64,000 nucleotides of DNA from Bremerella sp. TYQ1 (lineage in GTDB: Bacteria > Planctomycetota > Planctomycetia > Pirellulales > Pirellulaceae): the NCBI RefSeq assembly GCF_020150455.1, contig NZ_CP083740.1:3534001-3598000 (forward strand), in the 5' to 3' direction. A program made the translations under genes and the position numbers. Below the pieces are notes generated by a model, which saw only the letters and a list, made by a program, of their open reading frames with translations, was not told where the DNA came from and made no database searches. Position 1 is the first letter of the stretch; each line of letters starts with the position of its first letter. This document shows positions 1 through 64,000 of this stretch, piece after piece.

Positions 1-5
1 TTCCG

Positions 6-1370
6 ATGAAGAGAATGGGTTTGACGAATATGCAGGCCTCGACGCAATCACGAGACGCCAGCTTGCCAGCACTGAAGCTAGTCCAATCGTCGCGTTGGGT
101 CTGGCGATTTGCCAATGCACTGCTCGTCCTCCTTTTGTTGAGTATCGTCGGCATGATTTTCGTTCCCTGGCAGCAATCCGCACGCGGAGCCGGCCAGGTG
201 ATCGCTTACTCGCCGCAGGAACGTCAACAAACGGTGACCGCCCCGACGAAGGGAATTGTTGCGATCATTTCGCCAGAACTCCGCGAAGGCTCGATCGTCA
301 AAAAGGGTGACTTGATCCTTGAAATGGAACCGAGCGCGGCCGACTTAGTCAGCCAACTGGAAGCCTCGCTCCGAGACTTGGACGCAAAAGTCGCCACGGC
401 CGAGACCAAAGCGGAAGTGTACGGACGAAACGTCATCGACTTCACCGAGGCGAAATCGGCCGCCGTTTCCGCTGCCGATCAACTGGTGGAAGCCGCCGAA
501 GCCAAGTGGGATGCCAAGCAAAAATTAGTCGCCGGATATGAAGCGAAACGCCTGCAAGCTCAGCTTAATTTGGAACGCCAAAAGAAGCTGTTCGAGAATG
601 GCCTTCAATCCGAGAAGGAACTTGAAAAGCTGCAGAAAGATTTGAACGTTGCCGAGTCCGACTTGCGATCGGCTCAATTGGAAGTGAACGCGGCGCTCGG
701 AGAACTGGGCGCCAAACGCAAAGAACGAATCCAGAAGGAACGCGAAGCTCAGACAAAAGTCGATTACGCCAAAGCGATGCAGCAGGAAGCCTTGGGACAA
801 GTTGCGACCGCCAACAAGGAACGTCGTGACATCGAGATCAAGCTTTCGGAACTGCAACGACTGAATATCCGAGCTCCGCGTGACGGCACGCTTTATCGTG
901 TCGAAGTGTTTGAACAAGGGCAGATGTTGAAGGAAGGAGATCCCCTGTTTACGATCGTCCCTGAGACAAGTCAGCGGGCCGTCGAACTGTGGGTTTCCGG
1001 AAACGATGTTCCCTTGGTCCATGCAGCCGACCACGTGCGGCTGCAGTTTGAAGGATGGCCGGCAGTTCAGTTTGCCGGGTGGCCTTCGGTGGCCGTGGGA
1101 ACATTCAGTGGTACCGTCGCCAGCGTCGATGCCACGGACGATGGAATGGGAAATTTTCGCGTGTTGGTCGTGCCAGATGAGGAATCCTCATGGCCATCCG
1201 ATCGTTATTTACGGCAAGGTGTTCAAGCCAACGGCTGGGTCATGCTGAATCAGGTTCCTCTGGGCTACGAGATATGGCGACAACTAAACGGATTTCCTCC
1301 CACGGCCTCGGATACCGAAAAGGCCAAGAGCAAGGATGCTGCGAAACCGAAGGTCAAGCTACCGAAGTAG
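6..1370 (+). CDS. HlyD-family membrane fusion (adaptor) protein
   Basis: Periplasmic adaptor that would link an inner-membrane transporter to a TolC-type channel. A short cytoplasmic N-terminus is followed by one transmembrane helix (about residues 32-54), a biotinyl/lipoyl-like half-motif, a very long Ala/Glu/Lys-rich coiled-coil hairpin (about 105-285), then the second lipoyl half (NIRAPRDGTLYRV) and a beta-barrel domain. The C-terminus is Lys-rich. The TolC-like gene follows directly and overlaps, so the two are one operon. The cognate transporter is not in the window and is probably to the left. Only five bases precede the first ATG here, so the true start could lie upstream of the window; ATGs at residues 4 and 9 are alternatives. 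Family assignment is firm, substrate unknown. Confidence 0.85.
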   Translation: MKRMGLTNMQASTQSRDASLPALKLVQSSRWVWRFANALLVLLLLSIVGMIFVPWQQSARGAGQVIAYSPQERQQTVTAPTKGIVAIISPELREGSIVKKGDLILEMEPSAADLVSQLEASLRDLDAKVATAETKAEVYGRNVIDFTEAKSAAVSAADQLVEAAEAKWDAKQKLVAGYEAKRLQAQLNLERQKKLFENGLQSEKELEKLQKDLNVAESDLRSAQLEVNAALGELGAKRKERIQKEREAQTKVDYAKAMQQEALGQVATANKERRDIEIKLSELQRLNIRAPRDGTLYRVEVFEQGQMLKEGDPLFTIVPETSQRAVELWVSGNDVPLVHAADHVRLQFEGWPAVQFAGWPSVAVGTFSGTVASVDATDDGMGNFRVLVVPDEESSWPSDRYLRQGVQANGWVMLNQVPLGYEIWRQLNGFPPTASDTEKAKSKDAAKPKVKLPK

Positions 1371-2959
1371 GTTTCGTTGGGATCGTCGTGCTTGCGTTGA
1401 GCGCCGCATTCGCCATCTCTGGATGCCGTACCGCTTCGCCAAGCCCGCCGGAATATGCCGAGCAGCAACCACAGCTCTCCTTACAAAACGTCGACGAAGC
1501 ACCACAGCCGTCATCGTACAAACAGAACTCGTCCGAGTTCCAATATGTTTCGTACGATGAAGAGCTGCCGGGCCGCGCGAACACGCCTTCTAATCTAGAG
1601 CTTGTTCCGCTGGAAGAGATCCAGCCGTCGCCGCTTAACATGCAAGACGTGCTGACCGCGGTGCAAGCTTCCTATCCATTGCTGCGAAGCGCGTACCTGA
1701 GCCGGGCCGTTGCCGCGGGGCAAAACACCTCGGCCTGGGGCGAATTCGACTTGAAGCTGAAAGGCTCGTCGATCTCCCGCCCGGAAGGGTTTTACGAAAC
1801 CTACCGCCAAGCCGTCTCGATGGAGAAACCACTCTTCTCCGGCGGCTATCTCTACAGTGGCTATCGCCTCGGCGAAGGCAACTTTCCGCCATGGTACGGA
1901 GAACGACAAACTAACGGTGGCGGCGAATTCGCCGCTGGCGTGGGGATTCCACTTCTCAAAGGTCGCGCCATCGACAAACGCCGCGCCGAGTTGTTCAAAG
2001 CTGAACTGGAACAGCAACGCGTCGAGCCCGAAATTCGTGCTCAGCTCATCGAATTCAGCCGAGTCGCTTCGATTTATTACTGGGACTGGGTTGCCGCCGG
2101 ACAGGCTCGCGACGCCCAGAAAGGCCTACTCACGCTGGCCCAACAGCGCGTGCAGAACATTCAAAAGCGAATCGAACTGGGCGACTTGAAACCGATCACT
2201 CGCATCAACAACGAACAGCTGATCGCTTCCCGCGAAACGAAGGTGATCGAGTCGGAGCGAAAACTGCAAAGCGCCGCAATCAAGCTTTCGCTCTTCTTCC
2301 GCGATCCTGCCGGCGAGCCACTGCTGCCGCACGAATCGCTGCTGCCCGATGGCTTTCCAGCGCAAGAGCTTCCCACGACCGAGGCCCTTGCCGATGCCTC
2401 CGATACGGCGATTGCCGCTTCGCCGCTGCTTGCCGAGCTGGACTGGCAGATACGTCAAAACCGAGTCGACTTGCAGCAAGCCGAGAACTCGGTCTTACCG
2501 AAACTGGACGCTCAGTTGTACGCCTCGAAAGATATCGGCGACCCGACAAGTTCTAAAGGTGATAAGACACCGTTCGAGTTAGAACTTGGTTTGTTCGGCG
2601 AAGTTCCGCTACAACGTCGTGAAGCATTCGGCAAGATTACTTCAACGCAAGCGAAGCTTCAGCAACTTTCCGCGAAGCGTCAATTCACCGCCGACAAAAC
2701 GATCGCCGCGGTTCAAGATGCCGTCTCGGCTTTGATCAACGCCAAAGAACGTATTGCCCGAGCCGAGCAAAATGTCAGCCTGGCAGATGAAGCGTTGAAG
2801 CTGGCGAGAATTCAGTTCGATGCCGGCGACATCGATCTCGTAGAACTCAATATCTACGAGCAAGCGACCACCGATGCCAGGATTATTGAGATTTCTGCCA
2901 AAGCAGATTTCTTCAAAGCGATGGCCGACTACCGAGCCGCACTCAACGTGACGCCATAG
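1274..2959 (+). CDS. TolC-family outer-membrane efflux lipoprotein
   Basis: Outer-membrane channel subunit of an efflux or type I export system. The protein has the TolC/OEP architecture: two long helical repeats rich in Gln, Ala and Glu (for example LAQQRVQNIQKRIELGDL and LARIQFDAGDIDLVELN, the second with the family's typical end-of-helix turn). Near the start is a hydrophobic stretch ending in the lipobox AISGC, so the mature protein should be lipidated. The start is uncertain: the ATG chosen gives a 33-residue lead before the hydrophobic stretch and overlaps the upstream adaptor gene by 97 bp in another frame; a GTG at 1388 inside the hydrophobic stretch is the only start after the upstream stop that keeps the lipobox, but it would give a very short signal. 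Partner: the upstream HlyD-like adaptor. Confidence 0.8.
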   Translation: MATTKRISSHGLGYRKGQEQGCCETEGQATEVGFVGIVVLALSAAFAISGCRTASPSPPEYAEQQPQLSLQNVDEAPQPSSYKQNSSEFQYVSYDEELPGRANTPSNLELVPLEEIQPSPLNMQDVLTAVQASYPLLRSAYLSRAVAAGQNTSAWGEFDLKLKGSSISRPEGFYETYRQAVSMEKPLFSGGYLYSGYRLGEGNFPPWYGERQTNGGGEFAAGVGIPLLKGRAIDKRRAELFKAELEQQRVEPEIRAQLIEFSRVASIYYWDWVAAGQARDAQKGLLTLAQQRVQNIQKRIELGDLKPITRINNEQLIASRETKVIESERKLQSAAIKLSLFFRDPAGEPLLPHESLLPDGFPAQELPTTEALADASDTAIAASPLLAELDWQIRQNRVDLQQAENSVLPKLDAQLYASKDIGDPTSSKGDKTPFELELGLFGEVPLQRREAFGKITSTQAKLQQLSAKRQFTADKTIAAVQDAVSALINAKERIARAEQNVSLADEALKLARIQFDAGDIDLVELNIYEQATTDARIIEISAKADFFKAMADYRAALNVTP

Positions 2960-3025
2960 TCGCACATTGTGCCCATAAGATCTCAAAGTCTGCCTGAAGT
3001 TTGCGCCAAGTCTGCGCGTGGCCTG

Positions 3026-5509
3026 CTAGTTTTGCGAACCATTCGCAGGGTATTCTCGCGTTCGATAAAGGAACGCGTCGGACGTCAGCAGTGACGTGAG
3101 CAGCGCCTTCATGCTGCCCCCGTTTTCTCGATAAGCTTGATGTGCCGCTTGCAGCACCGGAGCGTCATTCAGCGTTTCGTTGCGTCCCATCCAGAACCGA
3201 AACGCATGCCGCACAAAGACTTGCTCCGCACGCTCGCTTGCGGCAATCTTTTCGATCAACTCGATCGCATCGGCAACGTCGCCATCAAGCTCCGGCACTC
3301 CAGAATTGATAATCGCGCCGTAGGTTTCGACCGGTTTGCCAAGTTCTGATTCGCGGTAAATCCCCGCGTGGTTATACATCTCGAACGGCAAACCCAGCGG
3401 ATCCATCTTCTGATGACAAGTCCAGCAGTACGTCTCTTGGGTGACCCGCATTCGTTCACGCAGCGTATGATGTGGCTCGTCCGGTAGCATGGCATCGACC
3501 GTAATCGGCACGTCCGGAATGCCTCCGCCGAGGAGCCGTTCTTGAATCCATTTCCCTCGTCGAATGGCATGGTTGTCCATGGCATCCGAGTGCGAGACAA
3601 GCCAGCTGGGGTGCGTTAAAATCCCCAATCGCTGCCCTTCAGGGACGGTCGAAAGAACGCGTTCCGGCTTTAGCGACCCGCTTCCGAAGCTGCGTCGACC
3701 GACACGAGCATAGATCTCAGGGCCTGACAATTCTGCTTCCTCTACTTTGTGATTGGCGTTCCGAAACTTCCGGACCAACGCGGCCGGCGGCATCTTATCG
3801 GGATTGGCTTTCTTCCACGCGGCGATCTCCGCGTTGTAGACTTTGCGAGCCTCTGCCGCTGCCTGGGCCGTTTCTTTATCAGATCGCCGCTCGCCGAAAT
3901 AGGTGCTGTCCTTATTCGCGGCAATCACTTTCTTCGTCGTAAGAAGTTGCTTGAGAACCTCTTGATCCTCTTCCAGAATCAGTTCGACAAGTCGGTCGGT
4001 ACTTGCGGTCGCATCGAACATGGCCGAGTAGTGTGCCTGGCCATTGAGCGCCCCAGTATCGGCCAGGGCTTTGGTATCCTTGCAAATGTATCCGCCCAAG
4101 TCGTAGTCGAAGTAATCCCGAAAGAACTGCAAGATGCGTGGCTTGCGAATCGTATCGTCTGCCAGCATGCGTTCGACTTCTCGCTTGACGTCCTCTTTCG
4201 TTCGCATCCGCCCTTCGACGATGGCCGCTTTCAGCTCGGCATCTGGTTTGATGTAACGCAGCGCATGATTCACGGCGAGGCCAAGCTCCCAGTCTTGCAA
4301 CATTACACGGCCGTAACGATCTGGCTGGCCAGCTTCTACCAATTCAGGTCGAAACAACGCATCTCGGTCGAGGAAGATCGACGACAAACCTAATACCACG
4401 CCATCTTCTTTCCCTAGCTTGGCAATCGATTGCTTAACAATCGCGAGGTACGCGTCCGATTCTTCCGCCGATGGTGGGCGAAACGTCAACGCCTCGAAAA
4501 GGAAATCGACCGATTCTCGGAGGCTTTCATCGGTAACTTCTTCGCTCTCCATCAAATCACGAATGGGAGTCAGCGGCCGCATTTCCTTGGTGCTGTAAAC
4601 CAGCGACGTCGGCAGCCCTCGCAAATCTCCCTGCATCTTGTCTTTGATCGAATTGGGATTGTCGGTAATCTGATACGGCTCGGCGATGCTCAAAGGACCA
4701 TAGGCCATGTAGCCAATAATGTCTTCGGCGACGCCAATGATTTGAGTCGCCTCGGCACTGTTGACCGTATAAAAGTGAGGGTAATTTTCGAGCCCATGGT
4801 CGCGTGCCGAAGACAACGCGACAGGAACACTCTTCACCGCAGTGGCATAGGCGACCGTTCCTCCTTGCCACTTGATGATGCGGTCGATGCCAAAGTAAAG
4901 CTTCAGTTCGCCGCCATGATTGGTCGGAACCATGTCTCCGTGCGTGCGAAGACCGGGCTTTGCGGGATCGAATTCTGGCTCACGATTGATCAACTCGTTC
5001 AAGCGAGTGATATGTTCCTGGGGCGTTACCCGCCACAGTCGAGCAGGCGAAGAGGTTGGCTGCAGCTGAATCCCTTCCGGCAGCTTTCCAAAGAGCAACT
5101 GATGATTGACAAAATTTCCTTTGTTAGGATCACGATCGACATGGAAGCCGCCTTTGTCTTTGAGCGTTCGCTTGAGTTCGCCAACGATCCATTCCGAGAA
5201 CCGAAGCCGTTCGACAATTTCTGGCTGCGGCATATCACGCGGCGGCATCTCTTGCAGTGCGACTTGGGCCCACACCGCCGTCCACGCATCGGAGTTCACT
5301 TCGTCGATCGGGCCGATATCGCTGAGCGAGAAGCCCGCTTCTGGATCGGACTCTCCGTGGCAATCGACGCAGTGATTCACGAGAAACGGCTGGCCAATCT
5401 GTTCAAAGCTTTGATTGACGCCCTGACCCGGCGTGTATTTCTCGCCGTGAACGACCGCAGGTAGGGTCAAGCAAAGAAGCAGTGCCGAAATGGAATCGAG
5501 CCGGATCAT
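3026..5509 (-). CDS. DUF1592/DUF1588/DUF1585-type cytochrome c protein
   Basis: Exported planctomycete multidomain protein of the PSD/PSCyt families. A signal peptide ([16 protein letters not shown]) precedes a cytochrome-like domain with haem motif CVDCH, followed by the DUF1587, DUF1595, DUF1592, DUF1588 and DUF1585-like regions; a second haem-type motif CWTCH lies in the C-terminal third in the characteristic context HQKMDPLG. Its ATG overlaps the stop of the upstream DUF1552 gene (ATGA), so the two are translationally coupled. Biochemical role is not established for the family; association with polysaccharide or sulfated-glycan breakdown and periplasmic redox chemistry is often proposed. 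Length (827 aa) is normal for the family. Confidence 0.85.
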
Positions 5510-6840
5510 GCCAGGATTTCCTTCAACGGACCATTTCCGCTATCAAACTTCTTGGCCAGCTTATCGCTCATGTTGAATCGATCGCAGGTCACGCCTGCGG
5601 CACGCAGCAGCGACGTATAAAGAGCGTTGATCGGACGGGTACCATCCAGTTGGGTGAAGCATCCGGTTTTGAACGCTCCATCAAAATTCCCCAGCAGCAT
5701 GACCGGCCAATTCGATCCCTTGGTGTGCTGACTATCGGCGTTGTTACTGGTATAGACGATCAACGTATTGTCCATCATCGAACCGTTGCCTTCTGGAACG
5801 GCCTCGAGGGCTTGCATAATACGGACAAGCATCTGGCTGTTGTACTGACGAATCTTAATCCAGATTGGGTTATCCGGCTGCTTCATGTGCCCGAGGTTGT
5901 GCCCCTGTTGCTCGATGCCGAGCCCCTTCCAGGCGCCGAAGATCTCGCCTCGGCCGGAGCCGATTGTCAGCGTGTTGGTGATGCCGGATGTCAGTGCCGA
6001 GATACCCAGATCAAGCAGCACATCGTGCCAGTCGGTTTCGAATTCTGGCTTGGTGTATCGCTCGTCGACTTCTGGAGCGAACTTCTTCAGATGTTCTGAT
6101 ACGGTGCCAAGTCGATCGCGAAGTCCGTTGATGTCTTCGAAGCCTTGTACGAACTGCCCATACCGCTGCTGCTCGGTGCCTGGCAAGGAATTTCCTTTAG
6201 CCGCGGCGAGCATTTCGATTTGATTGAACATGTTCGACCGGGCTTCGTGCTGTCGACGAATGTCCCCAGTGGCAATGCCGCCGTACAGCAGTTGGTAAAG
6301 CTGGCTTGGATCGGAATACATGAAGATCGGCTGCCCTGCCCCACTTGCCGATAACGTCGCCAACGTCGGCTTGGTGGTCATGTTTTCGATCGAATCCATG
6401 CCGATACAAAGATGCGGCAACAACGTCTGCGGCAGCACTTTGCTCAGTTCGTAGTCGATCGTTGCCCCGCTGGGCGGAACCCCATCGCTTCCACGATAAC
6501 CGCCCAAAGCCCCGAAGAACGCACTATGCGACGGACTGGTATGCAGGCCATGCAGACCGTTGATGATGTGCATTCGCTCTTTGTACGGTTCGAGCGGGCT
6601 GATCGGTTCCGGCAGTTCCGCCTTGGCCAAAGAACCGCTGTTCTTCATTCCTTTGGGAATACAAGTCGCAGGATCGAAGCCTTGATTCTGCATGAAGAAA
6701 ATAATGCGTTTAGGCGTCGAGTTTTGCGTCGTACTGCTTTGAATCGGAGCGGCCAGCAGGTTTTGATCGACCAGGGACAGTCCGAGGGCAGCAGTAGTTC
6801 CGGTGGCCACTCCACGCAGCAGTTCTCTTCGATTGAGCAT
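5506..6840 (-). CDS. DUF1552 family exported protein
   Basis: Member of the DUF1552 family, related to DUF1501 and alkaline-phosphatase-fold proteins; function unknown. The N-terminus has a twin-arginine type signal ([12 protein letters not shown], then a hydrophobic segment ending at LLAAP). The usual family phrases [29 protein letters not shown] and [20 protein letters not shown] are present. Start: a GTG 15 bases upstream is in frame, but the ATG chosen has AAGGA seven bases before it. The gene is first in a two-gene operon with the DUF1592-type cytochrome, the standard planctomycete pairing, which suggests the two proteins act together in the periplasm. Confidence 0.85.
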
Positions 6841-7215
6841 GTTCGGTCCTTCCACGAAAACGAGTTTCGGTCGCGATTTACGTTACTGGCGAAGGGGCGT
6901 CTCGACGGGGTCACATCCATGCTCAAGCGGCATGGTCATGACCTAAACAATCACCACTTGGGCGGCGGAAATGGGGAGGAAATTGGCTGGGGCGGGACAG
7001 GCGGGAATCATCTATTCAGTATATCGGTGGGTTGTACAGCAAACTACTCATTTTGGAGGTTTGATCCACGAATTCCGCCCCTGTCGTAGCGAAGCCTCGT
7101 GGCAAGTCATTGGCAGTTCGTACTTTACGTCTGGCTATCCTTTGTCAGCACTGGTTCGGTCGAAAACCGTTGGGGTGATTTCCGACCTGCATTCTTTTCG
7201 TAAACAAGGCGCAAA
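6841..7215. other. intergenic region, promoter side of the DUF1552 operon
   Basis: No gene is supported here. It should hold the promoter of the minus-strand DUF1552 gene. At its left edge, across the stop codon of the neighbouring dehydratase gene, lies an 11-bp tandem repeat: GCGCAAACTAC at 7209-7219 followed directly by GCGCAAACTAT at 7220-7230. No convincing terminator or promoter was recognised. Confidence 0.5.
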
Positions 7216-8340
7216 CTACGCGCAAACTATTTCACGATTCGTAACTTCTAAGACCATCTCGCCCAAGACTTCCGGACGGACACGGATGCCTAGTCCAGGC
7301 TCCGTCGAAGCTGTCATCGCGCCGTTGATTCGTTGCGGAGCGCCTTCCGCGCAACTGACGGTAACGTAGCTGTTGAAGTCGGTCGAGGTGAATCGGTACA
7401 TCTCTGGAGTGCTATGCGCGAGATGGGCAATCGCGGCGGTCGTTACATCGCCACCCCAGCTATCTTCCAGCGTCATTGCAATTCCTAACGACACACATAG
7501 GTCGCGCAGCTGTTTGGTTTTCGTCAGTCCCCCGAGCTTGCTAATCTTCAAATTAACGACGTCCATGGCCAAGTCCGCTTTCGCGCGGAGAAATGCCTGC
7601 AGGCTGTCGATGTTCTCATCCAGCACAAATGGATGGTCGGTACTTCGGCGAACGGCAACGCATTCTTCGTACGTCGCACATGGTTGTTCGATATAAACGT
7701 CCAAGTCGCGTACCGCACGAACGACACGCATTGCTTCGTGTTGACTCCAGCCGGTATTCGCATCAGCGACAAGCCGATCCGAAGGTGGCAAGACGGCCCG
7801 CGCGGCATGGATTCGTTCGATGTCTTGATCGGGATCGCCACCTACTTTCAGCTGAAAACGTTGGTACCCTTCCGCCCGATACTTGGCCACATTGGCCGAC
7901 ATCTCGTCCGGGGGAAGCTGCGAGATTGCTCGATAGAGCAACACCTCGTCACCGAAGCGGCCTCCTAACAGTTCGCAAACCGGCATCTGAGCATGTTGCC
8001 CCAGCAAGTCCCAGCAAGCGATATCGATCGCCGACTTCACGTACGGATGCCCCTTTAAAACCAAGTCCATCCGTTCGTTCAGTTTGGCCAGCTGCAGTGG
8101 ATCTTGCCCCAGCAGCTGCGGAGCAAGCTCTTTCAAGCCAGCACGAACGCCACCTGCGTAGGCCGGCAAATAGACCGGGCCAAGCGGACAAACTTCTCCG
8201 TAGCCAACCATCCCGCATGTGGTTTCCACCCCGACAATGGTGCTATCGAAAACAGTTACCGATTTCCCCTTGGCCCATTGATAGGTTGTCTCGACCAACG
8301 GAAGATCGACTTGATGGGCAAAAATTCTGGCGATTTCCAT
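7216..8340 (-). CDS. enolase-superfamily dehydratase, probably cis-3-hydroxy-L-proline dehydratase-like
   Basis: Mandelate racemase/muconate lactonizing enzyme superfamily protein of the MLE type. The N-terminal capping domain is followed by a TIM barrel with the expected residues: Lys165 (FQLKVGGDP), metal ligands Asp193 (ADAN), Glu219 (YIEQP) and Asp241 (LDENI), and a second catalytic Lys265 in LKISKLGG. Overall wording resembles cis-3-hydroxy-L-proline dehydratases and hydroxyproline-betaine epimerases more than mandelate racemases or chloromuconate enzymes. Start: an in-frame TTG lies 15 bases upstream, but the ATG (MEIARIF) fits family length (374 aa). It is divergent from a PAS-AraC regulator and near an Xaa-Pro peptidase, which supports a (hydroxy)proline role. 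The exact substrate is inference; another amino-acid racemase or dehydratase is possible. Confidence 0.7.
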   Translation of the reverse strand: MEIARIFAHQVDLPLVETTYQWAKGKSVTVFDSTIVGVETTCGMVGYGEVCPLGPVYLPAYAGGVRAGLKELAPQLLGQDPLQLAKLNERMDLVLKGHPYVKSAIDIACWDLLGQHAQMPVCELLGGRFGDEVLLYRAISQLPPDEMSANVAKYRAEGYQRFQLKVGGDPDQDIERIHAARAVLPPSDRLVADANTGWSQHEAMRVVRAVRDLDVYIEQPCATYEECVAVRRSTDHPFVLDENIDSLQAFLRAKADLAMDVVNLKISKLGGLTKTKQLRDLCVSLGIAMTLEDSWGGDVTTAAIAHLAHSTPEMYRFTSTDFNSYVTVSCAEGAPQRINGAMTASTEPGLGIRVRPEVLGEMVLEVTNREIVCA

Positions 8341-8484
8341 CGATTGTCTCGTCAAGCAGCTCGGTAACTTTTACAAGATTGGCCTACTGTGAAATGGCCC
8401 CCGAGTTACTAAGCTTGAAACGTGGGCCTGTTCCAACGTTCCCTAAGATAACGTCTCCTTGAATTCGATTCTTGGTGAATCTTC

Positions 8485-8515
8485 GTGCAATGTCGCCAAT
8501 GCGCGCACATTGCAC
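8485..8515. promoter_or_regulatory. 9-bp perfect inverted repeat, candidate operator
   Basis: GTGCAATGT at 8485-8493 is exactly inverted as ACATTGCAC at 8507-8515, separated by 13 bases, so equivalent positions are 22 bp apart, about two helical turns. It sits between the divergent dehydratase and PAS-AraC genes, about 30 bases before the chosen regulator ATG. A binding site for a dimeric regulator or a leader hairpin are both possible. Its position argues that the in-frame TTG at 8472 is not the start. Confidence 0.5.
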
Positions 8516-8543
8516 AGATCGCCGGCTGCAAGAAGCTCAACAG

Positions 8544-9248
8544 ATGCACATCGACGTCCAACTTTTGGCTCAGTTATTCGACCATGCTTCCGATACGGCG
8601 TTCTTTGTGAAAGACGCCGACGGAAGGTATCTCGCCGTCAACGAATCGCTGGCACTTCGCCATGGGTGGAAAAACAAACAGGACGTCCTGGGCAAAAAAT
8701 CGGCGGAGATCTGCCAAGGCGATTTCGGGGCAATCCCCTCGAAACAGGACGAACGCGTTTTGAAAACCGGCAAGCCATTACTCGATCAGCTCGAGATGCA
8801 ATGGCATCGGCCGCACATCCCGACATGGTGCGTCACAACCAAGCTGCCGATTCATGACGATTCTGGCAACGTGATCGGGCTGGTCGGGTTCTCGCGAGAC
8901 ATTCGTTCGCGCATCGAAGCGGACGAGATACCGCTTGAGTTTGCCCAAGCACTCGACGAGTTTGAAGAGACCCTATCGACCGAGGTAACGCCGGCATGGT
9001 TCGCCGAGCGGTGCCATCTTTCGCCCCATCGATTGTCTCGTTTAACGAAGCGGGTCTTCGATCTGACGCCGGGGCAGTTCATCACTAAGATCCGCATCGC
9101 AGCGGCGACCCGATTGCTGCAAGAGACCGAACTTTCCGTGGCAGAGATCGCTCATCGTTGCGGTTTCTACGACCACAGTGCTTTCACGCGTTCGTTCCGT
9201 AAAGCGACCGGCACCACTCCCAGCAAATTCCGGCAAGTTCTACCGTAA
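8544..9248 (+). CDS. PAS-domain AraC-family transcriptional regulator
   Basis: One-component regulator. Residues about 5-120 form a PAS sensor domain (FDHASDTAFFVKDADGRYLA, ending GLVGFSRDI), and residues about 135-234 form an AraC-type double helix-turn-helix domain (LSVAEIAHRCGFYDHSAFTR, then RKATGTTPSKFRQ). The frame is open from a TTG at 8472, but the ATG chosen starts just before the PAS fold and leaves the upstream dyad non-coding. Divergent orientation from the hydroxyproline-type dehydratase suggests it controls that gene and itself. The ligand sensed by the PAS domain is unknown. Confidence 0.85.
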   Translation: MHIDVQLLAQLFDHASDTAFFVKDADGRYLAVNESLALRHGWKNKQDVLGKKSAEICQGDFGAIPSKQDERVLKTGKPLLDQLEMQWHRPHIPTWCVTTKLPIHDDSGNVIGLVGFSRDIRSRIEADEIPLEFAQALDEFEETLSTEVTPAWFAERCHLSPHRLSRLTKRVFDLTPGQFITKIRIAAATRLLQETELSVAEIAHRCGFYDHSAFTRSFRKATGTTPSKFRQVLP

Positions 9249-9397
9249 CAGGCCGAACTGCGTGAAAACGATTGTTTTGCCTGACAGAGACTAGATTGTG
9301 CGCAATTTGGTAGAATTGTCTCTTTCAATTTCCAAGAGCCTCGTCTCATCCCCTATTAAAATTGAAGCTCGTAATCCCATTCAAGGAATAAGACTCG

Positions 9398-10702
9398 ATG
9401 CGACATCGTCCTCTCAACGCGGAACTATTTGTCGAAAACCGCGCCAACTTGACGAAGCTGCTTCCTAAGAATTCCGTTGCCGTGCTGCACGCCAACGACG
9501 TGTTGCCAACCAACGCCGATGGCAGCCTGAAGATTCTTCCCAATGCCGATCTGTTTTACCTGTCGGGGATTGAACAGGAAGAATCGATCCTGCTGCTGTT
9601 TCCCGATGCGTACGAACCGCGCCATCGAGAGATCCTCTTCCTGCGCGAACCAACCGAGCTGATGCAGATCTGGGAAGGCAACAAGCTAACGCAGGAACAA
9701 GCGACCGAAGTCTCCGGCATCCCTACGATTAAGTGGCTGAAAGACTTCCCTCAAGTCTTCCGCGATTGCATGCTCAGCGCCGAGCAAGTCTTCTTGAATC
9801 GAAACGAACATCGCCGAGCGGCTGCCGTCGTCGAGACACGTGACGACCGCTTCGTTACGCAGTGCATGAAAGACTTCCCGCTGCATACCTATCGACGACT
9901 GGCCCCCCTGCTCCACCAACTGCGACCAGTCAAATCGAAGTGGGAAATTGACTTGATCAAGGAAGCCGTCGGGATCACCAAGGGAAGCTTCGAGCGTCTG
10001 TTGAAGTTCGTTAAGCCAGGCGTCACGGAATATGAAGTGGAAGCGGAATTAGCTCACGAGTTCATTCGCAACCGCGGAGCGTTCGCCTACACGCCGATCA
10101 TTGCCTCTGGCAAGAATGCGTGCGGCTTGCACTACATCGACAACGATCAGATTTGCAACGATGGCGACATGCTGCTGCTGGATGTGGGTTCGAACTATGC
10201 GAACTATAACTCCGACATGACACGCACCATTCCCGTTAATGGCAAGTTCGCCCAGCGTCAGCGCGACGTGTACGAAGCAGTGCTCCGTGTCATGAAAGCG
10301 TCGATCGAAGGAGCGGTCGTCGGCAAAGCACATCGCGATTGGCAATACGAATCGCAGCAGCACATGGATCAAGAGCTGTTAGGCCTGGGGCTTCTGACCA
10401 AGGAAGAAGTGGAACAAAGCACCCGCGAAAAACCGGCCTGCAAGAAGTACTTCATGCATGGTCTCGGCCATCCGATTGGCTTGGACGTGCATGATGTGGC
10501 CCCTGTCGATGCGCCGTTCGCGCCTGGCTGGGTGTTGACCGTCGAACCAGGTATTTACTTGCCCGAAGAAGGTTTCGCGGTTCGCTTGGAGAACGATATT
10601 CTGGTCACCGAAGATGGCCCGATCGATTTGATGAAAGACATCCCGATCGAAGCGGACGATATTGAGTCTTTGATGGCAGAAGCCGAGAAAGCAAGGAAAT
10701 GA
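9398..10702 (+). CDS. pepP: Xaa-Pro aminopeptidase (M24B)
   Basis: Cytoplasmic metallopeptidase that removes the N-terminal residue from peptides with proline in second position. Two domains are visible: creatinase N-terminal domain (1-170) and pita-bread catalytic domain (180-434). Dinuclear metal ligands correspond to Asp262, Asp273, His358, Glu383 and Glu398; His354 and His365 match the catalytic histidines of E. coli PepP (HGLGHPIGLDVHD). No signal peptide. A good ribosome-binding site (AAGGAA) lies nine bases before the ATG. Its stop overlaps the start of the next gene (ATGA). With the neighbouring dehydratase it suggests scavenging of proline-containing peptides. Confidence 0.9.
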   Translation: MRHRPLNAELFVENRANLTKLLPKNSVAVLHANDVLPTNADGSLKILPNADLFYLSGIEQEESILLLFPDAYEPRHREILFLREPTELMQIWEGNKLTQEQATEVSGIPTIKWLKDFPQVFRDCMLSAEQVFLNRNEHRRAAAVVETRDDRFVTQCMKDFPLHTYRRLAPLLHQLRPVKSKWEIDLIKEAVGITKGSFERLLKFVKPGVTEYEVEAELAHEFIRNRGAFAYTPIIASGKNACGLHYIDNDQICNDGDMLLLDVGSNYANYNSDMTRTIPVNGKFAQRQRDVYEAVLRVMKASIEGAVVGKAHRDWQYESQQHMDQELLGLGLLTKEEVEQSTREKPACKKYFMHGLGHPIGLDVHDVAPVDAPFAPGWVLTVEPGIYLPEEGFAVRLENDILVTEDGPIDLMKDIPIEADDIESLMAEAEKARK

Positions 10703-11484
10703 ACCTGTCGAGTATCTTGCGTTGTCTGATCGTCTTTATCGTAGCTTGGCACGTTTCGCCCCTTTCGGCGGCCGAATCGACCGAAGCAAATTACGAACCG
10801 ACTACCCACTATGACGATCGCGAGATACTCGGTTGGAAGATCAAACTGAATCGCCGGCTTGTTAAGGACGAGCCGGCGCTTTGCCGCGAGGTTTTGCGAG
10901 AGATCGAATCGCAACTCTACCAGATTACCCGGGTCGTTCCGGACGAAGCCCTCGCGAAGCTGAAGAAGATTACGATCTGGGTGGAACTGTTCGAGAAAAA
11001 CCATCCCTGTGCCGCCTATCATCCCGATGCAAAATGGCTGGTCGAACATGATCTCAACCCCGACAAGCATCGCTGCGTCGAGCTTGCCAATGCCCACAAC
11101 TTCGTACGATGGAGTCTGGATCAGCCCTGGATGATTCTGCACGAGCTCGCCCATGGCTATCATCATCAGTTTCTGGAAAACGGATTCCGAAATGCCGCGG
11201 TCCGCAAAACATTCGAGGCCGCCACGTCCGATGATCGTTATGGCCCAGTGAGTCATATCAACGGTGCGGAGCGAGAGCATTACGCGGCAACAAATCCGAT
11301 GGAATATTTCGCGGAAACCTCGGAAGCTTTTTTCGGCACCAACGATTTTTTCCCGTACGTTCGTGCGGAGCTGAAGACCTACGATCCGGCCGGTTACGAA
11401 ATGGCCGAGAAGTGCTGGGGCGGTCGATCCAGTTCGCGTCCCCAACCACAGAAGTCCGCCGAGAAAACTTCCGCCCAACCATAA
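10699..11484 (+). CDS. secreted HExxH metallopeptidase-like protein
   Basis: The protein has a signal peptide (residues 1-25, ending PLSAAES) and a zinc-binding motif HELAH at 148-152; Glu206 in EYFAETSEAFFG is a plausible third zinc ligand, giving a gluzincin-like arrangement. The conserved YHHQFLE and Tyr-rich context after the motif fit a family of planctomycete exported peptidase-like proteins without assigned function. The C-terminus is low-complexity (Ser, Gln, Lys). Translationally coupled to the upstream Xaa-Pro aminopeptidase by a 4-base overlap, so a peptide-degrading role is plausible: an exported protease feeding peptides to cytoplasmic proline peptidase. No named family is certain. 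Confidence 0.65.
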   Translation: MNLSSILRCLIVFIVAWHVSPLSAAESTEANYEPTTHYDDREILGWKIKLNRRLVKDEPALCREVLREIESQLYQITRVVPDEALAKLKKITIWVELFEKNHPCAAYHPDAKWLVEHDLNPDKHRCVELANAHNFVRWSLDQPWMILHELAHGYHHQFLENGFRNAAVRKTFEAATSDDRYGPVSHINGAEREHYAATNPMEYFAETSEAFFGTNDFFPYVRAELKTYDPAGYEMAEKCWGGRSSSRPQPQKSAEKTSAQP

Positions 11485-11543
11485 ACGTCGCCGCGCCGCT
11501 GGGCTACCGCGAGTCGTCCTGATTGATCTGCCGCGTATTAAGG

Positions 11544-11574
11544 ACGGTTCGAGTTCCCTGGCGTCTCAAACCGT
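11544..11574. promoter_or_regulatory. imperfect inverted repeat upstream of the SASA esterase gene
   Basis: ACGGTTCGAG at 11544-11553 is inverted as CTCAAACCGT at 11565-11574 with 9 of 10 positions matching and 21 bp between equivalent positions. It lies 70 bases before the esterase ATG and 60 bases after the preceding gene. Either an operator or a weak terminator; no T-tract follows. Confidence 0.3.
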
Positions 11575-11644
11575 TTCCCGCTAACACCTCCCTTCGTTTT
11601 TTCTCATCCCGCACGTCCCACGTCCTGTTGGAAAGAACCGTCTC

Positions 11645-12718
11645 ATGCGAACCTCATTACTGCTTCTTGCTGTGACCTGTTTCGGGCTGATCGGCACTTC
11701 GTCGGCGGCTGCTGGCGAGACCTACCAGGTGTTTATCTTGGCGGGTCAATCGAACATGGAAGGCAAAGCGAGCAATGCATTGTTCGAGCACCAAGCTAAC
11801 GCCGAAGCGACAAAATCGTTTTTCGCTCCGTTCCGCGAGGACGGCCAATGGATCGAACGCGACGACGTGTTCATCAAGTTTCTGCAGCGGCATGGGCCGC
11901 TGACGTTGGGTTATGGTTCGCGGGACAAGACTGGCCTCGAACTTGGCTTCGGCAGCATCATGGGCGACTATTATGACGAGCCCGTGCTGCTGATCAAAAC
12001 CGCATGGGGCGGCCATTCGCTGTACCAGAAATTTCGTCCACCGAGCGCCGGCCTGCCGAGCGAGGAAGTGCTGCAGGAAGAACTTGCCCGTCTTCAGGAA
12101 CGAACTCGAAAAAACAACGAAAAACGCAACCGCCAAGACCCGCTGCCGACGCTGGACGATGTTAAGTCAGAGTATGGCGTCTCGTACCGAGCCATGATGA
12201 ACGAAGTCGAATCGACGCTCAACGATGCGGATCAGTTGTTCCCGCAACTCCAGGGGAAAACGCCTCAGATCGCTGGTTTCGTTTGGTTCCAAGGCTTCAA
12301 CGACATGTTCGGTGATTACGCGCCGGCCGAATACGAGCAAAACCTCAAGCTGCTCATCGGCGATATCCGCAAGGAATGGAATGCACCGCAGCTGCCGGTC
12401 GTCATCGGAGCGTTAGGGCAAAACGGTTCGAGCCCTCCGGCCGAGAACATGAAGAAGATCCAAGACGCTCAGTTAGCAATGAATTCCATTCCAGAATTCG
12501 CCGGCAACGTGAAGTCGATTCGTACCGATCTATTGGTCGACAAAACGGCTGAAGCGAAGTTCCCCAACTGGAAAGATCACGTCGAGGAGTGGAAGCTGGT
12601 CGGGTCGGATCGGCCTTATCACTATCTCGGCAGTGCCATCTGGTTCACGCGCATCGGCAACGAGATGGCACGAACCATGATCGAGCTGAAGCAACCGTCC
12701 GGCAGCGACGCCCCGTAG
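11645..12718 (+). CDS. secreted sialate O-acetylesterase-like (SASA) carbohydrate esterase
   Basis: Exported esterase of the SASA/carbohydrate-esterase type, which removes acetyl groups from glycans. Signal peptide at residues 1-24 (TSSAAAG). Block I of the SGNH-like fold is FILAGQSNMEGKA with nucleophile Ser36; the C-terminal block with the Asp/His pair is probably in the region around YHYLGSAIWFTRIGNEMA. About 357 aa, a single-domain form. Neighbours are a XylR-like regulator (convergent) and, further on, a GH97 glycosidase, consistent with polysaccharide use. Specific substrate (acetylated xylan, sialic acid or other) cannot be read from sequence. Confidence 0.8.
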   Translation: MRTSLLLLAVTCFGLIGTSSAAAGETYQVFILAGQSNMEGKASNALFEHQANAEATKSFFAPFREDGQWIERDDVFIKFLQRHGPLTLGYGSRDKTGLELGFGSIMGDYYDEPVLLIKTAWGGHSLYQKFRPPSAGLPSEEVLQEELARLQERTRKNNEKRNRQDPLPTLDDVKSEYGVSYRAMMNEVESTLNDADQLFPQLQGKTPQIAGFVWFQGFNDMFGDYAPAEYEQNLKLLIGDIRKEWNAPQLPVVIGALGQNGSSPPAENMKKIQDAQLAMNSIPEFAGNVKSIRTDLLVDKTAEAKFPNWKDHVEEWKLVGSDRPYHYLGSAIWFTRIGNEMARTMIELKQPSGSDAP

Positions 12719-12753
12719 CGATTGTGCACCGTTTGAATCACGCAGTATTGAAG

Positions 12754-13923
12754 TCAGTTCGTGTGGTATTGATTGCGGAACTCTCCCGGCGTTTTCCCGG
12801 TAATCCGCTTGAATGCCACTGCGAACTTAGCTGCCGAGGAATAGGCGACGTGATTGGCAATCGCGAGCAACTTCCGATCCGTTTCGCGTAATAGCAGCTT
12901 GGCGCGTTCGATCCGCACACGATCGATCTCCGCTTTCGCATTGCGCCCGATCGCTTTCTTCAAACGCCGCTCCAGGGAGGAACGGCTCAGGCGAAACTCT
13001 TGGCAAAGCATCTCGACATTCAAGCCATCGCACGCATGCCGCCCGATGTAGTTGAGGATGCCGGCGATCTCTCGATCGGCAATCGCCACCATGTCGGACG
13101 AAGCACGCACGACGACCCCTTTCGGCTTTACGAAGGTTTTCTCGTCGACGCGGTTTCCATTCATCAGTTCCGCTAGATACGTTGCCCCAGTAAAACCAAT
13201 GCGGTGCGTGTCTGGCTCGATACTGCTCATCGAAGGTATCGTGAGATCGCAAATGTCGCTGTCGTTATCGACCCCGACAAGTGCCAGCTGCTCGGGAACG
13301 GCGATACCAATTTCGGCACATGCCCGAAGCACCTGACGTCCGCGAACGTCGTTACAAGCGAACACCCCACACGGCGTCGGCAGCGTCTTCAACCACTTGA
13401 TCAACTCGGTGTCATCACCTTCGGCCGAGAGTTCTCGCGAGATGCCAGAGAACTGATTCGCAGGACTGTCGAAGTGATACGCACGACACCCTTTCTCCGC
13501 CGCGATCTCGCGAAATGCGCTTCCTCGGGCATCGGAAAAGTCGACGCCACCATAGCCACAAAAAGCGATGTCACGCAGTCCGCGTTCGCAGAAATGTTCC
13601 GCCGCTTGCAGTGCGCATGCATAAGGGTCGGTATCTAACGAAACGCCGTGACGCGGAACGTATGAACCGCGCAGATCGACCGTTGGCAGTTCCAATGCGT
13701 CGACCTCGCGAGAAATGTCGGCCATCTCGGACCGCGAGATAATTCCGTCGAGCTTCCAGTCGCGAATGCCGCGGGGAAGCGGTTCGTTCATCGTGCGTTC
13801 GACATGGATGACTTGCCAGTTCCCATAAATTCGGCAGTAGTCGGCCACGCCACGCAGACATCCACGACCATACCCACGAGACGACTCGATCAACAGCAGA
13901 ACCGTCAGCTTGCGATGGAGCAT
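12754..13923 (-). CDS. XylR-like AraC-family regulator with sugar-binding domain
   Basis: Transcription regulator with a LacI/periplasmic-binding-protein type sensor domain (residues about 5-275: VLLLIESSRGYGRG, FACNDVRGRQVLRAC, LVGVDNDSDICDL) and a C-terminal AraC-type DNA-binding domain (about 285-389: VEMLCQEFRLSRSSLERRL, FAVAFKRITGKTPGEFR). This is the domain order of E. coli XylR. A good ribosome-binding site (AGGAAAGG) precedes the ATG. It is divergent from a DUF1559 gene, with a 21-bp-phased direct repeat starting 55 bases from its start codon. The ligand is likely a sugar; xylose is a guess based on family members. Confidence 0.85.
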   Translation of the reverse strand: MLHRKLTVLLLIESSRGYGRGCLRGVADYCRIYGNWQVIHVERTMNEPLPRGIRDWKLDGIISRSEMADISREVDALELPTVDLRGSYVPRHGVSLDTDPYACALQAAEHFCERGLRDIAFCGYGGVDFSDARGSAFREIAAEKGCRAYHFDSPANQFSGISRELSAEGDDTELIKWLKTLPTPCGVFACNDVRGRQVLRACAEIGIAVPEQLALVGVDNDSDICDLTIPSMSSIEPDTHRIGFTGATYLAELMNGNRVDEKTFVKPKGVVVRASSDMVAIADREIAGILNYIGRHACDGLNVEMLCQEFRLSRSSLERRLKKAIGRNAKAEIDRVRIERAKLLLRETDRKLLAIANHVAYSSAAKFAVAFKRITGKTPGEFRNQYHTN

Positions 13924-14373
13924 GCGGAGGGGCCTTTCCTAGTTCCTTTGGGCCAATTGATTGAGCGAAGTCATTTTCCCATTTTCGTCAACGATTTCCC
14001 CATTTTCGTCACCCTGAATTTGGATTTTAATCTCTCCCTATTCGAGGTGGGAAACATTTTACAAAGCCAGAGCAACCGACCTCAATTGAGATCGTTGCGA
14101 CTTAAAGGCGTTAAAACAAACAAGTTGCGAATACCGCCTGAGCTTCGAACGTCAGAACGGTTTGTAATATACCGCTTTCCACAGAAGCATTTTTCCAACC
14201 AAACCCTTCGCAAGTACGTAATTTTCAATTTCTATGTTTTATTTGCCGCCTCAATAAGCTGCTTCTATACTCCACTGAGTGCCAGTAGACGAATGAATGT
14301 TTCCGTTTTTCGTCATCCCCTTTTCGCCTCTATTTTGAATTCATCCTTCCCTTCTCTCACATCGGATCTTGTT
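13924..14373. other. AT-rich divergent regulatory region
   Basis: This 450-bp gap separates the XylR-like gene from the DUF1559 gene and is clearly more AT-rich than its surroundings. It holds the direct repeat described separately and, closer to the DUF1559 start, a third partial copy (TTTTCGTCATCCC, 14307-14319). Promoters for both genes should lie here; none was assigned with confidence. The frame of the DUF1559 gene is open through part of it but without coding character. Confidence 0.5.
13978..14011. promoter_or_regulatory. direct repeat with 21-bp period, candidate AraC-type operator
   Basis: CCCATTTTCGTCA occurs exactly at 13978-13990 and again at 13999-14011, so the copies are 21 bp apart, two turns of B-DNA on the same face. 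Tandem direct half-sites with this spacing are typical of AraC/XylR-family binding. It lies directly upstream of the XylR-like gene and facing the DUF1559-lipoprotein-GH97 genes. Confidence 0.6.
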
Positions 14374-15378
14374 ATGAAAAAGACTGGGTTTACCCTCGTC
14401 GAGCTTCTTGTGGTGATCGCCATCATTGGTGTTCTAATCGCTTTGTTACTTCCCGCCGTGCAACAAGCACGTGAAGCGGCTCGGCGTATGAGCTGCTCGA
14501 ACAATCTCAAACAACTCGGCCTGGCGACGCACAACTATCACGACACGTACCTGGCGTTGCCTCCCCGACAAGGCGGACCTGATTGGTCTGGCAACAACAG
14601 TCACCCACGCTGGAGCGGGTTTGTCAGCTTGCTTCCCTTCATTGAAGCGAGTTCGCGATACGACCAGATTGAATCGACTCGCAACCACGTTTGGCACAAC
14701 AACACGAACTCCGGCTACGTCGGTCAGATCGATGCGTTCATCTGTCCTTCCGACGGTTTGTTCTCGCCGACCGGTCCTGACCGAAACGGGGAATACTCGC
14801 CACTGAATTACGGTCTTTCGATGGGAGACAACTGCAACGTCAACTTCGATGCCTCGCAGGCCGATCAGAACATGCGCGGTATTTTCGGATATCTCTCGTT
14901 CACGCGTTTCCGCGACATCACCGACGGCTTGAGCAATACGATGATGATGTCTGAAATTATCGTCGCCCCTTCCGGAGAACAACTGGGTCGAGCCGTCGCA
15001 AGTTCGTCGAACAACCCATTGGCATGCCGAGCTCACTTGACGCGCAATGAATACACGTCCGGCACCATGATTGCCCAGTATCGTTGCCATGGACAACGCT
15101 GGCAGGATGGTCGCCCTGGCTATTGTGCGGTCACGACCATCCTTCCCCCCAACAGCGCAACGTGCAGCACGCAGGCCAGCGCAGGGATTTATACGCCTGC
15201 CAGCCGTCACCCAGGCGGCGTGCTTTCGTTGTTCGCGGATGGCTCCGTTCGATTCGTCCCGGAAACGATCGATACCGGCAACTTGTCTCTTACGCCGCCC
15301 ATTTCCGGCATAAGCCCTTACGGCGTTTGGGGAGCGATTGGCTCGAAGAGTGGTGGAGAAACCAACACGACTCTCTAG
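14374..15378 (+). CDS. DUF1559 pseudopilin-like protein
   Basis: Planctomycete pseudopilin family. The N-terminus has the type IV prepilin cleavage/methylation site (KKTGFTLVELLVVIAIIG) and hydrophobic helix, followed by the family phrase LPAVQQAREAARRMSCSNNL; the C-terminus carries the H-x9-DG signature (RHPGGVLSLFADGSVRF). The frame is open upstream to about 13804 but that stretch lacks coding character and the ATG chosen is the one directly before the prepilin motif. Predicted to be assembled or surface-displayed by a type II/IV pilus-like system; in recent work on planctomycetes these proteins are linked to uptake of macromolecules, though details are open. Followed by a hairpin and a lipoprotein gene. 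Confidence 0.9.
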   Translation: MKKTGFTLVELLVVIAIIGVLIALLLPAVQQAREAARRMSCSNNLKQLGLATHNYHDTYLALPPRQGGPDWSGNNSHPRWSGFVSLLPFIEASSRYDQIESTRNHVWHNNTNSGYVGQIDAFICPSDGLFSPTGPDRNGEYSPLNYGLSMGDNCNVNFDASQADQNMRGIFGYLSFTRFRDITDGLSNTMMMSEIIVAPSGEQLGRAVASSSNNPLACRAHLTRNEYTSGTMIAQYRCHGQRWQDGRPGYCAVTTILPPNSATCSTQASAGIYTPASRHPGGVLSLFADGSVRFVPETIDTGNLSLTPPISGISPYGVWGAIGSKSGGETNTTL

Positions 15379-15399
15379 TTTTGCTGCGTCTCTATTCAT

Positions 15400-15434
15400 T
15401 GCTTCGAGCAGGCAACCTCTTCCTGCTCGAAGCA
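15400..15434 (+). terminator. intercistronic hairpin after DUF1559 gene
   Basis: TGCTTCGAGCAGG (15400-15412) pairs perfectly with CCTGCTCGAAGCA (15422-15434), a 13-bp stem with a 9-base loop, followed by a pyrimidine-rich run (TTTGGCTCTTCTCTTCT). It is a probable terminator or attenuator, with the next gene starting only 31 bases later, so it likely lowers lipoprotein expression relative to the pseudopilin. Confidence 0.7.
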
Positions 15435-15465
15435 TTTGGCTCTTCTCTTCTGAAAGACATCTGCC

Positions 15466-15942
15466 ATGCAATCTCGCGCGTTTTCGTTGATGGCTCTGTT
15501 GGTATTTACTGCAATCGCCTCCATATCGGCTGGGTGCTCGAAAAAGCAAGACAAATGGACACAAGGACGTCCGCCCGTTTATCCTGCCGCCGGCCAGGTA
15601 CTGCTCGACGGCGAACCGGTCGCTGAAGCAACGGTGACATTTCAGCCGGTCGATCCCAATGGCAAAGGGGGCTCGGCAATTACCGATTCAAACGGTTTCT
15701 TTGAAGCTCAGACATTCGAGCCTGCCGACGGACTGACCGAAGGCTCGCACTTAGTCGCGATCCGCAAAACGAAGTTGATTGACCGCAACGGCAATGAAGT
15801 CGAAGTGGTTCGCGAGCCTGGGGGAATTCGAGAAAAGGACTTTCTGCCCAAGAAGTATGCTCAGTTCGACAAGTCCGGCCTGCAAGTGGAAGTCGCCGCG
15901 CAGAACGAAAATGATTTAGGAAAGTTCGAGCTGAAGAATTAA
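15466..15942 (+). CDS. transthyretin-like planctomycete lipoprotein
   Basis: Small exported lipoprotein. The signal peptide ends in lipobox SISAGC (Cys24). The mature part resembles the carboxypeptidase-regulatory/transthyretin-like beta-sandwich common downstream of DUF1559 genes: GQVLLDGEPVAEATVTFQP, then a Lys-Lys-Tyr segment (LPKKYAQFDKSGLQVEV). The same arrangement and motif recur in the lipoprotein at 49417-49848. Function is unknown; the tight association with a DUF1559 pseudopilin suggests an accessory or pilotin-like role. Confidence 0.8.
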   Translation: MQSRAFSLMALLVFTAIASISAGCSKKQDKWTQGRPPVYPAAGQVLLDGEPVAEATVTFQPVDPNGKGGSAITDSNGFFEAQTFEPADGLTEGSHLVAIRKTKLIDRNGNEVEVVREPGGIREKDFLPKKYAQFDKSGLQVEVAAQNENDLGKFELKN

Positions 15943-15962
15943 CGTTTGGCTTTGTTTCATTC

Positions 15963-16003
15963 GCACGAACGCACGAAGCAAGTTATCCTTGATACGTTCG
16001 TGC
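15963..16003. promoter_or_regulatory. 9-bp perfect inverted repeat upstream of GH97 gene
   Basis: GCACGAACG (15963-15971) is exactly inverted as CGTTCGTGC (15995-16003) with a 23-base spacer; equivalent positions are 32 bp apart, about three helical turns. It lies between the lipoprotein stop and the GH97 ATG. No T-tract follows, so an operator or leader hairpin is more likely than a terminator. Confidence 0.4.
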
Positions 16004-16041
16004 CAGCCCCGCCTACTGCTTTCAACAACAGGACTCGCCGC

Positions 16042-17973
16042 ATGCCTCGTATGCAAGTACTAACGCCCAACGTCTCGCTGCCCCGATATCTTGTCGCGGC
16101 AGTCACCCTTTGCCTGGCAATTCCTTCGGCGCTGCTGGCGCATGAAGTGAAATCGCCGGACGGTCGCATCACCGTGGCCCTCGACGTCCAGGAAGATGGC
16201 GAACGCCAACAGCTTAACTACCAAGTCTCTGTCGAGGATGAAGTTGTAATCGCCGACTCGACGATCACTTTTACACGAAACGATGGCGTTGTGATTGGCG
16301 ACCATCTTCGCTTTGAGTCGAAGAGTGAACCGACGAGCCACGACGAAACCTGGAAGCCTGTCTATGGCGAACGCTCTCAGATTCGCGATCATTACCAGGC
16401 CCAGACATTTCAGTTTGCCGACACCGCCGCGAACTGCTCGATGGCGGTTGAAGTTCGCTGCTACGATTCTGGCATTGCATTCCGTACGACGCTGACAAGT
16501 GCTGACGGAAAGGAAATTGCAATCAAGAAGGAAGACAGCGAATTTGCTTTCCCCAAGGATGCCCCTGCCTGGCGAACGACCAGCGCCCAAGGGGTGTACG
16601 ATGAGGTACCGCTAAGCGAACTGGGTAGCAATGTCGAACGACCATTGACGGTGAAGCTGAACGACAACCGTTACGTTGCCGTCGCAGAAGCCGAGTTGGT
16701 TGACTACGCCGCAATGCGACTTCGCTCGACCGAAAATGGCCAGCCAACGATCGTGAGCCAACTTCGCGGAGAAGTCACTTCCGCTTCGCCTATGACGACT
16801 CCTTGGCGCGTGGTGATGATCGGCGATAGCCCTGGCGATTTGCTGGAGCACAACGACATTATCCTGAACTTGAACGAACCATGTGCGATTGCTGACACCT
16901 CGTGGATCAAGCCAGGCAAAGTGATTCGTGAAGTTAGCCTGACTTCCAAGGGAGCGAAGGCTTGTATCGACTTCGCGGTCGAAAACAACTTTCAGTACGT
17001 TGAATTCGATGCAGGCTGGTACGGCCATGAATATGACGACGCCTCGGACGCTACGACCGTGACGCTAGACCCTAAACGTTCGGCAGGTCCGCTCGACTTG
17101 CAAGGGATGGTGAAGTATGCCCGAGACCGTGACATCGGGATCATTGTTTATGTGAATCGCCGAGCGCTCGAAAAACAGCTGGACGAGATTTTGCCTCTGT
17201 ATAAGAAGTGGGGCATCGCCGGCGTGAAGTATGGTTTTGTGAATACCGGTTCGCAGGAATGGACTTCCTGGCTGCACGACGCGGTTCGCAAAGCGGCCGA
17301 TCATCAGCTGATGGTCGATATCCATGACGAGTATCGTCCGGTCGGATATTCACGCACGTATCCTAACTTGATGACGCAAGAAGGCGTGCGTGGCGATGAA
17401 GCAACGCCCCCGACAAGCTTGGCCGTGACGACATTGTTCACACGAAACCTGGCAGGCGCGGCTGACCATACGATTTGCTATTTCGATACACGCGTCGATA
17501 AGAACTGGTCGCACGGTCAGCAATTGGCCAAAGCGATCTGCACCTATTCGCCGTGGCAGTTTATCTATTGGTACGACGCGCCAGCAACTTCCGGCCAAGA
17601 TCCTCGGAAGTCGCGGAACCGCATCTTTGATTCGCCAGAGCTTGAGCTCTTCAAAGAAGTACCAACGGTCTGGGATGAAACTCGCGTCATCTCCGGAGAA
17701 ATCGGCGAGTACGCGGTGATCGCCCGCCGCAGCGGCAAAGAGTGGTTCGTCGGTGCGATCAACGCGAACGAAACGCGCACGTTCAGCTTGCCGCTTGGTT
17801 TCCTCTCTGCTGGACAATCTTATCAAGCCCGACGTTACCAGGACGATCCGACCATGGATACCAAAACCAAAGTCCGTGTCGTGACATCCGAGGTGGACTC
17901 TGAGGATGAGTTCGAGCTGAAGCTGTCGGCCAACCAAGGCGAAGCGATCTGGCTTTCACCAGCTGGCAAGTAA
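16042..17973 (+). CDS. glycoside hydrolase family 97 protein
   Basis: Secreted alpha-glycosidase-type enzyme (alpha-glucosidase or alpha-galactosidase family). Signal peptide (AVTLCLAIPSALLA), N-terminal beta-sandwich (residues about 35-290: EVKSPDGRITVALDV, WKPVYGERSQIRDHY), TIM barrel (about 300-560: FQYVEFDAGWYG, IVYVNRRALEKQ, GVKYGFVNTGSQEW, VDIHDEYRPVGYSRTYPN, TQEGVRGDE) and a small C-terminal beta domain. Glu447 and Glu453 lie in the acid/base region. Position 398 is Gly where I would expect Asp in the retaining subgroup, and the motif is HDE rather than HE or HG. The frame is open to a TTG at 15946; the ATG chosen gives a normal signal peptide. Third in a DUF1559-lipoprotein-GH97 series. 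Confidence 0.85.
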   Translation: MPRMQVLTPNVSLPRYLVAAVTLCLAIPSALLAHEVKSPDGRITVALDVQEDGERQQLNYQVSVEDEVVIADSTITFTRNDGVVIGDHLRFESKSEPTSHDETWKPVYGERSQIRDHYQAQTFQFADTAANCSMAVEVRCYDSGIAFRTTLTSADGKEIAIKKEDSEFAFPKDAPAWRTTSAQGVYDEVPLSELGSNVERPLTVKLNDNRYVAVAEAELVDYAAMRLRSTENGQPTIVSQLRGEVTSASPMTTPWRVVMIGDSPGDLLEHNDIILNLNEPCAIADTSWIKPGKVIREVSLTSKGAKACIDFAVENNFQYVEFDAGWYGHEYDDASDATTVTLDPKRSAGPLDLQGMVKYARDRDIGIIVYVNRRALEKQLDEILPLYKKWGIAGVKYGFVNTGSQEWTSWLHDAVRKAADHQLMVDIHDEYRPVGYSRTYPNLMTQEGVRGDEATPPTSLAVTTLFTRNLAGAADHTICYFDTRVDKNWSHGQQLAKAICTYSPWQFIYWYDAPATSGQDPRKSRNRIFDSPELELFKEVPTVWDETRVISGEIGEYAVIARRSGKEWFVGAINANETRTFSLPLGFLSAGQSYQARRYQDDPTMDTKTKVRVVTSEVDSEDEFELKLSANQGEAIWLSPAGK

Positions 17974-18002
17974 ACGTCTCGCGAGAGCTTGATTCGCGAA
18001 CA

Positions 18003-19253
18003 TCAAACATTCATCGGCGGCAGCGCGTTCTCGTGTTGCCGCCGTTTTTGTTTGCCCTCGGTCAACTGCAAACGAAACGCACGGCTCAATGCTTCGCCAC
18101 TCCAATCGCTGGATGAACCGTTGCCGTAACGCGCGGCGTGAAGTTCGTGAACCGCCGCGGCAAGATCAGACGAAGGGGTAAAACTGGCTTCCTGAAGGTT
18201 CTGCCACTCGGCCCAGGCATGCTCCGCCTCGACGAGATCGTTTCGTTGACAAGCACGCAGCAGCTTCTTCGCGGCGACTTTGTGCGGTGGATAGACCACG
18301 GCGTGCAGTTTTCGATAGCGATCGAACAACCATTCACGTTGCCAGAACAAAATGCCCACTGTGCCGAGAAGCAGCAGCAAGAGAGCCATCCATCGCCACC
18401 CATTCTCGCTTGCTGGCGATCCGGCCGTGGTCGTTTGCTGGACAGCTTCCACCTCGAAAGTTGCTGCCGGCAATGTCTTCTTACCGAACTGCTTTTTATC
18501 AGGGTCCCACCAGGTGTAAGTCGACTCAGGTATGATCACCGTGCCGGGCTGGTCGAAGCGATACTTCAACGTATCGATCCTCTGCCCGACTAAATCGCCA
18601 CGATCGGTTTTATCGTGAACGCTTGGCGAGCTCGGGTAGAGACTCACACTGCTGGGGGCATTTTCCATAGGCGGAGCCAAGGCCATCCCTGTCATGTTTT
18701 TCGCAGTCTGAGTAATCGTTCGCGCGACGATATCCCCTTGCTTGAACTTTCCTGGCTGCGGCTTCCAGGTTTCCGCAATCTCAAGTTGATTGGTCGATAC
18801 GATGAATTGATCGCTCGGTCGGCCGGGCGGGTCTTCTACGACAACGGTGACTTCGGGAACCTGATGTTCTTCGTCTTGAACGGGACCAGTAAAGCCTTCA
18901 TGGTGACTGAATCGCACAGGAAACGCGGGAATGGTCAGCGTTCCGGCGGCCTGCGAGAAGATGGCGAACGTATGCGACTGAGCAAACCATGTTTCGTCGT
19001 CATGCTGTTCGGAGGAAACGGTCGGGCTCCCAATCTTCACAATCACCGTTTGAGGAATTTGCGGCATCGAAAAGCTGGGAGCGCCTTCGAACGATCCTTT
19101 CGCACGAAGCACCACGCGAAAAGGGATACGTTGTCCAACCCAAGCTTTGTCGACGGCAATATTGGCTTCCACCGGCTGCAAGTCCTCCGCGGAAACATAC
19201 GCCGCCGAAAGCCATATCGACAATAGGCCAAGCCAACGAAGACTCACCATCAT
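18003..19253 (-). CDS. batD: BatD-like (oxygen-tolerance) membrane protein
   Basis: Last gene of a Bat operon. Signal peptide (LLSIWLSAAYVSA), an exported beta-rich region (EANIAVDKAWVGQRIPFRVVL, RFDQPGTVIIPESTYTWWDP), one transmembrane helix (WMALLLLLLGTVGILFW) and a C-terminal cytoplasmic helical part. This is the BatD layout. Start: the ATG chosen overlaps the stop of the upstream TPR gene as ATGA; a second ATG follows immediately. Family role: Bat proteins with MoxR and DUF58 form an envelope-associated chaperone-like complex; phenotype varies among bacteria. Its last codons overlap a hairpin that looks like the terminator of the convergent GH97 gene. Confidence 0.8.
   Translation of the reverse strand: MMVSLRWLGLLSIWLSAAYVSAEDLQPVEANIAVDKAWVGQRIPFRVVLRAKGSFEGAPSFSMPQIPQTVIVKIGSPTVSSEQHDDETWFAQSHTFAIFSQAAGTLTIPAFPVRFSHHEGFTGPVQDEEHQVPEVTVVVEDPPGRPSDQFIVSTNQLEIAETWKPQPGKFKQGDIVARTITQTAKNMTGMALAPPMENAPSSVSLYPSSPSVHDKTDRGDLVGQRIDTLKYRFDQPGTVIIPESTYTWWDPDKKQFGKKTLPAATFEVEAVQQTTTAGSPASENGWRWMALLLLLLGTVGILFWQREWLFDRYRKLHAVVYPPHKVAAKKLLRACQRNDLVEAEHAWAEWQNLQEASFTPSSDLAAAVHELHAARYGNGSSSDWSGEALSRAFRLQLTEGKQKRRQHENALPPMNV
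18015..18053 (+). terminator. terminator-like hairpin inside the end of batD
   Basis: CGGCGGCA (18015-18022) pairs with TGCCGCCG (18037-18044), followed by TTTTTGTTT. Read on the plus strand this is a good intrinsic terminator for the GH97 gene that ends at 17973, although it lies within the coding sequence for the BatD C-terminus. Confidence 0.65.
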
Positions 19254-19825
19254 GGACTCTCCGGTTGTTGGGCAGATTGGTACGAGAACTTGGCTTTCAA
19301 AAAGTCGGCCGGATTGGTTTGAACCTGACGTAACCAAATCGCTTGTACAGCCGAATCGGAGGTCGCTTTGTCGCCGCTGACGTCGGTATCTTGGCCTCCT
19401 TCTTTCTTTTTGTCGAAGACAATTTTGTCCGCGCCTTCCTGTTGATCGCCAAGATCGCCCCCTTCTCGTTTGATTTTATCGGCACGTACTTTAGCAATGG
19501 CCATGTTCTCTTGGGCTTCCTTCCAATCTGGCCGAAGCTCTAAGGCTTTCTCGTAACTGGCAATCGCCAAGTCGTACTTGCCGCGGAAAAGCCACGCGTT
19601 GCCGGCATTGAACTTCGCGATATCGGACGAACTGCGTGAAAACTCTTGAGCTGCTTGTTCGAATTCGCCATCGCGATACAGAGCCGCCCCTTTCCACATC
19701 GAGTCTTCAAACGACTTCGCGGCTTCCGCAAATTCGCCTCGGTCGAAGTAGTATTGCCCAAGTTGGTCGGGCGTGTACCACAAGCTGGTCCACGTCATCG
19801 CCAGCAGAAGGGTGATAGGTCTCAT
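19250..19825 (-). CDS. TPR protein of Bat operon (BatC/BatE-like)
   Basis: Short exported or membrane-anchored protein (N-terminal hydrophobic stretch PITLLLAMTWTSLW) with two to three tetratricopeptide repeats (GQYYFDRGEFAEAAKSFEDSMW, NAGNAWLFRGKYDLAIASYEKA) followed by a charged, Lys/Asp-rich region. Overlaps both neighbours by four bases (ATGA), so it is translationally coupled. In Bat operons such TPR proteins (BatB/BatC/BatE in various nomenclatures) probably scaffold the vWA proteins. Confidence 0.8.
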   Translation of the reverse strand: MRPITLLLAMTWTSLWYTPDQLGQYYFDRGEFAEAAKSFEDSMWKGAALYRDGEFEQAAQEFSRSSSDIAKFNAGNAWLFRGKYDLAIASYEKALELRPDWKEAQENMAIAKVRADKIKREGGDLGDQQEGADKIVFDKKKEGGQDTDVSGDKATSDSAVQAIWLRQVQTNPADFLKAKFSYQSAQQPESP

Positions 19826-20757
19826 GAACGGCCTCCTTCGACGCGGGGCACTTTACGGCGAAAGGACAAAGCGATCAGCACGACAATGAAAGGAACGAAC
19901 CAGTAACCTGCTTCCGACCATTGCCGATCGCTGCCGGTTACCGATGCAATTGACGACGACTCTGAAAAACGAACGATCGCTTCGATATCGGCATCATCCA
20001 CTGCCAACGCACGGCAGGGTGCACGTAGTGACCGGGCCACCTTTTGAATGGAATTCCAATCGCTAGAATCTTCCTGCGTTGCTGCGAGGAACTGAACCGG
20101 CATTCCTGATAAATACTCTTCCGCCGATTCGATCTGCGATGGATCGTCAGAAACGGAATTGGTTATAACCAACAACGATGCGTTGAGATCATCGCCAAGG
20201 GCTTCTCTGGTTTGCTGAATGGCTAAGTCAAGTCGATTGCCAGGACGCGGCATGATCTCGGGGCTCACTTCAGCTGCCATCTGAGCGACGACCGACGTAT
20301 CTTCCGTGGGGGGCAATACCAAGTGAGCTGATCCGGCGTAGACGACCAAGCCCAATGGCTGCCCCTTTCTCGCGTCGGCCAGGTCGGCAATCTTCAACTT
20401 CGCTTGATTCAGCGGCGACGTTTCTTGGTCGTCCGGTTCCATCGCTTTGTCGGCGTTCAACAAAATCATCAGCGGCGGAGCATCTTCCGCAAAGGGGCTC
20501 GGCTGCATACGGAACGTTGGTCCCGCGATGGCCAAGACCATAAGCGACACTACCACCAACGAACTCCATTTAAACACTCCCTCTGCGTTGCCTCGACGAA
20601 GCGTTAAAGCGGCAAGCAGGTCGGGATCGATCTGGCTGGCCCACCCTTGAAGTGGTCCGGTGCGTGTGATCCAAAGCCACCAAACGCCCCCGACAATCGG
20701 CAACAGCAAAAGAAAATAGGGCCGCAGAAAATGAAAGTTGGTCAGCAGTTCCATCAT
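19822..20757 (-). CDS. vWA-domain membrane protein (BatB-like) with degenerate MIDAS
   Basis: Membrane protein with N-terminal transmembrane helices (FLLLLPIVGGVWWLW and LVVVSLMVLAIAGPTF), a von Willebrand factor A domain in the middle and a C-terminal transmembrane helix (WFVPFIVVLIALSF). The metal-ion-dependent adhesion site expected as DxSxS reads LNADKAMEP, so metal binding is probably lost; the second and third MIDAS positions are also not obvious. Pairs with the intact vWA protein encoded next to it, with a 4-base overlap on each side. Confidence 0.8.
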   Translation of the reverse strand: MMELLTNFHFLRPYFLLLLPIVGGVWWLWITRTGPLQGWASQIDPDLLAALTLRRGNAEGVFKWSSLVVVSLMVLAIAGPTFRMQPSPFAEDAPPLMILLNADKAMEPDDQETSPLNQAKLKIADLADARKGQPLGLVVYAGSAHLVLPPTEDTSVVAQMAAEVSPEIMPRPGNRLDLAIQQTREALGDDLNASLLVITNSVSDDPSQIESAEEYLSGMPVQFLAATQEDSSDWNSIQKVARSLRAPCRALAVDDADIEAIVRFSESSSIASVTGSDRQWSEAGYWFVPFIVVLIALSFRRKVPRVEGGRS

Positions 20758-21791
20758 GACACCACCTCCAACTTTCCTGTTCGTGGATTGACGTGCACGC
20801 GGGCCTGGGCTTCAGGCTTCGGGCGTTTGGCAGCTTGTCCAAGCACTGTCCAAAGCTTGTCGGTCAGCCACAGTAAAAGTGCCGCCAACAAAAACCATTG
20901 GAACAAGTCGTGGCGTGGGCGATGGCTAACCGTGTTGACCTGATGCACTTCAATCTCGTCCAGCTTATCGTAGATCTTTCCTAACGACTGACGATCGGCG
21001 GCGAAGAAATAGGAACCGCCGGTTTCGTTGGCAACTTCTCGCAACGCTTGCTCGTCCAGCTTGTCTTCGCCCGCGGTGGTAGGGTCTCCGATCGCTACGG
21101 TGTAAATACGAATCTCTCGCTGAGCAGCAACCCGGGCCGCTTCGACGGGAGGAATCTGGCTTTTGGTATCGTTTCCGTCAGTCAATGCAATCATGGTTTT
21201 GGCCGGGGCTTCGCTGCTGTCGAACAAATTCACCCCCAGCCCGATGGCATCTCCCAAGGCCGTTCGTGGTCCCGCCATGCCGACTTGGCATTCGTTTACC
21301 AGTCGTTGGGCCAAAGTTAGGTCGGTCGAAAACGGAGCCTGAAGATATGCCGCGTCCCCAAAGACGACCAAACCAACACGATCCCCTTTTCGCTTGGCGA
21401 CGAATTCATCGAGCACTTCTTTGACGGCCGACAAACGATCGACTTTCTCTCCCGTTGCGTTGGTAAAGTCTTTCTGATCCATCGAGCCAGAAAGATCGAC
21501 GAGCAACAGCAAGTCGCGTGTCGGCAATTCCTTGACGATGGGCGGGTCGATCCACTGCGGTCGCGCCAATGCCAAAACGGCAAGCGCCCAGATCGCAATC
21601 GAGAAGAACGTAGAATGACTCCAAATTGCGGAGGCAGCAGCTCCATCGCCGGCGCCGAGAATGGTAGAAAGCCTTTGCCCGAAAGGCACTCGTACCGCTT
21701 CCGGTTCGACACGCCGAGGCGGCACCAGCCAATGCACCAACAGCGGTAGCGGCAGAATAAGTAGCAGCCAGGGGTAAAGGAACGACAGCAT
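20754..21791 (-). CDS. batA: vWA-domain membrane protein (BatA-like)
   Basis: Inner-membrane protein with a typical BatA layout: two N-terminal transmembrane helices (FLYPWLLLILPLPLLVHWLV and a second before RPQWIDPP), a vWA domain with intact MIDAS motif DLSGSM and later ALTDGND, and a C-terminal transmembrane helix (WFLLAALLLWLTDKLW). The frame extends 40 codons upstream into the preceding gene; the ATG chosen starts the protein with the first membrane helix, four bases after the upstream stop. Functions with MoxR and DUF58 in an envelope complex. Confidence 0.85.
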   Translation of the reverse strand: MLSFLYPWLLLILPLPLLVHWLVPPRRVEPEAVRVPFGQRLSTILGAGDGAAASAIWSHSTFFSIAIWALAVLALARPQWIDPPIVKELPTRDLLLLVDLSGSMDQKDFTNATGEKVDRLSAVKEVLDEFVAKRKGDRVGLVVFGDAAYLQAPFSTDLTLAQRLVNECQVGMAGPRTALGDAIGLGVNLFDSSEAPAKTMIALTDGNDTKSQIPPVEAARVAAQREIRIYTVAIGDPTTAGEDKLDEQALREVANETGGSYFFAADRQSLGKIYDKLDEIEVHQVNTVSHRPRHDLFQWFLLAALLLWLTDKLWTVLGQAAKRPKPEAQARVHVNPRTGKLEVVS

Positions 21792-21795
21792 CGCG

Positions 21796-22263
21796 TTAAC
21801 CTGACGGAGCCCTTTCCGCTGTCTGGTGCTGCTGAATCCACGCGGTTGCATACGCGCGGACAGGCTCGATGTTGGTTCCAGCTGAATTCGGTTGATACAT
21901 CGCTTCAGCAAATGCCTGGCGAACGACCGTCGGCATCGGTTGGCTTGTCCTTTGCGTGAGCCAATCGGCCCAGTCGTTACCGATCAGATCGACCATTGTT
22001 TCTCGCGGCGTAAAAACCAATGCGGTTCTTCGCAAAATCTCGGAGATGGCGAAGATAGAATCGGCATGTTGCAGTTCTTGCAATGCGGCACGGCGATAAG
22101 CATTGGCCTGCCACTTTTGATAAACACGGAACATTGCCCAGCCGATCGCTACCAAGACGATAACAATCAGCACGTACCAACCAGGCGCCAACGGGAACCA
22201 TGCCACATCAGGCGGCATGACGATGTCGTGCAAATTGTCGAGACTTCCAGGGTCGTCACTCAT
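21796..22263 (-). CDS. DUF4381 membrane protein
   Basis: Small protein with one transmembrane helix (APGWYVLIVIVLVAIGWAMF, residues about 25-44) and a cytoplasmic helical domain (YRRAALQELQHADSIFAISEILRRTAL). The DUF4381 family occurs almost only between DUF58 and BatA genes in MoxR/Bat operons, the position seen here. Function unknown. Confidence 0.8.
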   Translation of the reverse strand: MSDDPGSLDNLHDIVMPPDVAWFPLAPGWYVLIVIVLVAIGWAMFRVYQKWQANAYRRAALQELQHADSIFAISEILRRTALVFTPRETMVDLIGNDWADWLTQRTSQPMPTVVRQAFAEAMYQPNSAGTNIEPVRAYATAWIQQHQTAERAPSG

Positions 22264-22272
22264 CGAATGCCT

Positions 22273-23181
22273 TTATCGCTGCCCCAACAGGGAACGTATC
22301 TGGTCCGCAACCGGAATCGCGGTCGAAATCGGAAGGACAGGAATTCGCAAGTTCTGAAACAGTTGCGTCCATTTATCGAGTTGCTGCTGAAACTCTTGCT
22401 GGAACCGATCGGTGAAGCTCTTCCCTGCGGGAATCTCCCAGACCGAACCACGATCGGCGGCCAACATGCCTGGGGTTCCGACAAGCGATGCCCCTAGCGG
22501 GTCGTAAATAGCCACGACTAACACATCGTTATGCGCGGCCAGCTGAGTCGACAATCGCTGCGTCTCTTCGTCCGCGCCGTCCAAATCACTGATCAAAACG
22601 ACCATGTGGCTGTGGTTCACAAGATTGCATGCCCGACGCAGGACGTCGTTCAAAGAAATATCGCCCGTTGGAATTTCATGTCGCGCCAATTTATCGTTGA
22701 GCCGAACGGTTTCATGAAAAAGCTGCAGCACGCGTGAATGGCTGCGATGGGGACGGACCTCGGCGATCTCCGATTCGTTAAAGACCAGGCCACCGACACG
22801 ATCGCCGGAATGCAACCCACGCCACGCCCCAAGCGCCATCACTTCGGCGGCGGCGACCGACTTCATCATGTGGCGGCTGCCGAAGAACATGGGACTTCGC
22901 TGATCGACGATAAAAAGAACAGGACGTTCGCGTTCTTCGGTATAGACACGTACCTGGGTCGAACGCAGTCGGGCCGTTGCTTTCCAGTCGATCGTCCGAA
23001 CATCGTCACCTTCGTGGTAACGTCGCAGCTCCTCGAACGTCAAACCGCGACCTCGGATTCGCGAGGCGTGCCGTCCGGCGAGCAACGAAGACACCGGTTG
23101 CCGAGCCTGCAGCGAGAATCCGCGAGCCTTGGCTTTCAGCAAAAGCAAATCGTCCAACGTTACCTGAATGCGTGCTTTCAT
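22273..23181 (-). CDS. DUF58 domain protein
   Basis: Cytoplasmic vWA-like partner of MoxR ATPases. The DUF58 signature is clear: GRGLTFEELRRYHEGDDVR followed by TIDWKATARL and YTEERERPVLFIVDQRSPM. No membrane helix is present, the usual short form (302 aa). Ten bases after the MoxR gene and ten before DUF4381. Confidence 0.9.
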   Translation of the reverse strand: MKARIQVTLDDLLLLKAKARGFSLQARQPVSSLLAGRHASRIRGRGLTFEELRRYHEGDDVRTIDWKATARLRSTQVRVYTEERERPVLFIVDQRSPMFFGSRHMMKSVAAAEVMALGAWRGLHSGDRVGGLVFNESEIAEVRPHRSHSRVLQLFHETVRLNDKLARHEIPTGDISLNDVLRRACNLVNHSHMVVLISDLDGADEETQRLSTQLAAHNDVLVVAIYDPLGASLVGTPGMLAADRGSVWEIPAGKSFTDRFQQEFQQQLDKWTQLFQNLRIPVLPISTAIPVADQIRSLLGQR

Positions 23182-23190
23182 CTTTTCACG

Positions 23191-24150
23191 TTAGGCTGGC
23201 ACCACCGTCTTTAACAGTTCGTTGATGACGTCGGTCCTCGTAATTCCGGCTGCTTCCGCTTCGTACGACAGATGCACTCGATGAGCCAGGCAAGCCGGCG
23301 CGACGGCACGAATATTCTCCGGAGAAACGAACTCTTGACCATGTAGCCATGCATGGGCTCTTGCTGCCGCGTCGAGAGCAAGCGTACCGCGGGGACTCGC
23401 TCCGATACGAATCCATTTGGCCAAGTCCCCCTTCAGCTTTTCTGGCCGGCGAGTCGCGAGCACTAAGTCGACGATGTAGCGGTCCGCAGGTTCAGAAACT
23501 TGAATGGCATGCACTTCCTTACGAGCGGCAAAGATCGACTCTTGCGACACTTTCTCTGACGCTTGCTGTTTGCTGCCTGATTTCTCGCCACGAACCAGAC
23601 GCAATATCGACAATTCGTTGTCCCCTTCGGGATAGTCGACGCGGACATACATCATGAAGCGGTCCATCTGAGCTTCGGGAAGTGGATACGTTCCTTCCTG
23701 CTCGATGGGGTTTTGCGTGGCGAGCACCAGAAAAAGCTCTGGCAGGCGATGCGTCTCGGCAGCGACGGTGACTTGGCGTTCTTCCATGGCCTCGAGCAGT
23801 GCCGCTTGAACTTTGGCCGGGGCACGATTGATTTCGTCGGCCAAGACCAGGTTTCCAAAGATCGGGCCTGGTAAAAACTCGAACGTCCCTTTCTGCTCGC
23901 GATAGATTTCGGCCCCCGTCACGTCTGATGGCAATAAGTCAGGCGTGAATTGAATTCGGCTGAACGTGCTATCGACTAAATGCGACAAGGTTTTAATCGA
24001 TCGGGTCTTGGCCGTGCCTGGCAAGCCTTCCATCAGGACATGTCCGTCGGCAATCAAAGCGATCACCAGACGTTCGACGACTTCGGCCTGACCGATGACC
24101 GCCTCGTTCAGCTGATTGGAAACTTGTTGTATTGATTCGCGTATATCCAT
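23191..24150 (-). CDS. MoxR-family AAA+ ATPase
   Basis: First gene of the Bat operon. Walker A GLPGTAKT, Walker B VLADEINRAPAK, sensor 1 ATQNPIEQEGTYPLP and the C-terminal MoxR lid domain (GASPRGTLALDAAARAHAW) are all present. Length is 319 aa, normal for MoxR. The frame continues 109 codons upstream without a homologous N-terminus; the ATG chosen (MDIRESIQQV) is where family members begin. MoxR proteins act as chaperones that insert metal cofactors or activate vWA partner proteins. Confidence 0.9.
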   Translation of the reverse strand: MDIRESIQQVSNQLNEAVIGQAEVVERLVIALIADGHVLMEGLPGTAKTRSIKTLSHLVDSTFSRIQFTPDLLPSDVTGAEIYREQKGTFEFLPGPIFGNLVLADEINRAPAKVQAALLEAMEERQVTVAAETHRLPELFLVLATQNPIEQEGTYPLPEAQMDRFMMYVRVDYPEGDNELSILRLVRGEKSGSKQQASEKVSQESIFAARKEVHAIQVSEPADRYIVDLVLATRRPEKLKGDLAKWIRIGASPRGTLALDAAARAHAWLHGQEFVSPENIRAVAPACLAHRVHLSYEAEAAGITRTDVINELLKTVVPA

Positions 24151-24397
24151 CGAAATGCCAACTAAAGCGAAACGGTGCAGTAACTCGATCTTGAAGCGAA
24201 CGGGGTGCGTCTGTAGATAGAGCACCACGCTCATTGAATCGGATTCCCCAGCGCCAGTAAAGCTATCACTGGAAAAACAGCCATTTGATGAACGTGACTT
24301 TCGCCGACGTGAAAGAGAGAAACGGTAATGGAAGTTTGCCCTGGAAGTCGATAAAAACCCCAGGGCCAATTTTAACGGTTTTAACCAATACAGCGTT

Positions 24398-24880
24398 ATG
24401 ACTCGAAGAATCACAACCATGCTTGCAGTAGCAGCAGTGACCCTGCACTGTCTACTGGGCTGTTGTGCCCATTGCATCCAAGCCTGCGGATGCCTTCAAG
24501 TCGCGGCTCAAAATTGTGAATGCCATCGTTGCGATGACGGCGAAATGACGCATCACGACCATCTCGAGCTTTGCTGTCAACCGGCCAGCAATATTCCAGC
24601 ATTTCATGAGAACGCGTGCATCGCCCATGAGGCTCCGCTGCAAGATCAACAATGCCAGGGCTGCGGGCTGTCGAAGTTTCCATTCATTCAAAGCGAATCT
24701 TCGCTGACGGGACTGATTCACGACGCCCAGTTCGATGCCCCGCTACCGCTGTTTGTCGATACGTCGGCGGTTTGCCTGGCCGATTCGCTTTATCGGCCGC
24801 ATCCGAAATTGCCCCAGCCGTCGCCGAAACCAAGCCCACACGTTCCGCTGCATCTATCCTTTTCCGTTCTCCTTCTTTAA
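24398..24880 (+). CDS. Cys/His-rich exported small protein
   Basis: I do not recognise a named family. The 160-aa protein starts with a hydrophobic signal-like segment ending LLGCC (lipobox-like, Cys22), followed by a dense cysteine cluster: 11 of its 15 cysteines lie between residues 18 and 60, with motifs CCAHC, CGC, CECHRC, then HHDH and CC. A QCQGCG motif follows near residue 90, and the C-terminus is Pro/His-rich. The pattern suggests an envelope metal-binding protein. First gene of a series with a thioredoxin-like protein and an ABC transporter, all sharing paired cysteines. An alternative ATG lies 21 bases in. A 7-bp inverted repeat GCCCTGG/CCAGGGC (24338-24366) lies just upstream. Confidence 0.6.
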   Translation: MTRRITTMLAVAAVTLHCLLGCCAHCIQACGCLQVAAQNCECHRCDDGEMTHHDHLELCCQPASNIPAFHENACIAHEAPLQDQQCQGCGLSKFPFIQSESSLTGLIHDAQFDAPLPLFVDTSAVCLADSLYRPHPKLPQPSPKPSPHVPLHLSFSVLLL

Positions 24881-25079
24881 CGGACGCATGCGGATGCCAT
24901 CGCGCGAAATCCGTTCGCCCAAGTCATTCGCCCCGAAATGGATCATTTAGCAAGCCTCGATCATCCCACGCTTGCGAATTCCTTATCACACACGATGTCA
25001 CGACGCAGTGCGTGTTTCCAACTCGTAGTGCCGATCGTAGACACGAACAAGAACCATGAACGAATTTAAGGATCAACTC

Positions 25080-25856
25080 ATGAAATTCCATCGCTATACG
25101 CTGCCGCTGCTGGCTTGTCTTTTCGCTTTCCCTGCCGCGACTGCGTTCGCTCAGTCGCCAGCGGCAACGCTGCAGCAAGCTCAGCAAGCCAATCAGTTCA
25201 CCTGCCTGGTTTTCTATCGAGACAATTCGGCCCCAACGCATAAGATGCTGGAAGTCGTCCAGAAAAGCGTTACGGCCCATGCTCCGAATCTCACCATGGC
25301 GACGACCAGTCTCGCGACACCGGAAGGACAACAACTGGCCGAGCAGTTCAAAGTTTCCAGAGCTCCCATGCCCATGACCGTTGTCGTGGCACCTAACGGC
25401 GCGGTGACGGGACTGTTCGCGAAGCAAGTCGCTCCGCAAAACGTCGCCTCAGCCATTGTTCCGCCCGTCATGATGGAATGCATGAAGGAACTTCAGGAGC
25501 AAAAGCTGGTGTTTGTTTGCTTGACGAAGTCGGAACAAGCAGCCGTGCCTGCTGGAGTTCGCGCGCTGCAGCTCGATCCAATGTTCAAGGATCGCATGGC
25601 ATTGATCGGCCTGAACGTCCAGGACACGACGGAAGCGAAACTGATGAACCAACTGAAAGTCGACGCCAATATGGTGAGCGGCCCCATGGCGGCGTTGATC
25701 GCCCCTCCTGGCGTTCTGGTGGGTCACTTCAATGCCACCGATTCGGCCGACCAAATTGCCGCGGCCATTCATAAAGCAGGCAAATGCTGCGATGACCCTA
25801 ACTGCAAGCATGGCGCTTCGGCTCAAGCTTCGCAGTCGACCACGTCCCGCCGATAA
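25080..25856 (+). CDS. exported double thioredoxin-fold protein with Cys/His tail
   Basis: Signal peptide (residues 1-25, ending TAFAQ). Two tandem thioredoxin-like segments can be read: residues about 38-125 (FTCLVFYRDNSAPTH, then SRAPMPMTVVVAPNG with the cis-Pro position) and about 135-228 (KLVFVCLTKSEQAAV, then GPMAALIAPPGVLVGHF). Neither has a CxxC active site; Cys42 stands alone. The C-terminus carries CCDDPNCKHG (Cys236, Cys237, Cys242, His244), resembling a metal-binding tail. Start: a 24-base longer form exists, but AAGGA lies eight bases before the chosen ATG. Followed after 31 bases by the permease gene. Function unknown; metal delivery or sensing is inferred. Confidence 0.6.
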   Translation: MKFHRYTLPLLACLFAFPAATAFAQSPAATLQQAQQANQFTCLVFYRDNSAPTHKMLEVVQKSVTAHAPNLTMATTSLATPEGQQLAEQFKVSRAPMPMTVVVAPNGAVTGLFAKQVAPQNVASAIVPPVMMECMKELQEQKLVFVCLTKSEQAAVPAGVRALQLDPMFKDRMALIGLNVQDTTEAKLMNQLKVDANMVSGPMAALIAPPGVLVGHFNATDSADQIAAAIHKAGKCCDDPNCKHGASAQASQSTTSRR

Positions 25857-25887
25857 GTTTGTGCATTTCACATAAAGGAATCTATCG

Positions 25888-27114
25888 ATGAATCTTCGAT
25901 CGATCATCTGGCACGAACTCACTTCTCGGCCAGGTACGTTAGTTTTCAATAGCCTTGCAATATTGCTAGGTGTCGCCGCCCTGGTGGCCATTCGCCACGT
26001 GACGGTTCATTCAGAAAAAGAGATCTCGCAGCAACTGACGAAACTGGGGGCGAACATTCTCGTGTTGCCCAAGGACGCTACGCTGCAAGATTACTACGCC
26101 GCCGATCAAAACGGAGGCACTTTGTCGGAAGAACATGTGGCAGAAATCTATCTGGCAGGTCTATCCGGAATCGAACAGGTTTCGCCTCGCTTAAACGTTA
26201 CGACCGACGTTCAGGGAAAATCGTTTGCCGTGACAGGCATCTTGCCGCAATCGGAAGTAGAAGCACTTGCGACGTGGCAAGCGACGACGATGTTCATGAA
26301 TGCCGAAGATTCTGGTTGTTGCCAGCGAGCCAACGTCGCTTCGACGGACGATCTTGCGAAACCGGAAGCACTCATTCAGCACCGTGCGATCCAGGATCTG
26401 AACAAGGACTCGATCGTGTTAGGGGCCGATGTAGCCCAAAAGCTGGAATGCGAAGCGGCCGATCGAGTTAACCTCTTCGGAGAAAGCTTTGTCGTTCAGG
26501 CCGTTCTTCCCGCGACAGGTACCGTCGACGATGGACGCATCTTTGCCCACCTGCACGAAGTCCAGCGGCTATCGGAATCGGGCGCAACGTGCAACGCGAT
26601 TGAAATTGTTGGCTGCTGCGAAGATGCTGCCGGTAGCTTGGTTCCTGAACTACAGAATCTGTTGCCGGAAGCTAAAGTCGTCACCATCTCTCAGGTCGTT
26701 CAAACCCAAGTGGGTGTCAACCAACTGATGGCGAAGACATCGTGGATTGTTCTCGCGGTTCTCGTGGTGGTTGGTGGTGCCAGTCTGGCAGGGGCGATCG
26801 CTGCCAACGTGCGCGAACGTCGTCGCGAGATCGGCACTCTGATGGCCTTGGGAGCGACGCCAAGTAACATTCAACAGTTGTTCCTCGGCAAAGCGTTCAT
26901 CCTGGGCATTGGTGCCGGAACGGTCGGCTGCGTGCTCGGTGTTGCTACGGCTTTGTTGGCAGGTCCAGCATGGGCAGGTGTTGCTATCTCTCCGTTGGCA
27001 GGCACTTCCGTATTGGCAGTGCTGATCGCTACGCTCGTGGCCCTTCTCGCGGCATGGATTCCGGCCCGAAAAGCGGCTCATCTTGACCCTTGCATCTGCT
27101 TCCGCGAGGTATAA
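25888..27114 (+). CDS. FtsX/MacB-like ABC transporter permease with vicinal cysteines
   Basis: Four transmembrane helices in the FtsX/LolC pattern: one at residues 17-36, a large periplasmic MacB-PCD domain (about 40-275), then three helices (about 280-305, 330-355, 370-392). The phrase REIGTLMALGATPSNI before helix 3 is a family hallmark. The periplasmic domain has paired cysteines Cys144-Cys145 (DSGCCQR) and Cys243-Cys244 (VGCCED), plus Cys188 and Cys235; the cytoplasmic end carries CIC. Such Cys pairs are not usual in MacB or LolC and match the Cys-rich neighbours. Works with the ATPase four bases downstream. Gene content recalls the accessory ABC transporter plus thioredoxin-like proteins of the Campylobacter P19 iron system, but no iron permease or P19 is present here. 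Confidence 0.8.
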   Translation: MNLRSIIWHELTSRPGTLVFNSLAILLGVAALVAIRHVTVHSEKEISQQLTKLGANILVLPKDATLQDYYAADQNGGTLSEEHVAEIYLAGLSGIEQVSPRLNVTTDVQGKSFAVTGILPQSEVEALATWQATTMFMNAEDSGCCQRANVASTDDLAKPEALIQHRAIQDLNKDSIVLGADVAQKLECEAADRVNLFGESFVVQAVLPATGTVDDGRIFAHLHEVQRLSESGATCNAIEIVGCCEDAAGSLVPELQNLLPEAKVVTISQVVQTQVGVNQLMAKTSWIVLAVLVVVGGASLAGAIAANVRERRREIGTLMALGATPSNIQQLFLGKAFILGIGAGTVGCVLGVATALLAGPAWAGVAISPLAGTSVLAVLIATLVALLAAWIPARKAAHLDPCICFREV

Positions 27115-27118
27115 GCCC

Positions 27119-27817
27119 ATGATTGAACTACATAACATCGCCAAACAGTATACGCGTCGAGGTCAATCCATCACGGCATTTTCGTCCGAGGAACTCACGA
27201 TCGCCGATGGCGAATACGTGGCAATCGTCGGACCAAGCGGTAGTGGAAAGACAACGCTTCTTTCCATGCTCGGCGGGATGCTTTCCCCGTCATCCGGTTC
27301 GATTACCATCGACGAGGTTTCGCTCTACGACCAATCGGTTTCCGCGCGATCGGCGTTACGTCGAGAGAAGATGGGCTTCGTTTTCCAAAGCTTCAATCTA
27401 ATCCCGTACCTGACGGCGCTTCAGAATGTTCAAGTTCCCTTAAGCTTGGCCAAGCTTCCGGCCAGCGAACAACTGGAGCGAGCAACCGAGATTCTGACAC
27501 AGCTTGGCCTGGCAGAACGTCTTCACCATAAGCCGTCAGAACTGAGCATCGGTCAGCAGCAGCGAGTTGCCTTGGCACGCACGCTGGTAAACGATCCCCA
27601 AATCATTTTGGCGGACGAGCCGACCGGAAATCTCGATCCAGACAGTCGTGAGGTTGTTCTCGATACGTTTGACGAATGCCACCGGCAAGGCCGAACGTTG
27701 ATTGTGGTCACCCACGATCCGAATGTTGCTCGAAGAGCGACACGACAACTCAAACTGGTCGACGGCAGGCTCATGAACGACGCCCGGGCTCAGACCCCGG
27801 TTCGTATTTCCGCCTAG
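27119..27817 (+). CDS. ABC transporter ATP-binding protein (LolD/MacB-like)
   Basis: Nucleotide-binding subunit for the adjacent permease. Walker A GPSGSGKT (38-45), Q-loop at Gln90, signature LSIGQ (142-146), Walker B ILADEP (163-168) and H-loop His199 (VVTHD) are complete. A LolD/MacB-like NTD lacking extra domains, 232 aa. The ATG chosen lies four bases after the permease stop; a longer frame into the permease gene is not needed. A strong terminator follows. Confidence 0.9.
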   Translation: MIELHNIAKQYTRRGQSITAFSSEELTIADGEYVAIVGPSGSGKTTLLSMLGGMLSPSSGSITIDEVSLYDQSVSARSALRREKMGFVFQSFNLIPYLTALQNVQVPLSLAKLPASEQLERATEILTQLGLAERLHHKPSELSIGQQQRVALARTLVNDPQIILADEPTGNLDPDSREVVLDTFDECHRQGRTLIVVTHDPNVARRATRQLKLVDGRLMNDARAQTPVRISA

Positions 27818-27848
27818 GATCGCGAACGGTTTCTACCTCCAAGAACGC

Positions 27849-27878
27849 AACAAGGCCCGTATCAATACGGGCCTTGTT
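27849..27878. terminator. bidirectional terminator between convergent genes
   Basis: AACAAGGCCCGTAT (27849-27862) and ATACGGGCCTTGTT (27865-27878) form a 14-bp perfect stem with a minimal loop, followed by TGTTT on the plus side and preceded by A-rich sequence on the other. It separates the ABC transporter genes from the convergent cellulose-synthase-like gene. Confidence 0.85.
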
Positions 27879-27910
27879 TGTTTCGTTCTCAAACGTTCGA
27901 TCGAAGACAA

Positions 27911-30900
27911 TTACCGCAAGCCACTTGCCAGCGAAACCACCGGACGACGAACCGGCAGCGGCTCGACAGGGTTTGCCTTCAGCTCCTGCTTCTTCTTCGC
28001 TTGCTGCTTCGCAGGCGTCAGAAGCAATTGATACTGCTGATCTGCTTCATCAAAGCGGCCAGCATCGTGCAACACTTCGGCGTAACGTTTGCGGATCGAC
28101 AGATTGTTCGGCTGCTGATCGGTACACAACGCAAGCAGCTTGACCGCTTTGAAACTATCGTCGTGCTTCGCGAAGTGCTCCGCCAATTCAACTTTCAACT
28201 GAATCGAAGCTTCTGGGGTTTCCAACAACTGGCGATAGATCTCTTCGATCGTCCCCGCTGCTGTCGGCGAAAGAGTTCCCGCACGACGAATGGCTGTCAC
28301 ATAGGTCACCCAGAACTCTTCATCTTGCACCATATCAACCGCCAACTGATCCAAGATCGGCACGGCTTCCGCAAAGCGTTCGTCCCGGATCAGCAAGTCC
28401 GCGGTTCGCTTGCGAAGGTTTTCGACCTCATACTCTGAATTGATCAGCGTTTTGAATTGGTCGATTGCCGAATCGGTCTTGTCGTTGACTGCTAAGGTTT
28501 CAGCGTAGGTCTGACGAACCAAATGATTGGCAGGATCTTCGACGGTCAACTCAAACAGGGCCTGCTCTGCTTTTTCGAGTAAACCGTTCGCGACGTCGAG
28601 GCGAGCTTCAATTAATCGTGATTCAAAACCGTTTGGCAAGATCGCGAGAAGCTCTTGAATCTGGGCAAAGTCTTTCTGATCGACCAACAGATTCGCGACT
28701 TCCAGCGCGGCTTGAGGATCTTTCTTTTCATCGAGCGCCAATTGGTAGGCATCGATCGCCCCCGAAACGTCGCCCAAGCCAACCAGACTGCGAGCAAGCC
28801 CTGCCTTGGCTTCAAATCGCTGATCCTTGGTCGCTTTAATATTGGCTTCGTGCACCATGGCGGTCAAAGCTTCAAAGGACTTCGCGGCACCATCAAAGTC
28901 CTTGGTCGCCAAAGCACGATTTGCCCGAGACAACTTCAAGCCAACATCTTCTGGATGCTGAAGCAGAAGACGATCTTCCAACTTCACCAAACGGTTGGTG
29001 TCGCCCATCGTTTCTAGAACCTTTCGGGCATCCAACATTTCGGTTGTCGTGAATAGCTGATTAGGCTCCGCAACGATCTTGTCGAGCAGTTCATCCGCTT
29101 TAGCAAGCTGCTCAGAAGTCAATTCTTCCTGGCGAGCAATGTGCGAAAGAAAGTATTGATCTTCCCAAACGTACCATGCTCCGGCCATGCATAGCACCGA
29201 TGCGGCAAGCGAAAGCCAGCCACACTTGAGGGCGGGCTCGATGACCGGCCAAGCAGCCTTTTTGGGAACTGGATTGACGACGCGTTGGACATGATCGCCC
29301 CGCTGCGCGGTCAGAACGCTCTTCAAAATACTACGCGACTGATCTTGGAACGAGCGAAACTCTAGCTGATAACGGCCCGGCTTGTTAGTAGATGACAGAT
29401 AGCCACCTCCGCTGACCGTCCCAGCAAAGCAATCGATCTCGAAACGAACATCGCGGTTGGCGGTTAGTGGTTGAGACGTTTCGAAGTAGATTGCTTGCGG
29501 TTCCAGCTTCGTCGAAACGGCCGACAACTCAAGCGTACTTCCATCGGCGGAAAACACCTCGACCGGAAGACGATAGCCGAGACGGTCTTCTTTCTTTTCG
29601 GCGTTCGTCTTGGCCATTCGTTCGTACTGTTTCACCACCGCTACGTTCGACGCGATTGTCCAAATCGCATTCAATTGATCGGTCGTCAAATCCTCGAAGT
29701 GGACGCCCACGCGGTAAGCTTTTTGCCCCACGCCGAGCCCGTTGAATGGCGTGCAGTGACGCACTTCGCCCAGGCAAGTGACTTCCTGCTCGGCAGTGGT
29801 AAGTGTTAGATCAAGTCGATCTCCCTTGGTCATTGGGTGATAAGCGATCAAGCCGATACCGGTTTCGTTGATATCAAGGCTGATTGCCTGGCCAGCAATT
29901 TCGCGAGAGTCATAGCGAACATGAATGTCGCTCGTTGGATGACGCCACGAGAAACGCCCATCCGAAGGTCGCAGTGCTTTTCGCACCACTTGAAATGCCA
30001 TGATCGACTGTAAACCGATCAGCGTTCCCCCCACTGCCAGGCCAAGGTAGTCTGCACTGACTCCCAAGAAGATCTTGGCCGAAGCCCAGGTAATCGCTGC
30101 GATTCCTACCGAGATCAAAACGATGTGCGGAAGAATCAACGAGAAGATACTTTTACTTTGTCGACCACGTTTGCTCGTGACGACAAACTTACCCCGTCCG
30201 CGATGCACGATCGAACGATACAAGCACTGACATTGAACCCAAAAGTTCGTCATCGCTTGGACTTCGATATCCCACAAGCGGCCATAACCATCGCTGACAA
30301 TTTTCACTGCCATCCAAGTGCAAATCAGGTAAGCGACGGTGATTACACCTAGTAGCCAGCTGAACTCACCCACTGGTGACACACCGCTGAACAGCATCAT
30401 GATCGGTGCAGCGTAAAGCATCAGCTTAGCCGGTCCAGTCGTCCACCCCAACATCGAACCGAGATAGTTCAATCGCTGAGCAAGCGTCAGCCCAGGCAGT
30501 GTCAATGGATTGTCGTACGCGAAGATACTGAGATTCCCTTCCCCCCAACGCAAACGCTGCGAAATGAACGTAGTGATGTCAGGTGCGGCTTGGGCCGAGA
30601 TCATCCGTTCGTTAACAAACAGCGACTTCCAGCCTTTGGAATGAATTCGCAGACCGGTGTGCATGTCTTCGGTAATCGTTTCCGTGGCGATCAGCCCGAC
30701 TTCTTCCAACGCAGAGCGGCGGAACATGGCGGCACTTCCGCAGAACACGTTTGCATTCCAGCAGTTTTTGCCAGGCTGGATCACGTTGTAGAACAACTGA
30801 CCTTCTTCCCAGTAGACGCCCTTTTTATAGTCCACGTGCGCCTGGAAATTGTCGAAGTTATAGAACGCGTGTGGCGTTTGGATGAACGCGAGCTTGGGAT

Positions 30901-31438
30901 CTTCGAAGTAGCCGATCAAACGCGAAATGAAATGAGGACGTGCGATATGGTCGGCATCGAAAATAATGACGAACTCGCCATTGGTACGATCGAGTGCATT
31001 GTTCAAGTTACCTGCTTTGGCATGCAGGTTATTATCGCGCGAGATGTACTCGACCCCCATTTCCTCGCACAGCTTCTTCACCGATTCACGCCTGCCGTCG
31101 TCCAGCACGTACGTTGTGTGGGGATAGTCTAACTGGTTCAAAGCATTGATCGAGCCACGCAAGAGCTCGGCATCTTCGTTGTAGGTCGGCAGGAAAACGT
31201 CGACCGTTTTCCCAGGCACGACTGCTGCTTTTTCCGGTTCCCGTGTGTCCCAAACTTGCAGGAAATAAAGGAACATCAACCCAATCCCCCATGCCTCGGC
31301 GCTCAATAGAAGAAGCGACGCGACGATGGAGTAGTAGCTTTCCAGATTCACTGTGAAACCTACCCGAAACGTCAGGTAACAAACGGCTGCTGAGCCCGCG
31401 GCAAGAATTGCCAGCTTTCGAGCTAAACTTGAAGTCAT
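27911..31438 (-). CDS. cellulose-synthase-like GT2 (BcsA type) with PilZ and C-terminal TPR domains
   Basis: Processive membrane glycosyltransferase predicted to make a beta-1,4-glucan or similar polymer. N-terminal transmembrane helices (7-30, 37-60), then a GT2 domain with all processive motifs: DD 113-114, DAD 161-163, TED 256-258 and QRLRW 294-298; more membrane helices at about 338-375 and 432-485; a PilZ domain with c-di-GMP motif R495-x3-R499 and DINETG (522-527, Asn replacing the usual Ser). After a second beta domain and one more membrane helix (about 745-762) come some 400 residues of tetratricopeptide repeats. A normal BcsA ends soon after PilZ, so the TPR part is a fusion. It is divergent from a GH5 gene and a TPR-barrel gene. 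Product identity as cellulose is inference. Confidence 0.85.
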   Translation of the reverse strand: MTSSLARKLAILAAGSAAVCYLTFRVGFTVNLESYYSIVASLLLLSAEAWGIGLMFLYFLQVWDTREPEKAAVVPGKTVDVFLPTYNEDAELLRGSINALNQLDYPHTTYVLDDGRRESVKKLCEEMGVEYISRDNNLHAKAGNLNNALDRTNGEFVIIFDADHIARPHFISRLIGYFEDPKLAFIQTPHAFYNFDNFQAHVDYKKGVYWEEGQLFYNVIQPGKNCWNANVFCGSAAMFRRSALEEVGLIATETITEDMHTGLRIHSKGWKSLFVNERMISAQAAPDITTFISQRLRWGEGNLSIFAYDNPLTLPGLTLAQRLNYLGSMLGWTTGPAKLMLYAAPIMMLFSGVSPVGEFSWLLGVITVAYLICTWMAVKIVSDGYGRLWDIEVQAMTNFWVQCQCLYRSIVHRGRGKFVVTSKRGRQSKSIFSLILPHIVLISVGIAAITWASAKIFLGVSADYLGLAVGGTLIGLQSIMAFQVVRKALRPSDGRFSWRHPTSDIHVRYDSREIAGQAISLDINETGIGLIAYHPMTKGDRLDLTLTTAEQEVTCLGEVRHCTPFNGLGVGQKAYRVGVHFEDLTTDQLNAIWTIASNVAVVKQYERMAKTNAEKKEDRLGYRLPVEVFSADGSTLELSAVSTKLEPQAIYFETSQPLTANRDVRFEIDCFAGTVSGGGYLSSTNKPGRYQLEFRSFQDQSRSILKSVLTAQRGDHVQRVVNPVPKKAAWPVIEPALKCGWLSLAASVLCMAGAWYVWEDQYFLSHIARQEELTSEQLAKADELLDKIVAEPNQLFTTTEMLDARKVLETMGDTNRLVKLEDRLLLQHPEDVGLKLSRANRALATKDFDGAAKSFEALTAMVHEANIKATKDQRFEAKAGLARSLVGLGDVSGAIDAYQLALDEKKDPQAALEVANLLVDQKDFAQIQELLAILPNGFESRLIEARLDVANGLLEKAEQALFELTVEDPANHLVRQTYAETLAVNDKTDSAIDQFKTLINSEYEVENLRKRTADLLIRDERFAEAVPILDQLAVDMVQDEEFWVTYVTAIRRAGTLSPTAAGTIEEIYRQLLETPEASIQLKVELAEHFAKHDDSFKAVKLLALCTDQQPNNLSIRKRYAEVLHDAGRFDEADQQYQLLLTPAKQQAKKKQELKANPVEPLPVRRPVVSLASGLR

Positions 31439-31922
31439 CTAGCCTTCCCCCCGAATATGCTTTCTCTGTCTGTTCGATTTCCGCCAGGCTTTCGTCCAAT
31501 GCAAAGCTGGCGCCATACGCATCGAACCATGGCAATCTTTCGATTATTTCCCTCCAACCTGCCGATCAACCCCCATGCCCCTGGTGCAATGCAATCATCG
31601 CTACCACTAGGGATTTTTGGCATCTGATCAAAAAATGACCTCTTCTAACAGGCCCATTCTGACCACCCAAAAGATGCACATGATTTGCGCAAGGATCAGT
31701 GTAGTCTGCATAATTGTTAGCACCAGACGTTTAGTTAAAATCAATTAGACCTTTAAATATCCACACTGAAAGAATGAAAAAGTCCTGACAAAATTCCACA
31801 GAGGTATTTGGCAACACCCGCAATTCCAGTTGCCTTTCACGAGAATTCCAGTGATATTTCCTTACAGAAACACTGAGCCGCACATCACCCGCTGAACGAC
31901 GACACTGAAGGAAAGAAGCCCT
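31439..31922. other. AT-rich divergent intergenic region of cellulose-like locus
   Basis: A 484-bp region between the divergent synthase and GH5 genes, visibly more AT-rich than the flanks, especially 31730-31860. It should contain promoters for both directions. No gene, repeat or riboswitch was recognised. Confidence 0.5.
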
Positions 31923-33032
31923 GTGACTTTAACTCGTCGAGGATTCGTAGCCACTGGCGTTTTCTTAACGGCTAACACCATGCTTAATGGTTGCCAGGAG
32001 AGCGTAACGGAACCAATGCCAGAACTTCCCTTCGACGTCACCGTGAATTTGGCCGGGGCAGAATTTGGCATGCAGCAGCCTGGCTACTCGAACGAAAACC
32101 CTGGCAAACTACATCAGGACTACACGTTTAACAGTCTGGCGACGGTGAGATATTTCGCAGAACGAGGCATTCGGACATTTCGAGTTCCGATTGCCTGGGA
32201 ACGTTTGCAGCCCAATTTAAGGCAGGACTTAAATAAAGAATATCTCTCGAATATTCTTCTTCTCCTGACTTGGCTCGAAGAATGTGACGCGACGGCGATT
32301 ATTGATCTGCATAATTACTGTCGTTATCGAATTGCTCACCGCAAAAAAGTGGTAGAAGCAGTGATGGATGAAACTTACGACGGCAAAGTCCTCGTTTCGA
32401 CGGCAGATCTCTGCGACTTGTGGCGACGCTTGGCGACAGCCCTGAGTCCTCGCGAAAGTGTGGCGTGCTTTGGAATCATGAACGAGCCGCACGATCTGGG
32501 CAGCTTGGATTGGAAAGCGGCATCGAATTCGGTGGTCGATGCCATTCGTCAGGTCGATCAGCAAAAGTGGATTGCCGTGTGTGGCAGAAGCTGGGCGTCG
32601 GCTGCCCGCTTTCAATCCGCCAACGGTAACAAGCCATGGATTTCGGACGTGGCGAACAAAACAGTATACGAAGCCCATGCCTATTTCGACTCAGATCAGT
32701 CAGGCAAGTATCGCTTGAGCTACGACGAAGAATTGAAACGTGATCCAAAGTTGGCGCAACGACCGATTCAGGTACTCTCACCTTTCGTGCAGTGGTGCCA
32801 AGAAAACAAAGTGCCTGGTTACTTGGGTGAGATCGGAGTTCCGAATACGGATCCTCGCTGGTTGGAACTTGTCGCATCCGCTTCAAAACAGCTTCATGAG
32901 GCTCATTTGGCTGCCGGATATTGGGCGGCGGGGGAATGGTGGAATGACTATCCGCTCTCAGTACAGCCCAGCGATTTCGCTAGCATGCTTTCCCCACCTC
33001 TAGAGACGATGCTTCGCCAAATGGCTGGCTAA
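31923..33032 (+). CDS. glycoside hydrolase family 5 (cellulase-type) lipoprotein
   Basis: Endoglucanase-like enzyme. GH5 features: FRVPIAWERLQP, DLHNYC, acid/base Glu188 in MNEPHD and nucleophile Glu303 in YLGEIGVPN, with Tyr/His in YEAHAYFD. The N-terminus has RRGF plus a hydrophobic stretch ending in lipobox LNGC (Cys24), so it is probably a lipoprotein and possibly Tat-exported. Start codon is GTG, preceded by AAGGAAAG. Its place beside a BcsA-like synthase suggests a role like BcsZ, which trims the nascent glucan, although BcsZ itself is a GH8 enzyme; GH5 would be a substitution. Confidence 0.85.
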   Translation: MTLTRRGFVATGVFLTANTMLNGCQESVTEPMPELPFDVTVNLAGAEFGMQQPGYSNENPGKLHQDYTFNSLATVRYFAERGIRTFRVPIAWERLQPNLRQDLNKEYLSNILLLLTWLEECDATAIIDLHNYCRYRIAHRKKVVEAVMDETYDGKVLVSTADLCDLWRRLATALSPRESVACFGIMNEPHDLGSLDWKAASNSVVDAIRQVDQQKWIAVCGRSWASAARFQSANGNKPWISDVANKTVYEAHAYFDSDQSGKYRLSYDEELKRDPKLAQRPIQVLSPFVQWCQENKVPGYLGEIGVPNTDPRWLELVASASKQLHEAHLAAGYWAAGEWWNDYPLSVQPSDFASMLSPPLETMLRQMAG

Positions 33033-33423
33033 TTGGCCCTCGACGACGACTCTCAACGCTGTTGCTCCTCAACCATCGCAGGACGGCTTTTTGCTATCTG
33101 TTCCAGCATCGCCAGTGGCCATTTATTAACCACTAACCCCTCTTTTTCTTGCATTTGCCCTTCAACTAGAAAACCTAGGAGAGCCACAAAGGATTCACCG
33201 ACTTTATCGCTTTCGGCAAATCTGCTTATAAGACGGACTTTCAAGGCACCGCAAATACCTCGCATCTACCCCTGCTTATCATTTTCTACTACTTAACCCC
33301 TTGCAGTTCGAAACTACTAATTTTAGGGGTCCGGCCAGACGAAAGAGTTGTCAGGCGGGGCACAGTTGCACGAAAAGTGCGTGATAAACGGATGGAGCCG
33401 ATTGTTCGGTTGGGGGAAGAACA
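33033..33423. other. intergenic region before TPR-barrel gene
   Basis: A 391-bp non-coding stretch, AT-rich in the centre. No terminator with a T-tract, no repeat of note, no gene. The downstream gene has a good ribosome-binding site (GGGGGAAG). Confidence 0.45.
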
Positions 33424-36400
33424 ATGTCGATTGGGCCAGATAAACAGAATCCGAATGTGGGCGCCCCACAGTCGCAGCAGAATTCAACGACGTTAAGCAT
33501 CGTGCCACATTCACCCTCGGCACTGATTTGGGTGCTCGGCACCATTGCGATCGTTACCGCAGTGGTTGCTTACACCAACGTCGACGGCATCCGACTTTGG
33601 AATTCATCTCCGGTTGCTACGTCACCAAGTGGTTCTTCGCCGAAATCGCCAAGCGTGCTCGGCGCACCGCTCGACGACCGACACGATGCACTGCAGCCGA
33701 CGACTCTTGTCGAATCCCCTTCCGCCAAAACCGACAAAGCCACCTCGAAGTGGCTCGACTCTACTCCAACTTCCATCATTGCCGTCGATGCCACATGGAA
33801 CTCGCGTGATCTGCAAAGTTCTAAAGATGCGGTGATGCAAACTCCCATTTCTGACGCGATGGAATCGCTGACGCAGATCGCTTCAGAAACCGCCTCGGTC
33901 AAACCTAAAGTTCTTCCGGCGCAGTTCGAGCAGCCTGAATCGTTCACTCCAGAGCCAGCCACGAAGGCTTCCAGTACGGATGGCGAAACGACTATTGGTG
34001 CGATCACTCCCCCGTTGCATACGCTTGAAGCTGCATCCGGCAATGGCCTGGCGAATATGCAAGTCGCTCAAGCTCCTCCTATGGCCGATGCGGGACCAGG
34101 GCCAGCCCTTGAAGCACCTCAGTTGCCGGCTCCTCCTGCCCCACCGGCAGATCCCGTGACAGACGAAATCGTTGAGGAAGAATCGGAGTCCGTTGACACC
34201 CCGAACCCTCGCGTTACCGACGATACACAGCGTCAGATTCTCATTCAGGCGGCTCGTAACTCGGTTGCCTTAGGCGATCTGGAAGAAGCAGCAGAACGTT
34301 TCCAGGCGTTGATCGAAGCATTCCCTTCCGAGATCGAAGGACGTATTGAATACGCAGGTATCCTTGCTCGTTTAGAACGGACTACGCAAGCCATTCAAGT
34401 TTACCGAACGATCCTCCAGCTTGATCCCGGCAATGCAGCCGCCATTGCTGCTTTGGCCGATTTATTGGCGGAGCAAGAGAACCTGGCCGAAGCAGCGGAT
34501 CTGTTGATTCGTCAACTCGAGCAAGATCCTCAGAACATCAAAGTCGCATTGAAACTCTGTCGAATCTACCTGCAAACCAACGAACGCGTCATGGCGATGC
34601 AGGTCTTCAATCAACACATCCGGCAAAACGTTTCGGCACGCTACGATCGTATCACTGCGGGACAACTTCTTGTCGATCTAAACGATCCTTCCGGGGCGAT
34701 TCAACTTCTAATTCCCTTGATGGAAACCGATCAACTGGGTGCCGATGGCCTGAAGCTGGCGATGCGATGCTATGCGATCACAGGGCACTTCGAGTCGCTG
34801 CGAAACCTGGTAAACCACCACATCCAGCTCAATCCTGAAAACACTCAAGTCATCCTCAGCCTCGGCGAAGAACTGCTCGACGAAGAACGCAGTCTTGCCG
34901 CTCTGCATATCTTGGAAGAAGCCGCACGATATACCGAGCCGGAAGCCAAGATTCTTACGTTGCTTACACGAGCACGTATCGGAGAGTTCCAGTTAACCGC
35001 CGCACAGCAAGCGATTGAAGAGTTCTGCGGTGTGATTCCAGAATACGAATGCACGCTGCTGATGGGCGAGATCATGCTTCGCACCGGCAACTATTTCGAG
35101 GCGCTCGCCGACTTCGATCAAGTGCTTTCGTTCGATCCTGAGAACCTGCGAGCCACGCTTGGCAAAGCAGAAACATTGCAATATCTCGGCCAATACGATG
35201 TTGCCGAAGCGATGCTCGCCGACTACGGTCACCACCACCCTGACCTTCTCAGCGTCAAGTATCGCCTGGCTCAGCTGCATGTCGAGCGTCGCAACTTCGT
35301 GATGGCCGAAAGTATCTATCAAGAGATCCTGACCGAGTATCCCGGCATCGTTTATACCTACGAAGCTTATCTCGGCATGCTGGCTGAACAACACCGCTAC
35401 GTCGACGCGTTGGCACTGATTCATCAGATTCAAGCGACACGCTCGCAGGAGTTGCTGCTGATTTCTGCCCTTCGCATCGAACAGGCTCATATCCTGACGA
35501 AAAAGGGACAAGCCATCCAAGCGATGGAGTTGTTACGTAACTTCGAGCCTGCCTCACGGCTTCAGCTTGCTCGGGGATACTTCGTCATGTATCAAGCGGC
35601 GACGATCGCCGGAGATCATGCGGTTGCCTCGGCAGCGAAAGCGAAGCTGATGATGATCTGCAGCGAATCCCTCAGCATCTCGGTTGAAACGGCCAACGAT
35701 GCATTGGATGAGTGCATGGCCGGACTCGCCGTCGAGATCCTCGATCAAGCTCGACATATGAGTGGCGACCAAATCGCTTTGATCGTACGCCAAGCCGATG
35801 CCTACTCGGCGATGAACGATCGGGCATCATTCTGCATTGCTGAGGAAATGTACCGCAGCGTGCTGACGATGTCGCCGACCAATGCTGCGGCCCGAATCGG
35901 ATTGTGTCGCGTGCTGACAAACCTCGGACGTTATCCCGAAGCGGAACAGTGTTATCACAATTTAACGCGGGACATGCCTAATTTTGTCACCGCTCAGCGT
36001 GAAAACGCTCGCCTGGTGTACGATCGCCGAGGTCGTGTGCATGGCGATGCGGCTTACAACAACTTACTCAAACAGGCTCCCAAGCATTTACCAAGCTCCA
36101 CTCCGCCACCCAAACTCGGACCGATGCTTTCCATCGATCCGATGAAGTTTGAATCGCATGGCTTGACTGAAGCGATTGCGATCGAGCAAGTGGCTCAGTC
36201 TTGGAAAGATTGGCGAGCCTCCACTGCGATCTGCGAGTATGAAAAGCTGATCGCCGTCGAACCGTCCAACGAAGCGGCTTACTTTGACTTGGGGCAACAG
36301 TACACGGTTAAGAAGAACACGCATGCAGCGATTCACTCGTACAAGGAACTGCTGGATGTGAACCCTTGCAACCACCCTGCCCACATCGCGCTGGACGGAA

Positions 36401-37326
36401 CGGTTCGCAAAGTGGTTCCTCGCACTAACTTCGACTTCCTTTACTTTCATCAAAGTGGTCGTGATGGCCTGGCGAACGTGACACGACTGGGACTCGACTG
36501 GGGTGTTGTATTTCCGTTTGGCAACGAAGACGAATATGTCCAGTTCCACTATACCCACCTCATCTACGACGGCCCTGGATACGACGCCGTGACTGGGAAC
36601 GCGTTTGGTGGTGGGATCTACGATCGTTTCATGGGCTGCTATACCTACTTCGCCGAGATGGACGTGCAAGTCTTCGACGAAGGATTCAGCAGCCGCCCTA
36701 CGTTCAATTTAGGTCTCGGGATGGATACCGCATGTGACGGCCATGTCGAAGTCGGCGGTTTCCTGGAAAACGTTGTCGAGAACGGTGAGTCGATTCAACA
36801 AGACATCTTTATGGGTGGTGGCCGACTGTTCGGTTACATGCACTTGATGCCTCGTTGGTATGGTGAATCACGATATCGCTTCATCGGGTATTCCGATCAC
36901 AACTTCCGCCACGACTTCTACGTTCACAATCAATTCCGATTGATCGAAGCTCCGAACGAACTGAACTTGCTGGCCGACTACGACTTCCTATCGTACGACG
37001 AAGGCTCGGTGTTCGGGCCAGGTCCTGGCATCCAAGGGACGACTCACCCTTACTTCTCGCCATCGGGCTTCTCGAATGTGAGCCTGGGCTTGGAGTGGAA
37101 GCATTACTTCAGCCAGTACACGTTCAATGGGGCTCCCCTGTGCTGGGCATCGATGGAATATCGCGGCCAATGGGACTCACGGGGCGAGTTCTATAACATC
37201 GGACGAATCAAGAGCTACTGCGACATCAACGGTTCGCTCTCGGCCGGTGCCGAGTACCACATCATGCGTTCGGCCGTATACGACAGCGATGTTGTTTATG
37301 CCTACCTGCAGTGGTTCCTGCCGTAA
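33424..37326 (+). CDS. large TPR protein with barrel-like C-terminus (BcsC-like)
   Basis: A 1300-aa envelope protein. One N-terminal transmembrane helix (residues 34-51, LIWVLGTIAIVTAVVAYT), not a cleavable signal by eye; a low-complexity Pro/Ala/Ser linker (55-265); some twenty tetratricopeptide repeats (about 270-1000, for example GDLEEAAERFQALIEAFPSE); and a 290-residue C-terminus of alternating polar and aromatic beta strands ending in YLQWFLP, as in outer-membrane barrels. This matches the TPR-plus-porin layout of BcsC/PgaA/AlgE-type exporters. An uncleaved N-terminal helix would tether it to the inner membrane and is unusual for BcsC. Context: BcsA-like synthase and GH5. Confidence 0.75.
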   Translation: MSIGPDKQNPNVGAPQSQQNSTTLSIVPHSPSALIWVLGTIAIVTAVVAYTNVDGIRLWNSSPVATSPSGSSPKSPSVLGAPLDDRHDALQPTTLVESPSAKTDKATSKWLDSTPTSIIAVDATWNSRDLQSSKDAVMQTPISDAMESLTQIASETASVKPKVLPAQFEQPESFTPEPATKASSTDGETTIGAITPPLHTLEAASGNGLANMQVAQAPPMADAGPGPALEAPQLPAPPAPPADPVTDEIVEEESESVDTPNPRVTDDTQRQILIQAARNSVALGDLEEAAERFQALIEAFPSEIEGRIEYAGILARLERTTQAIQVYRTILQLDPGNAAAIAALADLLAEQENLAEAADLLIRQLEQDPQNIKVALKLCRIYLQTNERVMAMQVFNQHIRQNVSARYDRITAGQLLVDLNDPSGAIQLLIPLMETDQLGADGLKLAMRCYAITGHFESLRNLVNHHIQLNPENTQVILSLGEELLDEERSLAALHILEEAARYTEPEAKILTLLTRARIGEFQLTAAQQAIEEFCGVIPEYECTLLMGEIMLRTGNYFEALADFDQVLSFDPENLRATLGKAETLQYLGQYDVAEAMLADYGHHHPDLLSVKYRLAQLHVERRNFVMAESIYQEILTEYPGIVYTYEAYLGMLAEQHRYVDALALIHQIQATRSQELLLISALRIEQAHILTKKGQAIQAMELLRNFEPASRLQLARGYFVMYQAATIAGDHAVASAAKAKLMMICSESLSISVETANDALDECMAGLAVEILDQARHMSGDQIALIVRQADAYSAMNDRASFCIAEEMYRSVLTMSPTNAAARIGLCRVLTNLGRYPEAEQCYHNLTRDMPNFVTAQRENARLVYDRRGRVHGDAAYNNLLKQAPKHLPSSTPPPKLGPMLSIDPMKFESHGLTEAIAIEQVAQSWKDWRASTAICEYEKLIAVEPSNEAAYFDLGQQYTVKKNTHAAIHSYKELLDVNPCNHPAHIALDGTVRKVVPRTNFDFLYFHQSGRDGLANVTRLGLDWGVVFPFGNEDEYVQFHYTHLIYDGPGYDAVTGNAFGGGIYDRFMGCYTYFAEMDVQVFDEGFSSRPTFNLGLGMDTACDGHVEVGGFLENVVENGESIQQDIFMGGGRLFGYMHLMPRWYGESRYRFIGYSDHNFRHDFYVHNQFRLIEAPNELNLLADYDFLSYDEGSVFGPGPGIQGTTHPYFSPSGFSNVSLGLEWKHYFSQYTFNGAPLCWASMEYRGQWDSRGEFYNIGRIKSYCDINGSLSAGAEYHIMRSAVYDSDVVYAYLQWFLP

Positions 37327-37398
37327 CGGCTGCGTGGCGTCAGCGGGGTCGGCAACGAGTGCTTACCCCGCATTGGTAATACTCATTTTTTGAGGGTC

Positions 37399-37420
37399 GT
37401 GCCACCAAAACGGTTGGCAC
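37399..37420 (+). terminator. weak terminator-like hairpin after TPR-barrel gene
   Basis: GTGCCACC (37399-37406) pairs with GGTTGGCAC (37412-37420) with one bulged base and a 5-base loop, followed by CGCCTTTGTTTCTTG. It lies 72 bases after the TPR-barrel stop and is likely its terminator. Confidence 0.45.
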
Positions 37421-37602
37421 CGCCTTTGTTTCTTGTCCTGCCACGAATCACCCCAATTTGACTTCCATTCGTGGTATCTTAAAGACGACACGCTATAACT
37501 GAGCGTCTCTGAATTCGTTAAATTCGTTCGTCGCCCGGTCGCGCCGCTAATTTTTCGCGCGATCGTTACTGCATTTCATTGAGCAGCAACAGGAAGTGGA
37601 AA

Positions 37603-38880
37603 ATGAAGTTTGAAGCGTTTCGCCTGGCAACGATATTCGCTCTTGCGGCATTGGTCGCCTCTGGTTGTGGTCGCCGCCGCGAGATGCCGAAAGCCGAACC
37701 GCCTAACGTAACCGTTGCTCCGGCGATCAAACGCCAAGTGGTCGACTTTAACGAATATACCGGTCATGTCGAAGCGGTTTCCTCGGTCGACGTTTACGCC
37801 AAAGTCTCTGGCTATCTACAAAAAGTCGCCTTTGAAGATGGTGCCGTCGTCAAGGAAGGCGATCTCTTGTTCGAGATCGACAAGCGAACCTATCAAGCCG
37901 AGTACGACCAGGCCGTCTCGCAAAAAGAGCTGTACGTCGCCAAAAACGAACTGGCTCAAGCGACACTTGCCCGTAACAAAAAGCTGGTCGGCTCGGGAGC
38001 GGTCAGTCAGGAACTTTACGACGAAAGTGTCGCCGCGGCCAACGAAGCAGTTGCTCAAGTGAATGCTGCCGAGTCCGAAATCGCGGCTCGCAAAGTCGAT
38101 CTCGACTACTGCACGATCAACGCTGCCATCAGTGGGCGTATCGACCGAACCTACGTGACCGACGGTAACTTGATTCAAAGCGGTGTCGGCCAGCCCACGC
38201 TGCTGACCACAATTGTTTCGGTCGATCCGATGTACGCTTACTTCGATATCGACGAACTTGCGTTGCTCCACTATGTCGAGGAACGCGTCAAGCAAGCCAA
38301 CGAGCGTGGCGACGGTTCGCTTCGCGAGAAGAAGATTCCCGTTCAGCTTTACCTCGCCGATGGCACACTTTACCCACACCTCGGGACGATCGACTTCGGC
38401 TCGAATCAAGTCAACGCTGGCTCCGGTACGCTTACCGTTCGAGCCGTCGTTCCGAACCCAAATGGCAAATTGCGTCCCGGTCTATTTATCCGTGTTAAAG
38501 TGGCCGCTGGACCTCCTTACGATGCCGTGCTCGTTCCTGAAAAAGCGATCGGAGCCGATCAAAGCGATCGCTATGTTTACGTTTTGGATAAAGACGGAAA
38601 TGCCCAGCGTCGTAGCGTTCAACTAGGCACCAAGCATGGCCCTCTGCAAGTCATTAAAAGTGGTGTGCAGGAAGGTGACAAAGTGATCATCAATGGCCTG
38701 CTTTTGGTTCGGCCTGACAAACCGGTCAAAGCCACCGAGTCGACGATGCCGGAGCCGCCACCGATCGACAAAACGATTCTCGAATCGGTCAAATCGATGT
38801 CGCCGATGCCGCAGTCGGCCCCATCGCAACCTGCCGATAACTCGAAACCTCCTGCGGACCCGAAGCCTGCTGGCTCTTAG
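37603..38880 (+). CDS. RND efflux membrane fusion protein (AcrA-like lipoprotein)
   Basis: Periplasmic adaptor for the RND pump encoded next. Signal peptide with lipobox VASGC. Lipoyl halves (DVYAKVSGYLQKVAFEDGA and YCTINAAISGRIDRTYVTDG) flank a short alpha-hairpin; a beta-barrel with FDIDELALLHYV and the membrane-proximal domain (VLVPEKAIG) follow. The C-terminus is Pro/Ser-rich. Start: the frame opens at a TTG 24 bases earlier, but AGGAAG precedes the chosen ATG. No local outer-membrane factor is present. Confidence 0.9.
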   Translation: MKFEAFRLATIFALAALVASGCGRRREMPKAEPPNVTVAPAIKRQVVDFNEYTGHVEAVSSVDVYAKVSGYLQKVAFEDGAVVKEGDLLFEIDKRTYQAEYDQAVSQKELYVAKNELAQATLARNKKLVGSGAVSQELYDESVAAANEAVAQVNAAESEIAARKVDLDYCTINAAISGRIDRTYVTDGNLIQSGVGQPTLLTTIVSVDPMYAYFDIDELALLHYVEERVKQANERGDGSLREKKIPVQLYLADGTLYPHLGTIDFGSNQVNAGSGTLTVRAVVPNPNGKLRPGLFIRVKVAAGPPYDAVLVPEKAIGADQSDRYVYVLDKDGNAQRRSVQLGTKHGPLQVIKSGVQEGDKVIINGLLLVRPDKPVKATESTMPEPPPIDKTILESVKSMSPMPQSAPSQPADNSKPPADPKPAGS

Positions 38881-38940
38881 TCGTGATTTAATCGCCGTCC
38901 TGCCACTTTGTAGCTGTAACCATCGACGAAGGAACGCATC

Positions 38941-41900
38941 GTGCTGGCTCGCTTTTTTATCGACCGCCCCATTTTTGCCTGGGTCATTTCGATCGTCATT
39001 GTCTTGGCAGGTACGATCTGCGTTTGGATCTTGCCGATTGCTCAGTACCCTGAAATCGCACCGCCGACGGTTTCGGTGACGTGCCAATATCCAGGAGCAA
39101 GTGCCGACGTGGTGGCCGAAACGGTCGCCGCACCGATCGAACAGCAAGTGGTCGGCGTCGAAAACGCCCTCTATATGTCATCGCAGTCGGCCAGCGACGG
39201 CAGCTATACGTTGACGGTGACATTCGCCCTGGGCACCGACTTGGACATGGCCCAAGTGTTGGTTCAAAACCGCGTCGCTCAAGCCACGCCGCTGCTTCCC
39301 GACGTGGTGAAAGCAACCGGTGTGACGACGAAGAAAAAGTCGCCGAACATCCTTCTTGCGGTGAGCCTGTTTTCCGACACCGATCCCGAAACCGGCAAAC
39401 CGATCCTCGACAATCTTTACCTCAGCAACTACGCCACGATTCAAATTCGCGACCAGTTGGCCAGTCTGGACGGTGTCGGCGACGTCGGCATCTTGGGCCA
39501 GCAAGACTACAGCATGCGTGTCTGGCTAAACCCTGATGCGTTGGCTTCACGCAGCATGTCGGCCGGTGAAGTGGTGGCCGCTCTCAAGGAACAAAACGTT
39601 CAAGTCGCGGCTGGACAAATCGGTCAACCTCCTGTACCCAAAGGCCAGGAGATGCAGTTGACGATGACCACACTCGGTCGTCTTCGTACGCCGGAACAGT
39701 TCGCGGACATTGTCGTCAAAACTGGTAGCGATGGCCAAATCACACGTGTCAGCGATGTTGGTCGCGTCGAACTGGGCGCGAAGAACCTGAATACGCTGTG
39801 TAGCTACGATCAAAAACCTTCGGTCGGGCTAGGGATCTTTCAGCTGCCGGGATCGAACGCTTTGGACGTCGGCGAACGTGTTAAACGTCGCATGGAAGAA
39901 CTCAAGGAACGTTTTCCGCCGGGCCTGAAATACGAAATCGGTTACGACACCACTCCTTTCATCGAGCAATCGGTCGAGGAAGTGTTCAAAACGCTACGCG
40001 ATGCGGTGATTCTCGTCGCGATCGTGGTGCTCTTGTTCCTGCAAGACTGGAAAGCGGTGATGCTGCCGCTGATTGACGTCGGCGTTTCGCTTATCGGTAC
40101 GTTTGCCATTATGGCGGTGATGGGTTTCACGCTGAATAACCTGACGCTGTTTGGCTTAGTGCTTGCCATTGGGATTGTGGTGGACGATGCGATCGTGGTG
40201 CTCGAGAACATCGAGCGTTGGATCGGCATGGGGTACAAAGTGCGCGATGCGACCATTCATGCGATGCAGGAAATTACCGGGCCGATTATCGCGATCACCC
40301 TCGTGCTGAGTAGTGTGTTCTTTCCGAGTGCGTTCCTGGGGGGCGTCACCGGACAGTTCTTCCGACAGTTCGCGCTGACGATTGCCGCGGCGATGTTGAT
40401 CTCTGCGTTGAACGCCATGACGATGACCCCGGCTCGTGCGACTTCGATCTTTAAGGACCCGAAGCCAGGCGAAGACCATACGCATCATCGCGAAGCACTT
40501 CCTTGGTGGGGCATCACCATCTTGGGCGGCATTTTGTTTGTATGGCTCGGAGGTATCTTCCTCGGCAGCTCCGGCGAACATGGCGAAACTAAGCTCGAAC
40601 TTTGGATGCAAGCCGCGTTGTTCATTCCTGGGGCACTGCTTGGCTTCTTTCTCGCTCACACAATCAACCGTGCGTTGGCGGCCGTGTTTGGCGTTTTCAA
40701 TCGAGCCTTCGACTGGGCCACTTCGGTTTACGGTCGAGGGATCGCTTCGCTGCTGCGTATCAGCTTTGTCGCGGTGGTGGTCTACGTTGGTTTGATCGGG
40801 CTAACAGGGTATGGATTTACCGTTGTTCCTGGTGGTTTTATTCCGACCCAAGACCAAGGCTATTTGATCCTGGACGTTCAACTGCCAGACTCCGCTTCGC
40901 GTGAACGTACCGACGGTGTCATGGCTCAAGTGGAAAAGATCTGTCTCGACACGCCTGGCATTTTGCACATCGTCGATGTCTCAGGTCAGTCGTTCGTCCA
41001 AAACGCAGTGACGTCGAACTTGGGTGGTGGCTTTATCGTGCTCGATGCTTTCTCCAAGCGAAACAGCCCCGATCTGACGGCCGAACACATCGCCATGGAA
41101 CTGCGGAAGAAATTCAGTCAGCTCCAAGACGCGCGTGTTTCGGTATTCGAGGCTCCGCCGATCAATGGTTTGGGGAACGCTGGTGGTTTCAAACTGATGG
41201 TCGAAGACCGCGGCGATAACGGCTACGCGGCGTTGCAAGCTCAAGCCGATCGCCTGGCGAGTATCGCGCTGGATCAGCCTGGCATTGTGGTCGCTTTCAG
41301 CAGTTTCCGAGCCAGTACTCCGCAGCTTTACGTCGACATCGATCGCGAGAAGTGCAAGAGCATGGGCGTGGAATTGGATGCCGTCTTCGAGGCCCTCCAG
41401 GTCTACATGGGTGGTTATTACGTGAACGACTTCAACCGCTTCGGACGAACCTGGCAGGTGAACGTTCAAGCCGATTCCCGGTTCCGTGTGAATGCGGAAA
41501 GCGTTCGTCAGTTCAAAGTGAAAAGTCGTACCGGCGAAATGGTTCCGCTCGGCACGCTTTGTACCATTGAAGACAGCGTCGGGCCGATGTTCATCAACCG
41601 CTATAACAACTTCCCCGCCGCGGCGATCAACGGTGTGAACGTGCCGATCGTCAGTACCGGGGAAGTGCTGAACATCATGAACGAGCTCGCTGCCGAGGAA
41701 CTTCCGGCGTCGATGGAAGCGGAGTGGACTGAAATCTCGTTCCTGCAGGAACAAGCCAGCCAGTTCACTTCGTTCAAGGATGTGCTGCAAAACCCGATCT
41801 CGGCTCTGATCGGGGCAGTCATTCTGGTTTACCTGATCCTTGCGGCTCAGTACGAAAGCTGGGAGCTCCCAGTCACCATTATTCTCGTCGTGCCGATGTG

Positions 41901-42345
41901 CGTTCTGGCGGCGTTGGCCGGGGTGATGATTGCCCACATGGACATGAACATCTTCGTGCAGATCGGGTTTGTGGTGCTTGTGGGGTTAGCGTGTAAAAAT
42001 GCGATTCTGGTGGTCGAGTTCGCCAAGGACTTGATGGAAAAGGAAAACAAACCGCTGCTTGAAGCGACCGTCGAAGCCTCGATCACGCGTCTGCGTCCGA
42101 TCGTGATGACCAGCTTCGCGTTCGTGCTCGGCGTCGCTCCACTGCTATGGGGTCACGGGGCCGGGGCAGAAATGCGATTCGCACTCGGCGTGGCCGTTTT
42201 CAGCGGGATGCTCGGCGTGACCGGCTTCGGTCTGATCTTCACCCCGGTGTTCTACTACGTCGTGATGAAGCTGCTGCAGAAGGAAGGGCTTTCGCCGATT
42301 CATACCCACCAGGCCGATTCCGAGCCTCCCCCAGAGGCCACGTGA
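38941..42345 (+). CDS. HAE1-type RND efflux permease (AcrB-like)
   Basis: Proton-driven inner-membrane multidrug pump. N-terminus FFIDRPIFAWVISIVIVLAG is a hallmark; proton-relay residues Asp415 and Asp416 (VVDDAIV) and Lys1019 (GLACKNAIL) are present, as are the porter motifs GFIPTQDQGYLI. Length 1134 aa exceeds the usual 1030-1060. The extra sequence lies between helices 6 and 7: a His-rich turn (GEDHTHHRE) followed by two extra hydrophobic segments at residues about 522-543 and 555-580. GTG start with GAAGGAA upstream. Operon with the AcrA-like gene (60-base gap) and closed by a strong terminator. Confidence 0.9.
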   Translation: MLARFFIDRPIFAWVISIVIVLAGTICVWILPIAQYPEIAPPTVSVTCQYPGASADVVAETVAAPIEQQVVGVENALYMSSQSASDGSYTLTVTFALGTDLDMAQVLVQNRVAQATPLLPDVVKATGVTTKKKSPNILLAVSLFSDTDPETGKPILDNLYLSNYATIQIRDQLASLDGVGDVGILGQQDYSMRVWLNPDALASRSMSAGEVVAALKEQNVQVAAGQIGQPPVPKGQEMQLTMTTLGRLRTPEQFADIVVKTGSDGQITRVSDVGRVELGAKNLNTLCSYDQKPSVGLGIFQLPGSNALDVGERVKRRMEELKERFPPGLKYEIGYDTTPFIEQSVEEVFKTLRDAVILVAIVVLLFLQDWKAVMLPLIDVGVSLIGTFAIMAVMGFTLNNLTLFGLVLAIGIVVDDAIVVLENIERWIGMGYKVRDATIHAMQEITGPIIAITLVLSSVFFPSAFLGGVTGQFFRQFALTIAAAMLISALNAMTMTPARATSIFKDPKPGEDHTHHREALPWWGITILGGILFVWLGGIFLGSSGEHGETKLELWMQAALFIPGALLGFFLAHTINRALAAVFGVFNRAFDWATSVYGRGIASLLRISFVAVVVYVGLIGLTGYGFTVVPGGFIPTQDQGYLILDVQLPDSASRERTDGVMAQVEKICLDTPGILHIVDVSGQSFVQNAVTSNLGGGFIVLDAFSKRNSPDLTAEHIAMELRKKFSQLQDARVSVFEAPPINGLGNAGGFKLMVEDRGDNGYAALQAQADRLASIALDQPGIVVAFSSFRASTPQLYVDIDREKCKSMGVELDAVFEALQVYMGGYYVNDFNRFGRTWQVNVQADSRFRVNAESVRQFKVKSRTGEMVPLGTLCTIEDSVGPMFINRYNNFPAAAINGVNVPIVSTGEVLNIMNELAAEELPASMEAEWTEISFLQEQASQFTSFKDVLQNPISALIGAVILVYLILAAQYESWELPVTIILVVPMCVLAALAGVMIAHMDMNIFVQIGFVVLVGLACKNAILVVEFAKDLMEKENKPLLEATVEASITRLRPIVMTSFAFVLGVAPLLWGHGAGAEMRFALGVAVFSGMLGVTGFGLIFTPVFYYVVMKLLQKEGLSPIHTHQADSEPPPEAT

Positions 42346-42400
42346 TACAGTCGCTGGCCATTGTCGCAAAATAGTGTTCAAGCGACCCCATGCTTTTTCT

Positions 42401-42438
42401 GAAGTGCGTAATTCTCGAGAGTTACGCACTTCTTTTTT
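42401..42438 (+). terminator. intrinsic terminator of RND operon
   Basis: GAAGTGCGTAA (42401-42411) pairs perfectly with TTACGCACTTC (42422-42432), loop containing CTCGAG, then six T residues. A textbook rho-independent terminator 55 bases after the permease stop. Confidence 0.9.
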
Positions 42439-42589
42439 GCGCGAGGTATGCATGCCGGAACGAACGCCTTTGCTTGACGCCCACTTTCCCCCGGGAAGGA
42501 CCAGCATAACTCATGCACGGTTGCTGCAAGAAACGCAAGAACTCACACATACTTCTTGTAGACTGTGCGCACACTTCATTACAATAGAA

Positions 42590-42633
42590 GAATCCCCTAA
42601 CCCTCAGCACATGGGCCGAGAATTAGGGGATTC
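42590..42633. terminator. 11-bp inverted repeat downstream of SGNH hydrolase gene
   Basis: GAATCCCCTAA (42590-42600) is exactly inverted as TTAGGGGATTC (42623-42633) with a 22-base loop. It lies downstream of the minus-strand SGNH hydrolase gene and could end its transcript; no clear T-run on that strand. A shorter hairpin GCTCGTC/GACGAGC overlaps the end region at 42661-42675. Confidence 0.45.
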
Positions 42634-42676
42634 AGTGCGGCGTTATTCGCTCAGATTGTGGCTCGTCTGACGAGCG

Positions 42677-43954
42677 TTATTCGACTACATCACCGAGCAC
42701 CAAGATCTGGCTCGCGCGAACGTTGGTTCCTTGGTACTTCTCCCCCTTCAGTTCCTCTTCGGGATTCTTCAGGCGAAACGCAACCGGTTGACGATCAGGC
42801 TGCTCAGGGTGAATCTCGACGATTACCGTGTGAACTTCGTTCGGATCTAAGTTGCTTGCAAGCGTTAACGTGGCGATGCGGTGATAAGTGCAGTAGCTAT
42901 CGAACCGCGGCGTTGGCTTATCACGCTTTTTACCGTCGACGGTGACGATGACCTGACCGCCGTCAGGACCGAGCAAATCGTACAGCTTCGCCGTCGAGCC
43001 CTTGAACTTGAACGTCAGCTTGCTGCCTGGCTCGGTCGCTTCAAAGATCTGCCCCATCCGTTTGCCGAACGATCGTTGCAATCGGGCATCTTCCGGCAGC
43101 GGCTTCCAGTCACCACTAAGCATGCTCGGCGAGAGCGAAACCATCTTGGCCGCTTGCCAATGATCTTCGACAAATGGCTCGGTCAGTTTCTTGCTGTGAT
43201 CGACAGGCTTGCTGTCGGCCATCTGCTGGATCGCCGCGGCCAACACGTCGCGATAAATTTCGTGCCCAGCGTCGAGCGGGTGAACGCCATCTTTCGAGAA
43301 ATGAATCTTTCCTTCGACAGGCTCGTCCGCTTTGAAAATCAGCTTGTCGTCCGCTTCCAGCTCGACCACCTTCTTGGCGAAGTTCACCGAAGGAATGCCA
43401 TAGTGATCGGCCAGCATTTCCATGGCCGAAGCGGCTTGGGGGCATTCGCCGTTACGAAGCGGGTCTTCGTAGTTCACACGAAAAGTGTACACGAAGCAAA
43501 TGTCGGTCTTGGGATTGGCGGCCCAAGTTTGCCGTACGATACCTTCCATCGCCTTCCAAATCCGATCGGGCGAAGCTCCGCCGTCGTTCACGGCAAATTC
43601 AACAAACAACAAATCCGGCTTGTGACGAAGTGCGTCTCGTTCCAAACGAAAGACGCCCAAGTCGCTGCCGGTGCCGCCGATTGCCGCGTGGATTTCTTCG
43701 ATGGTCGCATCGGGGTATTGGTCCTTGAGCCACTGCGTCGTCTTCACACGCCAACCGTTGGCGGCCGTGATCGAACCGCCCAAGTAAGCGACGCGAACCG
43801 TCTCGCCATTTTCCAGCTTCGCCAACACGTTACCCAGACCTTCACGCGGACGAACCAATTCGGCGGAGACTGGCTCGTAAGTCGGCTCGGCGAGAAGTGA
43901 CGCCGCGGCGATCATTACCAAGCCGCAAGAGATCAAAGAAGAAAACAGCTTCAT
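42677..43954 (-). CDS. exported SGNH/GDSL hydrolase
   Basis: Secreted esterase-fold protein. Signal peptide ([16 protein letters not shown]), block [12 protein letters not shown] with candidate nucleophile Ser61, Asn block FAVNDGG and C-terminal [10 protein letters not shown] with Asp/His of the triad. About 200 residues of beta-rich C-terminal domain ([19 protein letters not shown]) follow, possibly a carbohydrate-binding module. A longer frame from a TTG at 44059 has no support. It follows the sigma/DUF1559/cytochrome/DUF1501 genes on the same strand, separated from them by a strong hairpin. Substrate likely an acetylated polysaccharide (inference). Confidence 0.8.
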
Positions 43955-44175
43955 CGGTGGGACTCCAGGGAGGGTGTTTTGGGGAAGGAAAATTAGGATT
44001 GGAATCGAAAACCAATTCCAAGGGCGGCCGGGGCATTTCGCGCGGCGTGAGTCACCCAAAGCTTGGGGCCAGCGTTGGTTTCCGGAAAGAGCTTAGTCTA
44101 GTTGCTTGCCGCGGCGAATTCGAGAGAGGAACGTTTGCCTTGCCGGGAAGAAACAGAGTTTGTGCCGACAACTTG

Positions 44176-44209
44176 GGTTAGCCCAGGTTACTTGCAACCT
44201 GGGCTAACC
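44176..44209. terminator. 14-bp perfect hairpin between DUF1501 and SGNH genes
   Basis: GGTTAGCCCAGGTT (44176-44189) and AACCTGGGCTAACC (44196-44209) pair perfectly with a 6-base loop. On the minus strand it follows the DUF1501 stop by 51 bases. No T-run on either side, so it could be a terminator, an RNA-stability element or a dispersed genomic repeat. Confidence 0.55.
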
Positions 44210-44260
44210 GATGCTCGTTGTTGGGAATGCGAAGTTCGAGTTGCGATTGTGAAATACGCT

Positions 44261-45547
44261 TTAGCCGAACAGCTTGGCGATGGGGTTTCCGCCGTCGGTG
44301 ATGGGTACCGGACGGTCGCCATCGTACAGCGACTTGGCGTAGTCGATTCCCATCGCGGCATGGATCGTCGCAAAGAAGTCTGGCACCGAAACCGGATCGG
44401 AGACAATCTTCCGCGACAGCTCGTCGGTCTCGCCATACGCGCCGCAATGCTTCAAGCCGCCACCGGCCAAGACACAGGAGAACGTCGAGCCTTGATGGCC
44501 ACGACCACCTCCACCGTCGAATTGAGGCGGACGCCCGAATTCAGTGGTGATGACGACCAACGTTTTGTCGAGCAGCTTCTTCTCTTCCAAGTCGAGCAGC
44601 AGCGTCGATACGGCAGCGTCCATTTCCTGAATCAACTTATGCTGATCGAGAATGCCCCGATTGTGGACGTCCCAGCCGGCACCGTTGAGGAAGTTCAAAT
44701 TGTGAGAAACTTCGATGAATCGAACACCACGTTCGACCAGTCGCCGCGAGAGCAAGCAGCGCTGCCCAAACTCGCCGCCATAGCTTTCACGAAGATCGGC
44801 CGGTTCGCTATCGAGAGCGAAGCTTTTCATGAATTCCGGACCGCTCAGCTTCAAGCTGAGCTTGGCCGCCGCATCGTAATCTTTCAGTCGCGTATCGTCG
44901 GTCGATGGCTGTACGCCGCGAAGGCTGGTCAGGTACTTCTCGCGACGCGACTGACGTTCCGGCGAAATGGCGTCGGGACGCGAAAGACCGGCCGGACCGC
45001 GACCTGTTTCGGTGAGGTAAAGATAGCTGTGCTGGGCGCCCAAAAAGCCAGGGCCGCGCGAACTGTTGGGGTAACCGATCAGCACGTACGGTGGAGCCGC
45101 ATCGCTGACGGCGCCACGCTCGTGAGCGATGATCGATCCGAGCGACGGATAGACGACCGTCCCACTCACCGGGCGACCGACATGCATCCAGTTGGTTGCC
45201 GCGGCATGCTCGTCGATCACCGAATGGTGGACCGTTCGGACCGCGGTCACACGATCCATGACGCCAGCCATTCGCGAGAGATGCTCGCATACTTCGACAC
45301 CTTCGACGGCGGTCGGAATGGAATCGTAGTAGGAGCCCGCTTGCTTTTTGGCAGGGTCACCTTTGCGTTTCGGATCGAACGTATCGATCTGCCCCATGCC
45401 ACCACCAAGCCAAATGGAGATGACATGTTCCGCTTGCCCTTGCAAACGAGGAGCATCGCTGGAAGCCAACGCCGGGGTGGCAGCCATGCCGGCTGCGGCA
45501 GCACTTGCGGCCAGGAAACCGCGACGATTGAGGGAAGGAGTATGCAT
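44261..45547 (-). CDS. DUF1501 family Tat-exported protein
   Basis: Alkaline-phosphatase-superfamily-like DUF1501 protein. Tat signal [14 protein letters not shown]. Family landmarks: [56 protein letters not shown] and [15 protein letters not shown]. Downstream partner of the LamG-DUF1549-DUF1553 cytochrome protein, the standard planctomycete pairing. The frame is longer upstream, but the ATG chosen begins at the Tat signal. Biochemical activity unknown; sulfatase or phosphatase-like chemistry has been suggested for the fold. Confidence 0.85.
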
Positions 45548-45603
45548 GGGACTGTCCTGAAATAGGGTCCGTTGTGGGTAGGTTTGGGGGCTGCTTGTTG
45601 GGC

Positions 45604-48600
45604 CTAGGGCATCCAGACAAACTCGCGCAGGTTGACCACGCTCCAGACGAAGTCTTCGTAGCGTGTACGCCACTCGGGCTGCAGTCGTCCGTCGGCCGCT
45701 GGGCCTTGGCGAACGCGTTGGGCATGTTGCTTTTGAATGGTGTTCGCTTCCGAGCGAAGGTGATTCGACCAGGTCACTTGGGGCAATCGCTCCAGTGGTG
45801 CCGGACGTTTCACTTGATCGGCTGGAACTAAGCGGCTGTCGAAACCTTCGACCAGACGCGGTGCGAACAGCGTTCGTTCTTCCTCGGTTGGGTAGCGGCT
45901 CAGGAACCGCAGGAAGACCGAATCGATCAACGCGTCGACCGACTTCGCTTCGACCGCGAGATCGGCAAGCGGGCTATCGTGGGCCGCTTTGGTCAGATTG
46001 ATCGTCAAGCTGCTATTGGCCATCACGGCAGGTTGGCGAACGTTCGGATCGGTTTCGCGATCGGTCTTGGGCGCTTGTCGTTCGGCCGACCAACCGAAGG
46101 CGGAAAGGACTTCGATCACCATTTCGGCCCTTGGCAGCGTCAAGCTCGGTCGATCGCGTTCGTTCGAGAGACTGACGAACATCCAACTGCGATGTGGCGT
46201 GCCGAACGTGTTACGGCTGCGTGCCGGGCGACGACCGTCGGGGTCGAGCGTCATCTCTTCGACGTCCATCTTTTGCCCAGTGGCGGTGAAGAATGAATCG
46301 ACGATTTGTTCGGCCGTCATGCGGCGACGTTCCGGCGCGTTGAACAATCGCTGAGCCGGTTCGGCATGCAGGTTTTCGCCGATCGCTTCCTGCTGATAAA
46401 GCTCGGAAGTCATGATCACTTTGGCAAGATGCTTCACGTCGTAGTTATGCGCGACAAGCTCTTTGCCGAGCCACTCGAGCAATTCTGGGTGGCTGGGCGG
46501 ATTGCCTTCCCAGTCGTGCGGCAGTTCGACAATACCAGCCCCGATCAGTCGACGCCAAACGCGATTGGCAATCACCTGGGCGAAGCGCGTGTTCTGCGGC
46601 GCGGTAATCAACGTGGCCAACTTCTCACGCGTGTCGGACTTGTTCTGCATCAGCGCGGCGAGGGCTTCGTTGTCTTCGGCACCAGTCAATTCGGCGAACG
46701 GCCAGACCGGTTGAACCGGCTGACCAGGCTTCAACGTGACTTCGATCAGCGACTCGCGTTCTTTGCTTTCAAAGAAGCCCGCTGGTACGGTGCTCGACTT
46801 CGGCACGGTGACCGATTTCCGCGCGAACATCGCCGCGAGCGAGTAGAGGTTCTCTTGCGTCGTCGAGTGATACGGCGAGTCGTGGCAGCGAGCACACTGC
46901 ATCTCGACACCTAGAAAAGCACTCGCGACGACATGCCCCTTGGCGGCAAACGGCGAATCGTTTTGAGCCGCTTGGGCGAACCCGGCACTGCCACCTTCCG
47001 GAGCACTGCCCTTCATCAACATCAGTTCGGTGACCATGCGATCGAGCGGCTTGTCATCTTTCAACGAGTCGTACAGGAACCAGCGAAATGGCCCTGTCGC
47101 GTTGAGCGTGGCGTTGATCATCGTTGGGTTTTCCGCCAGCAGATCTTGCCAATAGCTGACCCAGTGATCGGCCCAGCGAGGATCTTTCAGCAGGCGATCG
47201 ATCAGCTTTTCACGCTTGTTGGCGGACTCGTCCGCGAGGAACGCTTTGACTTCCGTTTCGGTGGGGACGACGCCGACGGTATCGAGGTAGACGCGGCGGA
47301 TGAATGTGGCGTCGTCAACGATCGAAGCCCGTTTGGTTCGATCGGCCGAGACGGTCTTCTTGGGCCACTTCGCCCCTGCGGTGATCCACTTTTCGAGGAT
47401 CTCGATCTGCTCAGGAGAAAGAGGATCGCCGGTCGGCGGCATGCGGGTTTCGGCATCTTGGCTGCGAATGCGTGTCATCATCGCGCTGGCATGCGGATCG
47501 CCAGGCTCGATGGCAGGTTCGCCGGAGAAGCCGCCACCGATGGCAAGTTCCCGCGTGCTCAGGGAGAGGCCCCCTTTGTCTTTTTCGTCGTGACAACGGA
47601 AGCATTCGCTCCGCAGGATTGGCAAGACTTTGTCGTGGAAATAGCTTTCCTGCGGCGCCGAGCTGCCCGCTTCGGACGACTTGACTTCTTCGATCCGTGC
47701 GACGATGAACGCATCGACTGGGTGCCGGGCCGAATCGCCAGATTGCGGCGGCTGCGGGGCGGGATGCTTCGCGACATACTCCTTGGCCGCTTGATGCCGT
47801 TTGGCCCAGAAGGCGTTTTGGCTTTCCGCGGCGGCGCGGCGTTGATGATCGTTCAATGCTTCCATGGAAGCGGCAATGCGGTCGAGTTCCGCTTCGACGG
47901 CGGCATCGGTCAGGGGAAGCGGATCGGCGGACAGTCCGACCGGTCGCAGCACCGAAAAGGTCTCTTCGCCATCGGTACTGATGGCCACGGTCAGTTCGCC
48001 AGGCTCCGGTCGGAAACGCTGGCCGCCGGCGATGGCATCCACAACCACACGCACGGGGCCAGACGTTTCTAGGTGGACCAGACCGGTAACTTCTTTGCAG
48101 CGATGCCACTTCGCTCGGTGCCCAGGGGCTGGGGGATCGGCGACAGGGGTGATCGCTTCTTCGCCGTCGGGAGAACCTGAAAGTGGTGCCGTTCGGGCAA
48201 CGATTTGACCGTCGACCCAAACGCGAGCCATCCCGCGAGCACGCAGCAACAGCGTGTGATCTCCCTTGGGTAGCATCACATCGCCGGCCATGCGAACGAC
48301 GACGGGCGCTTTCCACGCGGTACGGATGCCCCAGCTATCGAACCGCGTCGGCAGGCTATCGAGAAGGAACGCTTCGCCAGACCACGCGGCGGCCATTTCA
48401 GGAAATGGCTCGTCGCTCATCCGCCAACGATCATGGGCGGGGAAGTCTTCGTGAAACGTGACTTGCACTTCGCTTGCGGGAATGAGTCCCAGCTTCGGCA
48501 TCGTTTCTGGGGCAGGCCCAATCACGGTCGGCTCGCCGACACGGCGGAAACGTTTCTTGAGGGTTTCATCGGTAAGGATTTCGCGATGGATGGCAATGGA

Positions 48601-49338
48601 ATCGAGCACCCCGCGAAAGCTGGTCGTCGACGCCCCGCCCATCGACGAACCGATCCAGATTTCGTCGTTATCCACCACTGGAGACTTGGTTGTGCTGCCC
48701 CCCATGTCCCAAAAACCAGAGACTTTGCGGCCATCGATCCATGTGCCGATGCTGTTCGGATCGCCGAACCGATAGGTCGCCGCGACATGATGCCAGCCGC
48801 TGCGAGGGACGAACCCTTCGTGGCTGGTGTAACGATGCCAAGGATCTTTGCCGCCAGCTTCGGGAGGCGTGGCGAACAAGAAGCTGACACATGCTTTGCC
48901 GTTCAAGCGGCGGATTCGCAGGGCCCAGTTTTGGTTGTTCGGTGCGAAGCCAGATCGGTTGGTTCGTCCCTTGCCGATGACGTAGGTGTTCTCCCCTTCC
49001 CGCAGTTCCTTCACGTTGACCCAGGCTTCGAGCGTGATCTCGTCGCCGTTGGTGAAGTCGAAGTCACTTTCTACCCCGGGGTCGGAAAAGACGAATCGTG
49101 CACCACTTCCATCGAACGCCACGGCGGTATTGTTCTCAGGAAAGTCGGGGAAGCTGGGAGGTCGCGGGCCAGGCACGTCGCGATGAACGCCCCCGACCGA
49201 TCGGAGCGGCGTTGCCTCTTCGGTGCCGAATTCCCACGCGGCGATAGGCTCTTCCGCCGCGGCAATGCTGGCCGGCGACGCCATGCCGAGCATGAACGCC
49301 GAGAGACTAGCAACAGCTAAGATGCGAGTGAACTTCAT
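45604..49338 (-). CDS. LamG-PSCyt-DUF1549-DUF1553 cytochrome protein
   Basis: Large exported multidomain protein (1244 aa). Order: signal peptide (about 1-27), concanavalin/LamG domain (about 60-260: [34 protein letters not shown]), a beta-rich sugar-binding-like module (about 310-490), planctomycete cytochrome PSCyt1 with haem motif CFRCH, DUF1549 ([18 protein letters not shown]) with a second motif CARCH, and DUF1553 at the end ([22 protein letters not shown]). The LamG domain suggests carbohydrate binding on the cell surface. Next to a DUF1501 gene and downstream of an ECF sigma/FecR pair. The start was chosen 18 bases into the open frame at MKFTRI, which begins the signal peptide. Confidence 0.85.
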
Positions 49339-49416
49339 GGGGTGCTTTCCGATCATCGACTAAAACAAGGCGGGGTGTTGTCAGGCAGGCGGGACTTGCT
49401 GGGTGAAACCGAACGC

Positions 49417-49848
49417 TTAGTCGTTCAGTTCCAAGGTAAACTGGTTCGGTCCGCTCGCGACGACTTCGACGGTCAATTCACTTGTCGAGAAGCTGGAATA
49501 CTTCTTGGGAATGACCGACTTCGAGACCGGCAATTCGGCATTGGGATTGATCTCCCCTTCTAAGCCGGCATCGCGTTCGGTGGCACTGATCGAAACTTGA
49601 TGCGTTCCGACAATCGCACCATCTCCGGTGCCGTAAGTCGACAGTGTGAAAGTACCGTCGTCTTGAATTTCTCCGGTCGCCGGCGAACCCGCTTCCGGGC
49701 GGAAGCTAACGCGGCCGTAAGGAAGTGGCTTGCCGTTGTAGGTCACAACTCCTTCTGCCGGGGCTGTTTCCAGGCCGTTGCCACCGGAGCAGCCGACGGA
49801 GAGCAGCACAACGCCAAGCAAGATCAGGCAATAGTTCGCAATACGCAT
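49417..49848 (-). CDS. transthyretin-like planctomycete lipoprotein
   Basis: Small lipoprotein (143 aa) with lipobox LSVGC (Cys20) and a beta-sandwich of the carboxypeptidase-regulatory type (GVVTYNGKPLPYGRVSFRP, GTHQVSISATE). The C-terminal segment IPKKYSSFSTSELTVEV mirrors LPKKYAQFDKSGLQVEV in the lipoprotein at 15466-15942. Downstream of a DUF1559 gene, again separated by a hairpin. Function unknown. Confidence 0.8.
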   Translation of the reverse strand: MRIANYCLILLGVVLLSVGCSGGNGLETAPAEGVVTYNGKPLPYGRVSFRPEAGSPATGEIQDDGTFTLSTYGTGDGAIVGTHQVSISATERDAGLEGEINPNAELPVSKSVIPKKYSSFSTSELTVEVVASGPNQFTLELND

Positions 49849-49873
49849 ATTGGGATTCTCCAGTCACCTCGCC

Positions 49874-49905
49874 GGGAAAGGACTCGCCTCCATGGCGAGC
49901 TTCCC
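49874..49905 (-). terminator. intercistronic hairpin after second DUF1559 gene
   Basis: CTCGCC (49883-49888) pairs with GGCGAG (49894-49899), and GGGAA (49874-49878) with TTCCC (49901-49905), giving a two-part stem. It lies between the minus-strand DUF1559 and lipoprotein genes, the same position as the hairpin at 15400-15434. Confidence 0.5.
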
Positions 49906-49950
49906 AGCGAATGACGATTGATGGGCAGGATGAATAACGGATCAGCAGGA

Positions 49951-50886
49951 TTAAGGAATCGAGTTCGCTTCGGAACCGTTGATGGTTGCCACGGCGCGGT
50001 AGACGTCGAAGTTGATCGTCTCTGGCAGGAAGTGAACACTTCCGTCGGCTGCGACAAAGTTAGCGCCGCCAGGGTGCTGACTTGAAAATGGCAAGTGATT
50101 GAACGCGATGCCATCGTTACGATCACGACGCGAGTTGATCGTGTCTTCGTAAATGATTTTCACGTTGTACAACGCTCCCTTGGCGACGTCGGTGGTTCCC
50201 ATGATCCAGCAGCGAACGTTGCCAGGCTTGCCGCTGTTGGCTCCGGTACGGTCGGCGTGGATGTAGTCACCGATCATGATGGTATTGCTCAAGCCGTCCA
50301 CAATTTCGGCCGCACGACGCTCGCCATTGATTCGGAACGCACCGTTGGAAGTGATCATCCCGTTACCGGCGTTGCCTGGCAGGTTTTGATCGAGGGTGGA
50401 GTCGTTGTAGTAAACACCCGCGACCCCTTGATAAGTCAGCAAAGCTCCATCCTTAAATAGCGAACTCGATTCGCTTGTGGACGGCCCGTTGTAGCTGGGG
50501 CAGATGTAGCCATCGATCACCGTACGACGGATGTCTTCATGGAACGCGGCCAGCGGAGCGACCGAGAAGTCGTAGGCGTCGTACAACGCGTTTTGCTCAA
50601 TGAACGGCAAAATGGCGACGGCCCAGCCATGCTTGTCCCATTGGCCAGACTGCAGCTTGTAATACGAACCCGGCGGAAAGGCGCCTTGGCTGGTGTCCAT
50701 ATAGTTATGGCACGCGAGCCCCATTTGCTTGAGATTGTTCGAGCACTGCATCCGGCGAGCCGCTTCACGCGCTTGCTGGACCGCTGGCAACAACAGCGCG
50801 ATCAAAATACCAATGATCGCGATCACGACGAGCAACTCCACGAGCGTGAAACCACGACGCGGGGAATTCATGGAAACATGATTCAT
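49951..50886 (-). CDS. DUF1559 pseudopilin-like protein
   Basis: Prepilin-type N-terminus (RRGFTLVELLVVIAIIG), LPAVQQAREAARRMQCSNNL and C-terminal QHPGGANFVAADGSVHF (H-x9-DG). An internal ATG five codons further (MNSPRRGF) is an alternative start; the longer frame upstream lacks coding character. Third gene in a series led by an ECF sigma factor and a FecR-like protein, so its expression may be under that sigma factor. Confidence 0.9.
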   Translation of the reverse strand: MNHVSMNSPRRGFTLVELLVVIAIIGILIALLLPAVQQAREAARRMQCSNNLKQMGLACHNYMDTSQGAFPPGSYYKLQSGQWDKHGWAVAILPFIEQNALYDAYDFSVAPLAAFHEDIRRTVIDGYICPSYNGPSTSESSSLFKDGALLTYQGVAGVYYNDSTLDQNLPGNAGNGMITSNGAFRINGERRAAEIVDGLSNTIMIGDYIHADRTGANSGKPGNVRCWIMGTTDVAKGALYNVKIIYEDTINSRRDRNDGIAFNHLPFSSQHPGGANFVAADGSVHFLPETINFDVYRAVATINGSEANSIP

Positions 50887-51022
50887 GAGAAGAAACCTTC
50901 GAAGCACGAGGAATGAAAAATAAGGAATTAGGCGAGGTAATCGGTCGAACGAAGCGTTCGATGTCGTCCAAATAGGATTTTGGGATAAGGGGAAAAGCTG
51001 GCTTAAATGTTGGGTAAATCGA

Positions 51023-52657
51023 TCATGGCAACTCGGCTGGCAGCCCGGCGATAAACGTCGGGTCGACGACATCTTCGTCGTTCATGGCATCTTGGAAGAA
51101 GAGCCCATCAACGGTCGCTCCTTCGGCGTAGCCGAGGTCGGAAAGATCGATGCCGACGGCAATGGCTCGGAACTTGACGGCCTGTACGACCGGCGTGCAG
51201 GCAAACGTTTGAAGCTCGTCGAGCGAGCGCGGCAACTGTTCAAACTTTTGTAGATGCAGTGTCTGCAGCGGGAACGCCTCGGGGGATTCCAACGTCAAGT
51301 CAAATCGCGTTACGGTGTGCGACTTCAGGCCGGAAGCAAACTTGAGTGGGCTGACATGAAAGGCGTCGCCTGACAACGGATTGGAAAACATCTGAATCTC
51401 GAAGAGCACGACGTCGTCGCCGGGGCCATTTTGGACGGGACGATCAAACCGAACGGCAAGCCCAGGCGTACCATACGTGCCGTTGGCTTCGTCGGCGGAA
51501 AGATCAGGATTTTCGGTCAAGGGCTGCCGACTGCCACCGATATTGATGAGTCCTGTTCGTAGACTGCGGTCGGAGGCAAACTGAGTGCGATCGTCCGGCA
51601 GCTTCGCATCACCGATTAGATACCCATGGTTTTCCTGGGCATGAAAGTGGGTGACGCGTGAAGGGATCAACGCTTCCACGGGGTAGTTGTACTGTTTGCC
51701 TCCGCGCTGGACGAGAAGCCGCGTCAGCTGATCGATACGACCATCGTCGGCGGTGGTGGCTTCGTACGAGACGACGCGATCAGGCAGTTGCCGCTGATAT
51801 TGATCAGGCTTGAAAGCCACTGCAATCGGCTGAGAGGGATCGGCATAGGAAAAGCGACGTGCTTCGGCTGGGAGGATGCGGAGCTCGAGGGGAGGATTGA
51901 GCGCCGCTTCTTTCGCGCTGGCCATCTTGCCGTAAACATCGGCGGCCCCTTCCACCACTTGAACTTCGGTTGCGTTATCTTCCGAGACATTCACCGAGAA
52001 ACGTGTTCCACGGTCGACCACTTGTACGTCAGGCGTATCGACTTGAAACCCTTCGGCCCCGTCCGGAGCATGCACGCTGCAGCGTCCCATGTCGAGCGCC
52101 AAACGTTCGTCCGATTCCACACGAAAGACGGCAGGGCCTTCAATAATGGCCGATGCCCCGGCAGGAAAGGAAAGTTCGACCATCCCTTCCATCAAGACAT
52201 AGTCTCGTTGGGCCTGGGGAGATGACTGCATTTTCGGAGGCATCTCGCCAAAGAACTTTGCGTGGGCAAGATTCGCGAACTGAACTCCGGAAACACCATT
52301 ATCGGTATTGAGGGCTACCGGTTGCGTACCGCGGGGAAGCAGCGTGCCGATCAGAAACGCGATGGGCAACATGATGGCAATGGCCAAGCCAGCTTGCCAC
52401 AACGTGAGCCCGGCACTTGGCAGCGGCTCGGCGGATTGCTGCCGAGAAGCGATTTCCACACGGTCGGCAGGGAACGCGACTTCGGGCAGGTCTTCGTGAA
52501 TCTGGAGCTGATCGAGATAAAGCTGGCGCGCGGCCGGATCGTCTCGCAGGCAATCTTCCAACTGTTGAAACTGCGCGTCGTCGATCGAGCCATCGATCAG
52601 CGCGGCGATCAAGTCGCTGAGTTGGCGATCGCGACGTGGATTGGTTTCTTCGCTCAT
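51023..52657 (-). CDS. FecR-domain anti-sigma-type membrane protein
   Basis: Probable regulator of the adjacent ECF sigma factor. Residues 1-75 are a cytoplasmic helical region with the planctomycete anti-sigma phrasing (LIAALIDGSIDDAQFQQLEDCL), a transmembrane helix lies at about 86-107, and a FecR domain follows (about 125-240: VELSFPAGASAIIEGPAVFRV, VDRGTRFSVNVSED). The last 300 residues are beta-rich and unassigned; such proteins often have a C-terminal LamG, which I do not clearly see here. The ATG overlaps the sigma gene stop (ATGA), so they are translationally coupled. Confidence 0.8.
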   Translation of the reverse strand: MSEETNPRRDRQLSDLIAALIDGSIDDAQFQQLEDCLRDDPAARQLYLDQLQIHEDLPEVAFPADRVEIASRQQSAEPLPSAGLTLWQAGLAIAIMLPIAFLIGTLLPRGTQPVALNTDNGVSGVQFANLAHAKFFGEMPPKMQSSPQAQRDYVLMEGMVELSFPAGASAIIEGPAVFRVESDERLALDMGRCSVHAPDGAEGFQVDTPDVQVVDRGTRFSVNVSEDNATEVQVVEGAADVYGKMASAKEAALNPPLELRILPAEARRFSYADPSQPIAVAFKPDQYQRQLPDRVVSYEATTADDGRIDQLTRLLVQRGGKQYNYPVEALIPSRVTHFHAQENHGYLIGDAKLPDDRTQFASDRSLRTGLINIGGSRQPLTENPDLSADEANGTYGTPGLAVRFDRPVQNGPGDDVVLFEIQMFSNPLSGDAFHVSPLKFASGLKSHTVTRFDLTLESPEAFPLQTLHLQKFEQLPRSLDELQTFACTPVVQAVKFRAIAVGIDLSDLGYAEGATVDGLFFQDAMNDEDVVDPTFIAGLPAELP

Positions 52658-53211
52658 GAGCCTCCCTCCGAGGCGACCCTTTGCTGGACACAAGTTGCCA
52701 GTTGGTAACGAATGCGAGCCAGCGAACGATAAAGTCGCGCGACAGGTTCGCCAATTCGTTCGGCCAGGCTATCGACCGTTTCGTCGCTGAAATAACGCAG
52801 TTCGACTAAGCGTCGATCTTGGGCATCAAGTTTCGTCAGGCAGTCGGTCAATGCTTTCTTGCGTTGTTCGGATCGTTGCTGATGCTGCTGGTACTCGGCC
52901 GCAATCGCTTCGACGACTTCTTCCGAGAAATACCGCCGCCGCGTCTTGGTCCGTTTCCGATGTTGCAGCACTTCGTACAACGCAAAACGACATGCCCAGT
53001 TGAAGAATGGCTGAGTGGCGTCGTACTGATCGAACTTTCGCATCAGCGCGATTGCCGCTTCCTGAAGGATGTCGTCGACGTCGGCCGCATCAGGAACAAG
53101 CGCAGCGACATAACGCCGCAAACGACCTTCGTCGCGGGCATACAGCCGAACAAACTCTTCATTCTGTTGCGATATTTCCAACGCTTCTTGCCTTTCTGCA
53201 TGGTGATTCAT
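52654..53211 (-). CDS. ECF-type RNA polymerase sigma factor
   Basis: Sigma-70 family factor of the Rhodopirellula/Verrucomicrobium-type ECF group. Region 2 (VDDILQEAAIALMRKFDQYD, then FFNWACRFALYEVLQHRKR) and region 4 (RRLVELRYFSDETVDSLAERI) are clear. The start is uncertain: the ATG chosen has no good Shine-Dalgarno at normal spacing, and an in-frame TTG lies 15 bases upstream. First gene of a minus-strand series including FecR, DUF1559, lipoprotein and cytochrome genes that it may control. Confidence 0.85.
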   Translation of the reverse strand: MNHHAERQEALEISQQNEEFVRLYARDEGRLRRYVAALVPDAADVDDILQEAAIALMRKFDQYDATQPFFNWACRFALYEVLQHRKRTKTRRRYFSEEVVEAIAAEYQQHQQRSEQRKKALTDCLTKLDAQDRRLVELRYFSDETVDSLAERIGEPVARLYRSLARIRYQLATCVQQRVASEGGS

Positions 53212-53417
53212 CCTGAGAAGGTTCAATTCTCGTCAAGAAACAGAAAAAAGATGACACCCACCCTGCGGCTGGCAGCATGCAGGCGTTCACGCGGGGAATT
53301 CATTTCCCGTTAACGACTTTTGAACGTGGCTTTGCGGGGCAGATCGCAGCAAAGAAGAAACCTCGTCTTTTTTTCGGCCGACGTCGTGCGAGAAGAAACC
53401 GCATGGGGGGCAGGCAA

Positions 53418-53972
53418 CTACTTGGCCAGCGTATGCTCGTAGTAAGTTGCGTCTGAGAATGGCTGAGCGTTTCGATCGCGATCCGACAAGATCGGCGTGT
53501 CGATCGGCCAATTGATGTCCAGCTGGGCATCGTTCCAGGCAATCACATGCTCGTCTTCAGGATGATAGGTATCGGAGCACTTATACATGAAGTCGGCAAC
53601 ATCACTCACCACGCAAAAGCCATGCGCGAAACCTGGCGGGATATATAGCTGGTGGTTGTTCTCTTCGGAAAGATATGCCCCAACCCACTTACCAAACGTG
53701 GGTGAATCGACGCGCAGATCGACCGCGACATCGTACACTTCCCCCCGGATTACATTGACCAGCTTCCCTTGGGGATGATTCAGCTGATAGTGCAGCCCAC
53801 GCAAGATCCCACGCGTCGAACGAGAAAAGTTGTCCTGAACAAACGCCACATCGATCCCGGCTTCGGCATATCGACACGCGCGAAACGTTTCCAGGAAATG
53901 GCCTCGTTCGTCTCGAAAGACTCGAGGCTTTATCAACAGCACGTCAGCAATTGCGGTCGGTTCGATCTGCAT
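53418..53972 (-). CDS. rfbC: dTDP-4-dehydrorhamnose 3,5-epimerase
   Basis: Third enzyme of dTDP-L-rhamnose synthesis, a cupin that epimerises C3 and C5 of the 4-keto sugar. Typical landmarks: FVQDNFSRSTRGILRGLHYQ with catalytic His, GEVYDVAVDLRVDSPTFG, and LYIPPGFAHGF. Length 184 aa is normal. The ATG chosen lies one base after the rfbA stop; a TTG upstream inside rfbA was rejected. Cytoplasmic. Confidence 0.95.
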   Translation of the reverse strand: MQIEPTAIADVLLIKPRVFRDERGHFLETFRACRYAEAGIDVAFVQDNFSRSTRGILRGLHYQLNHPQGKLVNVIRGEVYDVAVDLRVDSPTFGKWVGAYLSEENNHQLYIPPGFAHGFCVVSDVADFMYKCSDTYHPEDEHVIAWNDAQLDINWPIDTPILSDRDRNAQPFSDATYYEHTLAK

Positions 53973-53973
53973 G

Positions 53974-54867
53974 TTAAACGCGCTCCATGGCGACAATCTT
54001 CGTCAGGTACTCGCCATATTCGTTCTTGATTTGTTGACCTAGCTCGACAAGCTGGTCTCGCGTGATGAACCCTTTGCGGTACGCCACTTCTTCCAGACAA
54101 GCGATCTTCAGCCCTTGCCGCTTCTCGATGGTCTCGACATAGTTGCCAGCTTGAATGAGCGAATCGTGCGTCCCGGTATCCAGCCACGCAAACCCTCGCG
54201 TGAAGACTTCGACGTTCAACAATCCGCGACGAAGATAGTTCATGTTGATGTCTGTGATTTCCAGTTCACCACGCGGCGATGGCTTCAGGTTCTCGGCAAT
54301 CTCGACCACGCGATTGTCATAGAAGTAAAGCCCTGGAACAGCCAGGTTCGACTTCGGTACTTGCGGCTTTTCTTCAATCGAGATCGCTTTGCCTGCGGAA
54401 TCGAACTCGACCACTCCGTAACGTTCAGGGTCGCTGACCGGGTAACCGAAGATGGTTGCCCCTTCCTGCTGCGTCGACGCACGCGTCAACATCGGCTGAA
54501 AACCTTGCCCGTAGAAGATGTTGTCCCCAAGCACCAACGCCACGCGATCGTTTCCGATAAACTCTCGTCCAATCAGAAACGCTTGGGCAAGTCCATCAGG
54601 ACTAGGCTGAACCGCGTACGAAATTTGAATCCCCAAAGAACTGCCATCCCCCAGCAGTCGCTCGAAGCTGCCGATGTCGTGCGGGGTCGAGATAATCAAA
54701 ATATCCCGAATGCCGGCGAGCATCAGTGTCGACAGCGGGTAATAGATCATCGGTTTATCGTAGACCGGCAGCAACTGCTTACTGACGGCCCTGGTAATTG
54801 GATAAAGCCGCGTGCCAGATCCTCCCGCGAGGATGATTCCCTTGTTGCGAGCCGTGGTGTCGTTCAT
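53974..54867 (-). CDS. rfbA: glucose-1-phosphate thymidylyltransferase
   Basis: First enzyme of dTDP-L-rhamnose synthesis. Nucleotidyltransferase signature [44 protein letters not shown] and the [16 protein letters not shown] motif are complete, 297 aa. Start chosen at [10 protein letters not shown]; the frame opens further upstream inside rfbB. Middle gene of rfbB-A-C. Confidence 0.95.
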
Positions 54868-54902
54868 CGCTTTTAACTTCGATCGCTGATGGTTGCTTCG
54901 CG

Positions 54903-55970
54903 TTACGCGGGATTCGCCGAAAGTCCCAGGCGTTCGCCCCGATATTTTCCACTGGTGACCCGATCGACCCACGCCCCGTTTTCGAGATACCAACGAACCG
55001 TCGTTTCGAGCCCTTCCTCGAACGAGATACGGGGCTGCCAGTCGAGTTCCGACTGAATCTTACTGGCGTCGATGGCATAACGCTGATCGTGACCTGGTCG
55101 ATCTTTCACGAATTGAATCAACTGCCGCGAAGGGGCATGCGAGAGCTCCGGCAGCAGCCGATCGACGATGTCGCAAATCGCTTCCACCACCTGCAGATTC
55201 GTTCGCTCGCTATCGCCACCAATGTTATAGACTTCGCCGACGCGGCCTAACTCCAGTACTTTGGCGATGGCTTCGCAGTGGTCTTCCACGAAAAGCCAAT
55301 CTCGCACATTCTGCCCATCGCCATAAACCGGCAGCGGCTTTCCGGCCACCGCGTTGGCGATCATCAACGGAATCAGCTTCTCAGGAAACTGAAACGGGCC
55401 ATAGTTGTTCGAGCAGTTCGTTGTCAGAACCGGTAAGCCATACGTGTGGTGATAGGCTCGTACGAAATGATCGGAAGCAGCCTTCGATGCCGAGTAGGGC
55501 GAGTTCGGAGCGTACGGCGTGGTTTCGGTGAACTTACCAGTCTCACCCAGCGAGCCATAGACTTCATCGGTCGAGACATGCAGGAACCGAAATGCATCTT
55601 GTTCGTCGCTCGACAGCGTGCCCCAGTAGTGACGTGCTGTCTCCAACAACTGGAACGTTCCCATCACGTTCGTTTCGACGAAAGCGGCTGGACCATCAAT
55701 CGAACGATCGACGTGCGACTCCGCGGCCAGATTCACCACGGCGGTGGGACGATGCACTTCAAAAATCTGACTCACCAATTGAGCGTCGCCGATGCTTCCC
55801 TGAACAAACTGATAGTGGGGATGGGCGGCGACCGACTCCAGCGAATCAAGATTCCCTGCGTAGGTCAGCAGATCCAAATTGATGACCGAGGTTTCACTTT
55901 GCTGCAACAGTTGGCGCACGAAACAACTGCCGATGAAGCCAGCACCGCCGGTAACAAGAATTTTCTGCAT
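54903..55970 (-). CDS. rfbB: dTDP-glucose 4,6-dehydratase
   Basis: Extended short-chain dehydrogenase that makes dTDP-4-keto-6-deoxyglucose. NAD-binding [30 protein letters not shown] and catalytic YSASKAASD (Tyr-x3-Lys) followed by [14 protein letters not shown] are all present. 355 aa, normal. First gene of the minus-strand rhamnose operon, divergent from rfbD. Confidence 0.95.
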
Positions 55971-56195
55971 GTCTACGTATTACCATTGCTGGGACGTCGA
56001 TCCAAAGACTCTTTAGTATGCCTGAGCAACTTTCAGTTTCTGTTAAGAAACGTCGCACATCTTCATAATTCGATCAATCGCGACCGAGAAAAGCAAAGTA
56101 ACTTCCGCGAAGCGACTCCCCGAATTGGTTCGGCTCGGTTACGATCAACGGTTGCTGTTTCTAGTTGAAAGCTGCCATACGCCGATAATTCTTCC

Positions 56196-57047
56196 ATGAG
56201 TCAAATCGCCATTCTGGGTGCCAACGGTCAACTTGGCAGCGAATTGATGCAGCAACTGGGCGATCGAGCCGTCGCCGTTTCGCGAGAGCAACTCGACTTG
56301 CTTCAGCCGCAAGCAATTTCCGTGTGGCTCGACCGATCCCGTCCGGCAGTCGTAATCAATTGCGCCGCGTATACGGCGGTCGACCAGGCAGAAGAAGATT
56401 GCGAAGCATGCCTTCAAATCAACGGGCGTTCCGTGGAAGTATTAGCCCAAAACTGTGCGGAGCGTGCGGTTCCGCTGATTCAGATTAGTACCGACTACGT
56501 CTTCGACAGCTACTCCGGCGACACGCCACGTACCGAATCGGCCGAGGTCGATCCGCGCGGCGTTTATGCATACGCCAAACGTGTCGGCGAATTAGCGGCC
56601 CTTTCGGTTCCGCGAAATTTGGTTGTGCGAACGTGTGGGCTTTATGGTGGCGGGCCCATCCACCGCAACTTTGTCGAGACGATGCTACGCCTGGCCGAAA
56701 CTCGTGACGAACTGAATGTCGTGAACGATCAACACTGCACGCCCAGCTATGGCTGCGATGTGGCAGCGGCGATTATTCGTTTGATCGAAACTGGCGCGAC
56801 CGGACTGTATCACGTGACCAATAGCGGAAGCACGACCTGGCACGAGTTCGCGACAACCCTCTTCGAGCACTCAGGGCATTCGATACGCGTGATGCCAATT
56901 AGCACGCAAGCGTACGGGGCCCCTGCTCCGCGTCCTTGCTATAGCGTGCTGGATAACGCGAAGCTTGTCCAGCAAATCGGCCAGCCGCTGCCGCCATGGC
57001 AAGACGCGTTAACGCGTTATCTGCGTGATCGCCAGGAAATGCTCTAG
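56196..57047 (+). CDS. rfbD: dTDP-4-dehydrorhamnose reductase
   Basis: Final enzyme of dTDP-L-rhamnose synthesis, an NAD(P)H-dependent SDR. Rossmann motif LGANGQLGSEL, NCAAYTAVDQAEED, STDYVFD and catalytic YAYAKRVGE are present. Transcribed divergently from rfbBAC across a 225-bp gap, so the pathway is complete but split into two units. Rhamnose probably goes into surface glycan. Confidence 0.93.
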   Translation: MSQIAILGANGQLGSELMQQLGDRAVAVSREQLDLLQPQAISVWLDRSRPAVVINCAAYTAVDQAEEDCEACLQINGRSVEVLAQNCAERAVPLIQISTDYVFDSYSGDTPRTESAEVDPRGVYAYAKRVGELAALSVPRNLVVRTCGLYGGGPIHRNFVETMLRLAETRDELNVVNDQHCTPSYGCDVAAAIIRLIETGATGLYHVTNSGSTTWHEFATTLFEHSGHSIRVMPISTQAYGAPAPRPCYSVLDNAKLVQQIGQPLPPWQDALTRYLRDRQEML

Positions 57048-57185
57048 AGTGTCGGTCGCGGCTGCATCAGCATAGATCTCGGACAAGTTGTGAATTTGCG
57101 TTTTCGCAATTTGCATATTGGGCAGGCCAACCGTTTTCGTGTACAGTAAAGGGACCTGCCTTACTGCTCTTGCCAAAGTGATCCG

Positions 57186-59588
57186 ATGACTCGAACTGCC
57201 TCCCTGATCGTTCTCCTGGCTATTGCTGGGATGGTGCGTAGCGAAGAGATTGACTTCGCCCACCAGATTGTCCCCCTGCTCAAGCAGCGCTGCGGCAATT
57301 GTCATAGTGGAACGCAGAAAGAAGGCGGATTTTCGTTCAATACTCGCGAAGCACTTCTCGCCGGCGGGGAATCTGGCAGCAGTCTTGTTCCCGGCAAACC
57401 AGACGAAAGCGAATTGTTGGCCCGGGTAACCACCGACGACGAATTCACACGAATGCCTCCTGAAGGAGATCCTCTTTCACCGACGGAAATTTCGCTCCTC
57501 AAACGTTGGATTAAATCGGGCGTCGCCTGGGAGCCTGGTTTCACATTCGGGGAAAAGATCTATGAACCACCCCTCAAACCACGCCGCCCCGAGCTTCCGC
57601 CTGCGATTGCCGGACGCACCAATCCGATCGACCGAATCCTCGACGCTCAATTGGCATCGCAAGAGAGCGACAAGCTGGAACCGATCAGCGACGAAGCGTT
57701 CCTGCGGCGTGCCTATCTCGACTTGATCGGCCTGTTGCCGACTCCTGAAGAGCATGCGGAGTTCATGGCCGATTCGTCCCCGGACAAGCGTGCCCGACTG
57801 ATTCGCCAACTGCTGGATCGCGACGTTGAGTACGCGGAGCATTGGCTTACATTCTGGAACGACTTACTCCGCAACGACTACGCAGGCACTGGGTTCATCA
57901 CCGGCGGACGAAAACAAATTTCCAAGTGGCTGTACAACGCACTGGTAACCAACAAGCCGTACGATCAGTTTGCCCGCGATCTGATCGCTCCACCCAACGA
58001 CGAAAGCTCTGGCTTCGCTGGCGGGATTAAATGGCGTGGCGAAGTGAGCGCTGCCCAGGCGGTGGAAATTCAGTTTGCCCAAAACGTGGGGCAATCGTTC
58101 CTGGGGATTAACCTCAAGTGTGCTTCTTGCCACGATAGCTTCATCGACCGCTGGAAGCTGACCGATGCGTACGGCCTGGCAGCCATCTACTCCGAGCGAT
58201 CGCTGGAACTCCATCGGTGCGACAAGCCGATCGGTAAAACGGCCGAAGCAGCGTGGCTTTTCCCAGAAATTGGTCAGGTCGATGCCAACGCTCCGCAGCC
58301 ACAGCGGCTTGAGCAACTGGCCGGCCTGATGACCCACCGCGAGAACGGCCGATTCACGCGTACGATCGTCAATCGATTGTGGCATCGCATGATGGGGCGC
58401 GGGATCGTGCATCCCACCGACGCAATGCAAAGCCCGCCGTGGAACGCCGACTTGCTCGATTACCTGGCCGAGCATCTAGTCGACAACGGATACGACTTAA
58501 AGAAAACGCTTGAACTGATCGCCACTTCCAAGGCATATCAAACCGAGTCAGAGCGTGTCACCGAAAAGACCGACGTCGACGGCTATCAATATGCTGGCCC
58601 TCGTAGCAAGCGGATGACCGCCGAACAGTTTGTCGACTGCGTTTGGCAAATCACCGACATGGCCCCCAGCAAATATGACGCCCCAGTCATGCGTGGTGAG
58701 CCCGCGGCGAAATCGGAGCCTGGCGAAACAATTGTCGCGCAATGGATTTGGAATCGGGCCGACGTTTCTCAGGCTGCCGCCGGAGAAACAATCGCGCTGC
58801 GTAAAACGTTTGATCTGACCGAGCCAGTTCACGATGGTTTCGCCGTGATAACTTGCGACAACGAGTACACACTTTTCGTCAACGGCCGCAAAGTCAGCGC
58901 GAGTGACAACTGGATGGAACCGAAGATGGTTCGGCTTCCTTCGCTGAAGAAGGGGCGGAACGAGCTGTTGATCATCGCCAAGAACGCCGGCAGCGGTCCC
59001 AACGCGGCAGGGCTTTTCTTCGAGGCTCGCCTAGGCGACATGACGATCGCTTCGGATGAATCGTGGCAATGGACTGCGACACTGCCTGATAAGAAGTCGG
59101 GGAAGTTCGCCAAACAGCCGAGCGATTGGCAAGCAGCCGCCGTCGTGAAAGGGGCAGCTGTTTGGATGGGCCGATTGCAAAACCCCATCGCCCAGCTACT
59201 TTCCCAAGGACTCGACGCACAACAATACATGGTGCGTGCGTCGCTGCTAAAGAGTGACTTCCTGATGCGTTCGCTCGGTCGACCGAATCGTGATCAAGTG
59301 GTGAGCGTGCGTCCGCTGGAACTTACCACGCTGGAAGCGATCGACCTTTCCAATGGCGAGACGCTTGCCAACACCCTTCGCCAAGGCGCCGCGAAACTGA
59401 AGCAGCGGCAATGGCAATCGCCGGAGGTGTTTGTAACGTGGCTGTATCACTTTGCCCTTAGCCGCGATCCAAGCCAGGCCGAGCTGACAACGCTGGCCGC
59501 TTCTCTGGGGCCGGACATGTCGGCCGAAGCGATGGAAGACGTGCTTTGGGCCGTCTTCATGCTCCCTGAATTTCAATTGGTTCACTAA
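57186..59588 (+). CDS. PSCyt-DUF1549-DUF1553 cytochrome protein with inserted beta module
   Basis: Exported 800-aa protein: short signal peptide (SLIVLLAIAGMVRS), cytochrome PSCyt1 with haem motif CGNCH, DUF1549 (FLRRAYLDLIGLLPTPEEH) with second motif CASCH, then DUF1553 (RLWHRMMGRGIVHPTDAM). A beta-sandwich of about 135 residues (about 505-645: ETIALRKTFDLTEPVHDG, YTLFVNGRKVSASDNW, GRNELLIIAKNAG), resembling a galactose-binding-like domain, is inserted within DUF1553 before its final part (LYHFALSRDPSQAEL). Followed after 12 bases by DUF1501. Confidence 0.85.
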   Translation: MTRTASLIVLLAIAGMVRSEEIDFAHQIVPLLKQRCGNCHSGTQKEGGFSFNTREALLAGGESGSSLVPGKPDESELLARVTTDDEFTRMPPEGDPLSPTEISLLKRWIKSGVAWEPGFTFGEKIYEPPLKPRRPELPPAIAGRTNPIDRILDAQLASQESDKLEPISDEAFLRRAYLDLIGLLPTPEEHAEFMADSSPDKRARLIRQLLDRDVEYAEHWLTFWNDLLRNDYAGTGFITGGRKQISKWLYNALVTNKPYDQFARDLIAPPNDESSGFAGGIKWRGEVSAAQAVEIQFAQNVGQSFLGINLKCASCHDSFIDRWKLTDAYGLAAIYSERSLELHRCDKPIGKTAEAAWLFPEIGQVDANAPQPQRLEQLAGLMTHRENGRFTRTIVNRLWHRMMGRGIVHPTDAMQSPPWNADLLDYLAEHLVDNGYDLKKTLELIATSKAYQTESERVTEKTDVDGYQYAGPRSKRMTAEQFVDCVWQITDMAPSKYDAPVMRGEPAAKSEPGETIVAQWIWNRADVSQAAAGETIALRKTFDLTEPVHDGFAVITCDNEYTLFVNGRKVSASDNWMEPKMVRLPSLKKGRNELLIIAKNAGSGPNAAGLFFEARLGDMTIASDESWQWTATLPDKKSGKFAKQPSDWQAAAVVKGAAVWMGRLQNPIAQLLSQGLDAQQYMVRASLLKSDFLMRSLGRPNRDQVVSVRPLELTTLEAIDLSNGETLANTLRQGAAKLKQRQWQSPEVFVTWLYHFALSRDPSQAELTTLAASLGPDMSAEAMEDVLWAVFMLPEFQLVH

Positions 59589-59600
59589 GTGAGGTTCCCA

Positions 59601-61034
59601 ATGGACCGCGCCCAAGTTCGACGACAATTCCTCAAGCAAATGGCCGCTGCATCCGCAACGACGATGATGGCTGGTGCGCCGCGACTGGTGACCGCCAACG
59701 ATGGCCAGCCGATCGAACATCCTGCCGCGAAAGCCGACTCCTGCATTTTGCTGTGGATGGCTGGCGGCATGGCGGCGCCTGACACGTTCGATCCGAAGAA
59801 GTACGTTCCTTTCCAAGAAGGAATGCCGGTCGCGGAAGTCGAAAGCACATTCCCCGCGATCGATACCAACGTCGACAACATCAAGATCACCGAAGGAATG
59901 GAAAACATCGCCCAGGTCATGGATCGCGGCACGCTGATTCGCTCGCACGTGCAGCCAGACCTCGGCAGCATCCTGCACTCGCGACATCAGTACCATTGGC
60001 ATACCGGGTACGTCCCGCCGCAAACGGTGGCTTGTCCGCATATCGGTGCGTGGATGGCAAAAGTGCTTGGCCCGCTGAACCCTGTCATGCCGGCGTTCAT
60101 TAACATCGGTCAGCGGCTGGAAGGGGTCGGCGAACAAGAAGAGCTAAAAGCTTTCACCACCGCAGGCTTCTTCGGCAGCGAGTTCGGCCCGATGAATCTG
60201 CCCTACCCCGAGCAAGCCGCGCAGTCGGTGCGTCCGCCAGAAGGGATGAAGTCGGAGCGATTCGCCAATCGCAACAAGCTGTTCCAAAAACTGATCGATC
60301 AATCTCCGCAGCGCGACTTCATCGGCGACTTTCAACGTGAATCGCAGTTGCGTTCGATGGAGAATGCCTATCGGTTGCTTTCCGCCAAAGAGCGCGAAGC
60401 GTTCGATATCTCGCTCGAACCGAAAGAATCGTATGAGAAGTACGACACCGGACGCTTCGGTCGCGGATGTCTATTGGCTCGCCGGTTGGTCGAGAACGGA
60501 GCTCGCTTTGTCGAAGTGACCACCGAGTACGTTCCCTTCTTGCACTGGGATACGCATGCCAACGGCTTCACCACGTTACAGCGGATGAAGCAGGAAATCG
60601 ATCAGCCGGTGGCTCAGTTGATTCGCGACTTGGAAAGCCGCGGGATGCTTGATCGCACGCTGGTCATTCTCGCCAGCGAATTCAGTCGCGACATGATCAT
60701 GGAAGGCAAACCAGGCTCCAACGCCCGTGATCAAGCGACCGAGAAAGTGGACATCCTCAAAGAGCTGAAGCATTACGGTCAGCATCGCCACTTCACCGGC
60801 GGATCGTGCGTAATGATGTGGGGCGGTGGTGTGAAGCAGGGACAATTGTACGGCAAGACGGCCAACGAGCGTCCCTTCATTGCCACCGAGAATCCGATCT
60901 CGGTGACCGACTTGCACGCGACCATTTTCACGGCCATGGGCATCAGCCCGAGAACGCAGTATGAAGTCGAACGCCGACCGTTCTACGCCACCGAAGATGG
61001 CAAAGGCAAACCAGTGATGGAAATCTTCGGTTAA
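59601..61034 (+). CDS. DUF1501 family Tat-exported protein
   Basis: Partner of the preceding cytochrome protein. Tat-like signal VRRQFLKQMAAASATTMMAG; family landmarks LLWMAGGMAAPDTFDPKK, IRSHVQPDLGSILHSRH, LASEFSRD and VTDLHATIFTAMGI. A GTG 12 bases earlier is in frame, but GAGG precedes the ATG chosen. It is the second DUF1501 protein in the window and is clearly diverged from the one at 44261-45547. Confidence 0.85.
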   Translation: MDRAQVRRQFLKQMAAASATTMMAGAPRLVTANDGQPIEHPAAKADSCILLWMAGGMAAPDTFDPKKYVPFQEGMPVAEVESTFPAIDTNVDNIKITEGMENIAQVMDRGTLIRSHVQPDLGSILHSRHQYHWHTGYVPPQTVACPHIGAWMAKVLGPLNPVMPAFINIGQRLEGVGEQEELKAFTTAGFFGSEFGPMNLPYPEQAAQSVRPPEGMKSERFANRNKLFQKLIDQSPQRDFIGDFQRESQLRSMENAYRLLSAKEREAFDISLEPKESYEKYDTGRFGRGCLLARRLVENGARFVEVTTEYVPFLHWDTHANGFTTLQRMKQEIDQPVAQLIRDLESRGMLDRTLVILASEFSRDMIMEGKPGSNARDQATEKVDILKELKHYGQHRHFTGGSCVMMWGGGVKQGQLYGKTANERPFIATENPISVTDLHATIFTAMGISPRTQYEVERRPFYATEDGKGKPVMEIFG

Positions 61035-61057
61035 ACCATTTCCGCACCGCGCATAAA

Positions 61058-61096
61058 AAAAGAGCCGCCGATCGTTAATGGATCGACGGCTCTTTT
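61058..61096. terminator. bidirectional terminator between DUF1501 and thioredoxin-like genes
   Basis: AAAAGAGCCGCCGATC (61058-61073) pairs with GATCGACGGCTCTTTT (61081-61096) with a single mismatch and a 7-base loop; A-run on one side and T-run on the other serve both convergent genes. Confidence 0.85.
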
Positions 61097-61116
61097 CGAT
61101 TGGGTTCCAAGCGAAC

Positions 61117-61683
61117 CTAGTTCAGGATCGACTTCAGGCCCTTAACGACCGAGTCGACCTTCAGGTCTTTGGCGGAAGCAGCAGCGTAGTTTGCTTTCAC
61201 TTCGCCACCCTTGGCCAGGATGATGGTGACTTCAGCATTTGGGTTGATGCCGTAATCTTCTGGACCATTTTCAAATTCGTTTGGCAGAACGAATGGGACG
61301 TTGTCAGCCTTGGCGGTCTTGGCCAACTTTTCGGCAGCAGCTTTCGCAGCGGCTTTGTTTTCGCCCAAGTAGTTCACGAACGTACGAAGCTGCTTGTCTT
61401 CGTTCTTGGCGATTGCTTTGTCGAGTTGTTGAACCAAATCGACAACGGCTTTGTCGCCGCTACGCGTGAAGATGATCACCTGAGGACGACCGCCATTCTT
61501 GCAGCGGTAGCAAAGATTCTTACCGACGTCGACACCATCTTCCGAAGCACCAGCAAGCTTGGTGACGTAGAAAGCGCCGATCATTTCGCCTTCCTGCAAA
61601 CCGCTTTTGGTTTCTTCCGCCATTACAAGCGAAGAACCAGCCATCAGTGCGACCGCAGTCAAAGCCATTGTCAAAAATTTCAT
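61117..61683 (-). CDS. exported thioredoxin-fold protein
   Basis: 188-aa protein with signal peptide (ending SLVMAEE). The mature part has CYRC (Cys58, Cys61) followed by GRPQVIIFTRSG, the start of a thioredoxin-like beta strand, then long Lys/Ala-rich helices and AEVTIILAKGGEVKANYA. Conserved in planctomycetes as a hypothetical protein in my recollection; redox or metal handling in the periplasm is likely but not shown. The frame opens 11 codons earlier without support. Confidence 0.65.
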   Translation of the reverse strand: MKFLTMALTAVALMAGSSLVMAEETKSGLQEGEMIGAFYVTKLAGASEDGVDVGKNLCYRCKNGGRPQVIIFTRSGDKAVVDLVQQLDKAIAKNEDKQLRTFVNYLGENKAAAKAAAEKLAKTAKADNVPFVLPNEFENGPEDYGINPNAEVTIILAKGGEVKANYAAASAKDLKVDSVVKGLKSILN

Positions 61684-62028
61684 TGAGAGTCTCCTGGAAC
61701 AAACCGAGGGGGACAAAACGGGGAGGTAAACGGAAGGGATAAACGCCCTCTTCCGAGCGTTGAGGTTGACCTGGGACCTCCATCCCGGTCAGATGCAAGT
61801 ATCCGCAATCCGGAGTCACGCTACAAGTCTTGGGAATGATTATCCACTAGAATCCGTAATTCTGTTATGCTGCTAACAAACCCCAGAAAAGCCTGCCGGT
61901 TACTCTCCTTATTGAAACTTGCATAATCGAACGAACAGGGGTGCCCACGGGAAGCCCCGGAATTCGCAGCAGACCGGTTAGAAGTAGCGCCAGTTCCTGT
62001 GCGCAGACGCAATAAAGGCCTTCCTTCA
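61684..62028. other. intergenic region between divergent genes
   Basis: A 345-bp gap holding the promoters of the thioredoxin-like gene (minus) and the propeller-cytochrome gene (plus). A small hairpin GACCTGGGA/TCCCGGTC (61769-61791, one bulge) lies in the leader of the minus gene. No other structure was recognised. Confidence 0.45.
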
Positions 62029-63831
62029 ATGAATATTCGCTATCTGATCGCCCTCGGCATCTTGCTTTGTGTCGCTGCCGTTCCGGTGCTAGCCGTCCCT
62101 GCTCCGCCAAAGTCGGCCGAATATCGCTCTCCGGTCGATTTAGTTCTGATGAAGCACGACACTTGGTTGGTTGTCGCCAATCAAACGTCAAGCACCGTCA
62201 GCTTGATCGATGTCGCATCGGGAGAAACGCTCGACGAAATCGCTTGCGCCTCGCACCCCACGTCCGTGGTGAAATGCCTGGACGGCGAACATGTTTTGGT
62301 CAGCGGATCGCATGCCGGTCAAGTCGATTTGATTCATGTGCAAGCGGGAAAGCTTCATAAGCAGAAGTCGATCGACATCGGCTACGAACCGACCGGGCTC
62401 GCCGTTTCGCCAAGCGGCAAGAAAGCCTACGCCGGGCTCGTCGCGACCGGAGAAGTCGCCGAGCTTGATTTAGAAACGGGAACTGTGTCTCGCAAGTTTT
62501 CTGTCGGTGCGTGGCCCCGCTACCTGACCGTTTCGCCCAAGGGCAATCGTCTGGCCGTTGGCTGCAGTGGCGAAAGCAAGATTGTCATCGTCGACTTGGA
62601 CAGCGGCGAAGTTGCCTACTCCGAGAAACTTTCTGGCGGCATCAACATCGGCCACCTCAGCTGTTCGTCCGACGGCGAATACGTTTACTTTCCCTGGATG
62701 ATCTATCGCAGCAATCCGATCAACCGCGACAACATCCGCCGCGGTTGGGTACTGGGAAGTCGCATCGGCCGTGTGCGCCTCGATGGACCGAAGTACCGCG
62801 AAGCGATCACGCTGGACGTGCCTGGTTCGGCAGTGGCTGACCCGCATGGGATTGTGCTAAGCAGCAACGACAAACGGATTGCCGTTACAGCTTCCGGTAC
62901 GCACGAACTGCTGGTCTATCGCCGCGCAGACTTGCCATGGGAAGGAGTCGGTGGGCCGGGCGACTTGATCGATCCGAAGCTGACGCGCGATCGCGATTTG
63001 TTTGCTCGAATCAATCTCGGTGGTCGACCGATGGGGGCTGCCCTGGCCAAAGACGACCGCACCGTTTACGTGGCCAATTACCTGAAAGAGATGATTCAAG
63101 TTGTCGACATCGAAGATCGCCATATCATTCGCGAGATTCCGCTAAGCGTTCGTCCGCGACGTACGAAGGAGCGGCATGGCGAAGAGCTCTTCTATGATGC
63201 TCGGCGAAGCCTCGATCAGTGGTATAGCTGCCACACTTGCCACTACAACGGTGGCGTGAACTCGAAGGCGATGGACACATGGAACGATGGTTCGGCGCTG
63301 ACCATGAAGACCGTCTTGCCGCTGGAGCATTTGGAAGAAACAGGGCCCTGGACATGGCATGGCTGGCAGGAAGATCTACACGACGCGATGCACAAGTCGT
63401 TCACGACGACGATGCAAGGGCGTCCCGTTGGACCGCGTGAAACGGAAGCGATGCTGGCCTATCTGCGAACCGACCGAACGCCGCCGAATCCATTTCGCGA
63501 GAAAGATGGCTCCCTTAGCGAGGCTGCCCAGCGAGGGCAAAAGATTTTCATGGGTGCCGCCGCCAACTGCAGTAGTTGCCACAGCGGCGATCGTTTCACC
63601 GATGGTCAAATTCATGACGTCGGTCTTGGCTCGGAAGAAGATGAGTACGAAGGCTACAACACGCCGAGTCTGGTTGGCATCTATCGCAAAGTTCGCTTCC
63701 TCCACGACGGCCGCGCCGGCAGCCTCGAAGAAGTGCTCAACGATTTCCACTCCCCCGAAGAAGTCTCTGGCACGAAGCCGCTAAGCGAAGAAGAAACGGC
63801 TGATTTGATTGCGTATTTGAAGACGCTGTGA
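62029..63831 (+). CDS. beta-propeller protein with di-haem cytochrome peroxidase-like C-terminus
   Basis: Exported 600-aa protein. Signal peptide (ILLCVAAVPVLA). Residues about 35-370 form YVTN/YncE-type beta-propeller repeats (WLVVANQTSSTVSLIDVASG, GLAVSPSGKKAYAGLV, RTVYVANYLKEMIQVVDIE). The C-terminal 220 residues resemble cytochrome c peroxidase/MauG-type proteins with haem motifs CHTCH and CSSCH, the context YNTPSLVGIYRKVRFLHDGRAG and ending ADLIAYLKTL. AAAGG lies ten bases before the chosen ATG; a GTG start 30 bases earlier is possible. Function unknown; periplasmic redox role. Confidence 0.85.
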   Translation: MNIRYLIALGILLCVAAVPVLAVPAPPKSAEYRSPVDLVLMKHDTWLVVANQTSSTVSLIDVASGETLDEIACASHPTSVVKCLDGEHVLVSGSHAGQVDLIHVQAGKLHKQKSIDIGYEPTGLAVSPSGKKAYAGLVATGEVAELDLETGTVSRKFSVGAWPRYLTVSPKGNRLAVGCSGESKIVIVDLDSGEVAYSEKLSGGINIGHLSCSSDGEYVYFPWMIYRSNPINRDNIRRGWVLGSRIGRVRLDGPKYREAITLDVPGSAVADPHGIVLSSNDKRIAVTASGTHELLVYRRADLPWEGVGGPGDLIDPKLTRDRDLFARINLGGRPMGAALAKDDRTVYVANYLKEMIQVVDIEDRHIIREIPLSVRPRRTKERHGEELFYDARRSLDQWYSCHTCHYNGGVNSKAMDTWNDGSALTMKTVLPLEHLEETGPWTWHGWQEDLHDAMHKSFTTTMQGRPVGPRETEAMLAYLRTDRTPPNPFREKDGSLSEAAQRGQKIFMGAAANCSSCHSGDRFTDGQIHDVGLGSEEDEYEGYNTPSLVGIYRKVRFLHDGRAGSLEEVLNDFHSPEEVSGTKPLSEEETADLIAYLKTL

Positions 63832-63930
63832 TGCCGAAATCACTTAGTCGATAGAGCTGAGATTAGCCACAGAGGGAGGAGAACGAGAAAAACCGCATGT
63901 TAGGTTTCCTCAGGAATTGGGTAGCCTTGT

Positions 63931-63944
63931 TTGCTTGCAAGCAA
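63931..63944. repeat. 14-bp perfect palindrome
   Basis: TTGCTTGCAAGCAA is self-complementary and is flanked by CCTTG and GGG that extend the symmetry partly. It lies about 100 bases after the propeller-cytochrome stop, in a region with no gene. Could be part of a dispersed intergenic repeat. Confidence 0.35.
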
Positions 63945-64000
63945 GGGAGGCGAAGCCGAATCGAGGTTTCTACGTGCGGTTTATCCATCGAGAAGACCTC

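Follow-up and report, generated by a model that had tools for sequence, protein, structure and literature searches.

Organization of the locus

The window, a stretch of 64,000 nucleotides from Bremerella sp. TYQ1, carries four consecutive reading frames on its + strand, which we refer to as CYS, TRX, PERM and ATP; all four were found, with Cys motifs as given in the preliminary description. CYS (24398-24880, + strand) encodes a protein of 160 amino acids with 15 Cys, including the motifs CCAHC, CECHRC, QCQGCG and HHDH. TRX (25080..25856, + strand, with an alternative ATG/ORF start at 25056) encodes a secreted thioredoxin-fold protein, PERM (25888-27114, + strand) an FtsX/MacB-type ABC permease with CC at residues 144-145 and 243-244, and ATP (27119-27817, + strand, ATG start at 27119) an ABC ATPase. 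The intergenic gaps measure 175 or 199 bp between CYS and TRX, 31 bp between TRX and PERM and 4 bp between PERM and ATP. A terminator-like hairpin of 13 pairs, with a 4-nt loop and a T-rich tail, lies 3' of the operon at 27849-27878 (+ strand); the scan for promoter and terminator sites returned four terminator-like sites against a shuffle mean of 4.2, i.e. no enrichment, and found no sigma-70-like promoter.

The conserved core of this locus consists of three genes, TRX, PERM and ATP. In 95 of 97 loci TRX lies upstream of PERM at a distance of at most 1 kb, and it was identified by eye in L105; ATP follows PERM in 94 of 97, with contig edges cutting off L126, L068, L078 and L097. A CYS-like reading frame precedes TRX in only about 12 of the 97 loci, and the idea that the four genes form a single unit, as the preliminary description had it, was therefore abandoned.

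CYS is a secreted Cys/His-rich protein and a lineage-specific accessory to this core. Given the 1.1% Cys of the window's greedy ORF set, the binomial P of its Cys content is ~3e-10, and the protein matched nothing in Pfam or NCBIfam up to an E of 1. It contains an LLGC motif, which we take to be lipobox-like. Since CYS is present in all seven same-genus loci on the branch of the window, and since its dN (0.16-0.29) is lower than its dS (0.61-0.86) among L037, L038, L040 and L041, we conclude that the frame is a real gene. The concern raised earlier that the Cys-rich frame might not be conserved in relatives is thus answered within the genus.

A matched set of cysteines in PERM and TRX

PERM belongs to the FtsX/MacB-type ABC permease superfamily, matching the Pfam families FtsX (PF02687, 60.6 bits, cut-off 25.5) and MacB_PCD (PF12704, 43.4 bits, cut-off 27). 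Its partner ATP matches PF00005 at 8e-35, and the top NCBIfam models for ATP are LolD and MacB, both under cut-off. Named database records label PERM as "ABC transporter permease", "macrolide export" or "cell division protein FtsX".

Three residues of PERM, C145 (codon 26320..26322, + strand) and the vicinal pair C243-C244 (codons 26614..26619, + strand), are Cys in 337 of 337 homologues. Two His residues of an HLH motif (codons 26548..26556, + strand) are conserved almost as strictly, H221 in 335 and H223 in all 337. Position 144 is Cys in 22 homologues and Gly in 300, so that C145 alone is conserved and the 144-145 pair was rejected as a conserved feature. Of the two CC pairs to which the preliminary description had drawn attention, the one at 243-244 is therefore kept in homologues with the same neighbours and the other is not. 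The complete triad of C145, C243 and C244 occurred in none of 15 outgroup permeases; two of these have a CxC across the 243 and 244 columns, both without C145. Three of 14 outgroup loci (L020, L026 and L027), where no ORF was found, were left out of this residue comparison.

TRX has a thioredoxin fold, with two halves by secondary structure and a loose C-terminal tail. In the window this tail carries three Cys in the motif CCDDPNC (codons 25785..25805, + strand), and all 94 TRX proteins compared have at least three Cys within their last 45 residues. Outside the arsenic clade described below the number is exactly three in 79 of 79 proteins, with a median of two His in the tail, and inside this clade 14 of 15 tails have no His. 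An active-site CxxC is absent from the TRX of the window and, between residue 41 and the tail, from 92 of 94 TRX proteins; with residues 1-40 included and just the C-terminal 60 excluded, six of 94 carry one. These results bear out the earlier portrayal of TRX as a thioredoxin-like protein that lacks CxxC and ends in a Cys tail.

A probable selenocysteine variant

Beyond the homologues compared above, 17 further loci were read at 243-244: 16 have GCC and the other TGA. In one relative, L165, an in-frame TGA falls exactly at C243 and homology resumes past it. Because the TGA is in frame, another protein, P0242, stops at the same residue (in a protein record, where a contig end could take the place of a stop codon), and SelA and SelB are both encoded in the L165 genome, this position in L165 is probably selenocysteine, as judged from sequence. 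The best tRNA-Sec candidate in the L165 genome, a metagenome-assembled genome that is 77% complete, is classified as tRNA-Ser by ARAGORN. A hairpin lies 3' of the TGA; the idea of an exceptional SECIS hairpin was rejected, since 22 of 93 Cys-containing homologues fold equally well or better there, and a known RNA element was likewise rejected, the best match being far under its gathering score. A search of 392 Planctomycetota genomes with stops read through gave just one TGA among the matches listed, and no additional selenocysteine member was found among 23 genomes of the class of L165.

Metal and arsenic genes in the neighbourhood

A CusA/CzcA-type (HME) RND pump or a heavy-metal P-type ATPase is encoded at 48 of the 97 loci, ACR3, ArsM or ArsC at eight, and ArsR at 17, while none of 20 control FtsX permease loci has a scored metal or arsenic neighbour. 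Seed neighbours were confirmed with NCBIfam models for CusA/CzcA (three tested), ACR3 (two), ArsM (one) and Cd-type P-ATPase (two). All 17 arsenic/ArsR loci fall into a single clade, lying on one side of one tree branch. Within this arsenic branch, to which the window copy does not belong, ArsR, ACR3 or ArsC lies in the same gene run at L120, L122 and L124, and the ACR3 identity of the L120 and L122 neighbours was confirmed. With the triad invariant and many loci of heavy-metal or arsenic type, the shared soft-metal or thiol function proposed in the preliminary description gains support. The window copy, one of three in its organism, and five of the seven other loci of its genus and branch show none of the scored metal neighbours in the sequence that was read, which counts against a metal module. 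In addition, no gene of the metal, arsenic, ArsR or CDF kinds was seen at 32 of 97 loci, for which short contigs are partly responsible.

HlyD-type adaptor genes are found in many loci, beside RND pumps in those inspected. These adaptors, together with the Pfam assignment of PERM and the LolD and MacB models that best match the ATPase, could speak for a MacB- or Lol-type exporter whose substrate is a lipoprotein, peptide or metallophore, with the Cys merely stabilizing the fold. We consider this highly improbable: the curated MacB and LolCE cut-offs are missed by far, the metal linkage is not seen at control FtsX loci, and structural Cys would explain neither a TGA at C243 nor the matched tail of TRX.

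Disulfide-type genes occur in several arsenic loci, with DsbD_TM at L122 and L124, a thioredoxin at L124 and an ArsG-family protein at L125, and such genes suit a redox role. Were the set a thiol-redox module, PERM would exchange disulfides with the tail of TRX through its vicinal Cys (or Sec-Cys), and ATP hydrolysis would drive the repair or reduction of metal-hit periplasmic thiols, metal not being the cargo. The thioredoxin fold of TRX and the vicinal Cys of PERM, with a probable selenocysteine at C243, fit this account, selenocysteine being common in redox sites according to the available text of PMC13188914. It nevertheless strikes us as rather unlikely, since CxxC is missing from almost all TRX proteins, both partners hold three or more Cys, not a pair, a DsbD_TM homologue was detected by tblastn in just two of 97 loci, and the two tail types differ in their His, as might be expected of ligands.

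Proposed function

The matched three-Cys groups of TRX and PERM, together with neighbouring heavy-metal pumps and arsenic operons, suggest an undescribed form of ATP-driven toxic-metal handling outside the inner membrane. On balance, the comparison of sequences and gene neighbourhoods leans towards TRX-PERM-ATP being a dedicated metal(loid)-thiol module of the periplasm, powered by ATP, in which soft metal(loid)s pass to or from the tail of TRX. TRX would be a thioredoxin-fold carrier without CxxC whose flexible three-Cys tail binds soft metal ions, and the periplasmic domain of PERM would offer a matching site formed by C145, C243 and C244, with the HLH motif close in sequence. As a MacB/FtsX-type mechanotransmission permease, PERM would have this domain moved by ATP hydrolysis, and the movement could allow metal to be taken from or handed to TRX. 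At the metal loci the next recipient of the metal may be a CusBA-type RND pump, and elsewhere another acceptor. We suppose that the module serves detoxification: the metal branch would deal with divalent soft metals, and the arsenic branch with arsenite or antimonite. CYS, encoded 5' of the module in the genus of the window, would probably bind or buffer the metal that the module handles.

More tentatively, and with less than even confidence, we propose that these proteins represent a new class of system that handles metal(loid)s at the expense of ATP, in which a mechanotransmission permease with a three-thiol soft-metal site loads or strips the three-thiol tail of a carrier, with Sec-Cys in at least one lineage and with an RND-linked heavy-metal branch and an arsenic branch in ars operons. 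If this reading holds, a widespread arsenic and heavy-metal resistance module still lacks a name, and a metal ion, or the carrier of one, joins the cargoes of type VII ABC machines. The predictions that follow from the corresponding Cys sites and from the Sec variant are within reach of simple mutants.

Comparison with known systems

No description of a TRX-PERM-ATP module was found in the literature searched, including the available text of PMC6205960, PMC6083913, PMC13188914 and PMC12013277. Copies of the arsenic branch are contained in ars operons, for example at L120, L122 and L124; the terms "ABC" and "FtsX" have no occurrence in the available main text of the ars review PMC6205960.

PERM shares its superfamily and domain order with the type VII ABC mechanotransmission systems MacB, LolCDE and FtsEX, but differs from them in its Cys triad and thioredoxin-fold partner. 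Plain MacB or Lol membership was rejected, as scores fall far below the curated cut-offs: 49.2 bits against 966 for MacB proper (PRK10535), with the ATPase a separate, unfused gene, and 52.2 against 362.45 (TIGR02212) and 213.5 against 307.75 (TIGR02211) for the LolCDE models. The Sec-assisted organometallic (SAO) ABC system resembles the module in its Sec/Cys-bearing ABC parts, thioredoxin-like protein and tie to metal, but has substrate-binding subunits of its own, according to the available text of PMC13188914. Membership in SAO was also rejected, the models SaoP (NF040733) and SaoT (NF040730) being unmatched by 44 PERM (E 0.001) and 39 TRX proteins (E 0.01).

The P19/FetMP system (Campylobacter CJJ81176_1649-1656; E. 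coli plasmid copy L151) likewise combines an FtsX-type permease, an ATPase and a thioredoxin-like protein in a metal-linked operon, but has two permeases, a TlpA-type thioredoxin, FTR1, P19 and DUF2318, and no Cys triad. The PERM profile aligned with P19-type permeases over about 350 columns (hhalign, 99.6 and 99.0%), although other FtsX permeases might score equally; this remote, full-length similarity identifies the P19/FetMP permeases as homologous ABC permeases. The arsenic-branch PERM of L124 matches E. coli plasmid permeases at about 24% over residues 2-403, and the one such match inspected belongs to a P19-type iron operon. The PERM of the window matched only a Pelobacter plasmid, at 25%, and plasmid-borne spread of its branch was rejected. 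The likeness to P19 noted in the preliminary description is thus supported in part; P19 permeases lack the triad. Using the E. coli P19-operon proteins and a Pelobacter DUF2318 protein as tblastn queries (E 1e-4), we found no FTR1, P19 or DUF2318 beside the ABC genes in the 97 loci, in agreement with the earlier remark that the iron permease and P19 are absent, and membership in the P19 system was rejected.

The shared gene kinds and the remote permease similarity would also fit metal uptake or iron handling in the manner of P19, with the ABC part serving to load or reduce the metal to be imported. We give this a slim chance, as the import partners are missing, P19 permeases have no triad, the scored neighbours are resistance genes and TRX matches the P19 TlpA-type protein poorly, at just 16%. 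For the P19 system itself, the substrate of the ABC part is stated to be unknown in the available text of PMC6083913, and a metal(loid)-thiol function of TRX-PERM-ATP, should it hold, would suggest a testable role for that part.

Results

All four genes named in the preliminary description are present as it had them, those for a Cys-rich secreted protein (CYS, 24398-24880), a secreted thioredoxin-fold protein (TRX, 25080-25856), an FtsX/MacB-type ABC permease (PERM, 25888-27114) and its ATPase (ATP, 27119-27817, with its start at 27119), and the set runs on the + strand away from an opposite-strand gene that we take, by eye, to be MoxR-like. The window spans positions 3,534,001-3,598,000 of a genome assembled as a single contig of 6.66 Mb, and its kin place the host among planctomycetes of the Blastopirellula/Bremerella group; the nearest named PERM in the tree, from Blastopirellula marina DSM 3645, stands at 79% to that of the window.

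The core of the set is three genes, TRX, PERM and ATP. We compared 97 loci, comprising the window, 16 loci from its genome and relatives, and 80 named contigs. The contigs were the 80 best out of 282 relatives, which makes the sample lean to close kin; it is also partly redundant, PERM being identical in L043/L064 and in L070/L073. The contig scan used two search patterns, both without Cys. TRX lies on the same strand less than 1 kb upstream of PERM in 95/97 loci, and in L105 when read by eye, while in L126 the contig edge falls at the start of PERM. ATP follows PERM in 94/97 loci, and in the remaining three (L068, L078 and L097) the contig ends. The family is patchy among Planctomycetota (24/294 genomes at E 1e-50; 37/392 at E 1e-40 with the homologue P0243 as query) and also occurs on contigs labelled, taking the MAG labels as given, Riflebacteria, Deltaproteobacteria and Syntrophaceae.

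CYS, with 15 Cys among 160 residues (P about 3e-10), precedes TRX in 7/7 same-genus loci of the window's branch and in B. marina. Across the sample, a CYS-like ORF stands before TRX in about 12 of the 97 loci, counting the window and three looser look-alikes. Substitution estimates from four close loci (dN 0.16-0.29, dS 0.61-0.86) place CYS under purifying selection, though fast-evolving. Separately, 25 loci hold 31 short Cys/His-rich ORFs in which a hydrophobic stretch is followed by a GCC box (for example L042:14977-15531, L091:2239-2703 and L103:2284-2784). Many resemble CYS, some lie upstream of operons for RND pumps, and a hydrophobic C-terminus, QVWRL or LHLSLAVLTL, recurs in several; a few might not be real ORFs.

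Neighbouring genes were scored in the 97 loci by tblastn with seed proteins. A CusA/CzcA-type RND pump was found in 47 loci, a heavy-metal P-type ATPase in 20 and either in 48; ACR3, ArsM or ArsC in eight; and ArsR in 17. At least one scored metal, arsenic or ArsR gene or a CDF transporter was present in 65/97 loci, and 32 had none. Among 20 control FtsX permeases, drawn from 11 of 60 relatives, none had a scored metal or arsenic neighbour, one locus having a P-type ATPase match below threshold. In the metal branch, two P-type ATPases passed the Cd-type model and not the Cu-type; the P-type ATPase from the Pelobacter outgroup passed both models. The window's own genome carries three cassette copies: the window copy, which has none of the neighbours scored; L033, flanked by an RND gene on either side; and L034, an arsenic-clade copy with ArsR. 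An RND-type permease (PF00873, 38947-42264) lies about 11 kb downstream of the window cassette.

In the PERM tree, made by a quick method and drawn with midpoint rooting, a single branch (SH-aLRT 98) has all 17 arsenic/ArsR loci on the same side, and the context shifts between metal and arsenic just once when loci without scored neighbours are left aside. The cassette sits inside ars operons in L120, L122 and L124. DsbD_TM genes occur in L122 and L124, a thioredoxin gene in L124, an ArsG-family gene in L125, and ArsP-type permeases in L122 and L125, where they adjoin a DsbD_TM or ArsG-family gene (L122:13006-15443, L125:3899-6755).

One PERM probably contains selenocysteine. L165, from a planctomycete MAG (G328, 77% complete), has TRX, PERM and ATP, and its PERM is crossed by a single in-frame TGA at codon 239, exactly the C243 codon (L165:1865-1867, G328:C204). 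Identity to P0243, which has Cys at that site, is 62% after the TGA and 65% before, and GC by codon position downstream is of coding type. G328 encodes SelB (352 bits, cut-off 242) and SelA (523, cut-off 268); no clear tRNA-Sec was found in the 77% of the genome represented, and the hairpin after the TGA is unremarkable. P0242, 67% identical and from another contig, likewise has 238 residues and ends at the same residue, at a stop codon or possibly a contig edge; its full-length kin P0243-P0245 have CC there. The end of the L165 TRX reads SCGSG-TGA-AAG-TAG (L165:1021-1026), perhaps a second selenocysteine or just an ordinary stop. A term search of a 2026 selenoproteome review returned no 'FtsX'.

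Discussion

In MacB/FtsX machines, cytosolic ATP hydrolysis moves a periplasmic domain. That of PERM carries an invariant thiol triad (C145, C243 and C244) and TRX carries a second one, with the probable Sec variant located at the triad of PERM. On the simplest reading, a soft ion would be transferred between the two. As(III), Sb(III), Pb, Cd and Hg are suited to three thiols. The main rival is that these thiols of PERM and TRX instead exchange disulfides. Under ion transfer, CusB/CusA could receive the ion at metal loci, a direction suggested by the neighbours being efflux genes.

Plasmid searches revealed metal-linked FtsX modules outside the cassette family. Permease-ATPase pairs accompany DUF2318, a P-type ATPase and CusA on Pelobacter pPRO1 (L149), and ArsR on a Vibrio plasmid (L150), both within plasmid heavy-metal islands, and an E. 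coli plasmid module is a P19-type iron operon. L153 and L155 hold other FtsX permease-ATPase pairs followed by what, by eye, we take to be molybdate-type binding protein and permease look-alikes. Unlike PERM, the Pelobacter, Vibrio and E. coli plasmid permeases lack the Cys triad; new here are that triad, the three-Cys C-terminal tail of TRX, the two branches (heavy-metal and arsenic) and the probable selenocysteine.
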